Positions 1-64,000 of a DNA stretch of 64,000 bases are shown here, one piece after another. This DNA is from Ilumatobacter fluminis (GTDB lineage Bacteria; Actinomycetota; Acidimicrobiia; Acidimicrobiales; Ilumatobacteraceae), in NCBI RefSeq assembly GCF_004364865.1, contig NZ_SOAU01000001.1, forward strand, positions 2,512,001 through 2,576,000, read 5' to 3'. The notes beneath the pieces were generated by a model that had not been told where the DNA came from, did not search any database, and worked only from the letters and a program-made list of their open reading frames with translations. Numbering within the stretch: position 1 is the stretch's first letter; each line of letters starts with the position of its first letter. The position numbers and the translations under genes were made by a program.

Positions 1-8
1 ATGGTCGG

Positions 9-1376
9 ATGGACGAGCTGAGTGCGGTACGTGACGCGGCGGAACGGGCGTTGGCGTACGCCGCGACCATCGACGAGCGGCGGGTGTTCCCCGACGCTGG
101 TGCGGTCGATGCACTGTCGGCGCTGGGCGGGACCGTGCCCGACGGCGAGTCCGACGTCGCCGAGACGCTCGAACTGCTGGCCGAGGTGGGCGGTGCGGCC
201 ACGGTGGTCAACACCGGCCCGAACTACTACGGGTTCGTCACCGGGGCGACGCACCCTGCCGCACTCGGCGCTGCGATGATCGCAGCCGCCTGGGACCAGA
301 ACGCCGCGTTGCCGGTCATGTCGCCGGTGGCAGCGACGCTCCACGACGTCACCCGCGAGTGGCTCGTCGACCTGTTGGGCCTCGGTGCCGACACCGACGT
401 CGCGTACGTCACCGGGGCGACGGTCGCCAACGCCTCCTGCCTCGCTGCCGCGCGGGACGCGCTCCTCGCCGAGGTGGGGTGGGACGCTCCGGCCCAGGGA
501 CTGTTCGGGGCCCCGCTGATCCAGGTGGTGACCGGCCGCCAGGCGCACTCGACGGTTCGGAAGTCGTTGGGGTTCGTCGGACTCGGCTCCGAACGGATCA
601 TGACGGTGCCGTCCGACGATCAGGGCCGCATGCGTGCCGATCTGCTCCCCGATCTCGACCCGGCCGACGGCCCGATCCTGGTGTGTGCGCAGGCCGGCGA
701 GGTGAACACCGGAGCGTTCGATCCGTTCGACGAGATCGCCGACTGGACGGAGGCTCGCGGTGGCTGGCTCCACGTCGACGGCGCATTCGGGTTGTGGGCC
801 CTGGCCGATCCGACGCGTGCACACCTCACCGCCGGGCTCACCCGGGCCGACTCGCTGGCCACCGACGGCCACAAGTGGCTGAACGTCACCTACGACTGCG
901 GGATCGCGCTCGTCCAGCGACCCGGCGCACTCCGGCGGACCTTCGCGTCGATCGCCGGCTACCTGCCGCCTGCGAGCGGCTTCGAGGCGATGCACCACAC
1001 ACCCCAGTCGTCGCAGCGTGCCCGCCAGATCGAGGTGTGGGCGGTCTTGCGTGCCCTCGGCCGGACCGGTCTCGCAACATTGGTGCAGCGTGGGTGCGAC
1101 GGCGCCACGGCGATCGCCGAGCGGCTGGGTACGAGCGACGGATTCGAGATCGTGAACGACGTGGTGCTCAACCAGGTGCTCGTCATCTATCGCGATCCGG
1201 CTACCACGGCGAGGCTGATCGAAGCCGTGCAGGACGACGGACGGATCTGGTGCGGTCCGACCTCGTGGAACGGGGCGACGGCGATGCGGATCAGCGTGTC
1301 GTCGTGGAAGACGACGTTCGACGACGCCCGCCGGGCTGCCGACGTGATCACCGAGGTCGCCGCCTCGCTCGGCTGA
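9..1376 (+). CDS. PLP-dependent group II decarboxylase-like enzyme
   Basis: Pyridoxal-phosphate enzyme of the fold-type I group II decarboxylase family, expected to act on an amino acid or amine in the cytoplasm; the substrate is not evident. The 455-residue length is normal for the family. The cofactor lysine is seen in DGHKW (K289), preceded by HVDGAFG whose aspartate (D257) should contact the pyridine nitrogen. A YYGFVTGATHP segment near residue 73 fits the N-terminal substrate region. ATG at 9 is the first start in the window, but the frame is open to the window edge, so a slightly longer N-terminus is possible. A crotonase and an SDR follow closely on the same strand, suggesting a small catabolic operon. 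Confidence 0.85.
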   Translation: MDELSAVRDAAERALAYAATIDERRVFPDAGAVDALSALGGTVPDGESDVAETLELLAEVGGAATVVNTGPNYYGFVTGATHPAALGAAMIAAAWDQNAALPVMSPVAATLHDVTREWLVDLLGLGADTDVAYVTGATVANASCLAAARDALLAEVGWDAPAQGLFGAPLIQVVTGRQAHSTVRKSLGFVGLGSERIMTVPSDDQGRMRADLLPDLDPADGPILVCAQAGEVNTGAFDPFDEIADWTEARGGWLHVDGAFGLWALADPTRAHLTAGLTRADSLATDGHKWLNVTYDCGIALVQRPGALRRTFASIAGYLPPASGFEAMHHTPQSSQRARQIEVWAVLRALGRTGLATLVQRGCDGATAIAERLGTSDGFEIVNDVVLNQVLVIYRDPATTARLIEAVQDDGRIWCGPTSWNGATAMRISVSSWKTTFDDARRAADVITEVAASLG

Positions 1377-1400
1377 CTCGCCGCCCGCGAGCATGCGGGC

Positions 1401-2252
1401 ATGGGGAACGCAGTTCGCGAAGAAACACACGGCCATGTGCGGCGGCTGACGCTGTGCCGACCCGATCGGTACAACACGATCACACCGGAGCTGCGAGACG
1501 AACTCGGCACTGCGCTCGACGTGGCCGAGCGCGACCCGAACGTGCGAGTGATCCTGTTCGACGCCGAAGGCCCCGCGTTCTGCGCCGGCTACGGACTCGA
1601 TTGGTCGACCGACGCCCAGTCCGGCGAAGAGCAACGCGACGAACGGGTGTGGGACTCGGTGCGCGACCAACACATGATCGGTTCGTTCGCCGACACGTGG
1701 GCGAAGTTGCACGACTGTTCGAAGCCGACCGTCGCTGCCGTCCAGGGGTGGTGCATCGCCGGGGGCACCAACATCGTCTTCAACGCCCACCTGATCGTGG
1801 CCGGCGAGAGCGCCCGGTTCGGTTATCCACCGTCGCGGGTGTGGGGCATTCCGGAGGCACCCTGGAACTGGGTTGCCCGGATGGGGCTCCAGCGGGCACG
1901 CCGCTACATGCTCACCGGCGACGAGTTCACGGCGGCGCAAGCGTTGGAGATGGGCGCCGTGCTCGACGTCGTCCCCGACGACGAGTTACACGAACACGCG
2001 ATGTCCTTGGCGCAACGCATCGCCCAGGTCCCGGGCAATCAGCTCGAGATGATCACCTGGTCGTTGAACGCCGTCGCCGACGAGATGTACGACCCCAGGG
2101 CGTCGCGCCGGCTCGGCACCTTGTTCGACGGGGTGGCCCGTCACACCCAGGAAGGACTCGACTTCGTCGAACGATCGCAAGAGGTCGGTTTCCGCGAAGC
2201 GGTCCGCGATCGGGACCGCCCCTTCGGCGACTACGGCGAGCGGCGCCCGTGA
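1401..2252 (+). CDS. Enoyl-CoA hydratase/isomerase (crotonase) family protein
   Basis: Crotonase-fold enzyme, 283 residues, predicted to hydrate, isomerise or otherwise process an acyl-CoA thioester in the cytoplasm. The first oxyanion-hole segment is seen as AFCAGYGLDW (around residues 56-65) and the second as WCIAGGTNIVF (around 116-126). ATG at 1401 follows the preceding gene by 24 bp. The stop overlaps the GTG start of the next gene in a GTGA, so the crotonase and the SDR are probably translationally coupled. The true substrate cannot be read from the sequence; the pairing with an SDR suggests consecutive hydration and dehydrogenation of a CoA-bound or alicyclic intermediate (inference). 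Confidence 0.88.
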   Translation: MGNAVREETHGHVRRLTLCRPDRYNTITPELRDELGTALDVAERDPNVRVILFDAEGPAFCAGYGLDWSTDAQSGEEQRDERVWDSVRDQHMIGSFADTWAKLHDCSKPTVAAVQGWCIAGGTNIVFNAHLIVAGESARFGYPPSRVWGIPEAPWNWVARMGLQRARRYMLTGDEFTAAQALEMGAVLDVVPDDELHEHAMSLAQRIAQVPGNQLEMITWSLNAVADEMYDPRASRRLGTLFDGVARHTQEGLDFVERSQEVGFREAVRDRDRPFGDYGERRP

Positions 2253-3043
2253 GCCGGCTGGAGGGCGCCGTCTGCGTCGTCGTCGGCGCCGGGCAGCAGC
2301 GCGGCGCGACGATCGGGAACGGGCGAGCCACCGCGATCCGGTTTGCCGAGGAGGGGGCACGCCTCGTCCTGGTCGATCGTGACGCCGAGGCCGTCGAGGC
2401 GACGCTGGATGCAGTCGCCGAGATGGGAGTCGAGGCCGTGCCGCTCGTCGTCGACGTGACCGATGCCGGGGCGCCCGAGCGGGTGATCGCCGCAGCGGTC
2501 GAGCACTTCGGGCGGCTCGACGTGCTGCAGAACAATGTGGGTATCGGGGCCGGCGACCGGCCGCCCCACCGACTCGACGAGGACGTGTTCGATCGGATCG
2601 TCGAGGTCAACCTGAAAGCGACGTGGCGGCTGTGCAAAGCCGCCATCCCGACCATGCGGGAGCAGCAGCGGGGCGCCATCACCAATGTGTCGTCGATCGC
2701 GTCGATCGCCGGCACCCAGATCGCCGCCTACCGGATGTCGAAGGCTGGTGTCGACGCGCTGACCAGGAATGTGGCCGTCACGAACGCCGCACACGGCATC
2801 CGGTGCAACGCCGTGCTCCCCGGCCTGATCGACACGCCGATCGGCGTCGATGCCGCCGCCGCGGCGTTGGGCGTCGACCGCGACGAGTACGCCGCGAAGC
2901 GAGCAGCGCAGGTGCCGATGCGACGTCAGGGAACGGCCTGGGACGTCGCGAACGCCTCGTTGTTCCTGGCGAGCGACGAAGCCGCCTTCATCACGGGCGT
3001 CTGCCTCCCGGTCGATGGCGGCCAGACGGCCAGAATCGGCTGA
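2249..3043 (+). CDS. Short-chain dehydrogenase/reductase (SDR)
   Basis: NAD(P)-dependent SDR oxidoreductase, 264 residues, the usual length for classical SDRs. The Rossmann glycine motif is stretched and atypical (GAGQQRGATIGNGRA, near residues 12-26) compared with the usual TGxxxGIG. The NNVGIG strand, the catalytic serine in VSSIAS, and YRMSK (Y161, K165) are all present. The C-terminal DGGQTARIG ending is typical. The GTG start at 2249 overlaps the crotonase stop (GTGA); the longer open frame upstream is an out-of-frame reading of the two preceding genes and was not used. Likely partner of the upstream crotonase in a degradation pathway; the substrate is unknown. Confidence 0.88.
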   Translation: MSRLEGAVCVVVGAGQQRGATIGNGRATAIRFAEEGARLVLVDRDAEAVEATLDAVAEMGVEAVPLVVDVTDAGAPERVIAAAVEHFGRLDVLQNNVGIGAGDRPPHRLDEDVFDRIVEVNLKATWRLCKAAIPTMREQQRGAITNVSSIASIAGTQIAAYRMSKAGVDALTRNVAVTNAAHGIRCNAVLPGLIDTPIGVDAAAAALGVDRDEYAAKRAAQVPMRRQGTAWDVANASLFLASDEAAFITGVCLPVDGGQTARIG

Positions 3044-3049
3044 GCCGCC

Positions 3050-3808
3050 TCACGCCCGACGGGCGGCGAGGATGGCCTCGAGCAGTTCGGGTGTGGTGGC
3101 CACGACCGGCCCACGGCGAGCGGTGTGATCGAGGACGCAGAGGTCTCGGTCGAACACCTCGGCGGCGACACACCCCGCCTCTTCGGCGATCAAGACCGAG
3201 GCAAGGTAGTCCCAGACCCCGTGCTGGTCGTTCATGTCGACGAAGGCGTCGGTGACGCCGCCGGCAACGTTGCAGATGTCGGGCGCCGAGGCACCCATCG
3301 CCCGGAACTGGGCCCAGCCGTAGTGATGGGTCGGCAGACCCGACACCCCGACGAGCGCCGCCGACAGGTCGGTGGTCGCGTTGGGGCGGCACCGCTCGCC
3401 GTCGAGGAAGGCGCCTCCGCCGCGAGTCGCCGTGTAGACGGCGCCCGAGGCGTGGTTGGCGACCATGGCGACGGCGGGACCGTCGTCGTCGACGAGGCAC
3501 AACGCGGTGGCGAACCAGGGGATGCCGTGGGAGGCGTTGGTCGATCCGTCGAGCGGGTCGACGACGACGATCGGGGCGTCGCCGTCTGCGCCGTCGGGTG
3601 CGGTGACGCCGCTCTCTTCGGACAGGACTCGGTAGCCCGACCGGTAGAGCACGTCGAGGCACGCCTGGTCGGCGTCGAGGTCGACGGCGTACTGGCCGTC
3701 ACGCCGACCGGACGCTCCCCAATCGGTATTGGAGGCGAGCACAGCGGCGACGGCGTCGGCCGCCGTACGGAACGTGTCGAGGGCCTGGGAGGGGTTGACT
3801 GCCTTCAC
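3050..3808 (-). CDS. Inositol monophosphatase family protein
   Basis: Mg-dependent sugar/inositol phosphatase family, 252 residues. The metal-binding signatures are intact: SEESG (first Glu), DPLDGSTNASHG (the family's DPxDGT motif) and the C-terminal GVWDYLA (WD motif). Reaction: hydrolysis of a phosphate monoester such as inositol-1-phosphate or histidinol phosphate. A histidinol-phosphatase role is worth considering because no hisN is visible near the his cluster, but nothing here decides it. The GTG start at 3808 (KAVNPSQALDTF follows) is divergent from the next gene, whose start is about 25 bp away, so the promoters must be compact or overlapping. It converges with the SDR, leaving only 6 bp between stops. 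Confidence 0.88.
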   Translation of the reverse strand: MKAVNPSQALDTFRTAADAVAAVLASNTDWGASGRRDGQYAVDLDADQACLDVLYRSGYRVLSEESGVTAPDGADGDAPIVVVDPLDGSTNASHGIPWFATALCLVDDDGPAVAMVANHASGAVYTATRGGGAFLDGERCRPNATTDLSAALVGVSGLPTHHYGWAQFRAMGASAPDICNVAGGVTDAFVDMNDQHGVWDYLASVLIAEEAGCVAAEVFDRDLCVLDHTARRGPVVATTPELLEAILAARRA

Positions 3809-3833
3809 GCTCCGTGACGGTAGTGTCCATGAC

Positions 3834-4418
3834 GTGGCAGTGATCGACGTCGCGGGTTTCGTGGCGGACCTCAAGAGCCAAGCAATCGACTTTGGCTTCC
3901 ATGTGCACGACGAACGGCACTTCGTCGAGACGTACTCCCTCCGCCAGTTGTGGGAGGTCGACCTGCACCCCGAAGAGGCGTGTGCGGGCCCGATCGACCT
4001 GCACCTGTCGCTCGACGTCGACCCGAGGGCACTCCTCGGCTTCGAGGACGAGGTCATGAAGATGGACGACCTCGAGGACGAACCGCCGACCGGGTTCACG
4101 TTCCCCCTGCTGTTCACGTGGACGCTCCCGCCGCTCACCGACCCGCCCGACCTGCTCGTGCTCGCCACCGATCTCGCCGGCGTGGGCGGGATGGGTCTGC
4201 CCGTCGAGGTGTCGGCGATCGACTCGTTCCCGAGTGTGACCGACGCCCCCGAGCGAAGTCTGTCGCTCGTGGCCCGCATCAACATCGATTTGGCCGACGT
4301 GTACCTGAACACCGACATGAACGAGGACGGCGCCATCGCCCAGGCCCTCGAGCGGTGCAAGCACGTCAGCCTCTACCTGCTCGACCGGGCCGGCGCCTGG
4401 CTGGGCGACACCTTCTGA
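3834..4418 (+). CDS. Conserved hypothetical protein
   Basis: I do not recognise this 194-residue protein. It is acidic, soluble-looking, without a signal peptide or membrane segment, and begins AVIDVAGFVADLKSQ from a GTG at 3834. The middle holds several hydrophobic strands (FTFPLLFTWTLPPL; LLVLATDL) and a C-terminal helix (ARINIDLADVYLNTD). Codon use is like the neighbouring chromosome. It is divergent from the inositol-phosphatase-like gene and is followed 21 bp later by another small acidic protein with a good ribosome binding site, so it heads a likely three-gene operon ending in a DUF2510 membrane protein. Confidence 0.7.
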   Translation: MAVIDVAGFVADLKSQAIDFGFHVHDERHFVETYSLRQLWEVDLHPEEACAGPIDLHLSLDVDPRALLGFEDEVMKMDDLEDEPPTGFTFPLLFTWTLPPLTDPPDLLVLATDLAGVGGMGLPVEVSAIDSFPSVTDAPERSLSLVARINIDLADVYLNTDMNEDGAIAQALERCKHVSLYLLDRAGAWLGDTF

Positions 4419-4439
4419 CCCAGAACCGAGGAGCGAACG

Positions 4440-4703
4440 TTGGAACTCGAGGATCGTGACGGTCTCACCGTCGCCGAACTGATCGACATCCTGAGCCACC
4501 ATCCGGGCGACGCCATCGTCGAGATGTCGATCGTCGCGCCGGTCAAGGACGGCGACGACGACATCACCGTCGACCGGTACAACGTCGACGGCGTCATGCC
4601 GTGGCAGGACGAAGGTGAGGACGGCGACGTCGTCTGGTTGATCGGCGGCGAAGATGCCGACGTCGATGTCTTCATCGACGCGATCGAACAGCCGGATGCC
4701 TGA
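4440..4703 (+). CDS. Small acidic hypothetical protein
   Basis: Very acidic 87-residue protein with Asp/Glu in runs (KDGDDDITVD; GGEDADVDVF) and no cysteines or membrane segment. The start is TTG at 4440, chosen because GAGGAG sits 6-8 bases upstream and because it abuts the previous gene. The last 8 bp overlap the ATG of the downstream membrane protein, so the two are probably translationally coupled. No family is recognised. A regulatory or scaffold partner of the downstream membrane protein is possible but is only a guess from position. Confidence 0.65.
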   Translation: MELEDRDGLTVAELIDILSHHPGDAIVEMSIVAPVKDGDDDITVDRYNVDGVMPWQDEGEDGDVVWLIGGEDADVDVFIDAIEQPDA

Positions 4704-5739
4704 CGCTCCCGGGTTCGAGCCACCGTCCGGCCCACCCGCAGGCTGGTATCCCGACCCGTACAACCCTGCACAGCAGCGCTACTGGGACGGCCGCGCCTGG
4801 GACCTGACGACGCCGGCGTTCGGCTTCGCGCCGACCGACACGGACGACTTCCCCGACATCGGCGACTGGCTCGACCGGTCGTTCCGCAACGCGTACAAGC
4901 GTTGGCGTGCCGTGACGCTCATCGCCCTGGTCACGGCGCCGATCACCACGGCCGCGAGCTATATCGCCATCGACCGCTTGGCAGACGGCCTGGTCATCAC
5001 GAGCGACGAGGTCGAAGGATGGAGCAGCGACCGGCTGCCCGTCGTGATCGTGCTACTCGTCGTTGGGATGCTCGCCAGTGCGATCGGCGGACTCGGCATG
5101 GCCCGACTCCTGCTCGACACGGTCGACGGGGACGAACCCGGCTCGACCGGCGACGAGATCGCCGCCGGGTTCCGGGCGCTCGGTCGTGGCCTGGCGACAC
5201 TCCCCCGAGCGATCGGCTGGTTCGTCGTCCTGATGGCCGCCGTCATCGCCGCCACCCTGGTCGCGATCGTGCTGATCGCGCTCGTGCCGCCCCTCGCGAT
5301 CCTGCTCATCCTGGTCGGCATCCCGTTCGGGGTGTGGCTCGGCATCAAGTGGGCATTCGTGCTCGTGGCGATCATCGACCGTCCGGGCGCCCCGTTCGCA
5401 CGGTCGAGCGAGGTCGCACGGGGCCGCTGGTGGTCGACCTTCGGCCGATTGCTCCTGCTCGGCATCATCATGTGGCTGATCTCGCTGCTGATCCAGACCG
5501 TCGGCACGATCGCCACGGGCGGCGGGTTCGGCGGCTTCGGGTCGGGTGGCACTACGACGATCGAGATCGACAGCGACGGCAACTTCGACCCGGTCGTGCT
5601 CGACGACGAACTCGACTTCGGATGGTGGTTCATCGTCGTCACCTCGATCACCTCGATCGTCGGCACGATCCTGGCGTCGAGCGTGACCGCCGCCGCCATG
5701 TCGGTGCTCTACCGCACCCGCAACCGCCGCGACGCCTGA
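4696..5739 (+). CDS. DUF2510-domain multi-pass membrane protein
   Basis: Integral membrane protein of 347 residues. The N-terminus carries a DUF2510 signature (GWYPDPYNPAQQRYWDG, about residues 16-32), a short cytoplasmic module common in actinobacterial membrane proteins. At least six hydrophobic segments follow, including LIALVTAPITTAASYIAI, LIALVPPLAILLILVG and IVVTSITSIVGTILAS, with a glycine-rich insertion (GGGFGGFGSGG) near residue 280. The layout resembles glycerophosphoryl diester phosphodiesterase-type or DUF975-like membrane regions, but no catalytic domain is present and no transport function can be assigned. ATG at 4696 overlaps the preceding stop by 8 bp. Confidence 0.75.
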   Translation: MPDAPGFEPPSGPPAGWYPDPYNPAQQRYWDGRAWDLTTPAFGFAPTDTDDFPDIGDWLDRSFRNAYKRWRAVTLIALVTAPITTAASYIAIDRLADGLVITSDEVEGWSSDRLPVVIVLLVVGMLASAIGGLGMARLLLDTVDGDEPGSTGDEIAAGFRALGRGLATLPRAIGWFVVLMAAVIAATLVAIVLIALVPPLAILLILVGIPFGVWLGIKWAFVLVAIIDRPGAPFARSSEVARGRWWSTFGRLLLLGIIMWLISLLIQTVGTIATGGGFGGFGSGGTTTIEIDSDGNFDPVVLDDELDFGWWFIVVTSITSIVGTILASSVTAAAMSVLYRTRNRRDA

Positions 5740-5745
5740 TCCGAC

Positions 5746-6687
5746 TCAGTCCGGCACGAACACGTAGCTCAGGACGGCGCCGCTGACGTTCCCGAGTGCA
5801 GGGTCGATGGAGCCGGTGGCGGACTGACAGATCAACCAGATCGTGTGGCTCCCGGCCGCAACGTCGAACACCCTGGAGCCGGCCAGCTGTCCGATGCTGC
5901 CGTCGCTGCCGGCCGACTCCCACCCCTGAAAGGGAGTCTGGAGCTCGGCTGCGTCGGAGATCGTGCAGAAGATCTTGGCGCCCGGTGATTGGTCGGACAC
6001 CGTGGCCGACGAGTGGACCACGATGGATCCGGGACCGGGCGCCTCGAGGTCGAACGAGGTCACGTCGACGATCGCTCCGTCGACGGGCAACTGCGTGAGG
6101 TCGGTCGGGTCACCCGAACTGCCCACCATCGTCGACGTGCGTTCGAGGACGGCGAGACGCTGTTCGATCTGGTCGAGGCCCGAGGCCGTGTAGTAGCCGG
6201 TGACGTCGGCGAGCACGAACACGTCGCCGAACCGGTTGTAGAGATCGATCGCCCCCGCCGCCGACACCTTCACGTCGACCTTGTTCGGCGTCGCCGCCTG
6301 GCCGGCCACCCAGTTGAGATTCGATGCCGTCGGGCGCTGCACGTCGGACGGGTAGATGGTGAGAAACGAAGCGGCGGTCGGCTCGACGATCGTCACGTTG
6401 AGCGCAACACCGCTGATGCCGTTCGGGACGACACAATCGCCGTTCGATCCGGCGACCTGCTGCTCATACGTCTCGTCGGCCCGGAGCGGGGTCGACCGGG
6501 GCCCGACGTTCTCGTCACCCGGGCGGAGGTCGAACAAGCGGCACGGTGTGACCGGAACGAAGGTGGTTTCGTCGACGTCGACAGCTGCGTCTGCTCGCCA
6601 GTCGGCGACCACGAGAGCGCCGAGCACGGCGACCACGATGCCGGCGACGAAGGCCGTGACGGAACGCGGCGTGATGGTGATGGACAT
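5746..6687 (-). CDS. Secreted protein with one actinobacterial beta-rich surface domain
   Basis: Exported protein of 313 residues. The N-terminal hydrophobic segment (about residues 9-29) ending near ADWRADAAVD should be a signal peptide or anchor. Residues about 35-175 form one copy of the VPVTPCRLFDLR ... ALNVTIVEPTAASFLTIYP ... ADVTGYY domain, the same family as the triplicated repeats of the lipoprotein at 7613-9796. The C-terminal ~120 residues are a separate beta-rich region with two cysteines (KIFCTISDA; WLICQSATG). ATG at 6687 has a GGAAGGGGAAG-like ribosome binding site. Function unknown; an extracellular adhesive or lectin-like role is an inference. It converges with the DUF2510 gene, leaving 6 bp. 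Confidence 0.78.
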   Translation of the reverse strand: MSITITPRSVTAFVAGIVVAVLGALVVADWRADAAVDVDETTFVPVTPCRLFDLRPGDENVGPRSTPLRADETYEQQVAGSNGDCVVPNGISGVALNVTIVEPTAASFLTIYPSDVQRPTASNLNWVAGQAATPNKVDVKVSAAGAIDLYNRFGDVFVLADVTGYYTASGLDQIEQRLAVLERTSTMVGSSGDPTDLTQLPVDGAIVDVTSFDLEAPGPGSIVVHSSATVSDQSPGAKIFCTISDAAELQTPFQGWESAGSDGSIGQLAGSRVFDVAAGSHTIWLICQSATGSIDPALGNVSGAVLSYVFVPD

Positions 6688-6855
6688 TCGCTTCCCCTTC
6701 CGGCGCACGAGAATCCTCGCCGTCCGCCCAGGGCACAACCCTACGTGATCACGCGCGTTCGGCCCGTTCTGCCACCTGTCCGGAGAAGCGTCGGTACCCT
6801 GGACGACGTCGCCACCGACGGCCAGAACGCTTCCCGACCCACCCCAGGAGGAGCC

Positions 6856-7560
6856 GTGCCGACCGCACACGAGATCGCCCCCGACCAGCTGTTCGCCGAG
6901 GCCGACCGTGCCCGCTCCGAGGCGCCCCGTCGTTTCGGGGTTCCGGCACGGCTGCTGTTCGCAGCCCTCGACCTGCTGTACGGCCGAGCGTCGACGTTGG
7001 AGAAGTTCCGCGTGCTCGAGGTCGTGGCACGGGTGCCGTACCAGGCCTGGGAGCAGGTCGCGTTCGTGGCGATCACCCACACCCACGAACAGCCGTCGTT
7101 CGCACGCGACATCCAGCAGCGGGTGCGAGGCGCCCGGTCGCAGCAGGACAACGAACTGCTCCACCTGCTGATGATCGAGGAACAACTCGATCAGCGGCGG
7201 TTCCGGCGGTCGTGGATCCGGGGCCGGTTGCTGCCCCAGGCGATGGCGTTCGTCTACTACCAGATCTCCTGGCTCCTGTACGTGGTGCGACCGCAATGGT
7301 CGTATGCGCTGAACGCCGACTTCGAGCACCACGCGCTGCACACGTACCTCGACTTCGTCGACGATCACCCCGAGTTCCACGACACCCCATGGGTGAGCGA
7401 CTTCCAGGACGACTACGCGCCCTGGTCGACGCTCGCCGAGTTCTACACGAGCATCGCCCTCGACGAGCGCAGCCACCGTGACGAGTCGATCGCACTCGTC
7501 GCCGCGGCCCGCTTCGGCGACTCCGCCGACGGAACCTCGGACGCTCCGAGCGCCGGCTAA
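6856..7560 (+). CDS. Alternative-oxidase-like diiron protein
   Basis: A 234-residue protein with all six iron-ligand positions expected of the alternative oxidase (AOX/PTOX) diiron family, in order: E55 in VLEVVARVP (LET-type motif), E100 and H103 in DNELLHL (NERMHL-type), E157 in ADFEHHALHTY (LEEEAVHTY-type), E204 and H207 in LDERSHRDES (ADEAHHRD-type). AOX enzymes oxidise quinol and reduce O2 to water at the membrane without pumping protons; whether this divergent member does so is not shown. Hydrophobic helices near 31-42 and 128-145 could provide monotopic membrane association. The GTG start at 6856 has CAGGAGGAGCC directly upstream. No respiratory genes are adjacent. Confidence 0.72.
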   Translation: MPTAHEIAPDQLFAEADRARSEAPRRFGVPARLLFAALDLLYGRASTLEKFRVLEVVARVPYQAWEQVAFVAITHTHEQPSFARDIQQRVRGARSQQDNELLHLLMIEEQLDQRRFRRSWIRGRLLPQAMAFVYYQISWLLYVVRPQWSYALNADFEHHALHTYLDFVDDHPEFHDTPWVSDFQDDYAPWSTLAEFYTSIALDERSHRDESIALVAAARFGDSADGTSDAPSAG

Positions 7561-7612
7561 CGCATCGACGCCCCTCTCGGATCGGCCGTATTCGAGTCGT
7601 CGAGGGCGCCGG

Positions 7613-9796
7613 TCAGCCTGTCGCGTACGCGTTCACGTCGACGACCACATGCACCGTCGCCGAACCGAACACACACACCTCACCCGACGAACCCAACTTC
7701 ACCGTCACCGAGTTCGCCACCACACCACCCGCAACGAAATTCACATTCGACGCCGTCGGCACATCCCCACCACACGGAAACACCGTCAGATGACCCGCCT
7801 CATCACCACGAACCGCCGTCACGTTCAACACCACCGCACTCGCCGACTCCGGCACCCCATGCCGACCAACCACCGGCACCACCAACACCGACCCACCATC
7901 GACCACACCACCACCAGCCAACACACCATCAACCGTCACCCCACCCAACCGAGAATCCACCAACCGCCCCGGCACCACCGGCACCACCGCATCCTCACCC
8001 GACACATACGCGTTCACGTCGACGACCACATGCACCGTCGCCGAACCGAACACACACACCTCACCCGACGAACCCAACTTCACCGTCACCGAGTTCGCCA
8101 CCACACCACCCGCAACGAAATTCACATTCGACGCCGTCGGCACATCCCCACCACACGGAAACACCGTCAGATGACCCGCCTCATCACCACGAACCGCCGT
8201 CACGTTCAACACCACCGCACTCGCCGACTCCGGCACCCCATGCCGACCAACCACCGGCACCACCAACACCGACCCACCATCGACCACACCACCACCAGCC
8301 AACACACCATCAACCGTCACCCCACCCAACCGAGAATCCACCAACCGCCCCGGCACCACCGGCACCACCGCATCCTCACCCGACACATACGCGTTCACGT
8401 CGACGACCACATGCACCGTCGCCGAACCGAACACACACACCTCACCCGACGAACCCAACTTCACCGTCACCGAGTTCGCCACCACACCACCCGCAACGAA
8501 ATTCACATTCGACGCCGTCGGCACATCCCCACCACACGGAAACACCGTCAGATGACCCGCCTCATCACCACGAACCGCCGTCACGTTCAACACCACCGCA
8601 CTCGCCGACTCCGGCACCCCATGCCGACCAACCACCGGCACCACCAACACCGACCCACCATCGACCACACCACCACCAGCCAACACACCATCAACCGTCA
8701 CCCCACCCAACCGAGAATCCACCAACCGCCCCGGCACCACCGGCACCACCGCCGGGTCGTCTCCGAGGTAGAGATCGACGACCGTGGTCTCGCCGGCAGC
8801 GACCTGCACCGTGGCGCTGGCCTCGAGCCACGAGCCATCGGGCGCTTGCCATCGTGCAACGATCCGATAGTCGGCACCGGGGTGCAGACAGCCGAGGAGG
8901 AAGGTGCCGGCCGGTTCAGCGCTGACGTCGGCTCGACAGGGATTGACGTACGCATCGGCAGCAAGGGGGTCGACGCTCACGATGGCGGCGGCATCGTGGG
9001 CAGGGGTGCCGTCGGGCAAGAACAGCCTCCCCGTCACGACGGCCTCGGGCTCGAGATCGATGGACAGGGTGCGGTCGCCGCCCGTCATGGACACGACGGC
9101 GGCCTCGGAGCGGACCGGCGTGCTGTCGTACCACTCGTCGGCGAATCCTGGCGTCCGGCTGTTGACGAACACCCGGTAGTCGTCGAGCGGCACCGCTTCG
9201 AACTCGACGACACCGTCGATCGTCGGCCCATCGATCACCGCCGGCGAACCGAGCGATTGACTACCTCGAACGAGATACACCCACGCGTCGGCCGGTTGGC
9301 CGCCGGCGCTGACGTCGACCGTGATCGTCGAGGTCGTCGACAGGACGAACTCGATCTCGGTCACGAGCGGTCCGCCGACCATGCCGAGTGACACAGACTG
9401 GGGTAGCAACTCGTGCCGCTCCGGCGGCGGATAGGCGGTGGCCCCGATCTCCCACTCACCAGGCGGCAGGTGCGACCCATCGCCCACCGTCAGCTCGAAG
9501 CGGCCATCGGCATCGACGGTGAGGGTACTCGAGTACGTCGTGCCGACGATGTACGTGTGCACACGAGCACCAGCGATCGGCGCGCCACTCCCATCCACCA
9601 CCCGCCCGGGAATGGTCGTCAACGGCACCACGGTCGTGGTCGTCGTCGGTGGCGGCACCGCTGACGATGCGTCGGCTGCGACACCGCAGGCTGCGAGCAC
9701 GAATCCGAGAACCACGAGCAGCACGGTCGATGCCGGGTGCCTCTGCCCCGACGCGTCACCCTGTGTTCGCACCTCGCCCCGCTCGATGACGAGCAT
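7613..9796 (-). CDS. Lipoprotein with three identical C-terminal beta-rich repeats
   Basis: Predicted lipoprotein of 727 residues. The signal segment STVLLVVLGFVLAAC ends in a lipobox whose cysteine would be C37. A threonine-rich linker and carboxypeptidase-regulatory-like beta modules (IPGRVVDGSGAPIAGA; GRLFLPDGTPAHDA) fill residues about 45-345. The last ~380 residues are three repeats of 127 residues each (VPVVPGRLVDSRLGG ... VVLNVTAVRGDEAGHLTVFP ... VVVDVNAY), identical at DNA level. ATG at 9796 was chosen; a GTG at 9772 with GGGGCGAG just upstream is an alternative. Longer readings start inside the tRNA fragment at 9837-9879 and were not accepted. Probably a cell-surface protein; ligand unknown. 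Confidence 0.82.
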   Translation of the reverse strand: MLVIERGEVRTQGDASGQRHPASTVLLVVLGFVLAACGVAADASSAVPPPTTTTTVVPLTTIPGRVVDGSGAPIAGARVHTYIVGTTYSSTLTVDADGRFELTVGDGSHLPPGEWEIGATAYPPPERHELLPQSVSLGMVGGPLVTEIEFVLSTTSTITVDVSAGGQPADAWVYLVRGSQSLGSPAVIDGPTIDGVVEFEAVPLDDYRVFVNSRTPGFADEWYDSTPVRSEAAVVSMTGGDRTLSIDLEPEAVVTGRLFLPDGTPAHDAAAIVSVDPLAADAYVNPCRADVSAEPAGTFLLGCLHPGADYRIVARWQAPDGSWLEASATVQVAAGETTVVDLYLGDDPAVVPVVPGRLVDSRLGGVTVDGVLAGGGVVDGGSVLVVPVVGRHGVPESASAVVLNVTAVRGDEAGHLTVFPCGGDVPTASNVNFVAGGVVANSVTVKLGSSGEVCVFGSATVHVVVDVNAYVSGEDAVVPVVPGRLVDSRLGGVTVDGVLAGGGVVDGGSVLVVPVVGRHGVPESASAVVLNVTAVRGDEAGHLTVFPCGGDVPTASNVNFVAGGVVANSVTVKLGSSGEVCVFGSATVHVVVDVNAYVSGEDAVVPVVPGRLVDSRLGGVTVDGVLAGGGVVDGGSVLVVPVVGRHGVPESASAVVLNVTAVRGDEAGHLTVFPCGGDVPTASNVNFVAGGVVANSVTVKLGSSGEVCVFGSATVHVVVDVNAYATG
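7627..8752 (-). repeat. Three tandem 381-bp coding repeats, identical in DNA
   Basis: Units begin at 7627, 8008 and 8389, so the period is 381 bp (127 codons) and the frame is kept. The third unit stays identical up to about 8752. I found no mismatch between units when reading them side by side. The coding strand is rich in GTG and GGT codons, so the plus strand shows long C/A-rich stretches unlike the GTC/GGC-rich genes around it. This indicates recent amplification or gene conversion, and possibly acquisition. Confidence 0.93.
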
Positions 9797-9836
9797 GGTG
9801 TCACCCGCGACCACGCTCGGCAAATCACAGGTGTTC

Positions 9837-9879
9837 GTAGGGCGGGTGGGGATCGAACCCACGACCCGGGGATTATGAG
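9837..9879. repeat. attL: displaced 3' part of tRNA-Met
   Basis: This 43-bp segment is identical to 15052-15094, the 3' portion of the complete tRNA-Met(CAT) gene, covering the anticodon loop through the acceptor end plus one flanking base. The sequence to its right (9880 on) does not resemble the tRNA 5' half, so it is a fragment rather than a second tRNA. Together with the recombinase beside the intact tRNA, this is the expected left attachment site of an element integrated in a tRNA 3' end. Confidence 0.88.
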
Positions 9880-9957
9880 GTCTTCCACCCCCATGCGGTG
9901 TAGCCCCGAGCGTTTCCCCTGATAGTTGCAGGTCACGACCCGCCGGTCTGGGACGTG

Positions 9958-10332
9958 TTATTCCGCTGAGTCCAACCAGATCAGAATGGGGTCGCCGTGG
10001 AAGAGAGTCAACCTAAAGTTCTCGGGAGAGAGCAACATCACACGATCACCGAACGAGCTGGGGAAGACCTTGGCTACGACGCTCTTCGCAAGTACCGCAT
10101 TCGCAACCTCGCCGCCGCTCCCGCTGATCATTGACTGAACGACCTCCTCCGCAAGCCGACGCACAGTCTCCTGATTCCCGATCACTCGCATTCCGTCCTG
10201 CAACTCGCGGGTGTCAATCTCGGCCACGTCCGACCGGCGTAGAAGGACCTCGTAGATGTCGAGTTCGTCGTTCATCTCGGTTCTGGAGGGTATCGAGACG
10301 TTGATCAGTGCGAGCGGCCGCCAGCCGTTCAA
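9958..10332 (-). CDS. Hypothetical protein, second gene of island operon
   Basis: I do not recognise this 124-residue protein. It starts with TTG at 10332, overlapping the stop of the upstream 302-residue gene (TTGA), which suggests translational coupling and a shared job. A shorter start at the internal ATG (NDELDIYEVLLRR follows) is possible. Residues 50-75 predict as helix (QETVRRLAEEVVQSMI), followed by a glycine-containing turn and a C-terminal beta-like segment ending FHGDPILIWLDSAE. No signal peptide, membrane helix or cysteine pair is visible. Codon choice is less GC-biased than in the chromosomal genes. Confidence 0.6.
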   Translation of the reverse strand: MNGWRPLALINVSIPSRTEMNDELDIYEVLLRRSDVAEIDTRELQDGMRVIGNQETVRRLAEEVVQSMISGSGGEVANAVLAKSVVAKVFPSSFGDRVMLLSPENFRLTLFHGDPILIWLDSAE

Positions 10333-11237
10333 GATCCCTGGGCGGACTTCTTTGACGGCGATCCCGTGCGATGGTTGGCGAGGTCGACGATCTTCACACG
10401 CGCCTTAGCGTTGACGAACTTGTTTGCGACGACACGCCTGCGCCGCGCGAACCGGCTTCCTCGCCACCGGCTCAGCATGCGCATCGAGATCCAACCCTGC
10501 TCCTCCAGGGCGAGCAATCCGGTTCGAATGGTGCGTTCGCCGAACGGGTACGTGACATGACCAGAGGGACGCCGGTCACCACCAAACCAACCAACCGGAC
10601 GGCACCACTCGCCCGTGCCAGCCACCGAGGGGGGCTGCGGATCGAAGCGTTCCGCAGTCATTGCGCAGTAGTAGGCCGCCAACTCCGGGGCGCCCCATAG
10701 GCCGAATCGAGGATCAGAAATTACGGGACCGTGCACGTTCACGTAGCTGTTGCCCGGTACTTGACCCGCACGAGCCCCTGGATCGTCGAACTCCTCTTCA
10801 CTCCCATCGTCCCGCAGGACGATGATGTCCGGCCGCCGACCGGCGGCGAACGGTACCCGCCTGACGAGCTTCCTGCGCTCAAGAATCTGAAGCTGGGCGC
10901 GCACCCACTCACGCTTCTTGTCGACGATCTCCGGGTCATACATGGCGTCTTCAGGCAGCGTCATCGTGAACACGTGGGGATCCCGACAAAGATCGTGCAG
11001 GTCCTCATAGCTGATGTTCCGGCGGAGGACGAGTCCGGGCGTGCGCTGACCGGCGTGTTCCGGCCAGAGCGCAATGCCCCGCAGCACGAGATCGAGCTTT
11101 GCAGCGCCGACTTGCCTCTTTCGCAGCATCTCCGCCGCGGCACCGGCGACGTAGGTCTCGCGCACGCGAAAGACATGCTTGCCAACAATTCCAGGCCGGT
11201 ACTGATAGCCGGCCCTCGTCGAGCTTGACTTGGCCAT
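10329..11237 (-). CDS. Winged-helix-like hypothetical protein of the island
   Basis: Basic 302-residue protein starting at ATG 11237 (AKSSSTRAGYQYRPG follows). Two stretches look like winged-helix modules: residues about 70-120 (SYEDLHDLCRD ... RAQLQILERRKLVRRVP) and about 220-260 (PFGERTIRTGLLALEEQG). The tail is rich in Arg/Lys (RFARRRRVVANK). This double-wing arrangement resembles replication initiators or regulators of small actinobacterial elements, but no named family is certain. Its stop overlaps the start of the 124-residue gene. No clear ribosome binding site precedes the ATG, so leaderless translation or another start is possible. Confidence 0.6.
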   Translation of the reverse strand: MAKSSSTRAGYQYRPGIVGKHVFRVRETYVAGAAAEMLRKRQVGAAKLDLVLRGIALWPEHAGQRTPGLVLRRNISYEDLHDLCRDPHVFTMTLPEDAMYDPEIVDKKREWVRAQLQILERRKLVRRVPFAAGRRPDIIVLRDDGSEEEFDDPGARAGQVPGNSYVNVHGPVISDPRFGLWGAPELAAYYCAMTAERFDPQPPSVAGTGEWCRPVGWFGGDRRPSGHVTYPFGERTIRTGLLALEEQGWISMRMLSRWRGSRFARRRRVVANKFVNAKARVKIVDLANHRTGSPSKKSAQGS

Positions 11238-11631
11238 GAGGTGGTGTCGCCTTAGTGTGTCGGATGGAGATCCCGTGGCAGGCGCTGCTCGCATACGAGA
11301 CGACCAGCGCCCGCCACGGGGGCCTGTCCAAGACCGACGCACCCATACGATGGGCGCCGACCGATCGGACAATGCCAGCTAACAGGCTGATCTGAGTTCT
11401 GACCACCGATTCTCGATCGTCCCCCTGCGTGCGGTGCCGCCCAAGAGGAGTCCACTCTCTGGCAGTACATCATCTAAAACGTCTATCCTCTAGCACGGCG
11501 TGACGGGCCGGGATCAGACGGCACGAGCCGCAGGGACCTGACGGCACGAGCCGCAGGGACCTCTGAATCAGGAATCCATCGCGGCGGAACACTGTCTATG
11601 GGCCGCACCCCTACGCCTGCGCCACCCGGAT
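11238..11631. other. Island intergenic region with tandem 23-bp repeat
   Basis: About 394 bp between two minus-strand island genes. I see no convincing coding frame; the short frames here lack ribosome binding sites and family-like content. The stretch is comparatively AT-rich around 11470-11500 and holds a tandem 23-bp repeat at 11517-11562. It probably carries the promoter of the winged-helix-like operon, and if that protein is an initiator this would be the place for an origin (inference). Confidence 0.5.
11517..11562. repeat. Tandem 23-bp direct repeat
   Basis: Two adjacent identical copies, 11517-11539 and 11540-11562, each starting GACGGCACGAGCC and ending GGGACCT. Only two copies are present and there is no spacer, so this is not a CRISPR. 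Possible iteron-like or regulator-binding repeat, or simply a slippage duplication. Confidence 0.8.
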
Positions 11632-12390
11632 CTAGTCGGTTCGACCCTGCAGGCGATCCAGAACGTCGGCGACCCGCCAAAGGTCAGTCCTCACCGCGCC
11701 TTGGTCCTCGATCGGGACGACACCTCCATGATGCTTGACCGCACGCCGGTGCGCGTTCAGCCGTGTGAGCGCTTCGTGGCCGTCGTCGCCAATGAGGTCT
11801 GCAGCGCGAGCACGGTCGAGAAGTGCAGGGAATCGGGTGTTATTGCCGGCAGCAAGCACGGAACGGAGGACGATCTCGAGCGCCGTGTGCATCTCCTCCA
11901 GTCCGATCTCATCGGGCAGGTCTCCAACGATCCAGCGTCCGATCTGCTCGTCTGCGAGAGTAAGGCGATCGGAGAGCGGGTGGCCTCGATCGGGTGGGTC
12001 GAGTATGGGCCAGAAGACGCGTGGCTCGTCGTCCCGCGACGACACGACGACGTCGGATGGGTACGGACTCAGTGTGTCACCGACGCACAATTCCACGAAG
12101 CGCGCTACTAAGGACCGAGCGACGCGAACCGCAGTTGCGCCATGGCCGCGACCGGTGAACCCTTCCGCGACGATTGGGAGCTCGCGCTCGAGTTGTTGAG
12201 CCCATGCAGCGATGAGAACGCCGGGTCCGTCCGCGATGAGTTCCCATTCGGAGAGTCGTCCACCCCCTCTCCGCCGGAACCGAACATCGAGACCGAGTCG
12301 GCGGCCGCGCGCTTGGGCGGCGCGCATCAACGCCCGGACGAGGTCATCAAACTCGTTGCGGACCTTCACATCCGTGCCGTATCCCGCCAC
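11632..12390 (-). CDS. Island protein with HEPN-like C-terminus
   Basis: A 252-residue protein I cannot assign to a named family. The N-terminal half is basic with a beta-like core (GLDVRFRRRGGG; WELIADGPGVLIAAW). The C-terminal ~100 residues look all-helical and contain LNAHRRAVKHHGGVVP: R-x4-H followed by a KHxG-P pattern, as in many HEPN-type domains of toxin, abortive-infection and RNase proteins. This is read by eye, so the HEPN call is tentative. GTG at 12390 was used, with GAGGA about 12 bases upstream. It lies back to back with the HEPN/Toprim gene across a 320-bp gap, so the two may form one defence module (inference). Confidence 0.6.
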   Translation of the reverse strand: MAGYGTDVKVRNEFDDLVRALMRAAQARGRRLGLDVRFRRRGGGRLSEWELIADGPGVLIAAWAQQLERELPIVAEGFTGRGHGATAVRVARSLVARFVELCVGDTLSPYPSDVVVSSRDDEPRVFWPILDPPDRGHPLSDRLTLADEQIGRWIVGDLPDEIGLEEMHTALEIVLRSVLAAGNNTRFPALLDRARAADLIGDDGHEALTRLNAHRRAVKHHGGVVPIEDQGAVRTDLWRVADVLDRLQGRTD

Positions 12391-12710
12391 GACTAGATCA
12401 GTCCTCGATCTTGGGCGTGCCGTTGGGTCCGATGCCGCGTCCGCCCGGGACCTGGCTCCATGAGCTGCTCAATGTGCGCACGCTTCGCCGTTTGTGGAGG
12501 AGCATGCTCTCGCCCCGGGCGCTCTTGATGCGGTTGCCCTTTCTCCATCACGCCGAACCTACTCGTGCAATCACAGATCGTGTCTCCTGGTCAGTTCCCG
12601 ATTGCGGTGGACCTCGTGACATCTCGGACGCGCCCGGGACCAGCAACGCGCTTTGATCCGGACCAACAGATAAACTTCGGCTGAGCGCTCCCAACAGATA
12701 CCTTTCGGTC
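12391..12710. other. Divergent intergenic region between HEPN-type genes
   Basis: This 320-bp stretch separates the start codons of the two divergent HEPN-type genes. An 81-codon frame (12411-12656, plus) is present, but its composition and lack of a ribosome binding site make it unlikely to be a gene. Promoters for both flanking genes must lie here; I could not identify convincing -35/-10 pairs or an operator palindrome. Confidence 0.5.
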
Positions 12711-14006
12711 GTGAGCAGCTATGCAACGACGTATCTTGCCGACGGCCGGCCGATTTGCTCGTTTCGAGACGGCGTCGACCAGCTCTTCTACACGCTCTTC
12801 ATGCGTAGCGACTGGGTCGAGCTGCATGGTCAGGAGGCGTACGAACTCGCGCCGAAGTCGTTCGTCGACTTCGACCCTGAAGAAGCCGTCATCATTGGCT
12901 TCAGGGTGGCAGCAGGATCGCTGCGAGACCGGCTCGACGTCATGGGAGTCGACAGGGAGACGGTGCGATCCGAGCTCGAGGTCCTCCTCGAGGAGCAGAC
13001 CGATCGGAAGTCGCACCTCGTCGAGTCGTTTGCGACTTCACCGGACGTCGTTGCGCAGATTGAGACGGACATCGGAGCTTGGGCCGCCGTCGACTCCGAG
13101 TCGTGGTTCGTTCAACTAGGCGAACGCATCCAAGCCGGAGACCACGTCGACCGACCTGGACAGCGCACCCCCGGTTCTGCTTCATGGCTGATGTCCCTGT
13201 GGGACTATCACGATCCGCGGTACCGCCTCCGCGCCGTATTGGAGGTACTGCCAGCAGACCTAGAGATCACTCTGGATCTCGCTGACCTTATCGAAGGCGG
13301 TTGGCTCGGGCCTGACGACGACCCGCGCACCGTTGCGAGCGACTTTGTCGCCTACGCCAGCCACGGCGGTCTCGATCCCATCGTGTTGACCGAAGGTCGA
13401 TTCGATGCCGAGGTTCTCGCTGCGACATTGGAGTTGAGACGTCCCCATCTCGCCAGCTTCATACGCTTTCCCGACTTCAATCAGCGTCCCGAAGGCGGTG
13501 CGGCCGCCCTCCGCCAGACCATTCGCGCTTTCGCATCGGCGGGAATTCCGAACCGGGTCGTAGGTCTCTTCGACAACGACTCTGCGGCCCGGGATGCGAT
13601 GCGCAGCATCTCGAACGACGCGCTTCCTCCCAATATCGTCACCACTCGTCTCCCACCGCTCGAACTGGCACGTCAGTACCCGACACGAGGCCCTCAAGGC
13701 GACCACGCAATGGACGTGAATGGGCTCGCAGTCTCGATTGAACTGTTCCTCGGGACTGACGTTCTCGCGGACTCGTCGGGTCTTCGTCCGGTCGAATGGG
13801 GCGGATATGTGAGCGGCGTCTCGAACTACCAAGGCGCGATCACTGACAAGGGCGCGGTGCAGGACGCGTTTCGGACGAAGGTCGCTAGCGCTCGGAACAA
13901 CCCCGCCGTTATGGAGACCCAAGACTGGGCAGCACTCGACGAACTACTGGAACACCTGCTGTCTTCAATTCGCGGCCTGTCGATCTCGCAACGTCAGCAT
14001 CCCTGA
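12711..14006 (+). CDS. HEPN/Toprim-associated protein (candidate defence effector)
   Basis: A 431-residue protein. Residues about 1-100 match the HEPN/Toprim N-terminal type: SYATTYLADGRPICSF, then LFMRSDWVELHGQE (an R-x6-H arrangement), then a RDRLDVMGV helix. A Toprim-like domain follows at about residues 220-300, with the acidic motif LTEGRFDAEVL (Glu) and GLFDNDSAARDA (DxD). Toprim domains bind Mg and act in nucleic-acid cleavage or ligation; HEPN domains are often RNases. Such fusions are known from defence islands, which fits the mobile element here. GTG at 12711 follows an AT-richer stretch. The target and trigger are unknown. Confidence 0.75.
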   Translation: MSSYATTYLADGRPICSFRDGVDQLFYTLFMRSDWVELHGQEAYELAPKSFVDFDPEEAVIIGFRVAAGSLRDRLDVMGVDRETVRSELEVLLEEQTDRKSHLVESFATSPDVVAQIETDIGAWAAVDSESWFVQLGERIQAGDHVDRPGQRTPGSASWLMSLWDYHDPRYRLRAVLEVLPADLEITLDLADLIEGGWLGPDDDPRTVASDFVAYASHGGLDPIVLTEGRFDAEVLAATLELRRPHLASFIRFPDFNQRPEGGAAALRQTIRAFASAGIPNRVVGLFDNDSAARDAMRSISNDALPPNIVTTRLPPLELARQYPTRGPQGDHAMDVNGLAVSIELFLGTDVLADSSGLRPVEWGGYVSGVSNYQGAITDKGAVQDAFRTKVASARNNPAVMETQDWAALDELLEHLLSSIRGLSISQRQHP

Positions 14007-14087
14007 CGTCCGACTCTCCGATCCGGCGGCGGCATCGACGACCGCGCGGGGACAGGAATCCGCACACGACGAGGACCCGGGTCGCGT

Positions 14088-15038
14088 TTACAGCCGTTCG
14101 TCCCGGAACAGATCGCGTGCGGCTTGCTGCGCGCGTTCGGACTGCGCCGATCGTCCGTACCGGGCGAGCATCTGCGGTGTCGACCATCCGGCGAGGACCA
14201 TCAGGTTCTCGTCGGAGAGTCCTCGCGTCTTCGCGACGTGCGCGAACCGGTGCCGGAGTGCGTGCGGGTTAATCCGGTCGATCCCGGCGTCGACGCATCG
14301 ACGCTCGAGCATCTGACGGAGACCGGAGTCGGTGAGCGGTCCTCGTTCACCGAGCCATAGCTCCGGGTACTTCGCAGACGGATGCCGGCGGCGTGCGCGG
14401 ACGTAGCGGTCGAGTTGCTCAAGGGGTTGGAACATCAGCGGGACGACGCGGGTCCGTCCTCCCTTCCCGGTGACGGTGATCGTCTCGGCGCCCAGATGGG
14501 CGTCCGCGACGCGCATCCCGATCAGCTCCGAGGCGCGGATCCCGGTCGTTGCGAGGACCAGGACGATCGCGGTGTCCCGCGCCTGCTCGAACTTTCCGTG
14601 TCGACCATTGGACGCCTTCGCGTCGCTCCGACAGGCTTTGACGAGGGCGCGGACGTCTTCGTCGGACGGCATCGGCGGAGGCTGGTCGACGACCTTCGGC
14701 GGCGTCATCTTCCCCATCGGGTTCGGTCCGGCGAGCTCCTCTTCGTCTTCGAGCCATCGGTACAACTGGCGGAGGGATCGATATCTGCGGGCGACGGTCG
14801 CGTCCGAGAGTCCGCGGTCGCGACAGGCGACGAGGTAGCTCTCGACGTCTCGTCGGGTCGCTTCGACGAGGTCGGCGTCCAAATACTCGAGGTAGCCACG
14901 AGCGTCCGTTAGGTAGGCGGAGATCGTCGCGGGAGATCGTCCGGCGGCTCGGAGCGAGCGTGTCCAGGAGTCGAGGAGGTCCACGAGACTGAGCAGAGTT
15001 ATCCGCTGTGGCTCCAGTGTGGCAATCCTTGATACCAC
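14088..15038 (-). CDS. Tyrosine recombinase/integrase of the tRNA-Met element
   Basis: A 316-residue site-specific recombinase with an N-terminal SAM-like/core-binding domain (LLDSWTRSLRAAGRSP ... SYLVACRDRGLS) and a C-terminal catalytic domain. Catalytic signatures: Arg in TTGIRASELIGMR, HxLRH as HALRHRFAH, and LAGWSTPQMLARYGR carrying the position often His/Trp and the nucleophilic Tyr. The GTG start at 15038 lies 14 bp from the tRNA-Met 3' end, the classic position for an integrase using that tRNA as attB. Longer readings run backwards through both tRNAs and were rejected. It should integrate and, with a host or unseen directionality factor, excise the element. Confidence 0.9.
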   Translation of the reverse strand: MVSRIATLEPQRITLLSLVDLLDSWTRSLRAAGRSPATISAYLTDARGYLEYLDADLVEATRRDVESYLVACRDRGLSDATVARRYRSLRQLYRWLEDEEELAGPNPMGKMTPPKVVDQPPPMPSDEDVRALVKACRSDAKASNGRHGKFEQARDTAIVLVLATTGIRASELIGMRVADAHLGAETITVTGKGGRTRVVPLMFQPLEQLDRYVRARRRHPSAKYPELWLGERGPLTDSGLRQMLERRCVDAGIDRINPHALRHRFAHVAKTRGLSDENLMVLAGWSTPQMLARYGRSAQSERAQQAARDLFRDERL

Positions 15039-15051
15039 AAAGCACCTGGTA

Positions 15052-15094
15052 GTAGGGCGGGTGGGGATCGAACCCACGACCCGGGGATTATGAG
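15052..15094. repeat. attR: 43-bp repeat within intact tRNA-Met
   Basis: Identical to 9837-9879. It overlaps the 3' half of the complete tRNA-Met gene, so integration leaves a functional tRNA at this end. The recombinase gene begins immediately to its left. Confidence 0.88.
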
Positions 15095-15125
15095 TCCCTT
15101 GCTCTGACCACTGAGCTACCGCCCC
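15053..15125 (-). tRNA. tRNA-Met (CAT)
   Basis: Complete 73-nt cloverleaf on the minus strand: acceptor arm GGGGCGG paired with CCGCCCT (G1-U72), D stem GCTC/GAGC, anticodon loop CTCATAA (CAU), T arm GTGGG TTCGATC CCCAC, discriminator A, no encoded CCA. The first base pair and anticodon stem do not look like the initiator. A CAU anticodon can also belong to a lysidine-modified tRNA-Ile, which the sequence alone does not exclude. It is the integration site of the element to its left. Confidence 0.93.
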
Positions 15126-15136
15126 GAAAACGAAGA

Positions 15137-15161
15137 ACAGGGTCCCACATGGGGACCCTGT
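15137..15161 (-). terminator. Hairpin between tRNA-Asn and tRNA-Met
   Basis: A 10-bp perfect stem (ACAGGGTCCC / GGGACCCTGT) with a 5-nt loop. On the minus strand it is followed by TCTTCGTTTTC, so it resembles an intrinsic terminator for tRNA-Asn placed just before tRNA-Met, or a processing stem between the two tRNAs. Confidence 0.7.
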
Positions 15162-15166
15162 CATCG

Positions 15167-15244
15167 TGGCTCCGGGGGTGGGGCTCGAACCCACGACCCT
15201 CTGATTAACAGTCAGATGCTACTGCCAGCTGAGCTACCCCGGAT
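15167..15244 (-). tRNA. tRNA-Asn (GTT)
   Basis: Minus-strand cloverleaf with acceptor TCCGGGG/CCCCGGA, anticodon loop CTGTTAA (GUU, Asn), T arm GTGGG TTCGAGC CCCAC, discriminator G and an encoded CCA (15167-15169). Its 5' end overlaps the last 11 bases of the upstream protein gene ending at 15234. Confidence 0.95.
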
Positions 15245-15890
15245 CGGCGACGGCAGAGCCTATCGCCGCGATCCGCGCCATCACACGCCGATGCAGACTT
15301 CTGCTGTAATACCGCAGCGTGAAGCAACCTGTCACGTGTCGGTGATGTCTCATCGTCTCGTCGACCTCCGCCCGGTAGGCCCGCTGGAACTGGGATCGCG
15401 GGATACTCGTGACCTCGCTCCAGAACACCTCGGCCGCGTCGATGTCGAGATCGGCATGCAGGTAGAGACGGCCCTTCAGACGCTTCTCGTCGATCTCGAA
15501 CTCCTGCCGCAGCCACGTCAGGAAAGCGACCACGAGCACCGGATCGCTGTTGGCGAACACGATGCCACCCTCGTCGCTCTTGCCTCCCTCCCCTGCATAA
15601 AGCCCCAGTGCGTAGATGGCCCGGTCGCGAGCGGTGAGCGAACCGACCCACGCCGCTGCCTCGACCCGGCTCGCCTCGATCTCGGCCTCTCGCTTCAGGC
15701 GCATCGGATGCTTCGGGCCGGCGGGGTGGCCCCGGTTGCGGGGTCGGGGGTCGAACTCGACGTCTCGCACCCACACCGACACCGAGCTCTTCGACACGTC
15801 GAGTTCGGCGGCGATCTCCTGCAGCGTCCACGACGCGGCGCGCAGTTCACGAGCGCGCTGACGTTGTTCGACCTTGCCTCGATACCCCAT
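15234..15890 (-). CDS. HTH plus LAGLIDADG-like domain protein
   Basis: A 218-residue protein. Residues about 10-45 form a helix-turn-helix (LQEIAAELDVSKSSVSVWV). From about residue 90 a LAGLIDADG-like fold is suggested by YALGLYAGEGGKSDEG, NSDPVLVVAFLTWL and FTLRYYSRSLHRRV. Similar proteins are common in Actinobacteria and may be former homing endonucleases reused as DNA-binding proteins; activity is not shown. ATG at 15890. The stop lies inside the tRNA-Asn gene on the same strand, so transcription probably reads from this gene into the tRNA. Confidence 0.75.
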   Translation of the reverse strand: MGYRGKVEQRQRARELRAASWTLQEIAAELDVSKSSVSVWVRDVEFDPRPRNRGHPAGPKHPMRLKREAEIEASRVEAAAWVGSLTARDRAIYALGLYAGEGGKSDEGGIVFANSDPVLVVAFLTWLRQEFEIDEKRLKGRLYLHADLDIDAAEVFWSEVTSIPRSQFQRAYRAEVDETMRHHRHVTGCFTLRYYSRSLHRRVMARIAAIGSAVADPG

Positions 15891-15929
15891 GCCGCATGGT
15901 GCGCACGAGGGTGTGACGCAGTTGCGGCG

Positions 15930-17270
15930 TCAGGCTGCGGAGAGCTTGTACTGGTCGGCGTCGGTGACGAAGTCGGCGTGGCCGTAGCGGTCGAGCAGGG
16001 TGGCGATGCGTGCGTTGAGGCGACGGTCGATCCGGTCGCCGACCACCGGCGCCTTCAGACCGTAGGTGTAGAAGAGCGTCTTGGCGGTGATGGCCCCCAG
16101 CGCGGCGCCGGCGGCGACCTTCTCCCCCGTGCTGAACGTGATGCCGATCGACTCGGCCCGCTCCGCGTCGCCGCCGAGGAAGCTCTTGATCAGCACGAAC
16201 CGGGAGAATCCGTTCTCGAGCCAGGCGTGCACCTTGCCCCGCACGGTCGACGTGTCGAACAGGTCGACCTCCATCGTCCCCCGCACCAGCGAGCCGCAGA
16301 TCTCGTCGTCGTAGCCCTCGACCAGCGACACGTGACGGGCAGTCATCAGGTCGACGATCTCCTGCGGGGTCTCCCCCAACAGGTTCTCGGGCAGCCCGAG
16401 CAGGAAGCAGCGGTAGCGAGACAGCTCGACCCGCGCCCGCTCGGCGTCGGTGAACTCGGTCCGGCCCTTGCGCAGCACCTCGGCCGACATCAGGAACACG
16501 CCGATGAGGCCGGCGGGCATCTGGTCGACCTGCGGGATCGGGGTGCCGTACGTGGCGACGTCCCACTTCCCCGAGCTCAGCAGGTGGAACCGGACCATCG
16601 AATGCATCAGGCGAACCTTCGCCGCCGCTTCGAACCCCTTGCCGTCGCGACGCAGCGCGCCCGGCAACGTGGTCGCCGTGAAGAAGCTCGCCGTCTCGAA
16701 CACCCGCTTCGCCGCGGCTTCGTCGGACAGGGTGCCCGTCATCGTCATCGGGAGCGCGGCGTACTTGTTGAGGAACGTCGCCAGGAACGCCCCGCGGATC
16801 GCGAACGGGGTCGCCGTGGCCATCCCGATCCGTTCGGCGGCGGCACCGCGTTCGACCAGCTCCATGTCGACCCAGTCGGGCGTCGCCTCCATGGCGCCGA
16901 TCAGATCGCGCAACTCCTGCGGTGCGTCGTCGACCGCGTCGACGCCCTGTTCGCACGCCGTCTCGAGCATCTCGACCAACGTGCGGAAGCCGAACTCGGG
17001 GATGAGCGCCGCGTAGGCGTCGGCGAACCGGTCGCCGCGCATCGTCGCATCACGGATCAGGCGTTGCAGCTCGGGCTGCTCGAACACCCGCTCGACCGCC
17101 GCCCGGTGCGGCGCGAACCGCTCGTCGTCGACCGTCGCCTCGGCGTCGTATCGCTCCGGCACGATCGTGAAGTCGACGTTGCCGTACACGCCGGGGATCT
17201 CGTCGCGCTGGCGGACCACGTCGTCGGCGTAGACCCAGGCCTCCCGGTCGATCTGTGTGTCACTCCCCAT
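15930..17270 (-). CDS. Oxygenase MpaB-family (DUF2236) protein
   Basis: A 446-residue protein resembling the MpaB/latex-clearing-protein superfamily (DUF2236), whose characterised members are haem-dependent oxygenases. Supporting segments are AIRGAFLATFLNKYAAL, RLMHSMVRFHLLSSGKWD, YGTPIPQVDQMPAGLIGVF and the C-terminal basic helix DRRLNARIATLLDRYG. The histidine in MVRFHLL is a plausible haem ligand by family analogy. ATG at 17270 was chosen because GAGGGAC lies just upstream; a longer N-terminus is possible but unsupported. The substrate is unknown. Confidence 0.7.
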   Translation of the reverse strand: MGSDTQIDREAWVYADDVVRQRDEIPGVYGNVDFTIVPERYDAEATVDDERFAPHRAAVERVFEQPELQRLIRDATMRGDRFADAYAALIPEFGFRTLVEMLETACEQGVDAVDDAPQELRDLIGAMEATPDWVDMELVERGAAAERIGMATATPFAIRGAFLATFLNKYAALPMTMTGTLSDEAAAKRVFETASFFTATTLPGALRRDGKGFEAAAKVRLMHSMVRFHLLSSGKWDVATYGTPIPQVDQMPAGLIGVFLMSAEVLRKGRTEFTDAERARVELSRYRCFLLGLPENLLGETPQEIVDLMTARHVSLVEGYDDEICGSLVRGTMEVDLFDTSTVRGKVHAWLENGFSRFVLIKSFLGGDAERAESIGITFSTGEKVAAGAALGAITAKTLFYTYGLKAPVVGDRIDRRLNARIATLLDRYGHADFVTDADQYKLSAA

Positions 17271-17326
17271 GTCGTCCCTCCCGCCCGGATCATAGGGACT
17301 CGGCGCCACCCGATCGGTGGCGGACC

Positions 17327-18589
17327 TCACTCGGTCTCGAGGAATTCACGCAGGCGCTGGCTGCGCTGGGGGTGCCGGAGCTTGGCCAGCGTCTTGGCCT
17401 CGATCTGGCGGATGCGCTCACGGGTGACCCCGAACGCCTTGCCGACCTCTTCGAGTGTCTTGGCCTGCGAGCCGTCGAGGCCGAACCGCATCCGGACGAT
17501 CTCCTGCTCGCGCTCGTTCAACTCGCCGAGCACCTGCTCGACGGCCTCGTGCAACATCGCCCGAGCGGCAGCATCGGCGGGACCGTCGACGTTGGCGTCC
17601 TCGATGAAATCGCCGAGGTTCGATTCGTCTTCCTCGCCCACGGGCGAGTCGAGCGACAACGGGTCGAGTGCGTACCGGAGCAGATCGCGGACCTTGTCGG
17701 GCTCCATCTGCATCTTGGCGGCCAACTCGTCGACCGTCGGTTCACGCTCGAGTTCCTGGTGCATCTGGCGGCGGGTCCGGGTGAGCCGGTTCATGTGCTC
17801 GACCATGTGCACCGGGATGCGGATCGTGCGCGCCTGGTCGGCGATCGCCCGGGTGATCGCCTGACGGATCCACCACGTGGCGTACGTGGAGAACTTGAAG
17901 CCCTTCGTGTAGTCGAACTTGTCGACGGCACGCATCAGGCCGAGGTTGCCCTCCTGGATCAGGTCGAGCAGCTGCATGCCACGACCTGAGTACCGCTTGG
18001 CGATCGACACGACCAGCCGGAGGTTGGCCTGAGTCAGCTCGCTCTTGGCACGTTCACCCCGGCTGACGGCACGCATCAGCAGCCGCTGCTCGGTGTCGTC
18101 GAGGCCACCCTCGTCGATCCGCTCGGCGGCCATGTGGCCCTCTTCGATGAGCTGGGCGAGACGCCGCTCGTCTTCGGTGGTGAGCAGGTCGACCTGGCCG
18201 ATCTCGCGCAGGTACATCCTCACGGTGTCGGAGGTGCCGGTGTCGACGCGGGTCGTCCGCTTCTGGCCACGGCGGCGACGGCGGCGGGTGAGCAGGCGTT
18301 CGACGTCGTCCTCGTCGATCACGACGCTGCGGGTGCCACGAGGCGGTGTGTCGTCGTCGACCTCGTTGACGGTCTCGTCGACGCTGATCCCGGCGTCGGT
18401 GAGCGTGGCGGTGACGGTCTCGAGTCGGTCTTCGGTCAGTTCGACGTGGCGGAGCACGTGGGTGATCTCCTCGGCGTGCAGCTCACCGTGCTCGCGACCG
18501 CGTGCGACCAACTGCTTCCACTCCGTGTGACTCACCCCCTCGAAGGGAGGTGGCACCGGCGCATCGGTCGGTTCAGCCCCCATGCTCAC
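17327..18589 (-). CDS. rpoD: Primary RNA polymerase sigma factor
   Basis: Group 1 sigma-70 factor, 420 residues. Region 1.2 is seen at [16 protein letters not shown], region 2 at [16 protein letters not shown] ... [16 protein letters not shown] (2.3-2.4), region 3 from [12 protein letters not shown], and region 4.2 at [20 protein letters not shown]. The N-terminal ~110 residues hold an acidic stretch and an Arg-rich patch ([13 protein letters not shown]). It directs core RNA polymerase to housekeeping promoters. GTG at 18589 overlaps dnaG by 17 bp; an in-frame ATG at 18583 is an alternative. The dnaG-rpoD order on one strand is the classic macromolecular-synthesis arrangement, without rpsU here. 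Confidence 0.96.
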
Positions 18590-20330
18590 GTGCCTCGCTG
18601 CGTCCTTCCAGCCAACCTAGCAACCAGCCGGCTGCCTCCAGGCTTCGTTCTTCCTCCCCGAGCGCCTCCATCCGGACGCGGGCCTCGGCGTCGAGTCGGA
18701 TCAGTTCGGGATCGTCACTCGCCCGCCGCATCGACAACTCCCGTCGCACTGCGGCACGGATGAGGTTGACCGCCTCGATCTCTGCGTCGACCTCGAGGTC
18801 GACCACGGCCGCACGCTCGATCACGTCACGCGCTTCGGGATCGGCGATCTCGAGCGACTTGTCGACCTCTCCCCCGGCCTCGGCGACGGCGAGGAAGGCA
18901 CGCCGGTAGACCTCGTCGGCGAACAGGGCCTCGACCAGCCACGGGGCGATGGCATCCCAGTCCTGGACCAGCAGCGTGATGGCGACGAACTCGCCGTTCT
19001 GACGCCGCTGCGCCCGTTGCTTCGGTTGCTGCACCCGCACCTGCGGCCGCCGCGTGCCACGCTCGGCCAGTCGCACCAGATCCTCGACCGGAAGTCCGAC
19101 CCGAAGAGCAACCTCACCGGCGTACAGCTTGCGGATGTCCCGATTGGGATGCTCATTCACCACGGACATTGCCGACTCACCGAGTCGAGCAATCGCCTCC
19201 GGCGACTGCGGTACCTGCCCGTCGAGTACCCGACCGAGTCGGAACCCGAGGAACGGTTTCGCCTCGTCGACCGCCTTTGCCAACCCTTCCGGATCGGACT
19301 GAGCCATCTCGCCCGGGTCCTTTCCTCCGGGGAACGACGCCACCTTTACCTCGACCTGGTACTTCTCCTCCCACTCGTAGAAGCGTTCGGCCGCACCCTG
19401 GCCAGCATTGTCGGCGTCGAACGCGAGCACGATGTCGCTTCCGTAACGCTTGAGGAGCCGGACGTGCTCCTCGGTGAACGCGGTGCCACACGTGGCCACC
19501 GCACGGGGCATGCCTGCCTTATGGAACCCGATGACGTCGGTGTAGCCCTCGCACACGATCACTTGGCTCTGGTTCACGATGTCGCCCTTGGCCCAGTTGA
19601 GGCCGTACAGCGTCTTCGACTTCGTGTAGATCGGCGTCTCGCTCGAGTTCTTGTACTTCGCCGGATCGGACGACCCCGGCAGGATGCGGCCGCCGATGGC
19701 CACCGGCTCGTTGTTCTCCGTGAAGATCGGGAACAGCACCCGACCCCGGAACGCGTCCTGGAGCCGGTTGCGCCGGTTCGTGAACGCCAGTCCGTTGTCG
19801 ATCAGCAACCGGGCATCGATCCCGGCCCCGTTGGCCAGCGCGTCCCAGTCGTCGGGCGCCCATCCGAGCTTGAACTGCCGGGCGATCTCCCCGCTGAGGC
19901 CACGACTGCGCAGATAGTCACGCGCCGCTCGCGCGTCGGGCGACGACAGCAGCCGTTCGTGGTACCAGTCGACGGCGGTCTGCATCGCCTCGACCAGCTT
20001 CTTGCGGCGGGCCCGCTCCTTCGACTGCGCACCCGAGGTGTAGTTGAGCTGGATCCCGGCACGGGCCGCCAGGTTCTCGACGGCCCCGACGAAGTCGACG
20101 TGCTCGATCTCCTGCACGAAGGTGAACACGTCGCCCGACTTGTCGCACCCGAAGCACCGGTACCGCCCGGTTTCCTCACGCACGTTGAACGACGGTGTCT
20201 TCTCGGCGTGGAACGGGCACAGGCCCACCCAGTTGCGGCCGGTGCGCTTGAGCTGCACGTGCTGGCCCACCACGTCGACGATCGACACCGTCGAGCGGAT
20301 CCGCTCGATGTCGTCATCTGCGATGGCCAT
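18573..20330 (-). CDS. dnaG: DNA primase
   Basis: Bacterial primase, 585 residues; it makes RNA primers for lagging-strand replication at the replisome. The CHC2 zinc-binding region is seen near residues 38-62 ([14 protein letters not shown] then [12 protein letters not shown]), and the Toprim catalytic core near residues 255-310 ([14 protein letters not shown] and [12 protein letters not shown]). The C-terminal helicase-binding region is divergent, as is usual. ATG at 20330. The 3' end overlaps the start of rpoD, so the pair is probably co-transcribed and coupled. Confidence 0.97.
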
Positions 20331-20377
20331 GCGCCGAATCTAACCAGCCGGTGTGCGACCCGTGCGCCGCGTTCGGG

Positions 20378-20430
20378 TCGGGCGATCGCCGGAAACGTCC
20401 ACGCCGTCGCTCCCTCTGGCACCCGACCCG
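20378..20430. repeat. REP-like palindromic repeat, copy A
   Basis: A 53-bp element in the divergent gap between dnaG and the LLM oxidoreductase, aligning well with 26829-26884. Shared landmarks are TCGGG(C/T)GATC, CCGGAAACGTC and the terminal CACCCGACCCG. The ends (CGGGTCGGG ... CCCGACCCG) are inverted and can form a hairpin. See the inverted pair at 26741-26884. Confidence 0.72.
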
Positions 20431-20463
20431 AGCGATCCCGCCTCGACCTGTCACGATCGGGGC

Positions 20464-21345
20464 ATGATCGACATCGGACGAGTCGGACTCTGGACCGGCA
20501 TCCTCGACGCCCACCCCACCAGCCGCACGCAGGAAGTCGCCGTCGAACTCGAGGCGATGGGGTGGCCGACCCTGTGGCGTCCCGAAACGTCGGGTCGCGA
20601 CGCCTTCGTGTCGTGCGCCCACCTCCTCGACGCGACGACGACCCTCAACGTCGCCACCGGCATCGCCCAGATGCACGCACGACATGCCGTCACCACCCGC
20701 AACGGCCAGCGCACCCTGCACGAGGCGAGCGGGGGCCGCTTCCTGCTCGGCCTCGGCGTCAGCCACGGACCCTTCATCGAAGCCGTCCGCAAGGTCGAGT
20801 ACTCGAAGCCGTACAGCGAGATGGTCGCCTACCTCGACCAGATGCTCCAGGCACCGTTCCACGCGGTCGGCGCCGACGACGAGCCGCCGACGGTGCTCGC
20901 CGCCCTCGGCCCCAAGATGCTGCAACTCGCCGCCGACCAGGTCCAGGGCGCTCACCCGTACTTCTCCCCCGTCGAGCACACGGCGTTCGCCCGGGAGACG
21001 ATGGGCGACGGCCCGCTCCTCGCCCCCGAACAGATGGTCGTCATCGACGACGATCGGGCACGTGCCACCGAGACGGCGCTGCGCCACATGAAGCGCTACC
21101 TACAGCTCCCCAACTACACGAACAACCTCAAGCGGTTCGGATTCACCGACGACGACATCTCGACCCCGTCGGAGCGCCTCATCGACGCGATCGTCGTCCG
21201 TGGCTCGATCGACGACGTGGTCGCCCGTGTCGGCGAACATCACGACGCCGGCGCCGATCACGTCTGCATCCAGGTGCTGCGCCCCGACCTCGAGTTCCCG
21301 ATGCAGGAGTGGCGCGACCTCGCCGACGCCTTCGCCCTCACCTGA
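20464..21345 (+). CDS. LLM-class F420-dependent oxidoreductase
   Basis: A 293-residue luciferase-like monooxygenase-fold enzyme of the type that uses reduced F420 (or FMN) as hydride carrier. The start MIDIGRVGLWTGILD, the GWPTLWRPE segment, GIAQMHARHA and GGRFLLGLGVSHGP fit the actinobacterial F420-type subgroup. The C-terminal ADHVCIQVLRPD strand completes the TIM barrel. ATG at 20464. The substrate cannot be inferred. It is divergent from dnaG and convergent with ppdK, with a strong bidirectional terminator after it. Confidence 0.82.
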   Translation: MIDIGRVGLWTGILDAHPTSRTQEVAVELEAMGWPTLWRPETSGRDAFVSCAHLLDATTTLNVATGIAQMHARHAVTTRNGQRTLHEASGGRFLLGLGVSHGPFIEAVRKVEYSKPYSEMVAYLDQMLQAPFHAVGADDEPPTVLAALGPKMLQLAADQVQGAHPYFSPVEHTAFARETMGDGPLLAPEQMVVIDDDRARATETALRHMKRYLQLPNYTNNLKRFGFTDDDISTPSERLIDAIVVRGSIDDVVARVGEHHDAGADHVCIQVLRPDLEFPMQEWRDLADAFALT

Positions 21346-21352
21346 CACGCGA

Positions 21353-21386
21353 AACGGGTCGGGCGCCGTGCGGCGCCCGACCCGTT
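21353..21386. terminator. Bidirectional terminator hairpin
   Basis: A perfect 15-bp stem (21353-21367 with 21372-21386) and a GTGC loop, lying between the convergent LLM oxidoreductase and ppdK genes. The stem ends AACGGGTCGGG/CCCGACCCGTT, so it shares its core with the palindromic repeat family at 20378 and 26741. Confidence 0.85.
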
Positions 21387-21404
21387 GCTGTAACCCCGGT
21401 CGGA

Positions 21405-24062
<2,658 letters not shown>

Positions 24063-24134
24063 CGTGGTGCAGTCTACGAAACTTCTCAGCCGCTCCCCAG
24101 GGCCTCTTCCCCGATCGCCGTAGGCTTCGGTCCC

Positions 24135-25343
24135 ATGGTCCGTCTGCTCGGTTTCGACGTTCACGTCCGGACCGGCTTCGTCGTCTTCCTCGCCCTGATC
24201 GTCTTCTTGTACCAGGACGCGTTCGGTGTCTGGCTCGCGGCCGGCATCGCCGTCTTCACGCTGCTCCACGAGTTCGGCCACGCGATCGCCGCCCGCCGCG
24301 CCGGCGCCAGCGCCGAGATCTCGCTCGACTTCCTGGCCGGGTACACCTCGTTCCGCGAATCGCCCGGCCGGCCGATCTCGCCCGGCATGCGTGCCGTCAT
24401 CTCAGCCGCCGGACCGGCGGTCCACATCGGCACCAGCATGTTGGTGCTCGTGGCGATGGGTGTGAACCCGCTCTCGATCGACAGCGTCGGGCAGACCGAC
24501 GCCACCGCCGCCATCTGGTGGGCGGGTCCGGCGATCGGCGCGATCAACCTGATCCCGGTCCTCCCCCTCGACGGCGGACACATCGTGCTGACCGGGGTCG
24601 AGAAGCTGACCGGCGACCGGGCCCTGCGCATCATGACGATCGCGAGCATCGCCCTCACCGGCGCGTTCGCCGTGTTCATGTTCTCGACCGGTCGACCCGG
24701 GTTCGCGATCTTCATCGCCTTCTTGCTGATCAGCCAGTTCCAGATCCTCCAGTCCGCCGGCTCGCGCACCGGCCGGAGAGCGGCACCCGGCCGTGCGGTC
24801 AACGCCGAGGCCCAGGCGTGGCAGACGGGCCACCCCGGCATCCTCGAACCGGGTCAGCGCATCTCCCCCTGGTTCGAGGCCCACCGAGCCCTCACCCAGG
24901 GCGACCAGGGCGGGGCGATGGGCGTCATGCTCGCCGACCTGCGCTCGCCCGCCCCGAAGAACTGGCTGCCGCCGTCGGCGGCCAACCCGAACCAGCTGCG
25001 CGCGGTCGTCGACGTGTTGCCGACCGACCTGCCCCACGCCAATGCATACAGCAGCAGAGTCATGGCCGAGGTGTTGCTCGCCATCGGCGACGTGCAACGA
25101 GCCGGCGCCTATGCCGCCGCCGCATACGGCGACCATCGCCAGTGGCCGCTGGCCATGGTGGTCGCACGGGCATCAGCAGCGATGGGCGACGACGACAACG
25201 CCGTCCGCTGGCTCGGCGCTGCGACCGAGTCGGCCGGACCCGAGAGCGCTGCCGTCGTCGGTCAGGTCATGGACCGGGCGCCCGAACTCATCCGGGTCCG
25301 GACCCGCCCCGAGTTCGCCTCACTCCGTGACCGAGTCGCCTGA
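24135..25343 (+). CDS. Site-2 protease family (M50) membrane metalloprotease
   Basis: Intramembrane zinc metalloprotease of 402 residues. The zinc motif HEFGH (H45, E46, H49) lies in a hydrophobic helix, and the third ligand region LPLDGGHIVL lies near residue 145. About five to six membrane segments occupy residues 12-215, followed by a soluble tail of ~180 residues with alanine-rich helices (AGAYAAAAYGDH; RASAAMGDDDNAVRWL) that look TPR-like. It would cleave membrane-bound regulators or signal peptides; the target is unknown. ATG at 24135. The very long open frame upstream on this strand is antisense to dnaG and ppdK and is not coding. Confidence 0.85.
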   Translation: MVRLLGFDVHVRTGFVVFLALIVFLYQDAFGVWLAAGIAVFTLLHEFGHAIAARRAGASAEISLDFLAGYTSFRESPGRPISPGMRAVISAAGPAVHIGTSMLVLVAMGVNPLSIDSVGQTDATAAIWWAGPAIGAINLIPVLPLDGGHIVLTGVEKLTGDRALRIMTIASIALTGAFAVFMFSTGRPGFAIFIAFLLISQFQILQSAGSRTGRRAAPGRAVNAEAQAWQTGHPGILEPGQRISPWFEAHRALTQGDQGGAMGVMLADLRSPAPKNWLPPSAANPNQLRAVVDVLPTDLPHANAYSSRVMAEVLLAIGDVQRAGAYAAAAYGDHRQWPLAMVVARASAAMGDDDNAVRWLGAATESAGPESAAVVGQVMDRAPELIRVRTRPEFASLRDRVA

Positions 25344-25363
25344 CGACCGGTCGGTCGACGGCG

Positions 25364-26017
25364 TCAGAACTGGACGACGTCGCCGAGGTCGCTCGAACGC
25401 TTGACCCAGCCGAGCGCCACCGTGCCGGACACGCTCGTCACCGTTCCGACCTCCTGGTCGCCGTCGACGATCGGATCGCCGGCCGACGTGCCCTCGGCGA
25501 CGGTCAGGCGTCGGAGCGACTTGGGCGCCTCGGCGGCCCGGCTGTCCATCCGCTCGACGAGTTCCTGTCCGGGGTAGCACCCCTTCGTGAAGTCGACCGC
25601 GAGCTTGGTGAGACCGGTTCCGGCCGGGATCGTGTCGCCGGCGACGATCTCGGCACCCATGCGGGGCCACCCGATGGCGATGCGTGCCGCCTCGTCGGCC
25701 TCGGCGGCGCCGTCGGCGGCCTGCAGCGTGAGCGTGGCGTCGACGCGGATCTTGAACCGCTCGAGCCGTGCCAGCAGCTCGTCGCCGAATCCGGCATCGG
25801 TGTCGAGTTCGAACCGGGCGTCGTCGGCGCGGGTCAGCCGCGCGAGCACGTCGATCTTGCCGGTCGGTTGGAGCACGAACGTCCAACGCTGCTCCCCCAC
25901 GTCCATGCCGGTGACGCTCTGACTCAGCTGTGAGTGCAGGTACGACTCGGCGTCGCCGCCTTCGACCACCACGACGTCGCGAGGCCCGAGTACCGACTCC
26001 AGTTCCGCTGCATCCAT
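25364..26017 (-). CDS. ygfZ: YgfZ/GcvT-like folate-binding protein
   Basis: A 217-residue member of the YgfZ family, folate-binding proteins related to GcvT that support iron-sulfur cluster enzymes. The signature KGCYPGQE is intact near residue 146, including the conserved cysteine. ATG at 26017 (DAAELESVLGPRDVVVV follows) was chosen over an upstream in-frame start because it matches the usual N-terminus. It is divergent from the small membrane protein at 26138, with a 29-bp inverted repeat filling the gap, and converges with the M50 protease. Confidence 0.85.
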   Translation of the reverse strand: MDAAELESVLGPRDVVVVEGGDAESYLHSQLSQSVTGMDVGEQRWTFVLQPTGKIDVLARLTRADDARFELDTDAGFGDELLARLERFKIRVDATLTLQAADGAAEADEAARIAIGWPRMGAEIVAGDTIPAGTGLTKLAVDFTKGCYPGQELVERMDSRAAEAPKSLRRLTVAEGTSAGDPIVDGDQEVGTVTSVSGTVALGWVKRSSDLGDVVQF

Positions 26018-26035
26018 ACCCACCAGTCTGCCGAC

Positions 26036-26121
26036 GAACACAAGGGGTCAGGCACCTTCTGTTCGTCGAACCGACCGAGATGAGCGTCACCTGAACAGAA
26101 GGTGCCTGACCCCTTGTGTTC
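26036..26121. repeat. Perfect 29-bp inverted repeat with 28-nt loop
   Basis: Arms 26036-26064 and 26093-26121 are exact reverse complements and contain GGGGTCAGGCACC / GGTGCCTGACCCC. The element lies between divergent genes (ygfZ and the membrane protein at 26138), so it does not sit where a terminator would be needed. The GGTGCCTGACCCC core resembles REP-type palindromes mobilised by RAYT transposases (general knowledge, not verified here). It ends 16 bp before the next start codon, so it could affect that gene's promoter or leader. Confidence 0.9.
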
Positions 26122-26137
26122 TGGCACACTCGGTGGG

Positions 26138-26728
26138 GTGAGTGACATGAACGACGTCGACCGGTTGGTGCAGCGGGCCGTCGCCGGCATCACCAACATC
26201 GCCGCCCGAGCGGCCCGCTTCTCCACCCGGCTGCTCCTGATGACGCTGCTGCTCTGTATCGGTGGATTCGCCCTGGGCGTCGCAGCGCTGTCGGGCGGCA
26301 TCGAAACCGTCTGGATCGTACTGGGCATCGTCTTCGGCACGATCGCGATCGCCAGCGCAGTCCTCGCCCGGTGGCGGGTCGGCGCCGTGAAACGCCACGC
26401 CCCCGAACTGGCGAACGAGATGCGGGCACTCGTCACCAGTGGCGACCCGGCCGAGCGAGAGGTCGTCGAGGTGTTCACCGTCGACGACCCGGTCGCTGCG
26501 TCCGGCATGCAGTTCTCGACCGACGGCGAGTCCGGTTCCGCCGTCGTCATGTCGCGTCAGATGTACGGCTTCCGCGAGATCCCCGCCCGCACGCTCGAGA
26601 ACTCGGCCCGACTGTCGGAGGCCATCCGTGCCGTCACGACGTTTCCGGCGCTCGTGCTCGCCGCGGTGCTCGTGAGCCTGGTGTTCGGCTTCCTGAGCAT
26701 CTTCTTCCTCATCGCCCTCGCCCTCTGA
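26138..26728 (+). CDS. Small membrane protein, unknown function
   Basis: A 196-residue protein with two adjacent hydrophobic segments near residues 30-75 (LLLMTLLLCIGGFALGVAAL; IVLGIVFGTIAIASAVLA) and a third at the C-terminus (LVSLVFGFLSIFFLIALAL). The middle is soluble and acidic (EREVVEVFTVDDPVA). I do not recognise the family. GTG at 26138 was used, but ATG at 26147 is equally likely because GGGGTGAG would then be a well-placed ribosome binding site. The 29-bp inverted repeat ends just upstream. Confidence 0.68.
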   Translation: MSDMNDVDRLVQRAVAGITNIAARAARFSTRLLLMTLLLCIGGFALGVAALSGGIETVWIVLGIVFGTIAIASAVLARWRVGAVKRHAPELANEMRALVTSGDPAEREVVEVFTVDDPVAASGMQFSTDGESGSAVVMSRQMYGFREIPARTLENSARLSEAIRAVTTFPALVLAAVLVSLVFGFLSIFFLIALAL

Positions 26729-26740
26729 CACCCGCCCACA

Positions 26741-26884
26741 CGGGTCGGGTGTCGTACGGAACACCGAGGCGCAGCCGAGGCGTTTCGGGAGATCACCCGA
26801 CCCGGACGCGCACCCAACCTCACCGGAGTCGGGTGATCTCCGGAAACGTCGACTTCGTCGCCGTTCCCTCCGACACCCGACCCG
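26741..26884. repeat. Inverted pair of REP-like palindromic repeats
   Basis: Two related copies in opposite orientation: 26741-26804 and 26829-26884. The inner arms GGAGATCACCCGAC and GTCGGGTGATCTCC are perfect inverted repeats, and the outer ends CGGGTCGGGTGTCG and CGACACCCGACCCG also pair, so the whole ~144 bp can fold on itself. The right copy matches 20378-20430. It lies between the convergent membrane-protein gene and trpE and may also act as a terminator. Confidence 0.78.
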
Positions 26885-26896
26885 GTGTTGCTGCGG

Positions 26897-28435
26897 TCAG
26901 GCTTGGGTGCCGGCGTTGCGGCGGGCGGCGGTCATGCGGCGAGCGGCCGGGATGGCGGCCAGCAGCGCCGCGGCCTTGTTGCGACACTCGAGATCTTCGT
27001 CATCGGGCACGCTGTCGGCGACGATGCCGGCACCGGCCTGCAGCGATGCGATGATCCGCCCCTCGGCATCGGGCGGGCGGATGAACATCGTGCGGATGGC
27101 GATCGCCGTGTCGAGGTTGCCCGACCAGTCGACGTACCCCACCACACCCGCGTACGGTCCGCGCTTCACCGGCTCGAGCTCGTCGATGATCTCCATCGCC
27201 CGCACCTTCGGGGCACCGCTCACCGTGCCGGCGGGGAGCGTCGCCCGGAGCACGTCGATGGGTCCGAGCTCGTCGCGCAGGTCGCCCGACACCTGTGACG
27301 TCAGGTGCATCACATGGCTGTACCGCTCGAGCGTCATCAGCTCGTCGGGTTGGACGGTGCCGAACTTCGCCACGCGCCCGACGTCGTTGCGGGCGAGATC
27401 GACGAGCATCACGTGCTCGGCGCGCTCCTTCGGGTGTTCGAGTAGTTCGGCGGCGAGTCGACGGTCGTGTTCATCGGTCGTCCCGCGCTTGCGCGTCCCG
27501 GCGATCGGGCGGCTGATGACCTTGCGGTCGAGCAGCTGCACCATCGGCTCCGGCGACGAACCGACGAGGGTGACGTCGGGGTGCCGCAGGAAGTACATGT
27601 ACGGGCTCGGGTTCACCTGCCGGAGCACCCGATACACGTCGAACGGGTCGGCGCCGAGCTCGAGGTCGTAGCGCTGCGCCAACACGACCTGGAAGATGTC
27701 GCCGTCGAGGATGTACTCCTTGGCCACGTCGACCGCCCGCTGGTACAGACCGTCGGGCATCGACGACCGCAACTCGGGCACGTCGTCGTCCTTCGTCGGT
27801 GGTTCGACGGGCAGGTACGGCAGCGGCTGTGCCAGCTTGTCGATGCCGGCGAGCACCGACACCGACGCCCGGTCGTAGGCGTCGTCCAACTCGGCCTCGG
27901 ACAGGCCGTGGGTCGGAACGCTCTCGATCATGTAGACGCGTTGGCGCCAGTGGTCGAACGCTGCGAGCGAACCGATCACGCTCATGGCGGCGTCGGGCAG
28001 CCCGTGGTCGTCGGCCGGTACGTCGGGCAGGTGCTCGACCTCGCGGATCACGTCGTAACCGAGGAACCCCATGATCCCACCGTGGAGCGGTGGCAGGTCG
28101 TCGAACGCCGGGCTCGTGTAGACCTCGAGCAGCGACTCGATCGCCGCGAGGATGCCCTGGTCGGTCGGCACGTCGGCAGGCAGTTCGCCGGTGACGGTCA
28201 GCTCGCCGTTGCGGAGCAGCAGCGTCGCCGACGGGTCGCGCCCGACGAAGCTGAAGCGCGCCCAACGTTCACCGTGTTCGACCGACTCGAGGAGGAACCC
28301 GGGTTCGTCACCGACGAGCTTCACGAAGGCGGCGACGGGCGTCTCGAGATCGCCGAGCACCTCGGTCCACACGGGGACCACCGAGTGCTCGGCCGCGAGC
28401 CGATGGAACTCGTCGCGCGACGGTTGGACGATCAC
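26897..28435 (-). CDS. trpE: Anthranilate synthase component I
   Basis: A 512-residue chorismate-binding enzyme; with TrpG it converts chorismate and glutamine to anthranilate, the first step of tryptophan synthesis. The feedback motif LLESVEHGERWARFSFVG is near the N-terminus. Catalytic segments PSPYMYFL, RPIAGTRKRG, LVDLARNDVGRVAKFG, GTVSGAPKVRAMEI and QAGAGIVADS are all present. GTG at 28435 overlaps the hisI stop (GTGA), which both fixes the start and implies coupling to hisI. No trpG or other trp genes lie next to it in the window. Tryptophan feedback inhibition is expected from the LLES motif. Confidence 0.94.
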   Translation of the reverse strand: MIVQPSRDEFHRLAAEHSVVPVWTEVLGDLETPVAAFVKLVGDEPGFLLESVEHGERWARFSFVGRDPSATLLLRNGELTVTGELPADVPTDQGILAAIESLLEVYTSPAFDDLPPLHGGIMGFLGYDVIREVEHLPDVPADDHGLPDAAMSVIGSLAAFDHWRQRVYMIESVPTHGLSEAELDDAYDRASVSVLAGIDKLAQPLPYLPVEPPTKDDDVPELRSSMPDGLYQRAVDVAKEYILDGDIFQVVLAQRYDLELGADPFDVYRVLRQVNPSPYMYFLRHPDVTLVGSSPEPMVQLLDRKVISRPIAGTRKRGTTDEHDRRLAAELLEHPKERAEHVMLVDLARNDVGRVAKFGTVQPDELMTLERYSHVMHLTSQVSGDLRDELGPIDVLRATLPAGTVSGAPKVRAMEIIDELEPVKRGPYAGVVGYVDWSGNLDTAIAIRTMFIRPPDAEGRIIASLQAGAGIVADSVPDDEDLECRNKAAALLAAIPAARRMTAARRNAGTQA

Positions 28436-28788
28436 GAGCCGAAGCGATTGTGGAAGCAGGAGCGCTCGCCGGTGTGGCAGGCGCCCTTGCCTTCCTGCTC
28501 GACGATGAACAACAGGGCATCGGCGTCGCAGTCGTAGTACGCCTCCCGCACGAACTGGCGGTCGCCGCTGGTGTCGCCCTTGCGCCACAGCTCTTGGCGG
28601 CTGCGTGACCAGTAGACCATGCGGCCCTCGTCGAACGTCATCTGCAGCGACTCGGCGTTCATCCACGCCAGCATCAGGACTTCTTTGGTCTCGACATCCT
28701 GCGCAATGGCGGTGACGAGCCCGTGGTCGTTGTACTTCACGGCGTCGAGCTGGTCGGGCGTGGCGTCGATGCGAACTCCGGTCGGCAT
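28432..28788 (-). CDS. hisI: Phosphoribosyl-AMP cyclohydrolase
   Basis: A 118-residue stand-alone HisI; it opens the purine ring of PR-AMP in step 3 of histidine synthesis. Typical motifs are LMLAWMNAESLQ, YWSRSRQELWRKGDTSGD, the metal-binding YYDCDADALLFIVEQ and CHTGERSCF. ATG at 28788. It is separated by about 17 kb from the main his cluster and is followed directly by trpE with a 4-bp overlap, a his/trp pairing known in several Actinobacteria. No hisE is fused to it. Confidence 0.96.
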   Translation of the reverse strand: MPTGVRIDATPDQLDAVKYNDHGLVTAIAQDVETKEVLMLAWMNAESLQMTFDEGRMVYWSRSRQELWRKGDTSGDRQFVREAYYDCDADALLFIVEQEGKGACHTGERSCFHNRFGS

Positions 28789-28842
28789 GCCGGCCAGCCT
28801 ACGAGCGACCGGTCGCCGCTCGGCAATCAGTTGCGGGCTCGA

Positions 28843-29169
28843 TCAGAGGTAGAGACCGGTGCTGGTCTCGATGCGCTTTGCGGCGACCGCGTGGAGGTCG
28901 CGCTCGCGCAACATGATGTAGTCCTCGCCCTGCACTTCGACCTCGTAGCGGTCATCCGGGCTGAACAGGACCCGATCGCCGACCTCGGCAGCCCGCACGT
29001 TCTGGCCGAGCGCCACCACCTCGGCCCAGACGAGCCGCTTGGCCATCTGCGCCGTCGCCGGGATCAGGATGCCGCCCGACGAGGTGCGCTCTCCGTCCTC
29101 ACGACCGATCCTGACGAGCAGGCGATCGTTGAGCATCTGGATCGGGAGCTTCTGGTCGGTGTCGGCCAC
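28843..29169 (-). CDS. GroES-like co-chaperonin family protein
   Basis: A 108-residue protein with the GroES fold signature: QMLNDRLLVRIGREDGERTSSGGILIP at the start (a beta strand plus mobile-loop-like region) and a C-terminal VGDRVLFSPDDRYEVEV ... YIMLRERDL. It is slightly longer than canonical GroES (~97 residues) and the mobile loop continues ATAQMAKRLVWAEVVALG, close to the usual pattern. No groEL is adjacent, so this may be an additional GroES-like paralogue rather than the main partner. GTG at 29169. It is divergent from the hydrolase at 29193 with only 23 bp between. Confidence 0.8.
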   Translation of the reverse strand: MADTDQKLPIQMLNDRLLVRIGREDGERTSSGGILIPATAQMAKRLVWAEVVALGQNVRAAEVGDRVLFSPDDRYEVEVQGEDYIMLRERDLHAVAAKRIETSTGLYL

Positions 29170-29192
29170 GAACCGGAGGGTACCGTCGGCGG

Positions 29193-29798
29193 ATGGCCAC
29201 CACGCAGCGCACGGTCGAGCTCACCACAGCCGACGGCCACGCCCTCGCCGCCGATCTGGCACTCCCCGACGACCCGGTGGCGTCGCTCGTCGTCTGCCAC
29301 CCGCACCCGCTCTACGGCGGCAGCCGCTTCAACCCGGTCGTCGAGGCGATCTTCACCCGTGCCGCCGCAGCCGGCGTCGCGGTGGTGCGCTTCGACTTCC
29401 GTCGCGAGCACGGGAGCGGCATCGCCGAGCGCGCCGATGTGGTCGCCGCGATCGACGAGATGGCACGGCACGGCGACGGGCCGACGTTCGTCGCGGGCTA
29501 CTCGTTCGGGGCGGCGGTGGCGCTCACCACGGTCGACGCGCGCATCGCCGGCCTGGTCGCGGTCGCTCCTCCACTCGCCATGTTCGAGGTCGAATCACCG
29601 ACCGTGCCGACGCTCGTGATCGCGCCGCGCCACGATCAGATCACCGACGTCGCGACCGTCACCGAGACCGTCACGTCGTGGCCGACCGCCGAGCTCGAGG
29701 TGCTGCCCTCGGCCGATCACTTCCTCGCCGGTCACACCGGCCAGGTCGGCGACCTGACCGTTGCGGCCCTCGCTGCGTGGCTCAGTGATCGGAGCTGA
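29193..29798 (+). CDS. Alpha/beta hydrolase (dienelactone-hydrolase-like)
   Basis: A small 201-residue alpha/beta hydrolase. The nucleophile elbow is GYSFGAA (about residues 101-107), the acid is likely the aspartate in APRHDQIT, and the histidine lies in SADHFLAGH, so the triad is complete. The N-terminal VVCHPHPLYGGS segment supplies the oxyanion hole and is typical of the small prokaryotic esterase subgroup. ATG at 29193. The last 17 bp overlap the convergent VOC gene. Natural substrate unknown. Confidence 0.85.
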   Translation: MATTQRTVELTTADGHALAADLALPDDPVASLVVCHPHPLYGGSRFNPVVEAIFTRAAAAGVAVVRFDFRREHGSGIAERADVVAAIDEMARHGDGPTFVAGYSFGAAVALTTVDARIAGLVAVAPPLAMFEVESPTVPTLVIAPRHDQITDVATVTETVTSWPTAELEVLPSADHFLAGHTGQVGDLTVAALAAWLSDRS

Positions 29799-30144
29799 TG
29801 CAGAACTCGTTGCCCTCGGGGTCGGTGAGGGTGCACCAGCGGAATCCGTTCGTCTCCCGGTCGGCGACGACGGCGCCACCGAGCTCGAGGATCTTCGCCT
29901 TCGCCGCTTCGATGTCGGGCACCGAGCCGTCGAGGTGCAGACGGCGGGTCCCTTCCGTGGCCTCGTCGACCGTCTGCAGCGCCACGGAGATGCCGCCCTC
30001 GTGTTGGGGCCGGAACCAGAGGAAGTGCGGCGCGAACTCCTGCGCCGGTTCGGCGCCGAGCACGGCGCCCCAGAAGGCCTTCTGCCGTTCGTAGTCGAGC
30101 ACGTTGATGACGACGCTGCCGACCGTGATCACGGGTTCGCTCAT
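29782..30144 (-). CDS. VOC/glyoxalase superfamily protein
   Basis: A 120-residue protein of the vicinal-oxygen-chelate fold (glyoxalase, bleomycin resistance, dioxygenase). Paired beta-alpha-beta units are visible: VVINVLDYERQKAFWGAVLG, then DIEAAKAKILELGGAVV and CTLTDPEGNEFCIS, the last being the usual DPxGNxF terminus. Metal ligands cannot be fixed by eye. ATG at 30144. Many such proteins have no known substrate, and none is suggested by the neighbours. Confidence 0.85.
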   Translation of the reverse strand: MSEPVITVGSVVINVLDYERQKAFWGAVLGAEPAQEFAPHFLWFRPQHEGGISVALQTVDEATEGTRRLHLDGSVPDIEAAKAKILELGGAVVADRETNGFRWCTLTDPEGNEFCISSDH

Positions 30145-30159
30145 GGCCGAATGGTAGTC

Positions 30160-30207
30160 CTGCCGCCGTCGACACCGGGTCCGGGTGTCCGGTGCCGACG
30201 GCGGCAG
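30160..30207 (-). terminator. Terminator hairpin after the giant surface-protein gene
   Basis: Arms CTGCCGCCGTCG (30160-30171) and CGACGGCGGCAG (30196-30207) are perfect inverted repeats with further inner pairing (CACC/GGTG). It sits 5 bp beyond the stop of the minus-strand surface-protein gene and upstream of the VOC gene's 3' end, where it should end transcription of the long mRNA. Confidence 0.75.
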
Positions 30208-30211
30208 ATCA

Positions 30212-33200
30212 TCACGCCGCTGCGGGCCGGCGGCGGCGGGCCAGCAGGAGGCCCACGGCGCCGAGACCGACGGCTGCGAGCGCCCACTGGAGCATGGTGC
30301 CAGTGACGTCGGAGCCGGTCCGGGGCAGCGTCGTCGGTGGCACCGGGCTCTGGCCGATGAGGTTCACACGGTCGTAGTGACTCGGGTCGTCGTCGAACAC
30401 CGGCGACGCGCCCGGGATCGGCTCGTAGTTCGTCGGGTCGGTCGGATCACCGGTCGGATCGATCGGCGTCGCCGGCGTTCCGACGACGGAACCGACGTTG
30501 GCGTAGTCGCTCTCGTCGGCAACACCGACGAGTTCGCACGTGGCGACCTCTCCGGGGAGCAACAACGCCAGCTCGCAGACGAAGCCTTCCCGGTCGTCGG
30601 TCACGATCACGTCGACCAGTGCAACGGCACCGGTGTTGGTGACGACGTACTCCCACACGACCTCGGACTGATCGTCGACCTCCGGCCCGGGCGCCTCGTC
30701 GGCATCCTCACCGTTCGTCGACTTCTCGATGTCGATCGACGCGACGGCACCGGTGTAGTGGCTCGGGTCGTCGTCGACGACGTCATCGATCGGCTGATCG
30801 GTGTCGGGGTCGACGATCGGCGTGTAGTTCGTCGGGTCCTCGGGGTCGCCGTCGGGGTCGACGGGGAACGAGGGGGTTCCGACGACGTCGGCGACGTTGG
30901 CGTACTGACCATCGACCGTGGCGAACGAGGTGAGCTCGCACGTCTCGGAGGCTCCGACGAGCAGCAGGTCGATGACGCAGATCTCGCCTTCGAGGTCGTC
31001 GGTGACGACCACGTTCGTGAGGGCGACGTTGCCGGTGTTCGTCACGACGTACTCCCAGACCACGACGTCACCGATCGGGACGACCGGGCCGGGCGCCTCG
31101 TCGGCGTCCACCCCGTTGGTCGACTTCTCGACGTCGATCGCCGGCTCCGCACCGAAGTAGTGCGACGGGTCCGAGTCGCCGATCGGCGGCTCGGGCTCGC
31201 CGGTGACCGGGTCGATGATCGGGTTGCCCTGCTGGTCGACGGGCTGGCCGGTCACGTTGCCGGTGTTCTCGTATTGGCCGACGAGCGTCGAGCCATCCTC
31301 GAGCGCGAGTTCACAGGTCGTGCTCTCACCGATGGCCAGGAACTCGATCGTGCAGACGTCGCCCTCGACCGAGTCGACGACGGCGAGATCGGCGAGGTCG
31401 GTGTTGCCGGTGTTCGTCACGACATAGGTCCAGGTGACCGAGCCGCCGAGCGCCACGAACGGACCGGTGCCGGTGTCGGCATCCTGACCGTTGGTCGCCT
31501 TCTCGAGGTCGATCGCGGGGCTGGCCCCGTAGTAGGCGCTCGGGTCGTCGTCGACGATGATCGACGTGCCCTCGTCGTCGACGAAGGGGTACACCCCGTC
31601 CTGGTCGACGATGGGGTCACCCGCCGGGTCGACGGCGATGCCTTCGACGTCGGACACGTTGACGTACAGATCGCCGGCCTGAGCCTCGGAGACACCCTCG
31701 ACGGTGCAGGTGATCGAGGTTCCCGGCGTCAGCGTGACCGGGAAGATCGTCCCCTCGGTGCACTGGGCATCCACGCCATCGATCCGGTCGTCGCCGAAGC
31801 CGGTGACGAACAGGTCGACGTCACCGGTGTTGGTGATCACGTACTCCCAGACGATGGGTTGGTCGAGCAACACGTACGGAACCGTGTTGTTCGGGTCGGC
31901 CTGATCGCCGGCAGGGTCGTCGGCCTGGAAGCCATTGGTGGTCTTTTCGATGTCGATCGACGGGTCGGCGACGGCGACGTAGCCGGAGGGGTCGTCGTCG
32001 ACGATCGTCGAGTTGCCCTCGTCGTCGACGAACGGGTTCTCCCCGTCCTGATCGACCATCGGGTTGCCCTCCGGATCGGTCGCCGTACCGACCGTGTCGG
32101 CCAGGTTCTCGTAGGTGCCGAGCGCCGACGCACCGGTCGCCCGGTACACCCACACCTCGTCCACATCGAGCAGACCGTCACCATCGACGTCACCGTCGAC
32201 GAACACGATCGTCCCGGCCTCGGTCGACAGATCATCGGACTCGTCGCCGACGGTTCCGTTGTCATCGACCACCGCCACGTCGGCCAACGCGAAGTCACCG
32301 GTGTTCGTCACCGTGTAGATCCACGTCACCTCCCGGCCGGGGCTGACGGTGATCCCGTCACCCGCCGGCACCTCGACCAGTTCGCCCAGATCGCGGTCCC
32401 ACAGGTAACCCGCGGTCACCTTGTCGATCGCGATACCCGGCTCACCGACGGCGACGTAGCCGGAGGGATCGTCGTCGACGATCGTCGAGTTGCCCTCGTC
32501 GTCGACGAACGGGTTCTCCCCGTCCTGATCGACGATCGGGTTGCCCTCCGGATCGGTCGCCGTACCGACCGTGTCGGCCAGGTTCTCGTACGTGCCGAGC
32601 GCCGACGCACCGGTCGCCCGGTACACCCACACCTCGTCCACATCGAGCAGACCGTCACCATCGACGTCACCGTCGACGAACACGATCGTCCCGGCCTCGG
32701 TCGACAGATCATCGGACTCGTCGCCGACGGTTCCGTTGTCATCGACCACCGCCACGTCGGCCAACGCGAAGTCACCGGTGTTCGTCACCGTGTAGATCCA
32801 CGTCACTTCCTGAGCGGGGCTGACGGTGATCCCGTCACCTGCGGCCACTTCGACGAAGTCGCTGAGATCGGCGTCCCACAAGAAACCCGAGGTCACCTTG
32901 TCGATCGCGATACCGGGCTCACCGACACCGAGGTAGTTCGACGGGTCGTCGTCGCTCGGCGGCTCGACCGGGATCGGGCCGTCGGGTGTCTGGTTCTCGG
33001 TGATGACCTCACCGTCGCCGTCGAGCGGGGTGCCGGTGACGTCGGCGGTGTTCACGTACTGACCGAGGTCGGCGCCGCCGGCCTCGCGCGCGGTGCACGT
33101 GACCGACGCGCCCGGAGCGATCACCGTCGGGAACACCGTGTCGATGGCGTCTTCCTCGCACGTGGCGATCGTGCCGATCTGGTCGTCGGTGAACGAGGTC

Positions 33201-36200
33201 ACCTCGAGGTCGACGTTGCCGGTGTTCGCGATGACGTACGTCCAGTAGACGTCGCTGCCGGCGAGGATCTCGGGGCCGGCGGGATCGCTGCCGGGCAGGT
33301 CGGCCGGGACGTCGTTGGTCGACTTCTCGATGTCGATCGCCGGCACGGCGATGCCGTAGTAGTGCGACGGATCGTCGTCGACCGGTTGCTCCATCGGCGT
33401 GCCGTCGGGGTTGACGATCGGTGTGCCGTCGGGCTCGACGGGTGTGCCGATCACGTCGGCCGAGTTCTCGTAGATCCCGAGGATCGCCCCGTTCGGGGCA
33501 TCCGCCTCGAAGGTCCACGTCTCGTCGACGTCGAGCAGGCCGTCACCGTCGGCGTCGCCGCCGACGAACGTCATCTCGTCGGTCGTGATGTCATCGCTCG
33601 TGTCGGCGGGGGTGCCGTTGTCGTCGACGATGGTGACGTCGGCGAGTGCGACATTGCCCGGAGCCGGGATGGTCACCACATAGGTCCAGGTGACCGGGTC
33701 GAGGGTCGGGACGATCGGCCCGGCGGGGTCGGTCCCGACCGCATCGGCGGGGACGTCGTTGGTCGACTTCTCGATGTCGATCGTGGCGACCGCGCCGAAG
33801 TAGTGCGACGGGTCGTCGTCGACGACCGGGACGACGTTGCCGTCACCGTCGAAGAACGGTGAGCCGTCCAGGCGGACGAGATCGGCGTAGCTCTCCTCGC
33901 TCCACGGAATGTCGGGGAGCACCGGATCACCGACGACATCGGCCGTGTTGTCGTACTGGCCGGCTTCGGCCGGCGCCGGCGTGGTCGACGTACAGGTCGT
34001 CGATTCGCCGATGGCGAGCGTTGCGACCGGGCAGGTGATCGTCCCAGCCGTCGTCGACAGGTCGTCGGAGGGATCGGCCGGGGTGCCGGCGTCGTCGGTC
34101 ACGACGACGTTCTCCAGCACGGTGTTGCCGGTGTTCGTGACGACGTAGCTCCACACCACGTCCTCACCTTCGGGGATGTACTTGCCCGTCGGCGAGTCGG
34201 CGTCATCGGCGGCGGTCGGCGCATCGACGTCGATGGCGTTGGTCGCCTTCTCGATCGAGATCGACGGGTCGGGTCGCCAGAGGCCGAGGTCGATCGTGAG
34301 ATCGTTCGGGTTGTCGGCCGACGGGTTGTCGGGTCCGAGCGTGACCATGTCGCTGACGAACACGTCGTCGTACAGCGGCCCGTTGACGGCTGCCGGATCC
34401 CAGAGACCGGTCGGGAACGCAGGTTCTTCGGTCCCATTCGAGTCGGCAGCGCTGTCGCCGCCCTCGAACGCAGGGCTCACGACCCAGTCACTCGGCGGCG
34501 CGAACGCGATGAAGTAGTCGCCCTCGGGAAGCGCCGAGAACAGGTACTGACCTTCGACGCCCGTCGACGAGTCGGTGACGGTCTCGTCGACGAACAGGTC
34601 GTCGGCGTCGAGCACGCCGTTGCCGTTGTTGTCGAGGAAGATCGCGACGGGCACCTGGGGCACGCCGACGAGCGGGGCCTCATCCTGCACGCCGTCGTAG
34701 TCGGCGTCGTACCAGACCTGGTCACCGACGAAGTGGTCGCCGAGTTCGGCGACCGTGATGTCGACGGGCGGCGGCGCTGCCGTGTTCACCGTGTTCGAGG
34801 TCGCCGACTGCGCCGACCAGCCGAACGCGTTGGTGGCGACGTCGCCCGGAACGGCGGCGACGGATGCCCGCATCGGCCACTCGAGCTGGAACGACTCGCC
34901 GAGCGCGAGCACGCCCGGTTCACCGGTCGCATCGTCGACATACGAGATACGGATCGCGGCTGCGCTCGAGATCGGCGACGGCGGCGTGGTGGACCACGCC
35001 GCCTCGGCGCACCCGGGCACCTCGGCGTTGCCGGCGAAGGCCGGGTAGAAGTCGTCGTAGCGGCACGGTTGACGCTCGGTTGTGTACTCGATCACCACGT
35101 TCGGATCGGGGCTGGTGACCGGGCCGGTGAGGTTGGTGTCGAACTGCGAACCACGGGGCGACACGGCGCCGGTGTTCTGGTTCGGCACGACGAAGGTGTC
35201 GCCGACGTACGGGAAGATGTCCATCACCATCACGTTGATCACGTCGGTGTTGCCCTCGTTGACCACCGTCATGCGGTAGTCGACCGTGTCGCCGGGTCGG
35301 GTGCAACGCTCCGAGCCGTAGGTCGTGTTGTCCTCGCCGGCGGGTGGGAAGCCGTCGGCACAGGTCGCGTCGGGTCCACCTCGCACCTCCTTCTGTGAGG
35401 TGAGGAACACGAAGTCGAGCACCTCGATCGAGGCCAGGTCGGCGCGGATGCGGTCGTCGGTCTCGCCGTCGCCGTCGAGGTCGTCCACGTCGTCCTGCCA
35501 CGTGCCGAAGAAGTTGCCGTTGTCCCAGACCGAGAAGTACTGGCCGCCGGCGTCGTCGGTGAGTGCGTTGGTCGTCGTGAAGTTGCGGTTGAGGACGCTC
35601 TGGGGCGGGGTGCCCGCCTCCACATCGGTCTTGAAGGTGATGGTGATGGTGCGGTTGCGCTCGAGATCGCCGGCGCATTCCCACCGCAGGACCGAGTCGT
35701 CGAGACCCGTCCCAGCGTTGGGCACGGTGCCGCCGTCGACCGGGGTCGCCGGGCACGTCACACCGTCCGGCGCCGACACGGTGAAGTCGTACGGCGCCGA
35801 GAGGCCGCCCTCAGCGAGGAGGTTCTGGGAGAGCGTCGGGACGACATCCATGATCACGGGGTCCGGATAGTCGGCCGTGGCCGTCCAGTGGTTCTGCACG
35901 CGCAGGCGCCACGTCAACGTCGTCGTGGTCGTGTCGCTCGACGGGAAGACGCCGTTGCCGAAGTTGTTCCCGGTCGCCGTGACGTCCTTGAAGATCGCAA
36001 CGTGCGGCTGGGGGCTCTCGATGTTGATGGTCGCACTGTCGGAGTCGGACGCAGGCAGCGGGGCGCCCGTCACCGGGTCGAGCACCGTGCCAGAGAGCGT
36101 CGCCGTGTTCACGACCGGGATCACGGGCGTGGTGTCGAAGTCGTTGCCGTCGCCGCCGTCGCGGCCCGGGTCGATGAAGTAGCCGTAGAGGTCGGTGCGC

Positions 36201-37579
36201 CCACTGCCGTTGTCCTGAATCCAGCCGGCGGGCAGGTCGCCGTAGCGAACCTCCACGAACTCGGCCGGGTTCGTGTCGGGGGCGGGAACGGTGATCGTCT
36301 GGCTCGACGCTCCGTCGGCGAACAGCGAGATCGTCGTGGCGTCCTGCAGCGTGACGACGAACTCGACCTGTCCGTCGCCGTTCGGGCCGGTCGGCCCGGC
36401 GGGCCACGTTCCGGTGCGCAGCTCGGTCATCGTGAACTGTCCGGGGAGCGGATCGGTGAGCACGGCGTCGAAGATCACGCCCTCGCCCTCGTTCTCGGGG
36501 CGGAGGTAATACGACGAGAAGCTGTCGCCGTCGTCGCCGTTGGTGCCGTCGTTCAGGTCGAGGTCGACGAACGGACGACCCGCCGCCTTGTCGATCGTCG
36601 GGTCGCCGGGTTCACGGTTGTCGACGACGAACGGGAACTCGTCACCGCCGGGATTGCCGTCGCTCCCCGGCGGGAAGGTGCCGCCGGCGACAACGACGTT
36701 GCTGGTCTCGATCGGCGCCGGGAGCGGCGCGTCCGCCGGGTACTCGAGGGTGATCGAGCGTTCGATGCACTCGTCGACGCCCACCTGGACGTCGCCGAGC
36801 AACCACGTGACGGTGCCGTCGCCGTTGTCGACACCACCACCGGCGTCGACCACGACGAACCCCTCGGGGATCTCGTCGGTGAGGGTCGCTCCCTCGACGC
36901 TGCCGTTCAGTGGGCCGTAGTACGGGTCGTCCGGGTTGTCGCCGCACAGGGCAACGGTGAACACGACCGGCTCGTTCGGCGCGACGCGGGCCGGACCCGT
37001 CTTCGTCACGTCGAACGACGTCCGGGCGCGGGCCGTGACGTCCTGGGTGTCGATCACCGTGTTGGGCAGCGGGTTGCCGTCGCCGTCGAACTCACCCCAC
37101 ACCGCCGTGTTCGTGGCCGTGGTGAGGTCGGGCGTGACACCGGCCGGGATCTCGAACGAGATCTGGAGGTTGGCCGAGGTGCCGGCGGCGAAACCGTTCG
37201 GGAACGTGAACACGATGTCGGACGGGTCGCTCGTGTCGACCTCGAACGACGGTCCGACGCCGCCGGGCGACGCCGAGACGAACTCGAACACGGCAGGGTC
37301 GCCGTCGACGTCGGTGTAGGACGGCGCCAGATCGTGCAACTCGAACCCGTTGCAGTCACCGGGTGCGTTGCAGCCGATCGACACCTCGTAGGTGACGATC
37401 GAGCCGCTGGGGAACGTGCCGTCCTCGTTCGCGAAGGGCTGGGTCTGCGCCAACGACTTGACGAGCGTCGGCTCGCCAGCGTGGGCGGCTCCGGCCGGCA
37501 GGGCGATGCCGGTGATCAGGAGCATCAGCGCAGCGACGATGGCTACGGCGGGCCGTCGTCGTGGGGTGGTGTGTGTCAT
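30212..37579 (-). CDS. Giant LPxTG-anchored surface protein with DUF11-like repeats
   Basis: A 2455-residue wall-anchored protein. The N-terminus has a signal peptide (VAIVAALMLLITGIALPAGAA, cut after AHA). Residues about 40-900 are DUF11-type beta domains. Near residues 960-1110 an SdrD/Cna-B-like domain begins VGDQVWYDADYDGVQDE and includes a calcium-type NNGNGVLDADD loop. Nine tandem modules follow, each opening with variants of IDIEKSTN or IAIDKVT. The end is LPRTG, a hydrophobic helix and RRRR, a complete sortase signal. ATG at 37579. Likely role: adhesion or surface coat. It is strongly acidic, so calcium binding is plausible. No sortase gene is in the window. Confidence 0.92.
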   Translation of the reverse strand: MTHTTPRRRPAVAIVAALMLLITGIALPAGAAHAGEPTLVKSLAQTQPFANEDGTFPSGSIVTYEVSIGCNAPGDCNGFELHDLAPSYTDVDGDPAVFEFVSASPGGVGPSFEVDTSDPSDIVFTFPNGFAAGTSANLQISFEIPAGVTPDLTTATNTAVWGEFDGDGNPLPNTVIDTQDVTARARTSFDVTKTGPARVAPNEPVVFTVALCGDNPDDPYYGPLNGSVEGATLTDEIPEGFVVVDAGGGVDNGDGTVTWLLGDVQVGVDECIERSITLEYPADAPLPAPIETSNVVVAGGTFPPGSDGNPGGDEFPFVVDNREPGDPTIDKAAGRPFVDLDLNDGTNGDDGDSFSSYYLRPENEGEGVIFDAVLTDPLPGQFTMTELRTGTWPAGPTGPNGDGQVEFVVTLQDATTISLFADGASSQTITVPAPDTNPAEFVEVRYGDLPAGWIQDNGSGRTDLYGYFIDPGRDGGDGNDFDTTPVIPVVNTATLSGTVLDPVTGAPLPASDSDSATINIESPQPHVAIFKDVTATGNNFGNGVFPSSDTTTTTLTWRLRVQNHWTATADYPDPVIMDVVPTLSQNLLAEGGLSAPYDFTVSAPDGVTCPATPVDGGTVPNAGTGLDDSVLRWECAGDLERNRTITITFKTDVEAGTPPQSVLNRNFTTTNALTDDAGGQYFSVWDNGNFFGTWQDDVDDLDGDGETDDRIRADLASIEVLDFVFLTSQKEVRGGPDATCADGFPPAGEDNTTYGSERCTRPGDTVDYRMTVVNEGNTDVINVMVMDIFPYVGDTFVVPNQNTGAVSPRGSQFDTNLTGPVTSPDPNVVIEYTTERQPCRYDDFYPAFAGNAEVPGCAEAAWSTTPPSPISSAAAIRISYVDDATGEPGVLALGESFQLEWPMRASVAAVPGDVATNAFGWSAQSATSNTVNTAAPPPVDITVAELGDHFVGDQVWYDADYDGVQDEAPLVGVPQVPVAIFLDNNGNGVLDADDLFVDETVTDSSTGVEGQYLFSALPEGDYFIAFAPPSDWVVSPAFEGGDSAADSNGTEEPAFPTGLWDPAAVNGPLYDDVFVSDMVTLGPDNPSADNPNDLTIDLGLWRPDPSISIEKATNAIDVDAPTAADDADSPTGKYIPEGEDVVWSYVVTNTGNTVLENVVVTDDAGTPADPSDDLSTTAGTITCPVATLAIGESTTCTSTTPAPAEAGQYDNTADVVGDPVLPDIPWSEESYADLVRLDGSPFFDGDGNVVPVVDDDPSHYFGAVATIDIEKSTNDVPADAVGTDPAGPIVPTLDPVTWTYVVTIPAPGNVALADVTIVDDNGTPADTSDDITTDEMTFVGGDADGDGLLDVDETWTFEADAPNGAILGIYENSADVIGTPVEPDGTPIVNPDGTPMEQPVDDDPSHYYGIAVPAIDIEKSTNDVPADLPGSDPAGPEILAGSDVYWTYVIANTGNVDLEVTSFTDDQIGTIATCEEDAIDTVFPTVIAPGASVTCTAREAGGADLGQYVNTADVTGTPLDGDGEVITENQTPDGPIPVEPPSDDDPSNYLGVGEPGIAIDKVTSGFLWDADLSDFVEVAAGDGITVSPAQEVTWIYTVTNTGDFALADVAVVDDNGTVGDESDDLSTEAGTIVFVDGDVDGDGLLDVDEVWVYRATGASALGTYENLADTVGTATDPEGNPIVDQDGENPFVDDEGNSTIVDDDPSGYVAVGEPGIAIDKVTAGYLWDRDLGELVEVPAGDGITVSPGREVTWIYTVTNTGDFALADVAVVDDNGTVGDESDDLSTEAGTIVFVDGDVDGDGLLDVDEVWVYRATGASALGTYENLADTVGTATDPEGNPMVDQDGENPFVDDEGNSTIVDDDPSGYVAVADPSIDIEKTTNGFQADDPAGDQADPNNTVPYVLLDQPIVWEYVITNTGDVDLFVTGFGDDRIDGVDAQCTEGTIFPVTLTPGTSITCTVEGVSEAQAGDLYVNVSDVEGIAVDPAGDPIVDQDGVYPFVDDEGTSIIVDDDPSAYYGASPAIDLEKATNGQDADTGTGPFVALGGSVTWTYVVTNTGNTDLADLAVVDSVEGDVCTIEFLAIGESTTCELALEDGSTLVGQYENTGNVTGQPVDQQGNPIIDPVTGEPEPPIGDSDPSHYFGAEPAIDVEKSTNGVDADEAPGPVVPIGDVVVWEYVVTNTGNVALTNVVVTDDLEGEICVIDLLLVGASETCELTSFATVDGQYANVADVVGTPSFPVDPDGDPEDPTNYTPIVDPDTDQPIDDVVDDDPSHYTGAVASIDIEKSTNGEDADEAPGPEVDDQSEVVWEYVVTNTGAVALVDVIVTDDREGFVCELALLLPGEVATCELVGVADESDYANVGSVVGTPATPIDPTGDPTDPTNYEPIPGASPVFDDDPSHYDRVNLIGQSPVPPTTLPRTGSDVTGTMLQWALAAVGLGAVGLLLARRRRPAAA
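31971..32813 (-). repeat. Near-identical internal duplication, 477-bp period
   Basis: Segments 31971-32336 and 32448-32813 inside the surface-protein gene are almost identical in DNA, and the offset of 477 bp equals 159 codons. They encode two adjacent IAIDKVT modules with the same DVDGDGLLDVDEVW calcium-loop-like sequence. The other modules are much more divergent, so this pair is a recent duplication or conversion. Confidence 0.88.
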
Positions 37580-37882
37580 GGCTTCCTCGGTGTCGTGGAT
37601 TCGGCAGGGCGCTTCGTCGCACCCGAGAAACACAGAGGGTGACCACGCCCGAATCGTGACGCCAACGACAAATTTTCGCAAAGAAGCGCGCTGACCAGGG
37701 CTTTCGCGCGAACGATGAGTCCACTTGCGCCGAGAAGCACCAGACGCCATCGCGCCCGTACACCACTATTCGTGATACAACGTGCGCTCCCAGCGAACCC
37801 TCGACCGCGCATCGACCCTCGACCTCGTGTCGAGATCCAGAGCGCGGGCAGGATGCCTGCGGGACCAGCGGCGTCAGACGCG
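37580..37882 (-). promoter_or_regulatory. Folded leader and promoter region of the surface-protein gene
   Basis: A 303-bp gap with no convincing gene. On the minus strand, close to the surface-protein start codon, GATTCGG and CCGAATC (37649-37655 with 37598-37604) form a 7-bp outer stem enclosing a CACCC/GGGTG hairpin (37637-37641 with 37620-37624). The structure ends about 19 bases before the ATG, so it could control translation. An AT-rich patch (ACAAATTTTCGCAAAG, near 37669) is the best promoter candidate. It does not match the c-di-GMP or c-di-AMP riboswitch consensus as I know them. Confidence 0.45.
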
Positions 37883-39574
37883 TCAGGCCGGAGTGGTTCG
37901 ACCGCGCTCGAGACGGACGACGCGATCGGCACGTTCGAACGCAACCGCTCGGTGCGAGACCGCGAGCACCGTGAGTCCGGCGTCGGCCAGGTTCTGCCAG
38001 AGCTGGAGTTCGGTCTCGACGTCGAGCGCGCTCGACACGTCGTCGAGCACCACCAGCTCGGGTCGGTGGACGACGGCGCGTGCCCCGGCGAGCCGCTGCC
38101 GCTGTCCCCCGCTCAGACGGAGCCCGCGAGGGCCGATCACGGTGTCTTCGCGATCGGCCCAGCCGTTCACGTCGTCGCCCAGCATCGCCAACGACAGGGC
38201 GCGACGGATCTCGTCGAGGTCGGCGTCGCCGAACGCGATGTTCTCGGCGAGCGAGTCGGACACGAGCTGTGGGACCTGGGGCAAGAACGCGGCGTTCGGC
38301 GGGACGAGGAACGCTGCCCGATCGTCGAGGGTGTCACCGTTCCATCGAACGTCACCGGTCACGTCGGCCTGCCAGGCAAGGCCCAGGATCGCTCGCAGCA
38401 GGGTGCTCTTGCCGGCACCGATCTCACCGGTCACGACGACGAACTCGCCCCTGCCGACCGACAGGTCGATCTCGGTCACGCCGCCACCGCCCGGGTACCG
38501 GGCCGACAGGCCGACGACGTCGAGTCGGTCGAGCGGCACGCGCTCGGGCCGTTCGACCGCGGGTCGTACCCGTTCGTCGCCGATCTTGATCGGAAGGTGG
38601 CGAGGGGTGACCGTGCGGCGCACGTCGCCGTCGGCGACGAGATGACGCATCCGCTCGAATGCGACGGCCGCCTGCTTCTGGCGGGCCAGCGCTCGGCCCA
38701 TCATCCGCGGCAGGAAGCCGAGCCAACCGAGGTACGCGGTGAACAGTGCGACATCGCCCACGCTGAAGGTTCCGGCCGCCAGCGAGCCGGCACCGACGAG
38801 CAGCACCAGTGCCAACCCGACGTCGGCGACGCCGCGGGTGAACGCCTCGAGGCACTCCTCGAGCACGCGATCTCGCACGGCGGTGGTGCGGCGCCGCTCC
38901 ACCAGATCGTCCAGACGATCGAGCAGCGGCTCGGTCGCGTCGTTCGCTTTCACGGTCGTCGCCGCCGCCATCATGTCGCCGACGAGCCCGGTCACCGCAG
39001 CGGTGGCCTCTCGGTCGGCGACCCGGTACTGCTTGATGCGACTGTCGAGTGCCTTGGTCGCCACACCGACGACGACGAGCGGCACGATCAGGATCAACGC
39101 AGCCGCCAGGTCGGTGAGCCCCATCACGATCCCGGCGAGGACCGTGAACACGAGGCCCGCCGACACGTCGACCATGCCGTCGACGAAGCGAGCCACGTCC
39201 TCGGCGTCGTCACGGAAGTGGGTGACGGCCTCCCCCGCCGAGCCGACGGGTTGCCCCGCTTCGACGCCGCCGCTCGCCACCTGCGCAGTGAGCAGGTTGG
39301 CACGCAGGAAGGTCTGCATCTGCAGCCACACCCGGGTCCAGACGAGGGCGGCGGCGTGGATGGTCGCCATCCGCCCGATCTCGAGGACCACCAGCGCGAC
39401 GACCCACCACACCGCTGCGTCGACGTCGCCGGCCTCCACGGCGTCGAAGGCGCGTCCGAGCACCCAGCCGATGCCGACCGGGAAGACGAAGAACAGCACG
39501 AACAGGCCTTCGCCGGCCCAGAACGTGCGGCGATCGTGCTGGCTCACGCGCCATGCGAGCGTCCAGGCGTTCAT
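37883..39574 (-). CDS. ABC exporter half, degenerate ATPase site
   Basis: A 563-residue fused transmembrane/ATPase half-transporter. Five to six membrane helices lie in residues 20-300 (LFVLFFVFPVGIGWVLG; AALILIVPLVVVGVATK), then an ATPase domain with Walker A GEIGAGKST, signature LSGGQRQRL and Walker B LVVLDDVSSALD. The catalytic glutamate after Walker B is replaced by aspartate, so this half probably has weak hydrolysis. ATG at 39574 overlaps the stop of the partner gene (ATGA), so the two are translated together as a heterodimer. The substrate is unknown; export of a lipid, drug or peptide is typical. Confidence 0.88.
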   Translation of the reverse strand: MNAWTLAWRVSQHDRRTFWAGEGLFVLFFVFPVGIGWVLGRAFDAVEAGDVDAAVWWVVALVVLEIGRMATIHAAALVWTRVWLQMQTFLRANLLTAQVASGGVEAGQPVGSAGEAVTHFRDDAEDVARFVDGMVDVSAGLVFTVLAGIVMGLTDLAAALILIVPLVVVGVATKALDSRIKQYRVADREATAAVTGLVGDMMAAATTVKANDATEPLLDRLDDLVERRRTTAVRDRVLEECLEAFTRGVADVGLALVLLVGAGSLAAGTFSVGDVALFTAYLGWLGFLPRMMGRALARQKQAAVAFERMRHLVADGDVRRTVTPRHLPIKIGDERVRPAVERPERVPLDRLDVVGLSARYPGGGGVTEIDLSVGRGEFVVVTGEIGAGKSTLLRAILGLAWQADVTGDVRWNGDTLDDRAAFLVPPNAAFLPQVPQLVSDSLAENIAFGDADLDEIRRALSLAMLGDDVNGWADREDTVIGPRGLRLSGGQRQRLAGARAVVHRPELVVLDDVSSALDVETELQLWQNLADAGLTVLAVSHRAVAFERADRVVRLERGRTTPA

Positions 39575-41322
39575 GCCAGCATCCCTTCCGAAGGAGCACG
39601 GTCGGGCTCGAGCGCCAAGTCGAGCAGGCGGCGGAACCGCCCGTCGGGGTCGGCGACCAGCGTCTCGCGCGCACCGAACTCGACGATGCGACCGGCCTCG
39701 AACACGGCGATGTCATCGACCTCCGAGAGCGTGGAGAGCCGATGCGCGATGACGATCGTCGTCCGACCGCGCATGAGTTCGCGCATCGCTTCCTCGATCC
39801 GTCGCTCGGTCACCGGGTCGACCCGCGCCGTCGCCTCGTCGAGCACGACGAGGTCGGGGTCGCGCAACCAGACACGTGCCATCGCGAGCAGTTGTGCCTC
39901 GCCGGCCGACAGTCCGGCACCGCCACCGCCGAGCGGCCGGTCGATGCCACCGTCGGCGAGCGCGCCGAGTCCGACCGAGTGCAGAGCGTCGGCGACGGCT
40001 GCGTCGGAGTGACGCGAATCGAACAGCGTCACGTTCTCGCGGATCGTCCCGTTGAACAGCTCGACCTCCTGCGGCACCAGCGCCGCCCGACGGCGGAGCT
40101 CGCGCATCGGCACGTCGGCGATCGGGACGCCACCGACGTTGACCTGACCGGCGGTCGCCTCGACCAACCGGAGCACCAGACGCGAGAACGTCGTCTTGCC
40201 GCTTCCGGTGCGACCGACCACGCCGACGGACCGCCCGGCCTGCAGGGTCAGATCGACGTCGTGCAGCACCGGGTCGTCGTCGCCGTAGTCGAACGACACC
40301 GACGAGAACTCGATCGCCAACGGACCGGCCGCCGGTGAGGTCCGGCCGTGGTCGAGCACGGTCGGCTCGACCTGCATCAACGCCAGCACGCGCCGCATCG
40401 CTCCGGTGGCCTTCTGCACGGTCTCGAGTTCGTGGACGACCTCTTCGAGCGGGCGCTGGATGAGCAAGACGTATTGGAACAACAGGAATGCCGTCCCGAC
40501 GGTGATCGCACCGTTCGAGACCAGCACGGCACCGGCGAGCACCGACGCGACGACGCCACCGACGACAGCGCCCTGCACGCCCCACCACATCCCGAGAAAC
40601 GCCGACTCGCGCCGCACCGACCGGTCGAGCGCACCCGCCGAGTCCTCGACGAACCGCCACATGGCGTGGGAGCCGGCACCGTTCGCCCGCAAGTCCTCGG
40701 ACGCGTTGAGCCGTTCCTCGATGCCGCCGTACAGGCGGGCGTAGGCGCCCATCTCGTCGGCCGACTCCTCGACCGCACGGTGCCGCATCACCAGCACCGC
40801 GGCGACGGCCGCGACGACGTAGACCGCCATTCCGACGCCGATCCGCCAGTCGATCGCCGACACGACGATCACCATGCCGGCGACCAGGATCGCCGAACCC
40901 ACCGCCTTGGGGAGGACGCGACCCAGCAGGTCGGACACCGAGGTGACGTCGCCGTCGACGCGCTGGATCAGCTCACCGGGGGTGTGTTGGCGATGGAACT
41001 CGTGGTCGAGACCGAGCACGTGACGGGCCATCCGCATCCGGAGTTCGTTGGTGGTCGCCCAGGCTGCGTACGTCGCCGACCGGGCGACGAGCACCGACAC
41101 GACCTGCGCGGCGATCACGATCACGAGGAACACGAACGCGAGCCGACGAATCGTGTCGGCGTCGGTGCCTTCGACCGCCCGGTCGACGATCGAACGGACG
41201 ACCAACGGACCGATCACCGTGAGGCCGGCACCGAACGCCGTGAGGACGCCGAGCGCGGCCCAGCGACCGGCCTGGGGCCGGAGCAGCGGTAGCACGGCGC
41301 TCACGCGACGATCGGACGACAT
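39571..41322 (-). CDS. ABC exporter half, catalytically canonical Walker B
   Basis: A 583-residue half-transporter with six membrane helices (first near residues 20-45) and a C-terminal ATPase domain. Walker A is GRTGSGKTT, Walker B with its glutamate is LVVLDEATARVD, and the H-loop is IVIAHRLST. The signature is altered to LSAGEAQLL instead of LSGGQ. Together with the D-for-E change in the partner, this gives one canonical and one degenerate ATP site, as in known asymmetric heterodimeric exporters. ATG at 41322 was chosen over an upstream in-frame start because the preceding residues do not fit the family. Confidence 0.9.
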   Translation of the reverse strand: MSSDRRVSAVLPLLRPQAGRWAALGVLTAFGAGLTVIGPLVVRSIVDRAVEGTDADTIRRLAFVFLVIVIAAQVVSVLVARSATYAAWATTNELRMRMARHVLGLDHEFHRQHTPGELIQRVDGDVTSVSDLLGRVLPKAVGSAILVAGMVIVVSAIDWRIGVGMAVYVVAAVAAVLVMRHRAVEESADEMGAYARLYGGIEERLNASEDLRANGAGSHAMWRFVEDSAGALDRSVRRESAFLGMWWGVQGAVVGGVVASVLAGAVLVSNGAITVGTAFLLFQYVLLIQRPLEEVVHELETVQKATGAMRRVLALMQVEPTVLDHGRTSPAAGPLAIEFSSVSFDYGDDDPVLHDVDLTLQAGRSVGVVGRTGSGKTTFSRLVLRLVEATAGQVNVGGVPIADVPMRELRRRAALVPQEVELFNGTIRENVTLFDSRHSDAAVADALHSVGLGALADGGIDRPLGGGGAGLSAGEAQLLAMARVWLRDPDLVVLDEATARVDPVTERRIEEAMRELMRGRTTIVIAHRLSTLSEVDDIAVFEAGRIVEFGARETLVADPDGRFRRLLDLALEPDRAPSEGMLA

Positions 41323-41412
41323 ACCTGTGATTCTCACCCTTCGGGACGCGTCGACCGAAGGAGGTTTCGCCACCGCGCCCACCGTGGCGGGTGGACCACT
41401 ATCGTCCGAGTC

Positions 41413-42966
41413 ATGGATCTCGGCCGGTCAGTCGGCGTCGGTGTCACCCTGGCGCGTTCGTTCCTCACCCCCTTCGAACGCCCCGATCGTTTCCCGCGGG
41501 CGCTCAAGGCCATGGCACCGTGGGGGTCGTCGATCGCCGGCCTCCTCGCCGGTGCCGCGGCGCGTTACCCCGACCGTCTCGCCGTGATCGACGACGACGG
41601 CGGTACGACCTACGCCACCGTGTGGACCCGTACCCAGTCGATCGCCGCGAGCCTCCACGCCGACGGCATCGGCCGGGGCACCCGTATCGGCATCCTGGCC
41701 CGCAACCGCCGTGGCTTCATCGAGGCACTCGGCGCGGTGGCCGCCGTCGGCGCCGACGCGATCCTGCTCAACACCGGCTTCGCCGGACCACAGCTCGCCG
41801 ACGTCGCCGACGCCGAACAGCTCGATCTGATCATCCACGACGACGAGTACGCCGAGATGGTCGCCGACTCGATGGTCAAGGCGTCGATCGACGAGGCCGA
41901 CCTGGAACGGCGGGCATCGCTCGGGGGCACGGTCGAGCCCACCAAGGACGTCGGCCGGGTCGTGATCCTCACGTCGGGGACGACCGGCCGACCCAAGGGA
42001 GCCGCTCGCGAGAGCGGCCCGTCGGCGCTCGAGGGCGTGGCGGCCCTCCTCGATCGGATCCCGCTGAAGCTCGGCGACGTCCAGGTGATCGCCGCTCCCC
42101 TCTTCCACGCGTGGGCGCTCAGCCATCTGCTGCTCGGCTTCTCGCGGTGCGCGACCGCCGTCGTCGCCCGCAAGTTCGATCCGCAGCGCACCCTCCACGC
42201 CGTCGCCGACGAGGGCGCGGATGTCCTCGTAGTCGTGCCGGTGATGCTGAGCCGCATCCTGCAGGCCGACGACGGCGAGCTCCGTCTGCCGTCGCTGCGA
42301 GTGATCGCATCGAGCGGCTCGGCGATTTCCGGACAGCTCGTCACCGACGTGCTCGACCGATTCGGTCCGGTGCTCTACAACCTGTACGGCTCGACCGAGG
42401 TCGCCTCGGCCACGATCGCGACCCCCGACGACCTCGCTGCCCACCCGACCACGGCCGGTCGCCCGGTGCGCTGGGTCGACGTCGCCATCCTCGACGGCGA
42501 CGGCAAACGGCTCCCCGAGGGTTCGTCGGGACGGATCTTCGTCGGCGGAGCCTTGAAGTTCGACGGGTACACCAACGGCGACGACAAGGAACGCATCAAC
42601 GGCCTCGTCTCGACCGGCGACGTCGGGTCGTTCCGCGACGGGCTCCTGTTCGTCGAAGGACGCGACGACGACATGATCGTCTCGGGCGGCGAGAACGTCT
42701 TCCCGAGCGAGGTCGAGGAGCTCCTGCACGCCCACCCGGCGATCATCGACGTCGTCGTGAGCGGCGTCGCCGACGACGAGTTCGGACAGGTCCTGGCGGC
42801 ATTCGTCGTGCTCGCTCCGGGCGAGGACCTGACCGACCGAGAGGTCAAGGATCACGTCAAAGCACAGCTCGCCACCCACAAGGTCCCGCGCCACGTCCGC
42901 TTCATCGACGAACTGCCCCGCAACACCACCGGCAAGGTGCTGCGCCGCCAGCTCTCCGTGTCCTGA
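41413..42966 (+). CDS. AMP-dependent acyl-CoA synthetase/ligase
   Basis: A 517-residue ANL-superfamily enzyme that activates a carboxylic acid (probably fatty or aryl) to its adenylate and then its CoA thioester. Motifs in order: TSGTTGRPKGA (P-loop, about residue 193), YGSTEVASA (A5), STGDVG (A7 aspartate), GGENVFPSEVE (A8 hinge) and the C-terminal catalytic lysine in TTGKVLRRQL. The N-terminus ARSFLTPFERPDRFPRALKAM resembles the long-chain/fatty-acyl subgroup. ATG at 41413, divergent from the ABC exporter genes. Substrate not determined. Confidence 0.93.
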   Translation: MDLGRSVGVGVTLARSFLTPFERPDRFPRALKAMAPWGSSIAGLLAGAAARYPDRLAVIDDDGGTTYATVWTRTQSIAASLHADGIGRGTRIGILARNRRGFIEALGAVAAVGADAILLNTGFAGPQLADVADAEQLDLIIHDDEYAEMVADSMVKASIDEADLERRASLGGTVEPTKDVGRVVILTSGTTGRPKGAARESGPSALEGVAALLDRIPLKLGDVQVIAAPLFHAWALSHLLLGFSRCATAVVARKFDPQRTLHAVADEGADVLVVVPVMLSRILQADDGELRLPSLRVIASSGSAISGQLVTDVLDRFGPVLYNLYGSTEVASATIATPDDLAAHPTTAGRPVRWVDVAILDGDGKRLPEGSSGRIFVGGALKFDGYTNGDDKERINGLVSTGDVGSFRDGLLFVEGRDDDMIVSGGENVFPSEVEELLHAHPAIIDVVVSGVADDEFGQVLAAFVVLAPGEDLTDREVKDHVKAQLATHKVPRHVRFIDELPRNTTGKVLRRQLSVS

Positions 42967-42987
42967 CCCGCGCCCGAGCGCGACGAA

Positions 42988-43011
42988 GCCCGACCGGCAG
43001 AGCGGTCGGGC
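42988..43011. terminator. Bidirectional terminator hairpin
   Basis: GCCCGACCG (42988-42996) and CGGTCGGGC (43003-43011) form a 9-bp stem with a 6-nt loop. The outer CGACG/CGTCG flanks could extend it. It lies between the convergent acyl-CoA ligase and aldo/keto reductase genes. Confidence 0.75.
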
Positions 43012-43035
43012 GTCGCTGTTCGGACAGTGACGGGT

Positions 43036-44019
43036 TCAGCTGAGGGCGTCGTCGATCTCGGCCATCACATCGTCGGTGAGTTTGGGCATCACCTCGACGG
43101 CCTTCATGTTCTCGACGACCTGGCTCGCGCGGCTGGCGCCGGTGATCACGCTCGACACCATCGGGTGCTTCGTGCACCAGGCGATGGCCAGCTGTGCCAT
43201 CGAGCAGTCGAGGCGTTCGGCGATCGGGCGGAGGCGCTCGATCTGTGCGACCGCGTCCTGGTCGCTCATGCGCTCGTTCAGCCACTCGTAGCCCGAGAGG
43301 GCTGCACGGGAGTCTTCCGGGATGCCGTCGCGGTACTTGCCGGTGAGCAGGCCCGATGCGAGCGGGCTCCAGATCGTGTTGCCGTAGCCGGTGTCGGCGT
43401 GGAGGCGGGCGTACTCGACCTCGACCTTGTCGCGCTCGAGCAGGTTGTACTGCGATTGCTCGGTGACGGGCTTGTGGAGGTGGTGACGTTCGGCGATGTC
43501 GATCGCATGGCGGATCTCGTCGGCCGACCATTCGCTGGTGCCCCAGTAGAGCGCCTTGCCCTGCGCCACCATGTCGCTCATCGCCCAGACGGTTTCCTCC
43601 ATCGGGGTGTTCGGGTCGGCGCGGTGGCAGTAGACGACGTCGACGAAGTCGAGGCCGAAGCGCTCGAGCGATCCGTCGATCGCCTGCATCAGGTACTTGC
43701 GGTTCAGCGTGTTCCGCATGTTCGGGTCCTGGCCGTGGATGCCCCAGTAGAGCTTCGTGGTCACCACGTACGACCAGCGGGGCCAGTCGAGCTGACGGAG
43801 CGCCTCGCCCATGATCTGTTCGCTCTTGCCGCCGGCGTACGCCTCGGCGTTGTCGAAGAAGTTGACCCCGGCGTCGTGCGCGGCCTGCATGCACTCGAGC
43901 GCCATGTCGGTGCCCATCTGGGTGTCGAACGAGACCCAACTGCCGAAGCCGAGTGCACTCACCTTGACGCCGCTGTTACCGAGGCGTCGGTATTCCATCG
44001 ATTCGTTCGGGATTGCCAT
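43036..44019 (-). CDS. Aldo/keto reductase (potassium-channel beta-subunit-like)
   Basis: A 327-residue NADPH-dependent aldo/keto reductase. The barrel residues are present: Asp and Tyr in [14 protein letters not shown], Lys in TTKLYWG, His in [30 protein letters not shown] and [12 protein letters not shown] place it near the Kv-beta/YhdN-type subgroup. It would reduce small aldehydes or ketones in the cytoplasm. ATG at 44019 was chosen because upstream in-frame residues do not match the family. Physiological substrate unknown. Confidence 0.92.
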
Positions 44020-44135
44020 GGTGGCGACTGTACCCGTACAGGCGACGACGACACCTCGGCTCCCCGAGGCGTGACATCTGACCGACCGGCGACCGGTCTG
44101 CGACTGGACGGTGACCGGCGAGTCGGCCCTCATCG

Positions 44136-45479
44136 TCAGGCGACGACGAGCTGGGCGCGGCCCGATCGCTTGGCGACGAGCATCGCTCGATCGGCAAGAT
44201 CGACCGGGTCGGTGCCGGGTCGGCACTCGGCCAAGCCGACGCTCAGCGAGACGTGATCGGGTGCGCCGACCACCTCGAGCGGCTCGGTGAACGAGTCGAC
44301 GATCCGTTGCCCGATCGCCTCCGCCGTCGCGAGATCGATCCCGTCGAGCAGCACCACGAACTCGTCGCCACCGAACCGTGCGACGACATCGCCGGGACGA
44401 CACGATGCGACGATCCGACGGCCGATCTCGACCAGCACCCGGTCACCGACGGCGTGCCCATATCGGTCGTTCACCGACTTGAACCGGTCGACGTCGACGT
44501 ACAGCACGGCGCTCGGCTCGACTGCAGCGCTGATGGCGTCGGTCAGGGCGTCGCGGTTGGCCAGACCGGTGAGCGTGTCGCGGGTCGCAGCGAGCACCAG
44601 CCGGTCACGGTCGCGCCACCGCTCGTGGAGCAGCGCCGTCACCTGACACAGGTTCTGGATCCGCGTCAGCACGTTGGCTCGCACCATCAGCTCGCCCGAC
44701 GCCGGGACCCAGCGGAGCTCCAGGTACACCCCGATCAGCTCCCCGTCGAGTTCGACGGGCACGAAGCCGAGGCGGAACGCCTGGTCGGGTTCGGCGTGGC
44801 GCAACGCGGCGGAAGTGACACTCGAGGGCGCCGTGCACGGCAGCAACACGTCGTCGGCCGAGCGCGGGCGGCCCGACTCGTCGACCGCCAGCGTCGGCGT
44901 GGTCCATGGTTGCCACCCGCGATCGACGGCCCGCTGGAGCACCGGGAGCAGACCGGGGTCGGAGCGCGGTCCGAACACCTGCGGCTCGTCCTCGAGCGCG
45001 ACGAAGTACCAGCGCAGCGACCCGTACTGGTTGTGATAGCAGAGCTCGTCGCACAGCCGACTCCGGACGACGTCGCGTCCGGCGCCGGTGAGTTCGGCGT
45101 TGAGCGGTTCCGACACCGATGTCTCCATCGACTGGGGCACCAGCATCACGACCCAGTTCCGTTCGCCGTCGCCGGCGACCACACCGGTCGGGATGACGTC
45201 GACGCCGTAGGGCAGGCCGTCGGAGCCCGACATCACCGAACGGAACGGCATCGGCATCAGCACCGGGTGCGTCGGGGTCGCAGTCAGCCTGGCGAAGTAG
45301 CCGGCGACGTCGGCGAGCGCATCCGGGGCGACGATGTCGAACACCAGGCGACCGACGAGGTCGGCGGGTTCGTGACCGAGGAAGCCTCCCGCTCCGCCCC
45401 GGGCGTCGAGCATGACGCCCGACGAATCGACGACGAGCACCAGCGGGCGAACGCTCGCCAGGATCTCGGAGGCATCCAT
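44136..45479 (-). CDS. Diguanylate cyclase (GGDEF) with N-terminal sensor
   Basis: A 447-residue signalling enzyme predicted to make cyclic di-GMP from two GTP. The GGDEF domain (about residues 280-445) has [14 protein letters not shown], the catalytic [11 protein letters not shown] and a product-inhibition site RPGD five residues upstream, so both activity and feedback control look intact. Residues about 10-110 resemble a PAS domain ([30 protein letters not shown]), and a second sensor-like region of unknown type fills 120-270. No membrane segment is seen, so it is cytoplasmic. ATG at 45479. It lies just downstream of hisF after a 9-bp hairpin. Confidence 0.92.
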
Positions 45480-45501
45480 CGCCCTATTCTTCGACCTGAA
45501 C

Positions 45502-45530
45502 GCTGGTGTTCTCAACCTGATAACACCAGC
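45502..45530. terminator. Hairpin between hisF and the diguanylate cyclase gene
   Basis: GCTGGTGTT (45502-45510) and AACACCAGC (45522-45530) form a perfect 9-bp stem with an 11-nt loop. It is placed where the his operon should end, but no U-run follows on the minus strand, so termination is possible rather than certain. Confidence 0.5.
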
Positions 45531-45543
45531 TCACAGCGGGTGC

Positions 45544-46317
45544 TCAGCGATCCGGTGGACGCACCGTGACACCGGCGTCGATCATCGCGCGCTTCGCGTC
45601 CGCGACGGTGTGCTCGCGGAAGTGGAAGATCGATGCCGCGAGGACGGCGTCGGCGCCACCGTCGACCACGCCGTCGACGAGATGGTCGAGCGTGCCGACG
45701 CCGCCGCTGGCGATCACCGGTACCGACACGGCGTCGCTGATCGCTCGCGTCAGCTCGTTGTCGAAGCCGATCTTGGTGCCGTCACGGTCCATGGAGGTGA
45801 GCAAGATCTCGCCGGCTCCCAGTTCGACCGCGCGCCGCGCCCATTCGATCGCGTCGATGCCGGTCGGGGTGCGGCCACCGTGGAGGAACACCTCGAACGC
45901 CGGATCGCCGTCGTCGCGCCGCTTGGCGTCGATCGCACACACGACGCATTGCGAACCGAACTCGCCGGCGATCTCGCCGATCAGCTCCGGTCGCTGCACC
46001 GCCGCGGTGTTGACGCTGACCTTGTCGGCCCCGGCCCGGAGCATGCGGCGGGCATCTTCGAGCGACCGGATACCGCCACCGACGGTGAACGGGATGTACA
46101 CCTGTTCCGCGACCCGGTAGACCATGTCGACCGTCGTGTCGCGGTTGTCGGACGACGCCGTGATGTCGAGGAAGACGAGCTCGTCGGCACCTTCGGCGTC
46201 GTAGCGAGCCGCCAGTTCGACCGGGTCGCCGGCATCACGGAGCTCGACGAAGTTGGTGCCCTTCACGACGCGCCCCTCGGTCACGTCGAGACACGGGATG
46301 ACTCGTGCGACCCTCAT
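45544..46317 (-). CDS. hisF: Imidazole glycerol phosphate synthase, cyclase subunit
   Basis: HisF, 257 residues, a TIM barrel that with HisH converts PRFAR to imidazole glycerol phosphate and AICAR. The catalytic aspartates are in [14 protein letters not shown] and VVCAIDAKR; phosphate-binding loops appear at TVGGGIRS and [12 protein letters not shown] at 46317 overlaps the hisA stop (ATGA). It is the last gene of the his cluster on the minus strand. Confidence 0.97.
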
Positions 46318-47045
46318 CCTTCGACCTCCAACACGGCCATGGCCTGCGCGACGGTGAAGCGCCCCTCGTACACGGCCTTGCCGGTGATGATGCCGGCCAG
46401 TCCCGGAATCGACGCGAGCGCCACGATGTCGTCGAGCGTCGCCACGCCACCGCTCGCGACGATCGGCACATCGGTGGCTGCCACGGCTGCCGCGAGACCG
46501 TCGACGTCGGGGCCGGTGAGCATGCCATCACGGCTGATGTCGGTGATGACGAACGCAGCGGCGGTCGGAAACCGGTGGAGTGCGTCCGTGAGTTGGACGC
46601 CACTCCCCTCGGTCCAGCCGTGGACGGCGAGTTCGCCGTCACGGTGATCGAGGCCGACCGCGACAGGAAGGACATCGCTCGCCGCCACGACGAGGTCGGG
46701 GTCGGCCACCGCCGCCGACCCCATGACGACCCGGCTGACACCGGCAGCGGCCAGCGCCTCGGCATCGGACACGGCGCGCACGCCGCCGCCGGTCTGGAGA
46801 CGAGCCCGACCATCGAGCGCAGCGGCGACCGCTGCGACCACGGGTCGGTTGACGGGGTCGCCCGAGCGGGCGGCATCGAGATCGACGACGTGCACCCAGG
46901 GTGCACCGGCGTCGGCGAACGAGCCGGCAACGGCGACGGGGTCGTCGCCGTAGACGGTCTCGGCGTCGTAGTCGCCCTTCGTGAGGCGGACCACCTTGCC
47001 GCCCCGCAGGTCGATCGCCGGATACAGATCGCAGATCGTCGTCAT
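46314..47045 (-). CDS. hisA: ProFAR isomerase (HisA, possibly PriA-like)
   Basis: A 243-residue TIM barrel related to HisF; it isomerises ProFAR to [24 protein letters not shown] carries the catalytic aspartate, and [14 protein letters not shown] the second. Many Actinobacteria use this protein as the bifunctional PriA for both histidine and tryptophan synthesis; no trpF is visible in the window, but that alone does not prove a dual role. ATG at 47045, overlapping the hisH stop by 4 bp (ATGA), and its own stop overlaps hisF. Confidence 0.93.
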
Positions 47046-47689
47046 GCTGCTGCTCCGTCCCTCGCCTCGACACACACCTGGACGAAGTTGCGTAGCAGGC
47101 GGAGGCCCGTCGGACCCGACTTCTCGGGGTGGAACTGTGTGGCGAACACATTGTCGAGTCGGAACGCCGCATTGAGGTCGGTCCCGTACTCGCAGGTGGC
47201 GGCGACGACCGACGGGTCATCGGGGACCCCGTGCAACGAGTGCACGAAGTACACCCAGGGGTCGTCGCCGAGATCGGCGAGCATGGGGTCGTCGGGCAAC
47301 TGCAACTCCAGTCGATTCCATTGCATCTGGGGCCGCTTCACGCCCGGCGGGATCCATCGCACGGTGCCCGGGACGATCCCGAGTCCGCGTGCCGCGGCGT
47401 CTTCTTCGGACCCGTGGAACAACATCTGCATACCCACGCAGATCCCGAGGAACGGCCGACCGGACGACGCGGCGGCGAGCGCCGGCTCTTCGAGGCCGAC
47501 GGACCGCAGCGTCGACATGCAGGCGCCGAACGCTCCGACACCGGGCAGCACCACGCCGTCGGCGTCGGCGACCACGGCCGGGTCGGCGGTGAGACGGGCG
47601 TCTGCGCCCATCTTCTCGATGGCCTTGTGTGCCGAGTGCAGGTTGCCGATGCCGTAGTCGAGCACCGCGACGAGCGGGCGATCGCTCAC
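47042..47689 (-). CDS. hisH: Imidazole glycerol phosphate synthase, glutaminase subunit
   Basis: HisH, 215 residues, a class I glutamine amidotransferase that feeds ammonia to HisF. The nucleophile lies in LGICVGMQMLF, and the His-Glu pair in ATQFHPEKSGPTG. VAVLDYGIGNLHSAHKA is the standard N-terminus. GTG at 47689 overlaps the hisB stop (GTGA). Longer upstream frames run antisense into hisB and were not used. Confidence 0.96.
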   Translation of the reverse strand: MSDRPLVAVLDYGIGNLHSAHKAIEKMGADARLTADPAVVADADGVVLPGVGAFGACMSTLRSVGLEEPALAAASSGRPFLGICVGMQMLFHGSEEDAAARGLGIVPGTVRWIPPGVKRPQMQWNRLELQLPDDPMLADLGDDPWVYFVHSLHGVPDDPSVVAATCEYGTDLNAAFRLDNVFATQFHPEKSGPTGLRLLRNFVQVCVEARDGAAA

Positions 47690-48282
47690 AACACGCCCTT
47701 GGTCGAGGGGACACCACCGGGCTGATCGATGCGGACGGCGTCGCGGAGCGAACGGGCGAGCCCCTTGAAGGTCGCCTCGATGATGTGGTGCACGTTGCGA
47801 CCGCGGACCAGCTCGACGTGGAGGGTCATCGCCGCGGATTGCGCGAACGACGACACGGCGTGTTCGGCCAACTGCGGATCGAACGCCGGATCGCCGAGCG
47901 GCAGGCTCTCGGGCATGGGGACGATCCACTCGACGTGCGCGCGCCCGGACAGATCGAGGGCGATGTCGACCAGTGCCTCGTCGAGCGGGTACCGGCCGCT
48001 GGCGAATCGGCGGATGCCGGCCTTGTCACCGAGCGCCTCGCGGAACGTCTCACCGAGCGCGATCGCGACGTCTTCGACGGTGTGATGCGTGTCGATGTGC
48101 AGGTCGCCGTCGGCGTGCACGGTCAGGTCGAAGCCACCGTGGCGGCCCAGCTGATCGAGCATGTGGTCGTAGAACGGGATGCCGGTCGAGATGTTCGTCT
48201 GTCCGGTGCCGTCGAGATCGATCGAGATCTCGATCGACGTCTCGTTGGTGCTGCGGCTACGGCTGGCGGTACGGGCGCTCAC
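47686..48282 (-). CDS. hisB: Imidazoleglycerol-phosphate dehydratase
   Basis: A 198-residue monofunctional HisB dehydratase, without a fused histidinol-phosphatase domain. Manganese-binding histidines are in GIPFYDHMLDQLGRHGGFDL, DTHHTVEDVAIALG and the C-terminal NVHHIIEATFKGLARSLRDA. GTG at 48282 overlaps the hisC stop (GTGA). Because the phosphatase domain is absent, a separate histidinol phosphatase is needed; the inositol-phosphatase-like gene at 3050-3808 is one candidate (inference). Confidence 0.96.
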   Translation of the reverse strand: MSARTASRSRSTNETSIEISIDLDGTGQTNISTGIPFYDHMLDQLGRHGGFDLTVHADGDLHIDTHHTVEDVAIALGETFREALGDKAGIRRFASGRYPLDEALVDIALDLSGRAHVEWIVPMPESLPLGDPAFDPQLAEHAVSSFAQSAAMTLHVELVRGRNVHHIIEATFKGLARSLRDAVRIDQPGGVPSTKGVL

Positions 48283-49334
48283 GTGAGGATCTCCTTCAGC
48301 GCGGTGATGAATGCGTCGTTCTCGTCGGGCGTGCCGACGGTGACTCGGAGGCAGTCGGCGAGGCGTGGCCACCCCGAACAGTCGCGGACGAGGATGCTCC
48401 GGTCGAGCAACTGCTGCCACAGGTCTCGCCCGCCGATCGAGGTCGGCCGGAACAGGATGAAGTTGGCGCCGCTCGGTGTCACATCGATCGGCATGCCGCG
48501 CATCGTCGTCGACAAACGCTCGCGTTCATCGACGATGAGCCGGACCCTCTCGTTCATGTCGTCGACGAACCGCAGGGCCACTCGTCCGGCCAACTGCTTC
48601 ACGGCGTCGAGGTGATACGGCAAGACGACCTTCTCGAGCTCGTCGACGAACCACGCGGGTCCGATGGCGTAGCCGAGCCGGACACCGGCCATGCTCCACG
48701 TCTTGGAGAAGGTGCGGGTGACGACGAGCGGCCGGTCGTCGTCGAGGAGCTCGAGCGCACTCCAGTCGGCGAACTGTGCGTACGCCTCGTCGGCGACCAC
48801 CAGGCCGTTGGTGACGTCGAGCAGCTCGCCGATCCGCTCGGACGGCTCGACCAGTCCGGTCGGGTTGTTCGGCGACGTCAGGAACGTGACGTGTGGGTCG
48901 TACTCGTCGACCACGCGCCGCAGCTCGTCGGGATCGAGGGTGAAGTCGGCGTTGCGCTCGCCTTCGACCACCTCGCTGCCGACCACCCGGGCGATCTGGG
49001 CGTGCATCTGGTACGTCGGCTCGAAGGTCGCCACCCGCCGGCCCGCGCCGGCATAGGTGAGCAGGATCGTCTGCAGGACCTCGTTCGATCCGTTCGCGGC
49101 GAACACCATCGACGGGTCGACCCCGTGCCAGTCCGCAATCGCGCGCCGCAACTCGGTCGCGGCACGATCGGGATAGCGATGCCATTCGATCCGCGACAGT
49201 TCGGCCGCCAGTGCGTCGCGGAACGCGTCGGGTGGCGACAGCGGGGACTCGTTGGTGTTCAGTCGGACGTCGACGTCGACTTGCGGGGAGTGATAGCCCT
49301 CGAGCACTCGAAGGTCGTCACGGACGGGGATCAC
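48279..49334 (-). CDS. hisC: Histidinol-phosphate aminotransferase
   Basis: A 351-residue PLP enzyme of fold type I that forms histidinol phosphate from imidazole acetol phosphate. LNTNESPLSPP is the N-terminal signature, SPNNPTGL and VADEAYAQF precede the cofactor lysine in TRTFSKTWSMAGVRLGY, and the C-terminal arginine is likely in LRVTVGTP. GTG at 49334 was chosen; another GTG at 49355 would add seven residues. It is the first gene of the overlapping hisC-hisB-hisH-hisA-hisF run. The small gene at 49408 is divergent. Confidence 0.95.
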   Translation of the reverse strand: MIPVRDDLRVLEGYHSPQVDVDVRLNTNESPLSPPDAFRDALAAELSRIEWHRYPDRAATELRRAIADWHGVDPSMVFAANGSNEVLQTILLTYAGAGRRVATFEPTYQMHAQIARVVGSEVVEGERNADFTLDPDELRRVVDEYDPHVTFLTSPNNPTGLVEPSERIGELLDVTNGLVVADEAYAQFADWSALELLDDDRPLVVTRTFSKTWSMAGVRLGYAIGPAWFVDELEKVVLPYHLDAVKQLAGRVALRFVDDMNERVRLIVDERERLSTTMRGMPIDVTPSGANFILFRPTSIGGRDLWQQLLDRSILVRDCSGWPRLADCLRVTVGTPDENDAFITALKEILT

Positions 49335-49407
49335 CAGGCCGAGGCTACCGAGCACCCCGTGCCTGACGGGAAAGCGGTTTGTGCCGGTCGAGGTCTAGGT
49401 TGGGTTC

Positions 49408-49614
49408 GTGCCCTCCCCCGACCCGACCTCCGCCGTCAACGAACTCTCGGTGATCGCCGACACGATCGATCGGCAACGCGAACGGGTGGGTGCGATCGCC
49501 GAACCGTTCCTCGGCACCGAGCGCGAGGACGTCGTCACGACCGTCCACGAGGCCGAACGCCAGCTCCTGATGGCGAGCCGAGCGCTGCAGCGCGCGATCC
49601 GCACCCTCCGCTGA
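49408..49614 (+). CDS. Small helical protein, unknown
   Basis: A 68-residue protein from a GTG at 49408, predicted almost entirely helical (NELSVIADTIDRQRERVGAI; EAERQLLMASRALQRAIRTL). No family is recognised and no membrane helix is present. It is divergent from hisC with about 70 bp between starts, and codon use fits a coding frame in this genome (GC-rich third positions). Coiled-coil or adaptor function is a guess. Confidence 0.55.
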   Translation: MPSPDPTSAVNELSVIADTIDRQRERVGAIAEPFLGTEREDVVTTVHEAERQLLMASRALQRAIRTLR

Positions 49615-49676
49615 ACGCAGCACGGCCACGTACCCGGAGCCGGTCCCGACGTGCAATCGCCGCCGAAAACGGGGAC

Positions 49677-49698
49677 GGCCCCCGGCGAACCGGGGGCC
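49677..49698 (-). terminator. Intrinsic terminator
   Basis: GGCCCCCGG (49677-49685) and CCGGGGGCC (49690-49698) form a 9-bp GC stem with a CGAA loop. On the minus strand it is followed by GTCCCCGTTTTCGG, so it terminates minus-strand transcripts coming from the mshD side. Since no minus-strand gene lies between it and mshD, an untranslated RNA is implied. Confidence 0.75.
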
Positions 49699-49830
49699 AT
49701 CAACCCTGAGCGCAGGGCGGCGGATCCCTGTATGCGCTCGACACCAGGTGGCGGGAACCTGGTGACCATCATCCTCTCAGGGACCGACCCCGACTTCAAA
49801 CATCGTCCGCCAGAACCGGCCGATTTCGGC
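49677..49830 (-). ncRNA. Candidate structured RNA upstream of mshD
   Basis: A gene-free stretch of 287 bp (49615-49901) that folds well. Stems seen by eye: CCCTGAG/CTCAGGG (49704-49710 with 49776-49782), GAGCGCA/TGCGCTC (49708-49714 with 49733-49739), CAGGG/CCCTG and CACCAGGT/ACCTGGTG (49742-49749 with 49757-49764). Some are mutually exclusive, which would suit a switching RNA. It ends, on the minus strand, in a strong terminator. I checked it against TPP, T-box, SRP and 6C patterns from memory and found no match. The strand is chosen from the terminator; the 5' end is a guess. Confidence 0.4.
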
Positions 49831-49901
49831 GTGATGACCTCCGTCACGTCACGGTCCGCGGTCGGACGACGACCGACCACCGCGCAGGTACCCTGACACG
49901 G

Positions 49902-50816
49902 GTGCGCATCACCGAGATCGCTGCAACACCAACCGCAGAACAACGCGAGCGCGCCCTCGCGTTCGTCGCCGGCGTCGAGACGACGACGGGTCGGCCGCAA
50001 CTGAGCGACCACCTCCGGATCGACCTCGGCCGCGACAGCGGTGACGCACACGGTGGCCCGCTCCTCGTCACGATGCACGACGACGACCGGTTGATCGCGT
50101 TCGCACAGCTCTCCGGCGCGAACGACGCCTGGGTGCTCGAGACCGTGGTCGACCCGGCGCTCGACGACGACATCGCCGTTCGCGACGACATCGCCGACAC
50201 CGCCGTCGACGCCCATCGTCGCCGACGCGACGACGCCGTCGTGTGGTGGCTGGACGATCCGTCCGCCCACGACCACGAGGTCGCGGCCCGACTCGGCCTC
50301 GCCGTCTGGCGAGAGTTGTACGAGATGCGCCGGCCGCTCCCCCATCCGCAGCAAGCCGATGTGGCCACCCGGTCGTTCCGTCCCGGCATCGACGACGAAG
50401 CCTGGCTCGGCATCAACAATCGGGCGTTCGCATCCCACGGCGAACAGGGCGGCTGGACACTCGACACGCTCCGGTCGAGATTCGACGAGCCCTGGTTCGA
50501 CCCCGACGGGTTCCGCATTTTCGACGACGAAACCGGTACCCCGGTGGCGTTCTGCTGGACCAAGCTCCACACCGACGGATCGCCGGTCGTCGGCGAGATC
50601 TACGTGATCGCCGTCGATCCATCCGCACACGGCCGCGGTCTCGGCAAGCAGCTCACCCTCGCCGGCCTCGATTCGATCTCCGATCGTGGTGTCACCGTCG
50701 CCAACCTCTACGTCGATGCAGGCAACACCGCCGCCGTCGGCCTCTACGAGCGGCTGGGTTTCACCATCCATCGTCGGCGCGTCGCGTTCGCTCCGCCCGA
50801 GCACGGCACCGCCTGA
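49902..50816 (+). CDS. mshD: Mycothiol synthase (GNAT)
   Basis: A 304-residue double-GNAT protein; MshD acetylates Cys-GlcN-Ins with acetyl-CoA in the last step of mycothiol synthesis, the actinobacterial thiol buffer. The C-terminal half shows the family signature NNRAFASHGEQGGWT ... EPWFDPDGFRIF ... FCWTKLH ... YVIAVDPSAHGRGLGKQL ... LYVDAGNTAAVGLYERLGF, with the acetyl-CoA loop GRGLGK. The N-terminal half is a degenerate GNAT domain, as usual for MshD. GTG at 49902. The gene alone places the organism in the Actinobacteria. Confidence 0.92.
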   Translation: MRITEIAATPTAEQRERALAFVAGVETTTGRPQLSDHLRIDLGRDSGDAHGGPLLVTMHDDDRLIAFAQLSGANDAWVLETVVDPALDDDIAVRDDIADTAVDAHRRRRDDAVVWWLDDPSAHDHEVAARLGLAVWRELYEMRRPLPHPQQADVATRSFRPGIDDEAWLGINNRAFASHGEQGGWTLDTLRSRFDEPWFDPDGFRIFDDETGTPVAFCWTKLHTDGSPVVGEIYVIAVDPSAHGRGLGKQLTLAGLDSISDRGVTVANLYVDAGNTAAVGLYERLGFTIHRRRVAFAPPEHGTA

Positions 50817-50875
50817 GAACCCGATACCCGATTCCCGATCCGCACCCGTCCCACCCGATCCCTCGACAGGACACC

Positions 50876-52708
50876 ATGACCCTCACCGACGACAGCACCC
50901 GCACCGGCGATACCGAGCTCCCGCGCTGGAGCGTGGCCGACGTCTACCCGTCGCTCGACGACCGATCGTTCACCGATGCAATGGAGACGCTCGACGCCGA
51001 CGTGACCCGTCTGATCGCCCTGTTCGACGAGCACGACATCCGCCAGACCGACCCCCGCGCACCGACGGCAGCCGACGGCCAGGCCGCCGACGTCGCCCTC
51101 CGCATGTTCAACGAGGTCAGCGCGTTGATGAGCGAGCTCGGCGTCGCCACGTTGTCGGTCACTGCAACCGACTCGCGCGACGACGCCGCCCGCGCCCTGA
51201 TGAGCCGGGTCGAGCAGCAGAGTTCGCGGCTCACGCCGTTGCTCGCCCGCCTCGCCGAATGGGTGCACGCGCTCGGCGTCGAGCCACTGGCCGGCCTCAG
51301 CACCGAGGTCGCCGAGCACGTCGGACCGCTGACGCGCCTCGACGAACGTGTCGCCCATCAGATGACCGAGCGCGAGGAGGAGCTGTACGCCGAACTCTCG
51401 ACCACCGGATCGTCGGCGTGGCGTTCGCTCCAACAGGTCGTCACCTCACAGCTGGCAGCCGACGTGGCGATGCCCGACGGCTCGACCGAACACATGCCGA
51501 TCAACGCCGTACGCGGCCTGGCGACGCACGCCGATCCGGCGATGCGGCGCGCCGGCTACGAGGCCGAACTCCAGACCTGGCCGCAAGTGGCGACCACCGT
51601 CGCCGCCGCCATGAACGCGATCAAGGGCGAAGCCGTCATCGTCAATCGCCGTCGCCACTGGGACGACCCGATCGATGCATCGCTGTACGCCAACAGCGTC
51701 AGCCGCCCGACGTACGAGGCGATGCAGTCCGCCGTCACGGCGTCGCTCCCCGACTGGCGCCGCTGGATGCGTGCCAAGGCACGACTGCACGGTCACGACG
51801 GCGGCCTCCCGTGGTGGGACCTCGTCGCGCCGGCACCGACCGGCGACACGACGCTCAGCTGGGACGACGGCATCGACTGGGTGCGGTCGGCGTTCGGGTC
51901 GTACTCGACCGAGCTGGGCGGGTTGGTCGATCGGGCACTCGACGAACGCTGGATCGACGCGCCCCCGGCCGACGGCAAGACCGGCGGCGCGTTCTGCGCC
52001 TCGTTCCGCGACGATCGCTCGCTCGTCCTGCTCAACTGGTCGGGGTCGATCGACTCGGCGCAGACCACGGCCCACGAGCTCGGCCACGCCTACCACAACG
52101 TCACACTGGCGGGCCGCACGCCGCTGCAGCGTCGATTGCCGATGGCGCTGGCCGAGACGGCGAGCATCTTCTGTGAGACGCTCGCGATCGAGCAGCGGCT
52201 CGGCGTCACCACCGACCCGAACGAGCGGCTCGGGCTGCTCGACGTCAGCCTCACCGGCCCGAACCAGGTCGTCGTCGACATCCAGTCCCGCCTGCAGTTC
52301 GAGACCGAGGTCTTCGAACGTCGTCGTCGTGGCACGCTCGGCGCCTCCGAACTCGACGAGATGATGCTGCGGGCGCAAGCCGACACCTACGGCGACGGCA
52401 TCGATCTCGACACCCGACACCCGTACATGTGGCTCCTCAAGCCGCACTACTACGGATCGCACTTCTACAACTGGCCGTACACCTACGGACTGCTGTTCGG
52501 ACTCGGGCTGTACGCCGCGTACCGCGACGATCCCGAACGGTTCCGACTGGGCTACGACGACCTGTTGTCACGAGCGGGCATGGACACCGCCGAGGTGCTT
52601 GGCGCGCGGTTCGACCTCGACGTCACCGACGAGGCGTTCTGGACGTCGAGCCTCGACGTGCTCCGGGCCCGCATGACCGAGTACGAGCGTCTGGTCGACG
52701 CACGGTGA
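50876..52708 (+). CDS. M3-family oligoendopeptidase (PepF-like)
   Basis: A 610-residue zinc metallopeptidase of family M3 that should cleave oligopeptides in the cytoplasm. The zinc motif AHELGHAYH (HExxH) lies near residue 402, and the third ligand is expected in ALAETASIFCE, about 28 residues later. The N-terminal helical region (PRWSVADVYPSLDD) is typical of the PepF/oligoendopeptidase F branch, and the C-terminal HYYGSHFYNWPYTYG segment is also characteristic. ATG at 50876. It sits about 60 bp after mshD and 7 bp before rlmN on the same strand, probably one operon. Confidence 0.9.
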   Translation: MTLTDDSTRTGDTELPRWSVADVYPSLDDRSFTDAMETLDADVTRLIALFDEHDIRQTDPRAPTAADGQAADVALRMFNEVSALMSELGVATLSVTATDSRDDAARALMSRVEQQSSRLTPLLARLAEWVHALGVEPLAGLSTEVAEHVGPLTRLDERVAHQMTEREEELYAELSTTGSSAWRSLQQVVTSQLAADVAMPDGSTEHMPINAVRGLATHADPAMRRAGYEAELQTWPQVATTVAAAMNAIKGEAVIVNRRRHWDDPIDASLYANSVSRPTYEAMQSAVTASLPDWRRWMRAKARLHGHDGGLPWWDLVAPAPTGDTTLSWDDGIDWVRSAFGSYSTELGGLVDRALDERWIDAPPADGKTGGAFCASFRDDRSLVLLNWSGSIDSAQTTAHELGHAYHNVTLAGRTPLQRRLPMALAETASIFCETLAIEQRLGVTTDPNERLGLLDVSLTGPNQVVVDIQSRLQFETEVFERRRRGTLGASELDEMMLRAQADTYGDGIDLDTRHPYMWLLKPHYYGSHFYNWPYTYGLLFGLGLYAAYRDDPERFRLGYDDLLSRAGMDTAEVLGARFDLDVTDEAFWTSSLDVLRARMTEYERLVDAR

Positions 52709-52715
52709 TCGAGCG

Positions 52716-53771
52716 ATGACCACCACCGTCACCCGATACGACGTCACGCGCGACCAGCTCGCCGACGTGCTCGACGGTACGCCGCGCTACCGCGTCGATC
52801 AGGTGTGGCAGGGGCTGTACGAGCACTGCACCGAGCCGTCCGACTGGACGAACCTGCCGAAGGCGATGCGCGCCGAACTCGACGAGCAGCTACCGCCGGC
52901 GCTCACCTCGGTGACCGAATCGGTCAGCAACGACGGCAACACCGTCAAGTTCTTGTGGGAACTCGACGGCGGCGAGCGCGTCGAGACGGTGCTGATGCTC
53001 TACCGCGACCGTGCGACGGTGTGCGTGTCGAGCCAGGCCGGCTGCGCCATGGCGTGCGGTTTCTGCGCAACCGGTCAGGCCGGTTTCAGCCGCCACCTCA
53101 CCGTCGGCGAGATCGTCGAGCAGATCGCACGGGCGACCCGGCGCGCGAAGGACGTCGACCGGCGCGTCTCGAACGTCGTGTACATGGGCATGGGCGAGCC
53201 GATGGCGAACGAGTCGCGAGTCTGGGAGTCGGTCGAGCGTCTCCACGGCGACTTCGGGCTGTCGGCACGCCACATCACCATCTCGACCGTCGGCCTCCTC
53301 CCGGGCATCCGGGCGCTCGCGGACCGGCCGCTCCCGGTCAACCTCGCGGTCTCGCTCCACGCCGCGAACGACGAACTCCGCAACGAGCTGGTGCCCATCA
53401 ACCGGCGCTACCCGATCGACGACCTCGTCGACGCGTGCAACGACTACCTCGCGGTCCGCAACCGTCGCGTGAGTTTCGAGTGGGCGATGATCGACGGGGT
53501 GAACGACCGAGACCGCGACGCCGCCGAACTCGCCTCCGTGTGTCGGCGTCTCCGGCTCCCGGCCCACGTCAACCTGATCCCGCTCAACCCGACACCGGGC
53601 TACCCGACCCGGGGTTCGACCCTGAAGCGGGTGCACGAGTTCCGTGATCTGCTCGAGTCGCTCGGAGCGAACGCCACGGTGCGTCAGAACCGCGGCACCG
53701 AGATCGACGCGGCGTGCGGCCAGCTGGCCGCCGGGCAACCCGTCACGCTCGGCCGTAAGAAGACCGACTGA
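52716..53771 (+). CDS. rlmN: 23S rRNA (A2503-C2) and tRNA methyltransferase
   Basis: A 351-residue radical SAM methyltransferase that methylates A2503 of 23S rRNA and A37 of some tRNAs. The radical SAM motif is CAMACGFCATG (three iron-sulfur cysteines), followed by YMGMGEPMAN and ISTVGLLPGIRALA. The two mechanistic cysteines are the one in IDAACGQLA and one upstream in the CVSSQAGC region. ATG at 52716, 7 bp after the peptidase stop. RlmN supports translational accuracy and lowers sensitivity to some peptidyl-transferase antibiotics. Confidence 0.95.
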   Translation: MTTTVTRYDVTRDQLADVLDGTPRYRVDQVWQGLYEHCTEPSDWTNLPKAMRAELDEQLPPALTSVTESVSNDGNTVKFLWELDGGERVETVLMLYRDRATVCVSSQAGCAMACGFCATGQAGFSRHLTVGEIVEQIARATRRAKDVDRRVSNVVYMGMGEPMANESRVWESVERLHGDFGLSARHITISTVGLLPGIRALADRPLPVNLAVSLHAANDELRNELVPINRRYPIDDLVDACNDYLAVRNRRVSFEWAMIDGVNDRDRDAAELASVCRRLRLPAHVNLIPLNPTPGYPTRGSTLKRVHEFRDLLESLGANATVRQNRGTEIDAACGQLAAGQPVTLGRKKTD

Positions 53772-53775
53772 GCGA

Positions 53776-54129
53776 TCAGCGCGGGTTGCGCTCGAGGTAC
53801 CGGGGGTTCGCGACGGTGAGCTTGTCGACGACCGAGTCCCAGATCAGGCTGCGCACCGACTCGTCGCGGTAGTCGATCGCACCCGACCGGAGGGCGTCGG
53901 AAAGCTCGCGATCGTCGGACACGCCGAGGTGCTCGAGTCGGGCCGCGTGCGCCTCGGCCTGACCGGGGCCGAGTTCGATCTCTCGCGCCACGATGTCGAG
54001 CACGTTCGTCGCCACTCGCAGATGGAAGCGGTTGGGCGACTCGTCGGCCGCGCCGACGTCGTCGGCGAGCCAGTCGCGCACCGCCTCGGTGAGTTCGGCT
54101 GCCGTCGGGTTGTCGTGTGGAGCGGCCAT
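53776..54129 (-). CDS. DUF6285-type small protein
   Basis: A 117-residue helical protein resembling DUF6285, small proteins regularly found after phosphotransferases of acyl-CoA catabolic loci. Sequence landmarks are PTAAELTEAVRDWLADDV, NRFHLRVATNVLDIVAREIELGP and the C-terminal LTVANPRYLER. ATG at 54129 overlaps the stop of the upstream phosphotransferase (TGATG). Function is unknown; the coupling suggests that it assists the kinase. It converges with rlmN. Confidence 0.72.
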   Translation of the reverse strand: MAAPHDNPTAAELTEAVRDWLADDVGAADESPNRFHLRVATNVLDIVAREIELGPGQAEAHAARLEHLGVSDDRELSDALRSGAIDYRDESVRSLIWDSVVDKLTVANPRYLERNPR

Positions 54130-55070
54130 CACCAGCGTCCTTCCAGCGCGAGCAGGAGATCGTGTTCGGTCTCGCACGTCCGGCGGCCGATCGCTGCCAG
54201 TTCGTGGCTGCGCACGGCGCCCGATCGATGACGCGACGCCTGCATGATGCAGATCACACCCCAGCGCAGCGACGAGGCGATCTCCCACCAGATGAGCTCG
54301 TCGAGACCGACGTCGACGCCCGACTCGTCGGCGTAGGCGGCGAGCAGGGTCTCACGGTCGCCGAGACCTGCCGCCGGCAGCGGGGACCCGAAGCGCCATG
54401 CCGGAGCGCACAGCCAGCCGAGATCGGCGATCGGGTTACCGACGAAGGCCAGCTCCCAGTCGATCACGGCCGCCAGTCCGGACTCGTCGACGATCACGTT
54501 CCCGAGCCGGAGGTCGCCGTGCACGAGCGTCGGCGGTCGGTCGGGCGGACGGTGATCGTCGAGCCACCGGAAGGCCAGCTCGAACGTGGGGTGCGGTTCG
54601 CCGAGCTCGTCGAGGCTCACCCTGGTCGTCGCGAGCGGATCGGCGGCCGGGACGCCCTCGACGTCGGCGAGATCGATCCGGTGCGTCCGCGCCGCCGCGC
54701 GACCGAGTTGCCCGACGAGGCGCCCGCGTGCTGCTTCGAAGCGATCGTCGCGGAGGATCCGCCGGGCGATCGTCTCACCGTCGACGTGCCGGGTCACGAG
54801 GTTCGAGATGCCGTCATCGCCGACCACGTGGGCGATCACGGGCGGTGCCGGCACCTCGGCAGCAGCGGCGAGCACCGAGGCCTCGAGCGCCATCTCCCGG
54901 GCAGCCTCGGGAGTCTGGCGTTGCACGACCAGGCCCTCGCCGTCGACGGCACACCGCCAGGTCGAGCGAGAGGCGCCGCCGGTGAGCCTCGTCGGTTCGT
55001 CGATCGAGGCGCCGGGGAACAGTGTCGCGAGGACGTCGCGGACGGCCTGCGAGGTCGGGCGTTCGGTCAC
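54129..55070 (-). CDS. Aminoglycoside-phosphotransferase-family kinase
   Basis: A 313-residue APH-fold kinase. The catalytic loop is LVHGDLRLGNVIVD (HGD and the Mg-binding Asn), and the DFG-equivalent is VIDWELAFVGNP. The N-terminal nucleotide lobe is recognisable at RLTGGASRSTWRCAV. Similar proteins paired with DUF6285 act with acyl-CoA dehydrogenases on hydroxylated substrates (ACAD10-like), rather than giving antibiotic resistance. GTG at 55070. The substrate is not shown; its partner is the overlapping DUF6285 gene. Confidence 0.85.
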   Translation of the reverse strand: MTERPTSQAVRDVLATLFPGASIDEPTRLTGGASRSTWRCAVDGEGLVVQRQTPEAAREMALEASVLAAAAEVPAPPVIAHVVGDDGISNLVTRHVDGETIARRILRDDRFEAARGRLVGQLGRAAARTHRIDLADVEGVPAADPLATTRVSLDELGEPHPTFELAFRWLDDHRPPDRPPTLVHGDLRLGNVIVDESGLAAVIDWELAFVGNPIADLGWLCAPAWRFGSPLPAAGLGDRETLLAAYADESGVDVGLDELIWWEIASSLRWGVICIMQASRHRSGAVRSHELAAIGRRTCETEHDLLLALEGRW

Positions 55071-55087
55071 GCCGTCAGGTTGGCAGC

Positions 55088-56386
55088 TCAGCAGCCCGCG
55101 TACAGAACCGAGGGATACGGATTGACCGGTACACCGTGCCCGGGTCGGATCTCGAAGTGCAGGTGCGGCACGCCGGTCGCATTGCCGGTGTCGCCGATGT
55201 AGCCGATCACCTGGCCCTGGACGACGTAACCCGGCACACCCTCGTACGCCGACAGGTGGGCGTAGTAGTAGCGGTGCCCGTTGTCGCCGAACAGCACCAG
55301 CGTGACGCCGCCGAGCGCGTTGCTGCGGAATTCGACGATGCCGCCGATGACGGCCTGGAGCGGCGTGCCGGTCGGCGCCAGCATGTCGACGCCCTGGTGA
55401 CGACGACCACCGCTGCGCGGAGCGCCCCACGTGTCGCCGTACGCCGACGCTCCTTGCACCGGACAGATCATCGTGTGGTCGGTGAACCCGGAGCCGCCGG
55501 CGCGCGGGTTGGTGCCCGGGCCACCACCGCCGGTGCGTCCGCCGACCTCACCGCCGCTCGCTCCCTGATTGCCCGACACCGTGTCGTCGACGGTGCTGGC
55601 CGCCGCTCGTGCGATGTCGGTCTCCTGACGAACTCGGTTGGCCTCGGCCTGTCGACGCTCGAACTCCGACGCCTGACGGGCCTCTTCGCGCTGTTGCGCG
55701 ATGAGCGCGGCGACGACCGCCTCGTCCTGGAGCCGTTGCGACTCGATCGAACGCAGGCGTTCGACCTCCTCTTCGGCGTCGCTCTGCAAGGCGAGCAGCG
55801 CGGCTTTCTGCTCGTCGAGTTCGACCTCGGCGTCGTCGAGTTCGTCGCCCTTGTCGGCCAGACGCCGGCGGGCCTCGTCGTAGTCGTCGAGCGAGATCGC
55901 GCCCGTCTGGGCCGCCACGTCGGCGAGCACGCCCCCGTGCAGCTGCTCCGTCGGTTCGCGCAGATCGGTGAGGATCGGGATGCCCGACGATCCGCTCGCG
56001 ACGAATCGGTCGACAGCGACCGTCTCGAGCGCGAGCCGGAGCGCCTCTACCTCCGCCGCCAGCTCGTCGTATTCGGTCGCCAGGCGTTCGCGTTCGAGTT
56101 CGAGCGTGTCGCGTCGGGACTCGGCGGCGAAGTAGTCCTCCGCGGCCTGATTGGCACGTGCTCGGGCCTCGGCGATCTCGCGCGCCGCTCGCTCGGCGGT
56201 GTCCTCGCCCTGGATCGGCTCGGTGGTGGGGGGCTCCGAGGTCGTGGTGTCGTCGGGCTGGGCGACGGCGGGAGACGACGTCAGGAGCATCGCTCCGGCC
56301 AGGCAGGCGGCGACCATCGACCGACGACGTCGGTGGATTCGGGCGCGTCGCACGCGCCGCAACCGGGTGTGGGCCGCCCAGGACAC
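55088..56386 (-). CDS. Secreted M23 peptidase with coiled-coil
   Basis: A 432-residue exported murein hydrolase-type protein. A basic start and hydrophobic segment (VAACLAGAMLLTSSPAVAQ) make a signal peptide. Residues about 60-250 are two long coiled-coil helices, as in EnvC/NlpD-type activators, then a Gly-rich linker. The C-terminal LytM/M23 domain has the zinc ligands in RRHQGVDML and PHLHFEIRPG. Intact ligands suggest real endopeptidase activity on peptidoglycan cross-bridges, perhaps during cell division. GTG at 56386 is used; shorter starts before the signal segment are possible. It is divergent from an ABC ATPase gene. Confidence 0.86.
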   Translation of the reverse strand: MSWAAHTRLRRVRRARIHRRRRSMVAACLAGAMLLTSSPAVAQPDDTTTSEPPTTEPIQGEDTAERAAREIAEARARANQAAEDYFAAESRRDTLELERERLATEYDELAAEVEALRLALETVAVDRFVASGSSGIPILTDLREPTEQLHGGVLADVAAQTGAISLDDYDEARRRLADKGDELDDAEVELDEQKAALLALQSDAEEEVERLRSIESQRLQDEAVVAALIAQQREEARQASEFERRQAEANRVRQETDIARAAASTVDDTVSGNQGASGGEVGGRTGGGGPGTNPRAGGSGFTDHTMICPVQGASAYGDTWGAPRSGGRRHQGVDMLAPTGTPLQAVIGGIVEFRSNALGGVTLVLFGDNGHRYYYAHLSAYEGVPGYVVQGQVIGYIGDTGNATGVPHLHFEIRPGHGVPVNPYPSVLYAGC

Positions 56387-56465
56387 GTCGAAATCCTAAC
56401 GTCGACCCTCGCCGCGTTACGGTCAATGCGTTCGGGGACGACTCCCCGGCCACCGAACGCGACCG

Positions 56466-57254
56466 ATGACCCTCCCCCTCGAACTCGACCACATCGTCGT
56501 CCGCCGCGACGGCCGCAACATCGTCGACGACGTCTCGTTCGTCGTCAGCCCCGACCAGAACTGGCTGGTGCTCGGCGCCAACGGATCCGGCAAGACGACG
56601 CTGCTGCGCGTCGCCTCGATGTACGAGCATCCGACGACCGGAACCGTACGCGTGCTCGGCGAGCAACTCGGCCGCACCGACGTCCGGCAGCTGCGTCGAC
56701 GCGTCGGCTACGCCTCGGCGGCTCTCGCCGCCCAGTTCCGCGCGGAGCTCACGGCGGTCGAGATCGTGATGACGGCACGGTACGCAGCCCTCGAGCCCTG
56801 GTGGCACCGATACGACGACGCCGACCGGGCCCGGGCACTCGACTGTCTGGGGCAGATGGACGTCGAGCGCTTCGCCGATCGCCCGCTCGGCTCACTGTCG
56901 TCCGGTGAGCAACAGCGGGTGTTCCTCGCCCGCACATTGATGACCGACCCCGGTGTCATCCTGCTCGACGAGCCCTCGGCCCGGCTCGATCTGGGCGGCC
57001 GGGAGCGTCTCGTCCATGCGCTCGACGATCTTGCGAGCAATCCGGACGCACCACCGTTCGTCCTGGTCACGCATCACGTCGACGAGGTGCCGGCCGGGGT
57101 GTCCCACGCGCTCCTGCTTCGTGACGGCCGGGCGATCGAGTCCGGACCGATCGACGAGGCGCTCACCGCCGAGAGCCTCAGCGCCTGCTTCGACATGCCG
57201 ATCAATCTCGAGCGGCGCGGCGACGGGCGGTTCACCGCCTGGTCGTCACACTGA
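56466..57254 (+). CDS. ABC transporter ATP-binding protein
   Basis: A 262-residue stand-alone ATPase. Walker A is GANGSGKTT, the Q-loop region is YASAALAAQF, the signature is LSSGEQQRV and Walker B is VILLDEPSARLDLG; the H-loop is LVTHHVDE. All catalytic residues look functional. Its divergent neighbour encodes an M23 peptidase, which may hint at an envelope link, but no permease gene lies nearby, so the partner is unknown. ATG at 56466. The last 9 bp overlap the convergent SRPBCC gene. Confidence 0.87.
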   Translation: MTLPLELDHIVVRRDGRNIVDDVSFVVSPDQNWLVLGANGSGKTTLLRVASMYEHPTTGTVRVLGEQLGRTDVRQLRRRVGYASAALAAQFRAELTAVEIVMTARYAALEPWWHRYDDADRARALDCLGQMDVERFADRPLGSLSSGEQQRVFLARTLMTDPGVILLDEPSARLDLGGRERLVHALDDLASNPDAPPFVLVTHHVDEVPAGVSHALLLRDGRAIESGPIDEALTAESLSACFDMPINLERRGDGRFTAWSSH

Positions 57255-57722
57255 CCGGTCGCCGACAGCCGCGACCAGGCCGTCGCGCCCGCGTCGCACC
57301 TGTTCGTCGAAGACGCGAGCGAGCGGTCCGCCCGTCCACAGCGAGCCGTCGTAGGCCAGGTGCATCGTCACCTCGGTCGCAGTCGCGCCGGACGTCGAAT
57401 CCGGAACGGCTGCGCCCGAGTCGGGCCGGAGCTCGACGCGGAGTACCCAGCCGGCGTGATCACGACCGTCGGTCTCGGCGCGTTCGAACACGGCGAGCTG
57501 GTCGGGCACCAGCTCCGTCCGTTCCATCCGCAGCCGCTTCGAGCGGGCGAACGGCCCGATGCGTGCCCGGATCTCGACGTTCCATGCGGGCCTGCCGCCG
57601 CCGTCGACCGGTGTCGCATCATGGACGAGCGGCATCCAGGCAGGGTAGCGAGCGAGGTCGGCGACGAACGGGAACACGTCGGCCGGCGAAGCAGCGACCC
57701 GGGCGATCTCGGTCGTCTGCAT
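57246..57722 (-). CDS. SRPBCC (polyketide-cyclase-like) family protein
   Basis: A 158-residue START/Bet v1-like lipid- or ligand-binding protein. TEIARVAASPADVFPFVADLARYPAWMP is the family N-terminus, and the C-terminal helix ARVFDEQVRRGRDGL closes the cavity. ATG at 57722 overlaps the stop of the DUF3499 gene (TGATG), so the two are coupled. No ligand can be named. Similar proteins are common beside actinobacterial conserved unknowns. Confidence 0.82.
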   Translation of the reverse strand: MQTTEIARVAASPADVFPFVADLARYPAWMPLVHDATPVDGGGRPAWNVEIRARIGPFARSKRLRMERTELVPDQLAVFERAETDGRDHAGWVLRVELRPDSGAAVPDSTSGATATEVTMHLAYDGSLWTGGPLARVFDEQVRRGRDGLVAAVGDRSV

Positions 57723-58279
57723 CAGTGGCGCGGGCGATCGGTGCCGCGAAAGGCGCGCGACAGCAACGGGCTCGACACCTCGAGCAGGCCGTTCAGGTCG
57801 TCGTCGTGGTCGAACGCGGGCGCCCAGGGATCAGCCGACGGGCCGGACGCCTCCTCCGTCGACCCATCAGCAGGCGTGGAGGCCGTGTCGTGATCGCCGT
57901 CGTGAACGCCGTCGGGAACGGTGTCGACGATGTCGTCGGGCAGTTCGGCGGGGCGGGAGATCTCCCCGGTGCCGTCGATCTGGAGCTGTTCGGGCCGCGA
58001 GTCGGCGGGGGCGGCACGTCGGGTCGATCGCCTCGGCGTCGTCGGTGCCGGCTCGGTGGGCCGGGGTTTGAACAGGCGCAGGGTGCTCTCGCGACGGTCG
58101 TCGAGCGTCCAGCCGCGGGGCACGACCATGGCGTCCGCGTGACGGGCACACAGCACGCTCGGTTCGTCGACCGGGCTGTCGGCCAACGGGGCGATCCAGA
58201 ACAGCAGGTCTTCGGGGACCATGCCGTAGGCGACGACACCGGTCTCGGAGCATCCGGGACGTCCGCACAATCTCGCCAC
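57722..58279 (-). CDS. DUF3499 family protein
   Basis: A 185-residue protein whose first ~65 residues match DUF3499, an actinobacterial conserved domain: ARLCGRPGCSETGVVAYG, then VLCARHADAMVVPRGW. The cysteines (CGRPGC; C near residue 44) and histidine suggest a small zinc-binding module. The remaining 120 residues are acidic, low complexity and probably disordered (DTVPDGVHDGDHDTAS). GTG at 58279. Function is unknown. It is coupled to the SRPBCC gene downstream. Confidence 0.82.
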   Translation of the reverse strand: MARLCGRPGCSETGVVAYGMVPEDLLFWIAPLADSPVDEPSVLCARHADAMVVPRGWTLDDRRESTLRLFKPRPTEPAPTTPRRSTRRAAPADSRPEQLQIDGTGEISRPAELPDDIVDTVPDGVHDGDHDTASTPADGSTEEASGPSADPWAPAFDHDDDLNGLLEVSSPLLSRAFRGTDRPRH

Positions 58280-58384
58280 GAGCCCGAATCTACCGGCTCC
58301 GATGATGCCGTTCCCGGTTCTGGAGCCGATGCATCCTCGTCGATCGGCCCGCGTCGACCGTTGCGCCGGCCTGTCGGTCGGCCG

Positions 58385-58828
58385 TCAGTCGGCGCCGGTT
58401 TGCCGGCCGGCGGCGAAGAAGCGGCGGCCGGTGATGTCGTCTGGGTCGATGCGGACGATGTTCGGCTTCGGGCCGAGGTGCCAGGGGAACAGCGGGAGCT
58501 CCTCGGCTTCGAGGTACTCGAACATGTTCTCGATCAGCCGCGCCGTGCCCTTCACCACCACGCTCCAGGCCTCGCCGTCGGTGGCGTCGTAGCCGTCGAC
58601 CTCGAACGCCACGGAGCGGCCCAGCACGGCAGCGGCGAGCTTGGTGCCGGCCGCGCTGCGGAACAGGATCGAGTTGCCGTCGACGAAGTGGTTGACCGGG
58701 AAGATGTCTGGATGATCACCGATCGCGACCGCCAGACGTCCGACGTCGGCCGATCGCATCAGCGTCCAGCACTCGGATTCGGTGAGTTCTCGGATCTGAT
58801 CGCTGTGCGTTTCGATGGCCCCGTTCAT
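58385..58828 (-). CDS. Pyridoxamine 5'-phosphate oxidase-like flavoprotein
   Basis: A 147-residue split-barrel protein of the PNPOx-like family, which in Actinobacteria often binds FMN or F420. The start LTESECWTLMRSADVGRLAVA and the FPVNHFVDGNSILFRSAAGTKL segment are typical. ATG at 58828 was chosen because upstream residues belong to the intergenic hairpin. Likely a cytoplasmic reductase or oxidase; substrate unknown. Confidence 0.83.
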   Translation of the reverse strand: MNGAIETHSDQIRELTESECWTLMRSADVGRLAVAIGDHPDIFPVNHFVDGNSILFRSAAGTKLAAAVLGRSVAFEVDGYDATDGEAWSVVVKGTARLIENMFEYLEAEELPLFPWHLGPKPNIVRIDPDDITGRRFFAAGRQTGAD

Positions 58829-58888
58829 ACCCCATTGTTCGCGCCGGGCGAACCGGGTGTGAAGTGTCAGAGGTCCCGAAAACGTGCA

Positions 58889-58921
58889 ATCGCCCGCCTC
58901 CGCAGCGCGCAGGCGGGCGAT
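58889..58921 (-). terminator. Terminator after tRNA-Val
   Basis: ATCGCCCGCCT (58889-58899) and AGGCGGGCGAT (58911-58921) form a perfect 11-bp stem. On the minus strand it follows the tRNA-Val CCA by 6 bases and is followed by TGCACGTTTTCG, a U-containing tail, so it is a convincing intrinsic terminator for the tRNA. Confidence 0.82.
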
Positions 58922-58927
58922 CTCGCA

Positions 58928-59004
58928 TGGTGGGCGATATTGGACTCGAACCAACGACCCCCGCCGTGTGAAGGCGGTGCTCTAGCCATCTGAGCTAATC
59001 GCCC
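58928..59004 (-). tRNA. tRNA-Val (CAC)
   Basis: Minus-strand cloverleaf: acceptor GGGCGAT/ATCGCCC, D stem GCTC/GAGC, anticodon stem CCGCC/GGCGG with loop TTCACAC (CAC, Val GUG codon), T arm GTTGG TTCGAGT CCAAT, discriminator A and an encoded CCA at 58928-58930. Terminator immediately downstream. Confidence 0.95.
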
Positions 59005-59044
59005 ATGCGGGGACCGAAGGGTAGCACCCCCTCGCTGGATTCAC

Positions 59045-59524
59045 TCACGCATCGAACGGGCTCCCGTAGGGCCGATCGGTCGCCCCGCCGCCGTACACGA
59101 GACCGACGCAGGTGACCCTGCCGCGACGCCCGTCCCAGGTCGCCTCGGTCGGCGCGACGGCGAGGATGCCGAAGCGCGGATCGGCCGGCACGCCCAGGCA
59201 TGCGGCATCCGCAATGGCGAACAGCTCGTCGTCGGCCGGGTACGGCTGGTCGCCGTTCGGGTTCAGCTCGGCGATCGCGACGACCTCCGCGTTGTGTGGC
59301 TCGTCACAGTCGATCACGTCGACGAGTCCGACGGCGCCGTCCTCGTCGGGGTCGAGATCGAAGCAGTCGCCGACGTCGAGATCGGTGACGTCGTAGGTGT
59401 CGCTCGTCAGCTCGCCGACGGCGAGTGCCAGCACCAGCGCAGCGATGCCGAACAGGGCCACCGCCGCCACGGTCCACCACACCACGCGCACGTCAGGTAT
59501 CCGCCGGCTCGTACGGTTCGACAC
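59045..59524 (-). CDS. Membrane-anchored septum-formation-domain-like protein
   Basis: A 159-residue protein with one N-terminal membrane helix (VVWWTVAAVALFGIAALVLALAV is the hydrophobic region at about 14-36; only its core is quoted as a guide) and an extracytoplasmic domain resembling the actinobacterial septum-formation family: DLDVGDCFDL, VIDCDEPHNAEVVA and CLGVPADPRF with conserved cysteines. It may be wall- or division-related, but direct evidence is lacking. GTG at 59524 overlaps the DnaJ-domain gene by 32 bp; an in-frame GTG at 59491 would remove the overlap and begin just before the helix. Confidence 0.72.
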   Translation of the reverse strand: MSNRTSRRIPDVRVVWWTVAAVALFGIAALVLALAVGELTSDTYDVTDLDVGDCFDLDPDEDGAVGLVDVIDCDEPHNAEVVAIAELNPNGDQPYPADDELFAIADAACLGVPADPRFGILAVAPTEATWDGRRGRVTCVGLVYGGGATDRPYGSPFDA

Positions 59525-60170
59525 AGGCCGTACCGAGCCCGAGCCGGTCTCGATAGGCCAGGTAGGCAGCCGGACATGTCGCGTCGGTGGGGATCACCAG
59601 TCGAACGACGAGTTCGGCCTCGGGTCCGCAGGCGATCTCGCGCACGTCGTTGTTCGCTTCGACCGCGACGCACGACCCGATGCGGAGGATGCCGTCGGGC
59701 GGCTCGTCCTCAGGCGATTCGATGAGGGCGGCGCTGGCGACGATCACGACGGCGCCGATCACGGCCGCGACGGCCATCGAACGCCACGGCATCTTCGCCG
59801 GACCGCTCGGGCTGAGGACCCGGCCCATGGTGCGGCTCCCCGGCGACGGCGGGCGGAACTCCTCGTCGCCGTCGCTCGCGAACCCCGTCGCGGTCGGCTG
59901 GTCGGCCTGCTCGGTGGCGGCCGCCGTCGGCTGGTCGAGCGAGCGGTCGTAGGTCGCCCGGCTGGCCGGGCGTCGGAGCACGTCGTACGCCCGGTTGAGG
60001 TCGGCCATCGCGGCGCTCGTGGCGCGTTGGTCGCCGGTCGCCACGTCGGGGTGATGGACCCGAGCACGACGGAGGTAGGCCTCGCGGATCTCCGCAGCCG
60101 TCGCGTCGCGTCGGACGCCGAGGGTGTCGTAGTGGGTGGGGATACGAGCAGCGTAGAGCCCGAAAACCAA
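59493..60170 (-). CDS. DnaJ-domain membrane protein
   Basis: A J-domain protein of about 225 residues. THYDTLGVRRDATAAEIREA starts the J domain and RVHHPDVATGD contains the HPD tripeptide that stimulates DnaK ATPase. After a proline-rich stretch, one membrane helix (MAVAAVIGAVVIVASAAL) leads to an outside domain with three cysteines (GSCVAVEAN; REIACGPEAE; TCPAAYLAYR). A membrane-tethered cochaperone is the simplest reading. TTG at 60170 is used because the J domain normally lies near the N-terminus; a GTG at 60251 would add 27 unusual residues. It overlaps the next gene. Confidence 0.72.
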   Translation of the reverse strand: MVFGLYAARIPTHYDTLGVRRDATAAEIREAYLRRARVHHPDVATGDQRATSAAMADLNRAYDVLRRPASRATYDRSLDQPTAAATEQADQPTATGFASDGDEEFRPPSPGSRTMGRVLSPSGPAKMPWRSMAVAAVIGAVVIVASAALIESPEDEPPDGILRIGSCVAVEANNDVREIACGPEAELVVRLVIPTDATCPAAYLAYRDRLGLGTACVEPYEPADT

Positions 60171-60378
60171 TCGTGGCCGGAGGACACTGCCAGTCAGCGC
60201 ATCCTCCGGCCACGGGGCGTAGTGCGACGTTCCCGCGAGCTCCGGGACCACAACCGTCGCTCACATCGCAATCGCCGGGTTCTACGGTACCGCGCCCGTG
60301 TTCGAAACGGCAAGCGACTTCAGCGGGGCTTGACCAACACGGGCGCGATCACGCCGTGATCATCACACTCCGTTCGCG

Positions 60379-61812
60379 TCAGCTGTCGAGATTGGCCATC
60401 ACGTGCTTGATGCGCGTGTAGTCGTCGAGCGCGTAGGCGGACAGATCTTTGCCGTAGCCGGACTGCTTGTAACCGCCGTGGGGCATCTCGGCCACCAGCG
60501 GGATGTGGGTGTTGATCCAGACACAGCCGAAGTCGAGCCGCTTCGACATGCGCATCGCCCGGCCGAAGTCGCGGGTCCAGACGCTCGACGCCAGGCCGTA
60601 GTCGACACCGTTCGCCCAGGCAACCGCCTGGTCCTCGTCGTCGAACTGCTGCACCGTGATCACCGGACCGAAGATCTCGCGCTGGCTCATCTCGTCGTCC
60701 TGGCGGAGCCCGGCGACCACGGTCGGCTCGAGGAAGTAGCCGGCGTCGCCGATCCGGCTGCCGCCGGCGGTGACCGAGGCGTGATCGGGTGTGCGGTCGA
60801 GGAAGCCCTGCACGTGGGCGAGCTGATTGGCATTGTTGACCGGCCCGAACAGCACGTCGTCGCCCGTCGCTCCCCCGGCGCTCGTGCGGGTGTTCTTCGC
60901 CTGCTCCGACAGCGCGTCGACGAAGTCGCGGTAGATCTTCGGACCGGCGAGGACGCGCGTCGCCGCCGTGCAGTCCTGGCCGGCGTTGAAGTAGCCGGCG
61001 ATCGCGATGCCCTCGGCCGCGGCTTCGATGTCGGCGTCGTCGAACACGACGACGGGGGCTTTGCCGCCGAGTTCGAGATGGACTCGCTTGAGGCTCTTCG
61101 ATGCGGCTTCGGCGACCTGCATTCCGGCACGCACCGACCCCGTCACCGAGACCATCGCCGGCGTGGCGTGTTCGACCATGGCGCGGCCGGTGTCGCGGTC
61201 GCCGCAGATCACGTTGAGGACGCCGGGCGGCAGGAACTCCTGCGCGATCTCGGCCATCCGGCCCGTCGTGGCCGGGGTCGTGTCGCTCGGCTTCAGCACG
61301 ACGGTGTTCCCGGCGGCGATCGCCGGGGCGAACTTCCAGACCGCCATCATCATCGGATAGTTCCACGGCGCCACCTGGGCGCACACGCCGACCGGTTCGC
61401 GACGGACGAACGACGTCATGTTCTCCATGTACTCGCCGGCCGCCTTGCCCTCGAGGTGGCGGGCGGCACCGGCGAAGAAGCGGATCTGATCGACCATCGG
61501 GCCGATCTCCTCGTCACGGTGGACGTCGTACGGCTTGCCGGTGTTCTCGCACTCCAGCTGCATCAGCTCGTCGCCCGCGGCCTCGATCGCATCGGCGACT
61601 CGGATGAGCGCCAGGGCTCGATCCGACGGCGTGGCGTTGCTCCACCCCTCGTAGGCGGCGCTCGCCGCCGACATCGCGGCGTCGACGTCGGCCTGCCCGG
61701 ACAGGGCGGCCTCCGCGTACTGCTCGCCCGTCGACGGATCGATCACGGCGCTCGTCTCGCCGCTGGCGGCGTCGACCCATTCCCCATTGATGAAGTTCCT
61801 GAACGCTTTCAC
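60379..61812 (-). CDS. Aldehyde dehydrogenase family protein
   Basis: A 477-residue NAD(P)-dependent aldehyde dehydrogenase that oxidises an aldehyde to the acid. Catalytic residues are the glutamate in [11 protein letters not shown] and the cysteine in [11 protein letters not shown]; the cofactor site is seen at [13 protein letters not shown] and [20 protein letters not shown] and the overall pattern resemble gamma-aminobutyraldehyde or betaine aldehyde dehydrogenases, but the substrate is not certain. GTG at 61812 was chosen because [12 protein letters not shown] follows at once. It is divergent from corA. Confidence 0.92.
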
Positions 61813-61892
61813 GCGCGTTGGTCTATCAGATCCCGGGGCTCGTGTCGCCGGGTCGGCAACGGTGCCCGCCGGCGACCGTGCCGCTTGCCAGA

Positions 61893-62876
61893 ATGATGGG
61901 TGTGATCGTCGATTGTGCGCTGTACGACCAGGGGCGACGCCTGGCGTACGACCCCGAGATCGACACGCTGCAACAGCTCGACGAGCACCCGGGGTCGTTC
62001 GCATGGATCGGCTTCGCGATGCCGAACGTCGACGAGCTCAGCGAGGCGTGCGACCGGCTCGGCATCAGCGACGAGATCGACGTGCACGAGATCCTCGCTC
62101 CGCACCGCCAGCCGGTGCTCAGCGTCGAGGGCAAGGTCGTCCACGTCGTGCTGCGGACGGCCCGGTACGTCGACCGCGACGAGAAGATCTCGCTCGGCGA
62201 GCTGACCCTGTTGGTGACCGAACGAGCGGTCATCTCGATCCGGTACGGCCACGCGAGTCCGCTCTCGAAGCTGCGCCACGAACTCGAGTCCGAACCCGAG
62301 CTGCTGCACGCCGGCCCGCCCGCCGTGCTCGTCGCGATCATCGAGCAGGTGATCGCCGACTACAGCCCGGCACTGAACGGTTTCGAGCAGGACGTGATCG
62401 AGGTCGAACGCGATGTGTTCTCCGACGGCGGACCCCAGCCGGTCCGACGGTTGTTCCGCCTCAAGTCCGAGGTCCGCACCTTCCAGAGTCCGCTCGAGGC
62501 GCTCCCCGAGCCGCTCGCCCGGTTGAGTCGACTGCTTCGTCGGTTCGCTCACCCCGACGTGGTCGAGGACCTCAACGAAGCGATCGACCAGCTCGACCGG
62601 ACCGTGATCCGGACCCGGTCACTGTCGAACCTGCTCGACGCCGCCCTCACGGCGAGCCTCGCGCAGACGAGCATCCAGCAGAACGAGGACATGCGCAAGA
62701 TCTCGGCGTGGGTCGCCATGGCAGCGGTCCCGACGCTGATCGCGGGTATCTACGGCATGAACTTCCGGGAGATGCCCGAACTCGACTCGGCGCTCGGCTA
62801 CCCGATCGTCATGGCCGCGATGGGCCTCATCGTGTTCGGCCTGTACCGGTTCTTCCGGAAGAACGACTGGCTCTGA
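61893..62876 (+). CDS. corA: CorA-family magnesium/cobalt transporter
   Basis: A 327-residue CorA-type channel. The N-terminal soluble domain (residues ~1-260) ends in a long stalk helix, followed by two C-terminal membrane helices. The selectivity motif [11 protein letters not shown] is present between them (GMN plus the MPEL loop). The C-terminus KNDWL is typical. It forms a homopentamer that takes up Mg2+ or Co2+ along the membrane potential. ATG at 61893 (a second ATG is at 61896). It is divergent from the aldehyde dehydrogenase. Confidence 0.94.
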
Positions 62877-62914
62877 TTCGCCGCCGCTGCGGCCGTCGCA
62901 TAGGTTGCCCGTTC

Positions 62915-64000
62915 ATGCGGGGGAAGATTGCAGGACTGCTGGCTGTCGCGTGCGTGTTCACGGCGTGCTCGGGTGACGACGACCAGGCGACGACGGCGAC
63001 GAGCGAGTCGACGGACACGACGGACACGAGCGAGTCATCGGGCGAACCGGCGCCGTCGGTCGCACCGCCGACCACCGAGGTGAGCGAATCGACCGCCACC
63101 ACCACCGACACCACCACCGTCGCCACCATCGCGCCCCCGACCACCGAGCCGAGCGGTCCGTCACCGTCGCCCGCCGACGCCGACCTCGTCGCCGCCATCC
63201 AGGCCGATCTCGACGGCGCACCCGCCGGCTGCGATCCGCTCGATCCCCGCCAGTGCGTGTTCCCCTACCCGTCGAACGCGACGACGGCCGGCGACGACAC
63301 GTCGGCAACCGGACTCCGGGTGGCGTTCCCGACCGATGGCTTGCCGGCGAACAGCGAGGGCGTGCACATCGACCCGGCCGAATGGAACCGCAACGACGGC
63401 TTCTCGCCGAACTCGTCGATCCTGACCCACGTGCCGGGCCTCGACGCCGAGGCATCGTCGCTCCCGCGCTGGGACGACCTGGAGGGATCGCTCTCCGACG
63501 AGGCGACCGTGGTGATCGTCGACGATGCCGGCGAGCGGGTCGCGCTCTGGGCCGAACCCGACGTCGACGTCACCGGCCCCGACGACGAGGTGCTCGTGAT
63601 CCATCCGGCTGTCTCGCTCGAGGAAGGCCGCCTCTACCACGTGGCCCTCCGCGGCCTCGTCGACGGCACAGGCGCCACGATCGACCCATCGGCGACGTTC
63701 ACGTCGTATCGCGACGCGCTCACCACCGAGATCGACGAGATCGAGCGACGGCGCCCCGACATGGAGGCGATGTTCGACGACCTCGCCGCGGCCGGCATCG
63801 CCCGTGACGATCTCCAGCTCGCCTGGACGTTCACGGTCGCCTCCACCGAGAACATCACCGGACGCATGCTGCACATCCGCGACGAGACACTCGCCGAGCT
63901 CGGCGACGCGGCACCGACGTTCACGGTGACCGACGTGATCGAGCCGCCCGAACTCGATCGTGACGGGCTGGCGCGCCAGATCGTCGGCACGTACACGGTC
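62915..64000 (+). CDS. Secreted lipoprotein, partial (cut by window end)
   Basis: An open frame of 362 codons from ATG at 62915 with no stop before the window end. The first 18 residues form a lipoprotein signal (GLLAVACVFTAC, lipobox Cys 18), followed by a long Thr/Ser/Pro-rich linker. From about residue 90 a beta-rich domain starts (YPSNATTAGDDTSATGL; HIDPAEWNRNDGFSP; WAEPDVDVTGPDDE), a pattern I associate with large secreted lipase-like proteins of Actinobacteria, whose catalytic part would lie beyond this window. The function is therefore open. It follows corA by 38 bp on the same strand. Confidence 0.78.
   Translation, partial: MRGKIAGLLAVACVFTACSGDDDQATTATSESTDTTDTSESSGEPAPSVAPPTTEVSESTATTTDTTTVATIAPPTTEPSGPSPSPADADLVAAIQADLDGAPAGCDPLDPRQCVFPYPSNATTAGDDTSATGLRVAFPTDGLPANSEGVHIDPAEWNRNDGFSPNSSILTHVPGLDAEASSLPRWDDLEGSLSDEATVVIVDDAGERVALWAEPDVDVTGPDDEVLVIHPAVSLEEGRLYHVALRGLVDGTGATIDPSATFTSYRDALTTEIDEIERRRPDMEAMFDDLAAAGIARDDLQLAWTFTVASTENITGRMLHIRDETLAELGDAAPTFTVTDVIEPPELDRDGLARQIVGTYTV

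Follow-up and report, generated by a model that had tools for sequence, protein, structure and literature searches.

The window, a 64,000-nt stretch of the Ilumatobacter fluminis genome, contains at positions 49615-49901 a gap that is flanked by a plus-strand ORF of 68 amino acids and by mshD. An earlier note on this DNA had described the gap as a gene-free stretch with strong and partly exclusive stems, ending in a minus-strand terminator. The features of the locus are as follows.

49408-49614, plus strand: ORF of 68 amino acids, convergent with the RNA; no match in Pfam or NCBIfam
49666-49766, minus strand: small RNA of about 100 nt, both ends being predicted from the promoter-like elements and the terminator
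49666-49706, minus strand: hairpin 3 (stem 49671-49706, UUCG loop) and U4 tail, together an intrinsic terminator according to the fold and the homologues
49708-49739, minus strand: hairpin 2, with a C-rich loop that contains UCCGCC at 49719-49724 (CCGCC in 49 of 49 loops)
49742-49764, minus strand: hairpin 1, with the C-rich loop UCCCGCC at 49750-49756 (CCCGCC in 48 of 49 loops)
49771-49776, minus strand: -10-like GAGGAT (an xAxxxT hexamer in homologues)
49794-49799, minus strand: -35-like TTGAAG, 17 bases before the -10 (TTG at the same distance in homologues)
49902-50816, plus strand: mshD (mycothiol synthase; TIGR03448, 207.8 bits, cut-off 163.1), divergent from the RNA and outside it

The sole ORF of at least 60 amino acids wholly within the gap (49651-49896, plus strand, 81 amino acids) matches no family in Pfam or NCBIfam, and a coding explanation was rejected on this ground; the stretch is gene-free in the sense of the earlier note, and the ORF list likewise has no minus-strand gene between the RNA and mshD. 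The minus strand of the gap folds with -156.6 kcal/mol (z -3.53), a value equalled by none of 200 shuffled sequences, which bears out the strong stems. On the plus strand z is -1.44 and 18 of 200 shuffles equal the fold, while a 151-nt core folds alike on both strands (z -2.31 and -2.30). A plus-strand riboswitch or mshD leader was rejected, since the terminator and the -10/-35 elements are on the minus strand and the plus-strand fold is weaker over the gap and equal over the core. The stems are also partly exclusive, as pairing of 49704-49710 with 49776-49782 would disrupt the outer stem of hairpin 2; the relatives favour the three-hairpin fold over alternative pairings (26- and 49-sequence alignments). 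The minus-strand terminator is present as well: the G+C-rich stem of hairpin 3 (15 pairs in the single-sequence fold) is directly followed by GUUUU at 49666-49670, and UUUU follows the stem in 22 of the 26 aligned homologues. A simple terminator scan did not list this hairpin. Taken as a whole, the gap beside mshD appears to contain an uncatalogued gene for a regulatory RNA of about 100 nt. Between the promoter of the RNA and mshD, a stretch at about 49815-49860 contains palindromic pieces; it resembles the corresponding sequence of the two closest relatives (G003 and G004) and is possibly the mshD promoter or operator.

Comparison with relatives defines the conserved part of the gap. BLASTN was run against the own genome and 60 relatives, 61 genomes in all, and a large part of its match list is short chance matches. 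It showed that 49663-49763 is kept in the genus of the window and that 49715-49763 is matched in many other families of the order. Common to the matches is a minus-strand layout of -35/-10 elements, ACCAGGU-UCCCGCC-ACCUGGU, a hairpin with a UCCGCC loop, a G+C-rich hairpin and, in most cases, a U run. The covariance model R1 matches the window RNA at 49665-49769 with 85.4 bits (G000:C1:2561665-2561769, minus strand). Covariance across related genomes had been proposed as a check, and it was found. In a plain MAFFT alignment of 26 homologues, which was not fitted to the model and left out L043 (whose loop match is spurious) and L046 (whose RNA is truncated at the end of the contig), 86.4% of 762 cells are paired and both partners have changed in 21 of 31 pairs; neither the paired fraction nor the pair count was reached by any of 500 shuffles. 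Sliding the structure by 1-3 columns reduced pairing to only 31.8-52.2%. The 49 model-aligned sequences are 91.3% paired, with 30 of 31 pairs changed on both sides, in an alignment that is fitted to the model. The alignments A2-A4 are all fitted in this way, and A3 and A4 also include chance hits up to an E of 1. Stem 1 is replaced in distant members, by GGAUCAGGU/ACCUGAUCC in L032 and by AUCGAGC/GCUCGAU in L097.

The loops behave differently from the stems. Mean column identity among the 49 homologues is 98% in both C-rich loops, 76% in the stems and 50% in 25 other unpaired columns, figures biased toward conserved loops by the gathering of homologues through sequence similarity; the terminator loop is variable in the same set. 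These alignments show both the common fold and the constraint on the loops, and fixed loops against variable stems would show the pattern expected of a loop needing a partner.

Elements resembling a promoter accompany the hairpins. All 49 homologues have an xAxxxT hexamer in position ahead of hairpin 1, against a mean of 23.3 and a maximum of 31 in 200 rounds of letter shuffling, and 19 of them have TTG at the spacing of a -35 element (shuffled mean 1.4, maximum 5), the arrangement in the window being TTGAAG-17-GAGGAT. From these elements and the terminator we infer that the RNA would start near 49764-49768 and end near 49666. Covariation and the promoter-like sequence of its own both argue for the untranslated minus-strand RNA leading away from mshD that the earlier note had suggested; the length of about 150 nt given there did not stand and is refined to about 100 nt.

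The reading that we prefer, with a probability of roughly 0.6, is that of a stand-alone trans-acting sRNA of about 100 nt that pairs with mRNAs via its two C-rich loops. To judge from the conserved sequence, transcription would start from a sigma-70-type promoter, immediately ahead of hairpin 1, and stop at the third hairpin. Hairpins 1 and 2 would expose the loops UCCCGCC and UCCGCC. The probable partners of these loops are G-rich GGCGG(G)A sequences close to the ribosome-binding regions of several mRNAs, and pairing may lower the translation of these targets, as 6C/B11 does in mycobacteria.

The search for targets in the own genome gave no enrichment of the loop-1 complement TGGCGGGA at 4-11 bases before RTG: 30 sites were counted, compared with 41 sites of the reversed word and with 37 and 36 of the controls read backward. 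One of the 30 sites is the opposite strand of the RNA gene itself, and inspection of all of them left one likely true gene start, that of an oligopeptide ABC transporter ATPase (L268), which may be due to chance because TGGCGGGA also falls in the end of the preceding ORF. A 19-base near-complement to the 5' part of the RNA, with one mismatch, is located just before an ATG elsewhere in the own genome (L267:1501-1522) and is probably a chance match, because the ORF there is without clear coding bias.

The absence of enrichment would fit the main rival explanation, in which the RNA is a decoy or scaffold for an RNA-binding protein that recognises both loops and is titrated or guided, without any pairing to mRNA. 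Two near-identical, invariant loops on variable stems fit recognition by a protein equally well, but we know of no candidate protein partner. We regard this explanation as rather unlikely, and the closest studied C-rich-loop RNAs act by pairing (PMC10470900, PMC12395582).

At gathering scores, a search of Rfam, which had been named as a check, returned nothing in the gap, and the three matches in the window are tRNAs elsewhere. A permissive search gave four matches in the gap, of which 6C RNA (RF01066) on the minus strand had the top bit score, 21.6 bits with an E of 1.1 and a cut-off of 47. No 6C match above the cut-off was found in the 61 genomes, and none at E<=10 in 20 homologous loci. CcsR1 (RF02791), whose name and Rfam description point to a stress sRNA with a C-rich motif, was matched by one of the 20 loci (L014) at 23.8 bits (E 0.16) and by none of the other 19; with this best score against a cut-off of 65.3, membership was rejected.

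The 6C RNA is about 100 nt long and has two stem-loops, each typically with six cytosines (PMC4046766). The B11 RNA has three stem-loops, two of them C-rich and the last an intrinsic terminator (PMC12395582), and in mycobacteria it represses mRNAs at ribosome-binding sites through its C-rich loops (PMC10470900 and PMC12395582); in M. abscessus, either of the two loops is enough to repress a reporter (PMC10470900).

The window RNA resembles 6C/B11 in its length of about 100 nt and in its three stem-loops, of which two are C-rich and the terminator is last. It could accordingly be supposed to be a diverged 6C of this class, or a recent copy, doing exactly what 6C does. The model R1 weakly matches Actinomycetia 6C: among 36 matches in 22 loci, the best eight are on 6C and on its strand, at 22.5-17.6 bits, and the next one down (15.2 bits) falls on the opposite strand; the four alignments displayed span all three hairpins. 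Both RNAs are linked to nth, but at different distances. Seven of 11 Actinomycetia genomes, from two families only, carry nth 9-18 kb ahead of 6C in the same orientation; of the remaining four it is 60 kb away in one, far off in two and not found in one. In some members of each, the promoters are also alike, with CTTGC or GTTGC at -35 and TGTATAGT at -10 (L101, L103, L104, L011, L019, L020 and L073); common elements of this kind may indicate common control. In contrast, the loops of 6C contain six or more C, while those of the window RNA, UCCCGCC and UCCGCC, have no six-C run, and the C-rich loops are the second and third in 6C but the first and second in the window RNA, whose terminator loop varies and is not C-rich.

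The own genome contains, outside the window, a second C-rich-loop RNA, which is described by the model R2. It occupies G000:C1:2619632-2619748 on the minus strand (L315:2958-3074), which is also the strand of the window RNA, at a distance of 58 kb. It is like the window RNA in having three hairpins, C-rich loops, a terminator and one full match per genome, but it has a different locus and its loops are mostly runs of C5-C6, the terminator loop included. Within the window's family, R2 matches 35 of the 37 genomes, the model having been built from 22 of the genomes counted. Every one of the 25 genomes of this family in which an R1 RNA is confirmed (the own genome and 24 others) has an R2 RNA too. 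Applied to 30 loci, a simple sequence rule places the R2 RNA ahead of a HAD-acyltransferase gene in 22. A HAD gene is also near 6C in L124 and L125, and its product is 34-39% identical to the HAD protein beside the R2 RNA, an identity that falls short of proving orthology, since further HAD paralogues of these genomes reach much the same similarity. In searches with one model against the loci of the other, R2 matches one of 22 R1 loci (17.5 bits) and R1 matches nine R2 RNAs among 22 loci (19.6-29.4 bits), one of them with only partial overlap. Against Actinomycetia 6C, R2 gave no convincing match (best 18.1 bits), and against Rfam the R2 RNA of the own genome gave no 6C match even at E<=10. 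The R2 RNA is probably the 6C RNA of the window's family.

The window RNA is therefore kept apart from 6C, because the Rfam score and the six-C loops fail, the C-rich loops are the first two and not the last two, and a separate C-run RNA is present in the same genomes. A diverged 6C orthologue, first taken up from the nth linkage and the likeness of promoters, was dropped as a lead once that C-run RNA had been found, and we now hold this explanation to be improbable.

Acidimicrobiia are actinobacteria that are mostly uncultured. At E<=0.01, R1 matched 52 of 296 sampled Acidimicrobiia genomes, a single time per genome (50 of them belong to the own order, the other 2 elsewhere in the class), and 7 of 246 genomes of a phylum-wide sample, all of the own order, so that outside Acidimicrobiia this sample has no match at that threshold; only a few first-look candidates (13-18) were scored per genome, which makes the absences soft. 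Weak matches elsewhere in the phylum have 28.4-19.2 bits (E 0.04-1), and those of 24.7-28.4 bits in other classes (G380:C1:1643833-1643933, G449, G473, G397 and G407) are perhaps chance or distant C-rich-loop RNAs. A scan for the loop pattern in one genome per species (84,980 species) found at least 120 loci. Among the 120 listed, which were picked by the exact loop pattern and so are uninformative on loop conservation, the scores are 49.6-105.9 bits for 117 and no higher than 23.2 bits for the other 3. Two of the 117 are labelled as other phyla, an Acidobacteria MAG (L189) and a Thermoanaerobacterales MAG (L224), which are likely mislabelled bins. Pattern matches in Rhodobacter, a Nitrospirae MAG, a Roseomonas MAG and one viral contig were set aside as chance (17.7-23.2 bits, the viral one 17.7).

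The neighbours of the RNA were counted over the same 120 loci without L158, L171 and L175. Of the 117 loci listed, 84 have nth at most 600 bp upstream in the orientation of the RNA, and 18 have mshD at most 600 bp upstream in the opposite orientation; downstream, the small ORF faces the RNA within 1500 bp in 51, and hisD and hisC are within 1500 bp in 59 and 33, respectively. These counts are lower bounds, as the 600 bp upstream are present in 103 loci and the 1500 bp downstream in 86. Where the neighbours change, the RNA keeps its form in these loci. In 11 Acidimicrobiia genomes nth is directly upstream on the same strand in seven, faces the RNA in one and is elsewhere in three. The own genome has a single nth match at the threshold used, 193.4 bits against a cut-off of 211.7 (G000:C1:3361288-3361845), away from the RNA, and mshD adjoins the RNA there because nth sits elsewhere. 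The best copies in the three genomes with nth away from the RNA (the own genome, G009 and G021) score 193-200 bits against the same NCBIfam cut-off; such scores suggest that the usual nth may have been replaced where it does not adjoin the RNA. In G009, a protein is 75% identical over 65 amino acids to that of the 68-aa ORF beside the RNA in the window. In G016, mshD is downstream of the RNA on the same strand.

The position between convergent nth and small ORF in many of the loci listed, together with the terminator at its end, would agree with a mere terminator or 3' UTR element that has no function as a free RNA. We consider this very improbable in view of the two further covarying hairpins with invariant loops, the promoter-like elements of its own and the persistence of the RNA in the window although nth is elsewhere.

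A cis-acting leader or riboswitch of mshD was rejected, since the RNA is on the minus strand and not upstream of mshD on its strand, and its terminator faces away from the gene; cis-regulation is also disfavoured by the relatives, in which the nearest gene upstream is usually not mshD. A regulatory role bound to mshD or to thiol metabolism, for which the divergent mshD start about 135 bp from the inferred RNA start in the window would speak, is scarcely credible, as the RNA runs away from mshD, nth is the upstream neighbour far more often than mshD, and the two are about 8 kb apart in G034. The connection with thiol metabolism that the earlier note had offered is thus not supported, and nothing pointing to it was found.

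In the literature that was searched, with preprints and most subscription papers outside its scope, no work joining Acidimicrobiia with 6C RNA was found, and among the papers that mention both Acidimicrobiia and small RNAs none, by title, concerns such an RNA; an earlier description is possible. Regulatory RNAs of Acidimicrobiia appear to be little studied. The window RNA and the R2 RNA would give RNA annotation two models, because neither matches Rfam above the cut-off. A common origin of the window RNA, the R2 RNA and 6C is possible. As a less probable reading, an ancestral loop-pairing RNA might have been duplicated and one copy re-seeded, which would leave the window's family with two sRNAs on one three-hairpin scaffold, one with a G-run target code (6C-like) and one with a GGCGG(G)A code, the second kept across much of the class. 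With its fixed loops on changing stems, the window RNA is a good test case for pairing by loop seeds, and together with the 6C-like RNA it lets one ask how two C-rich seeds share out their targets.
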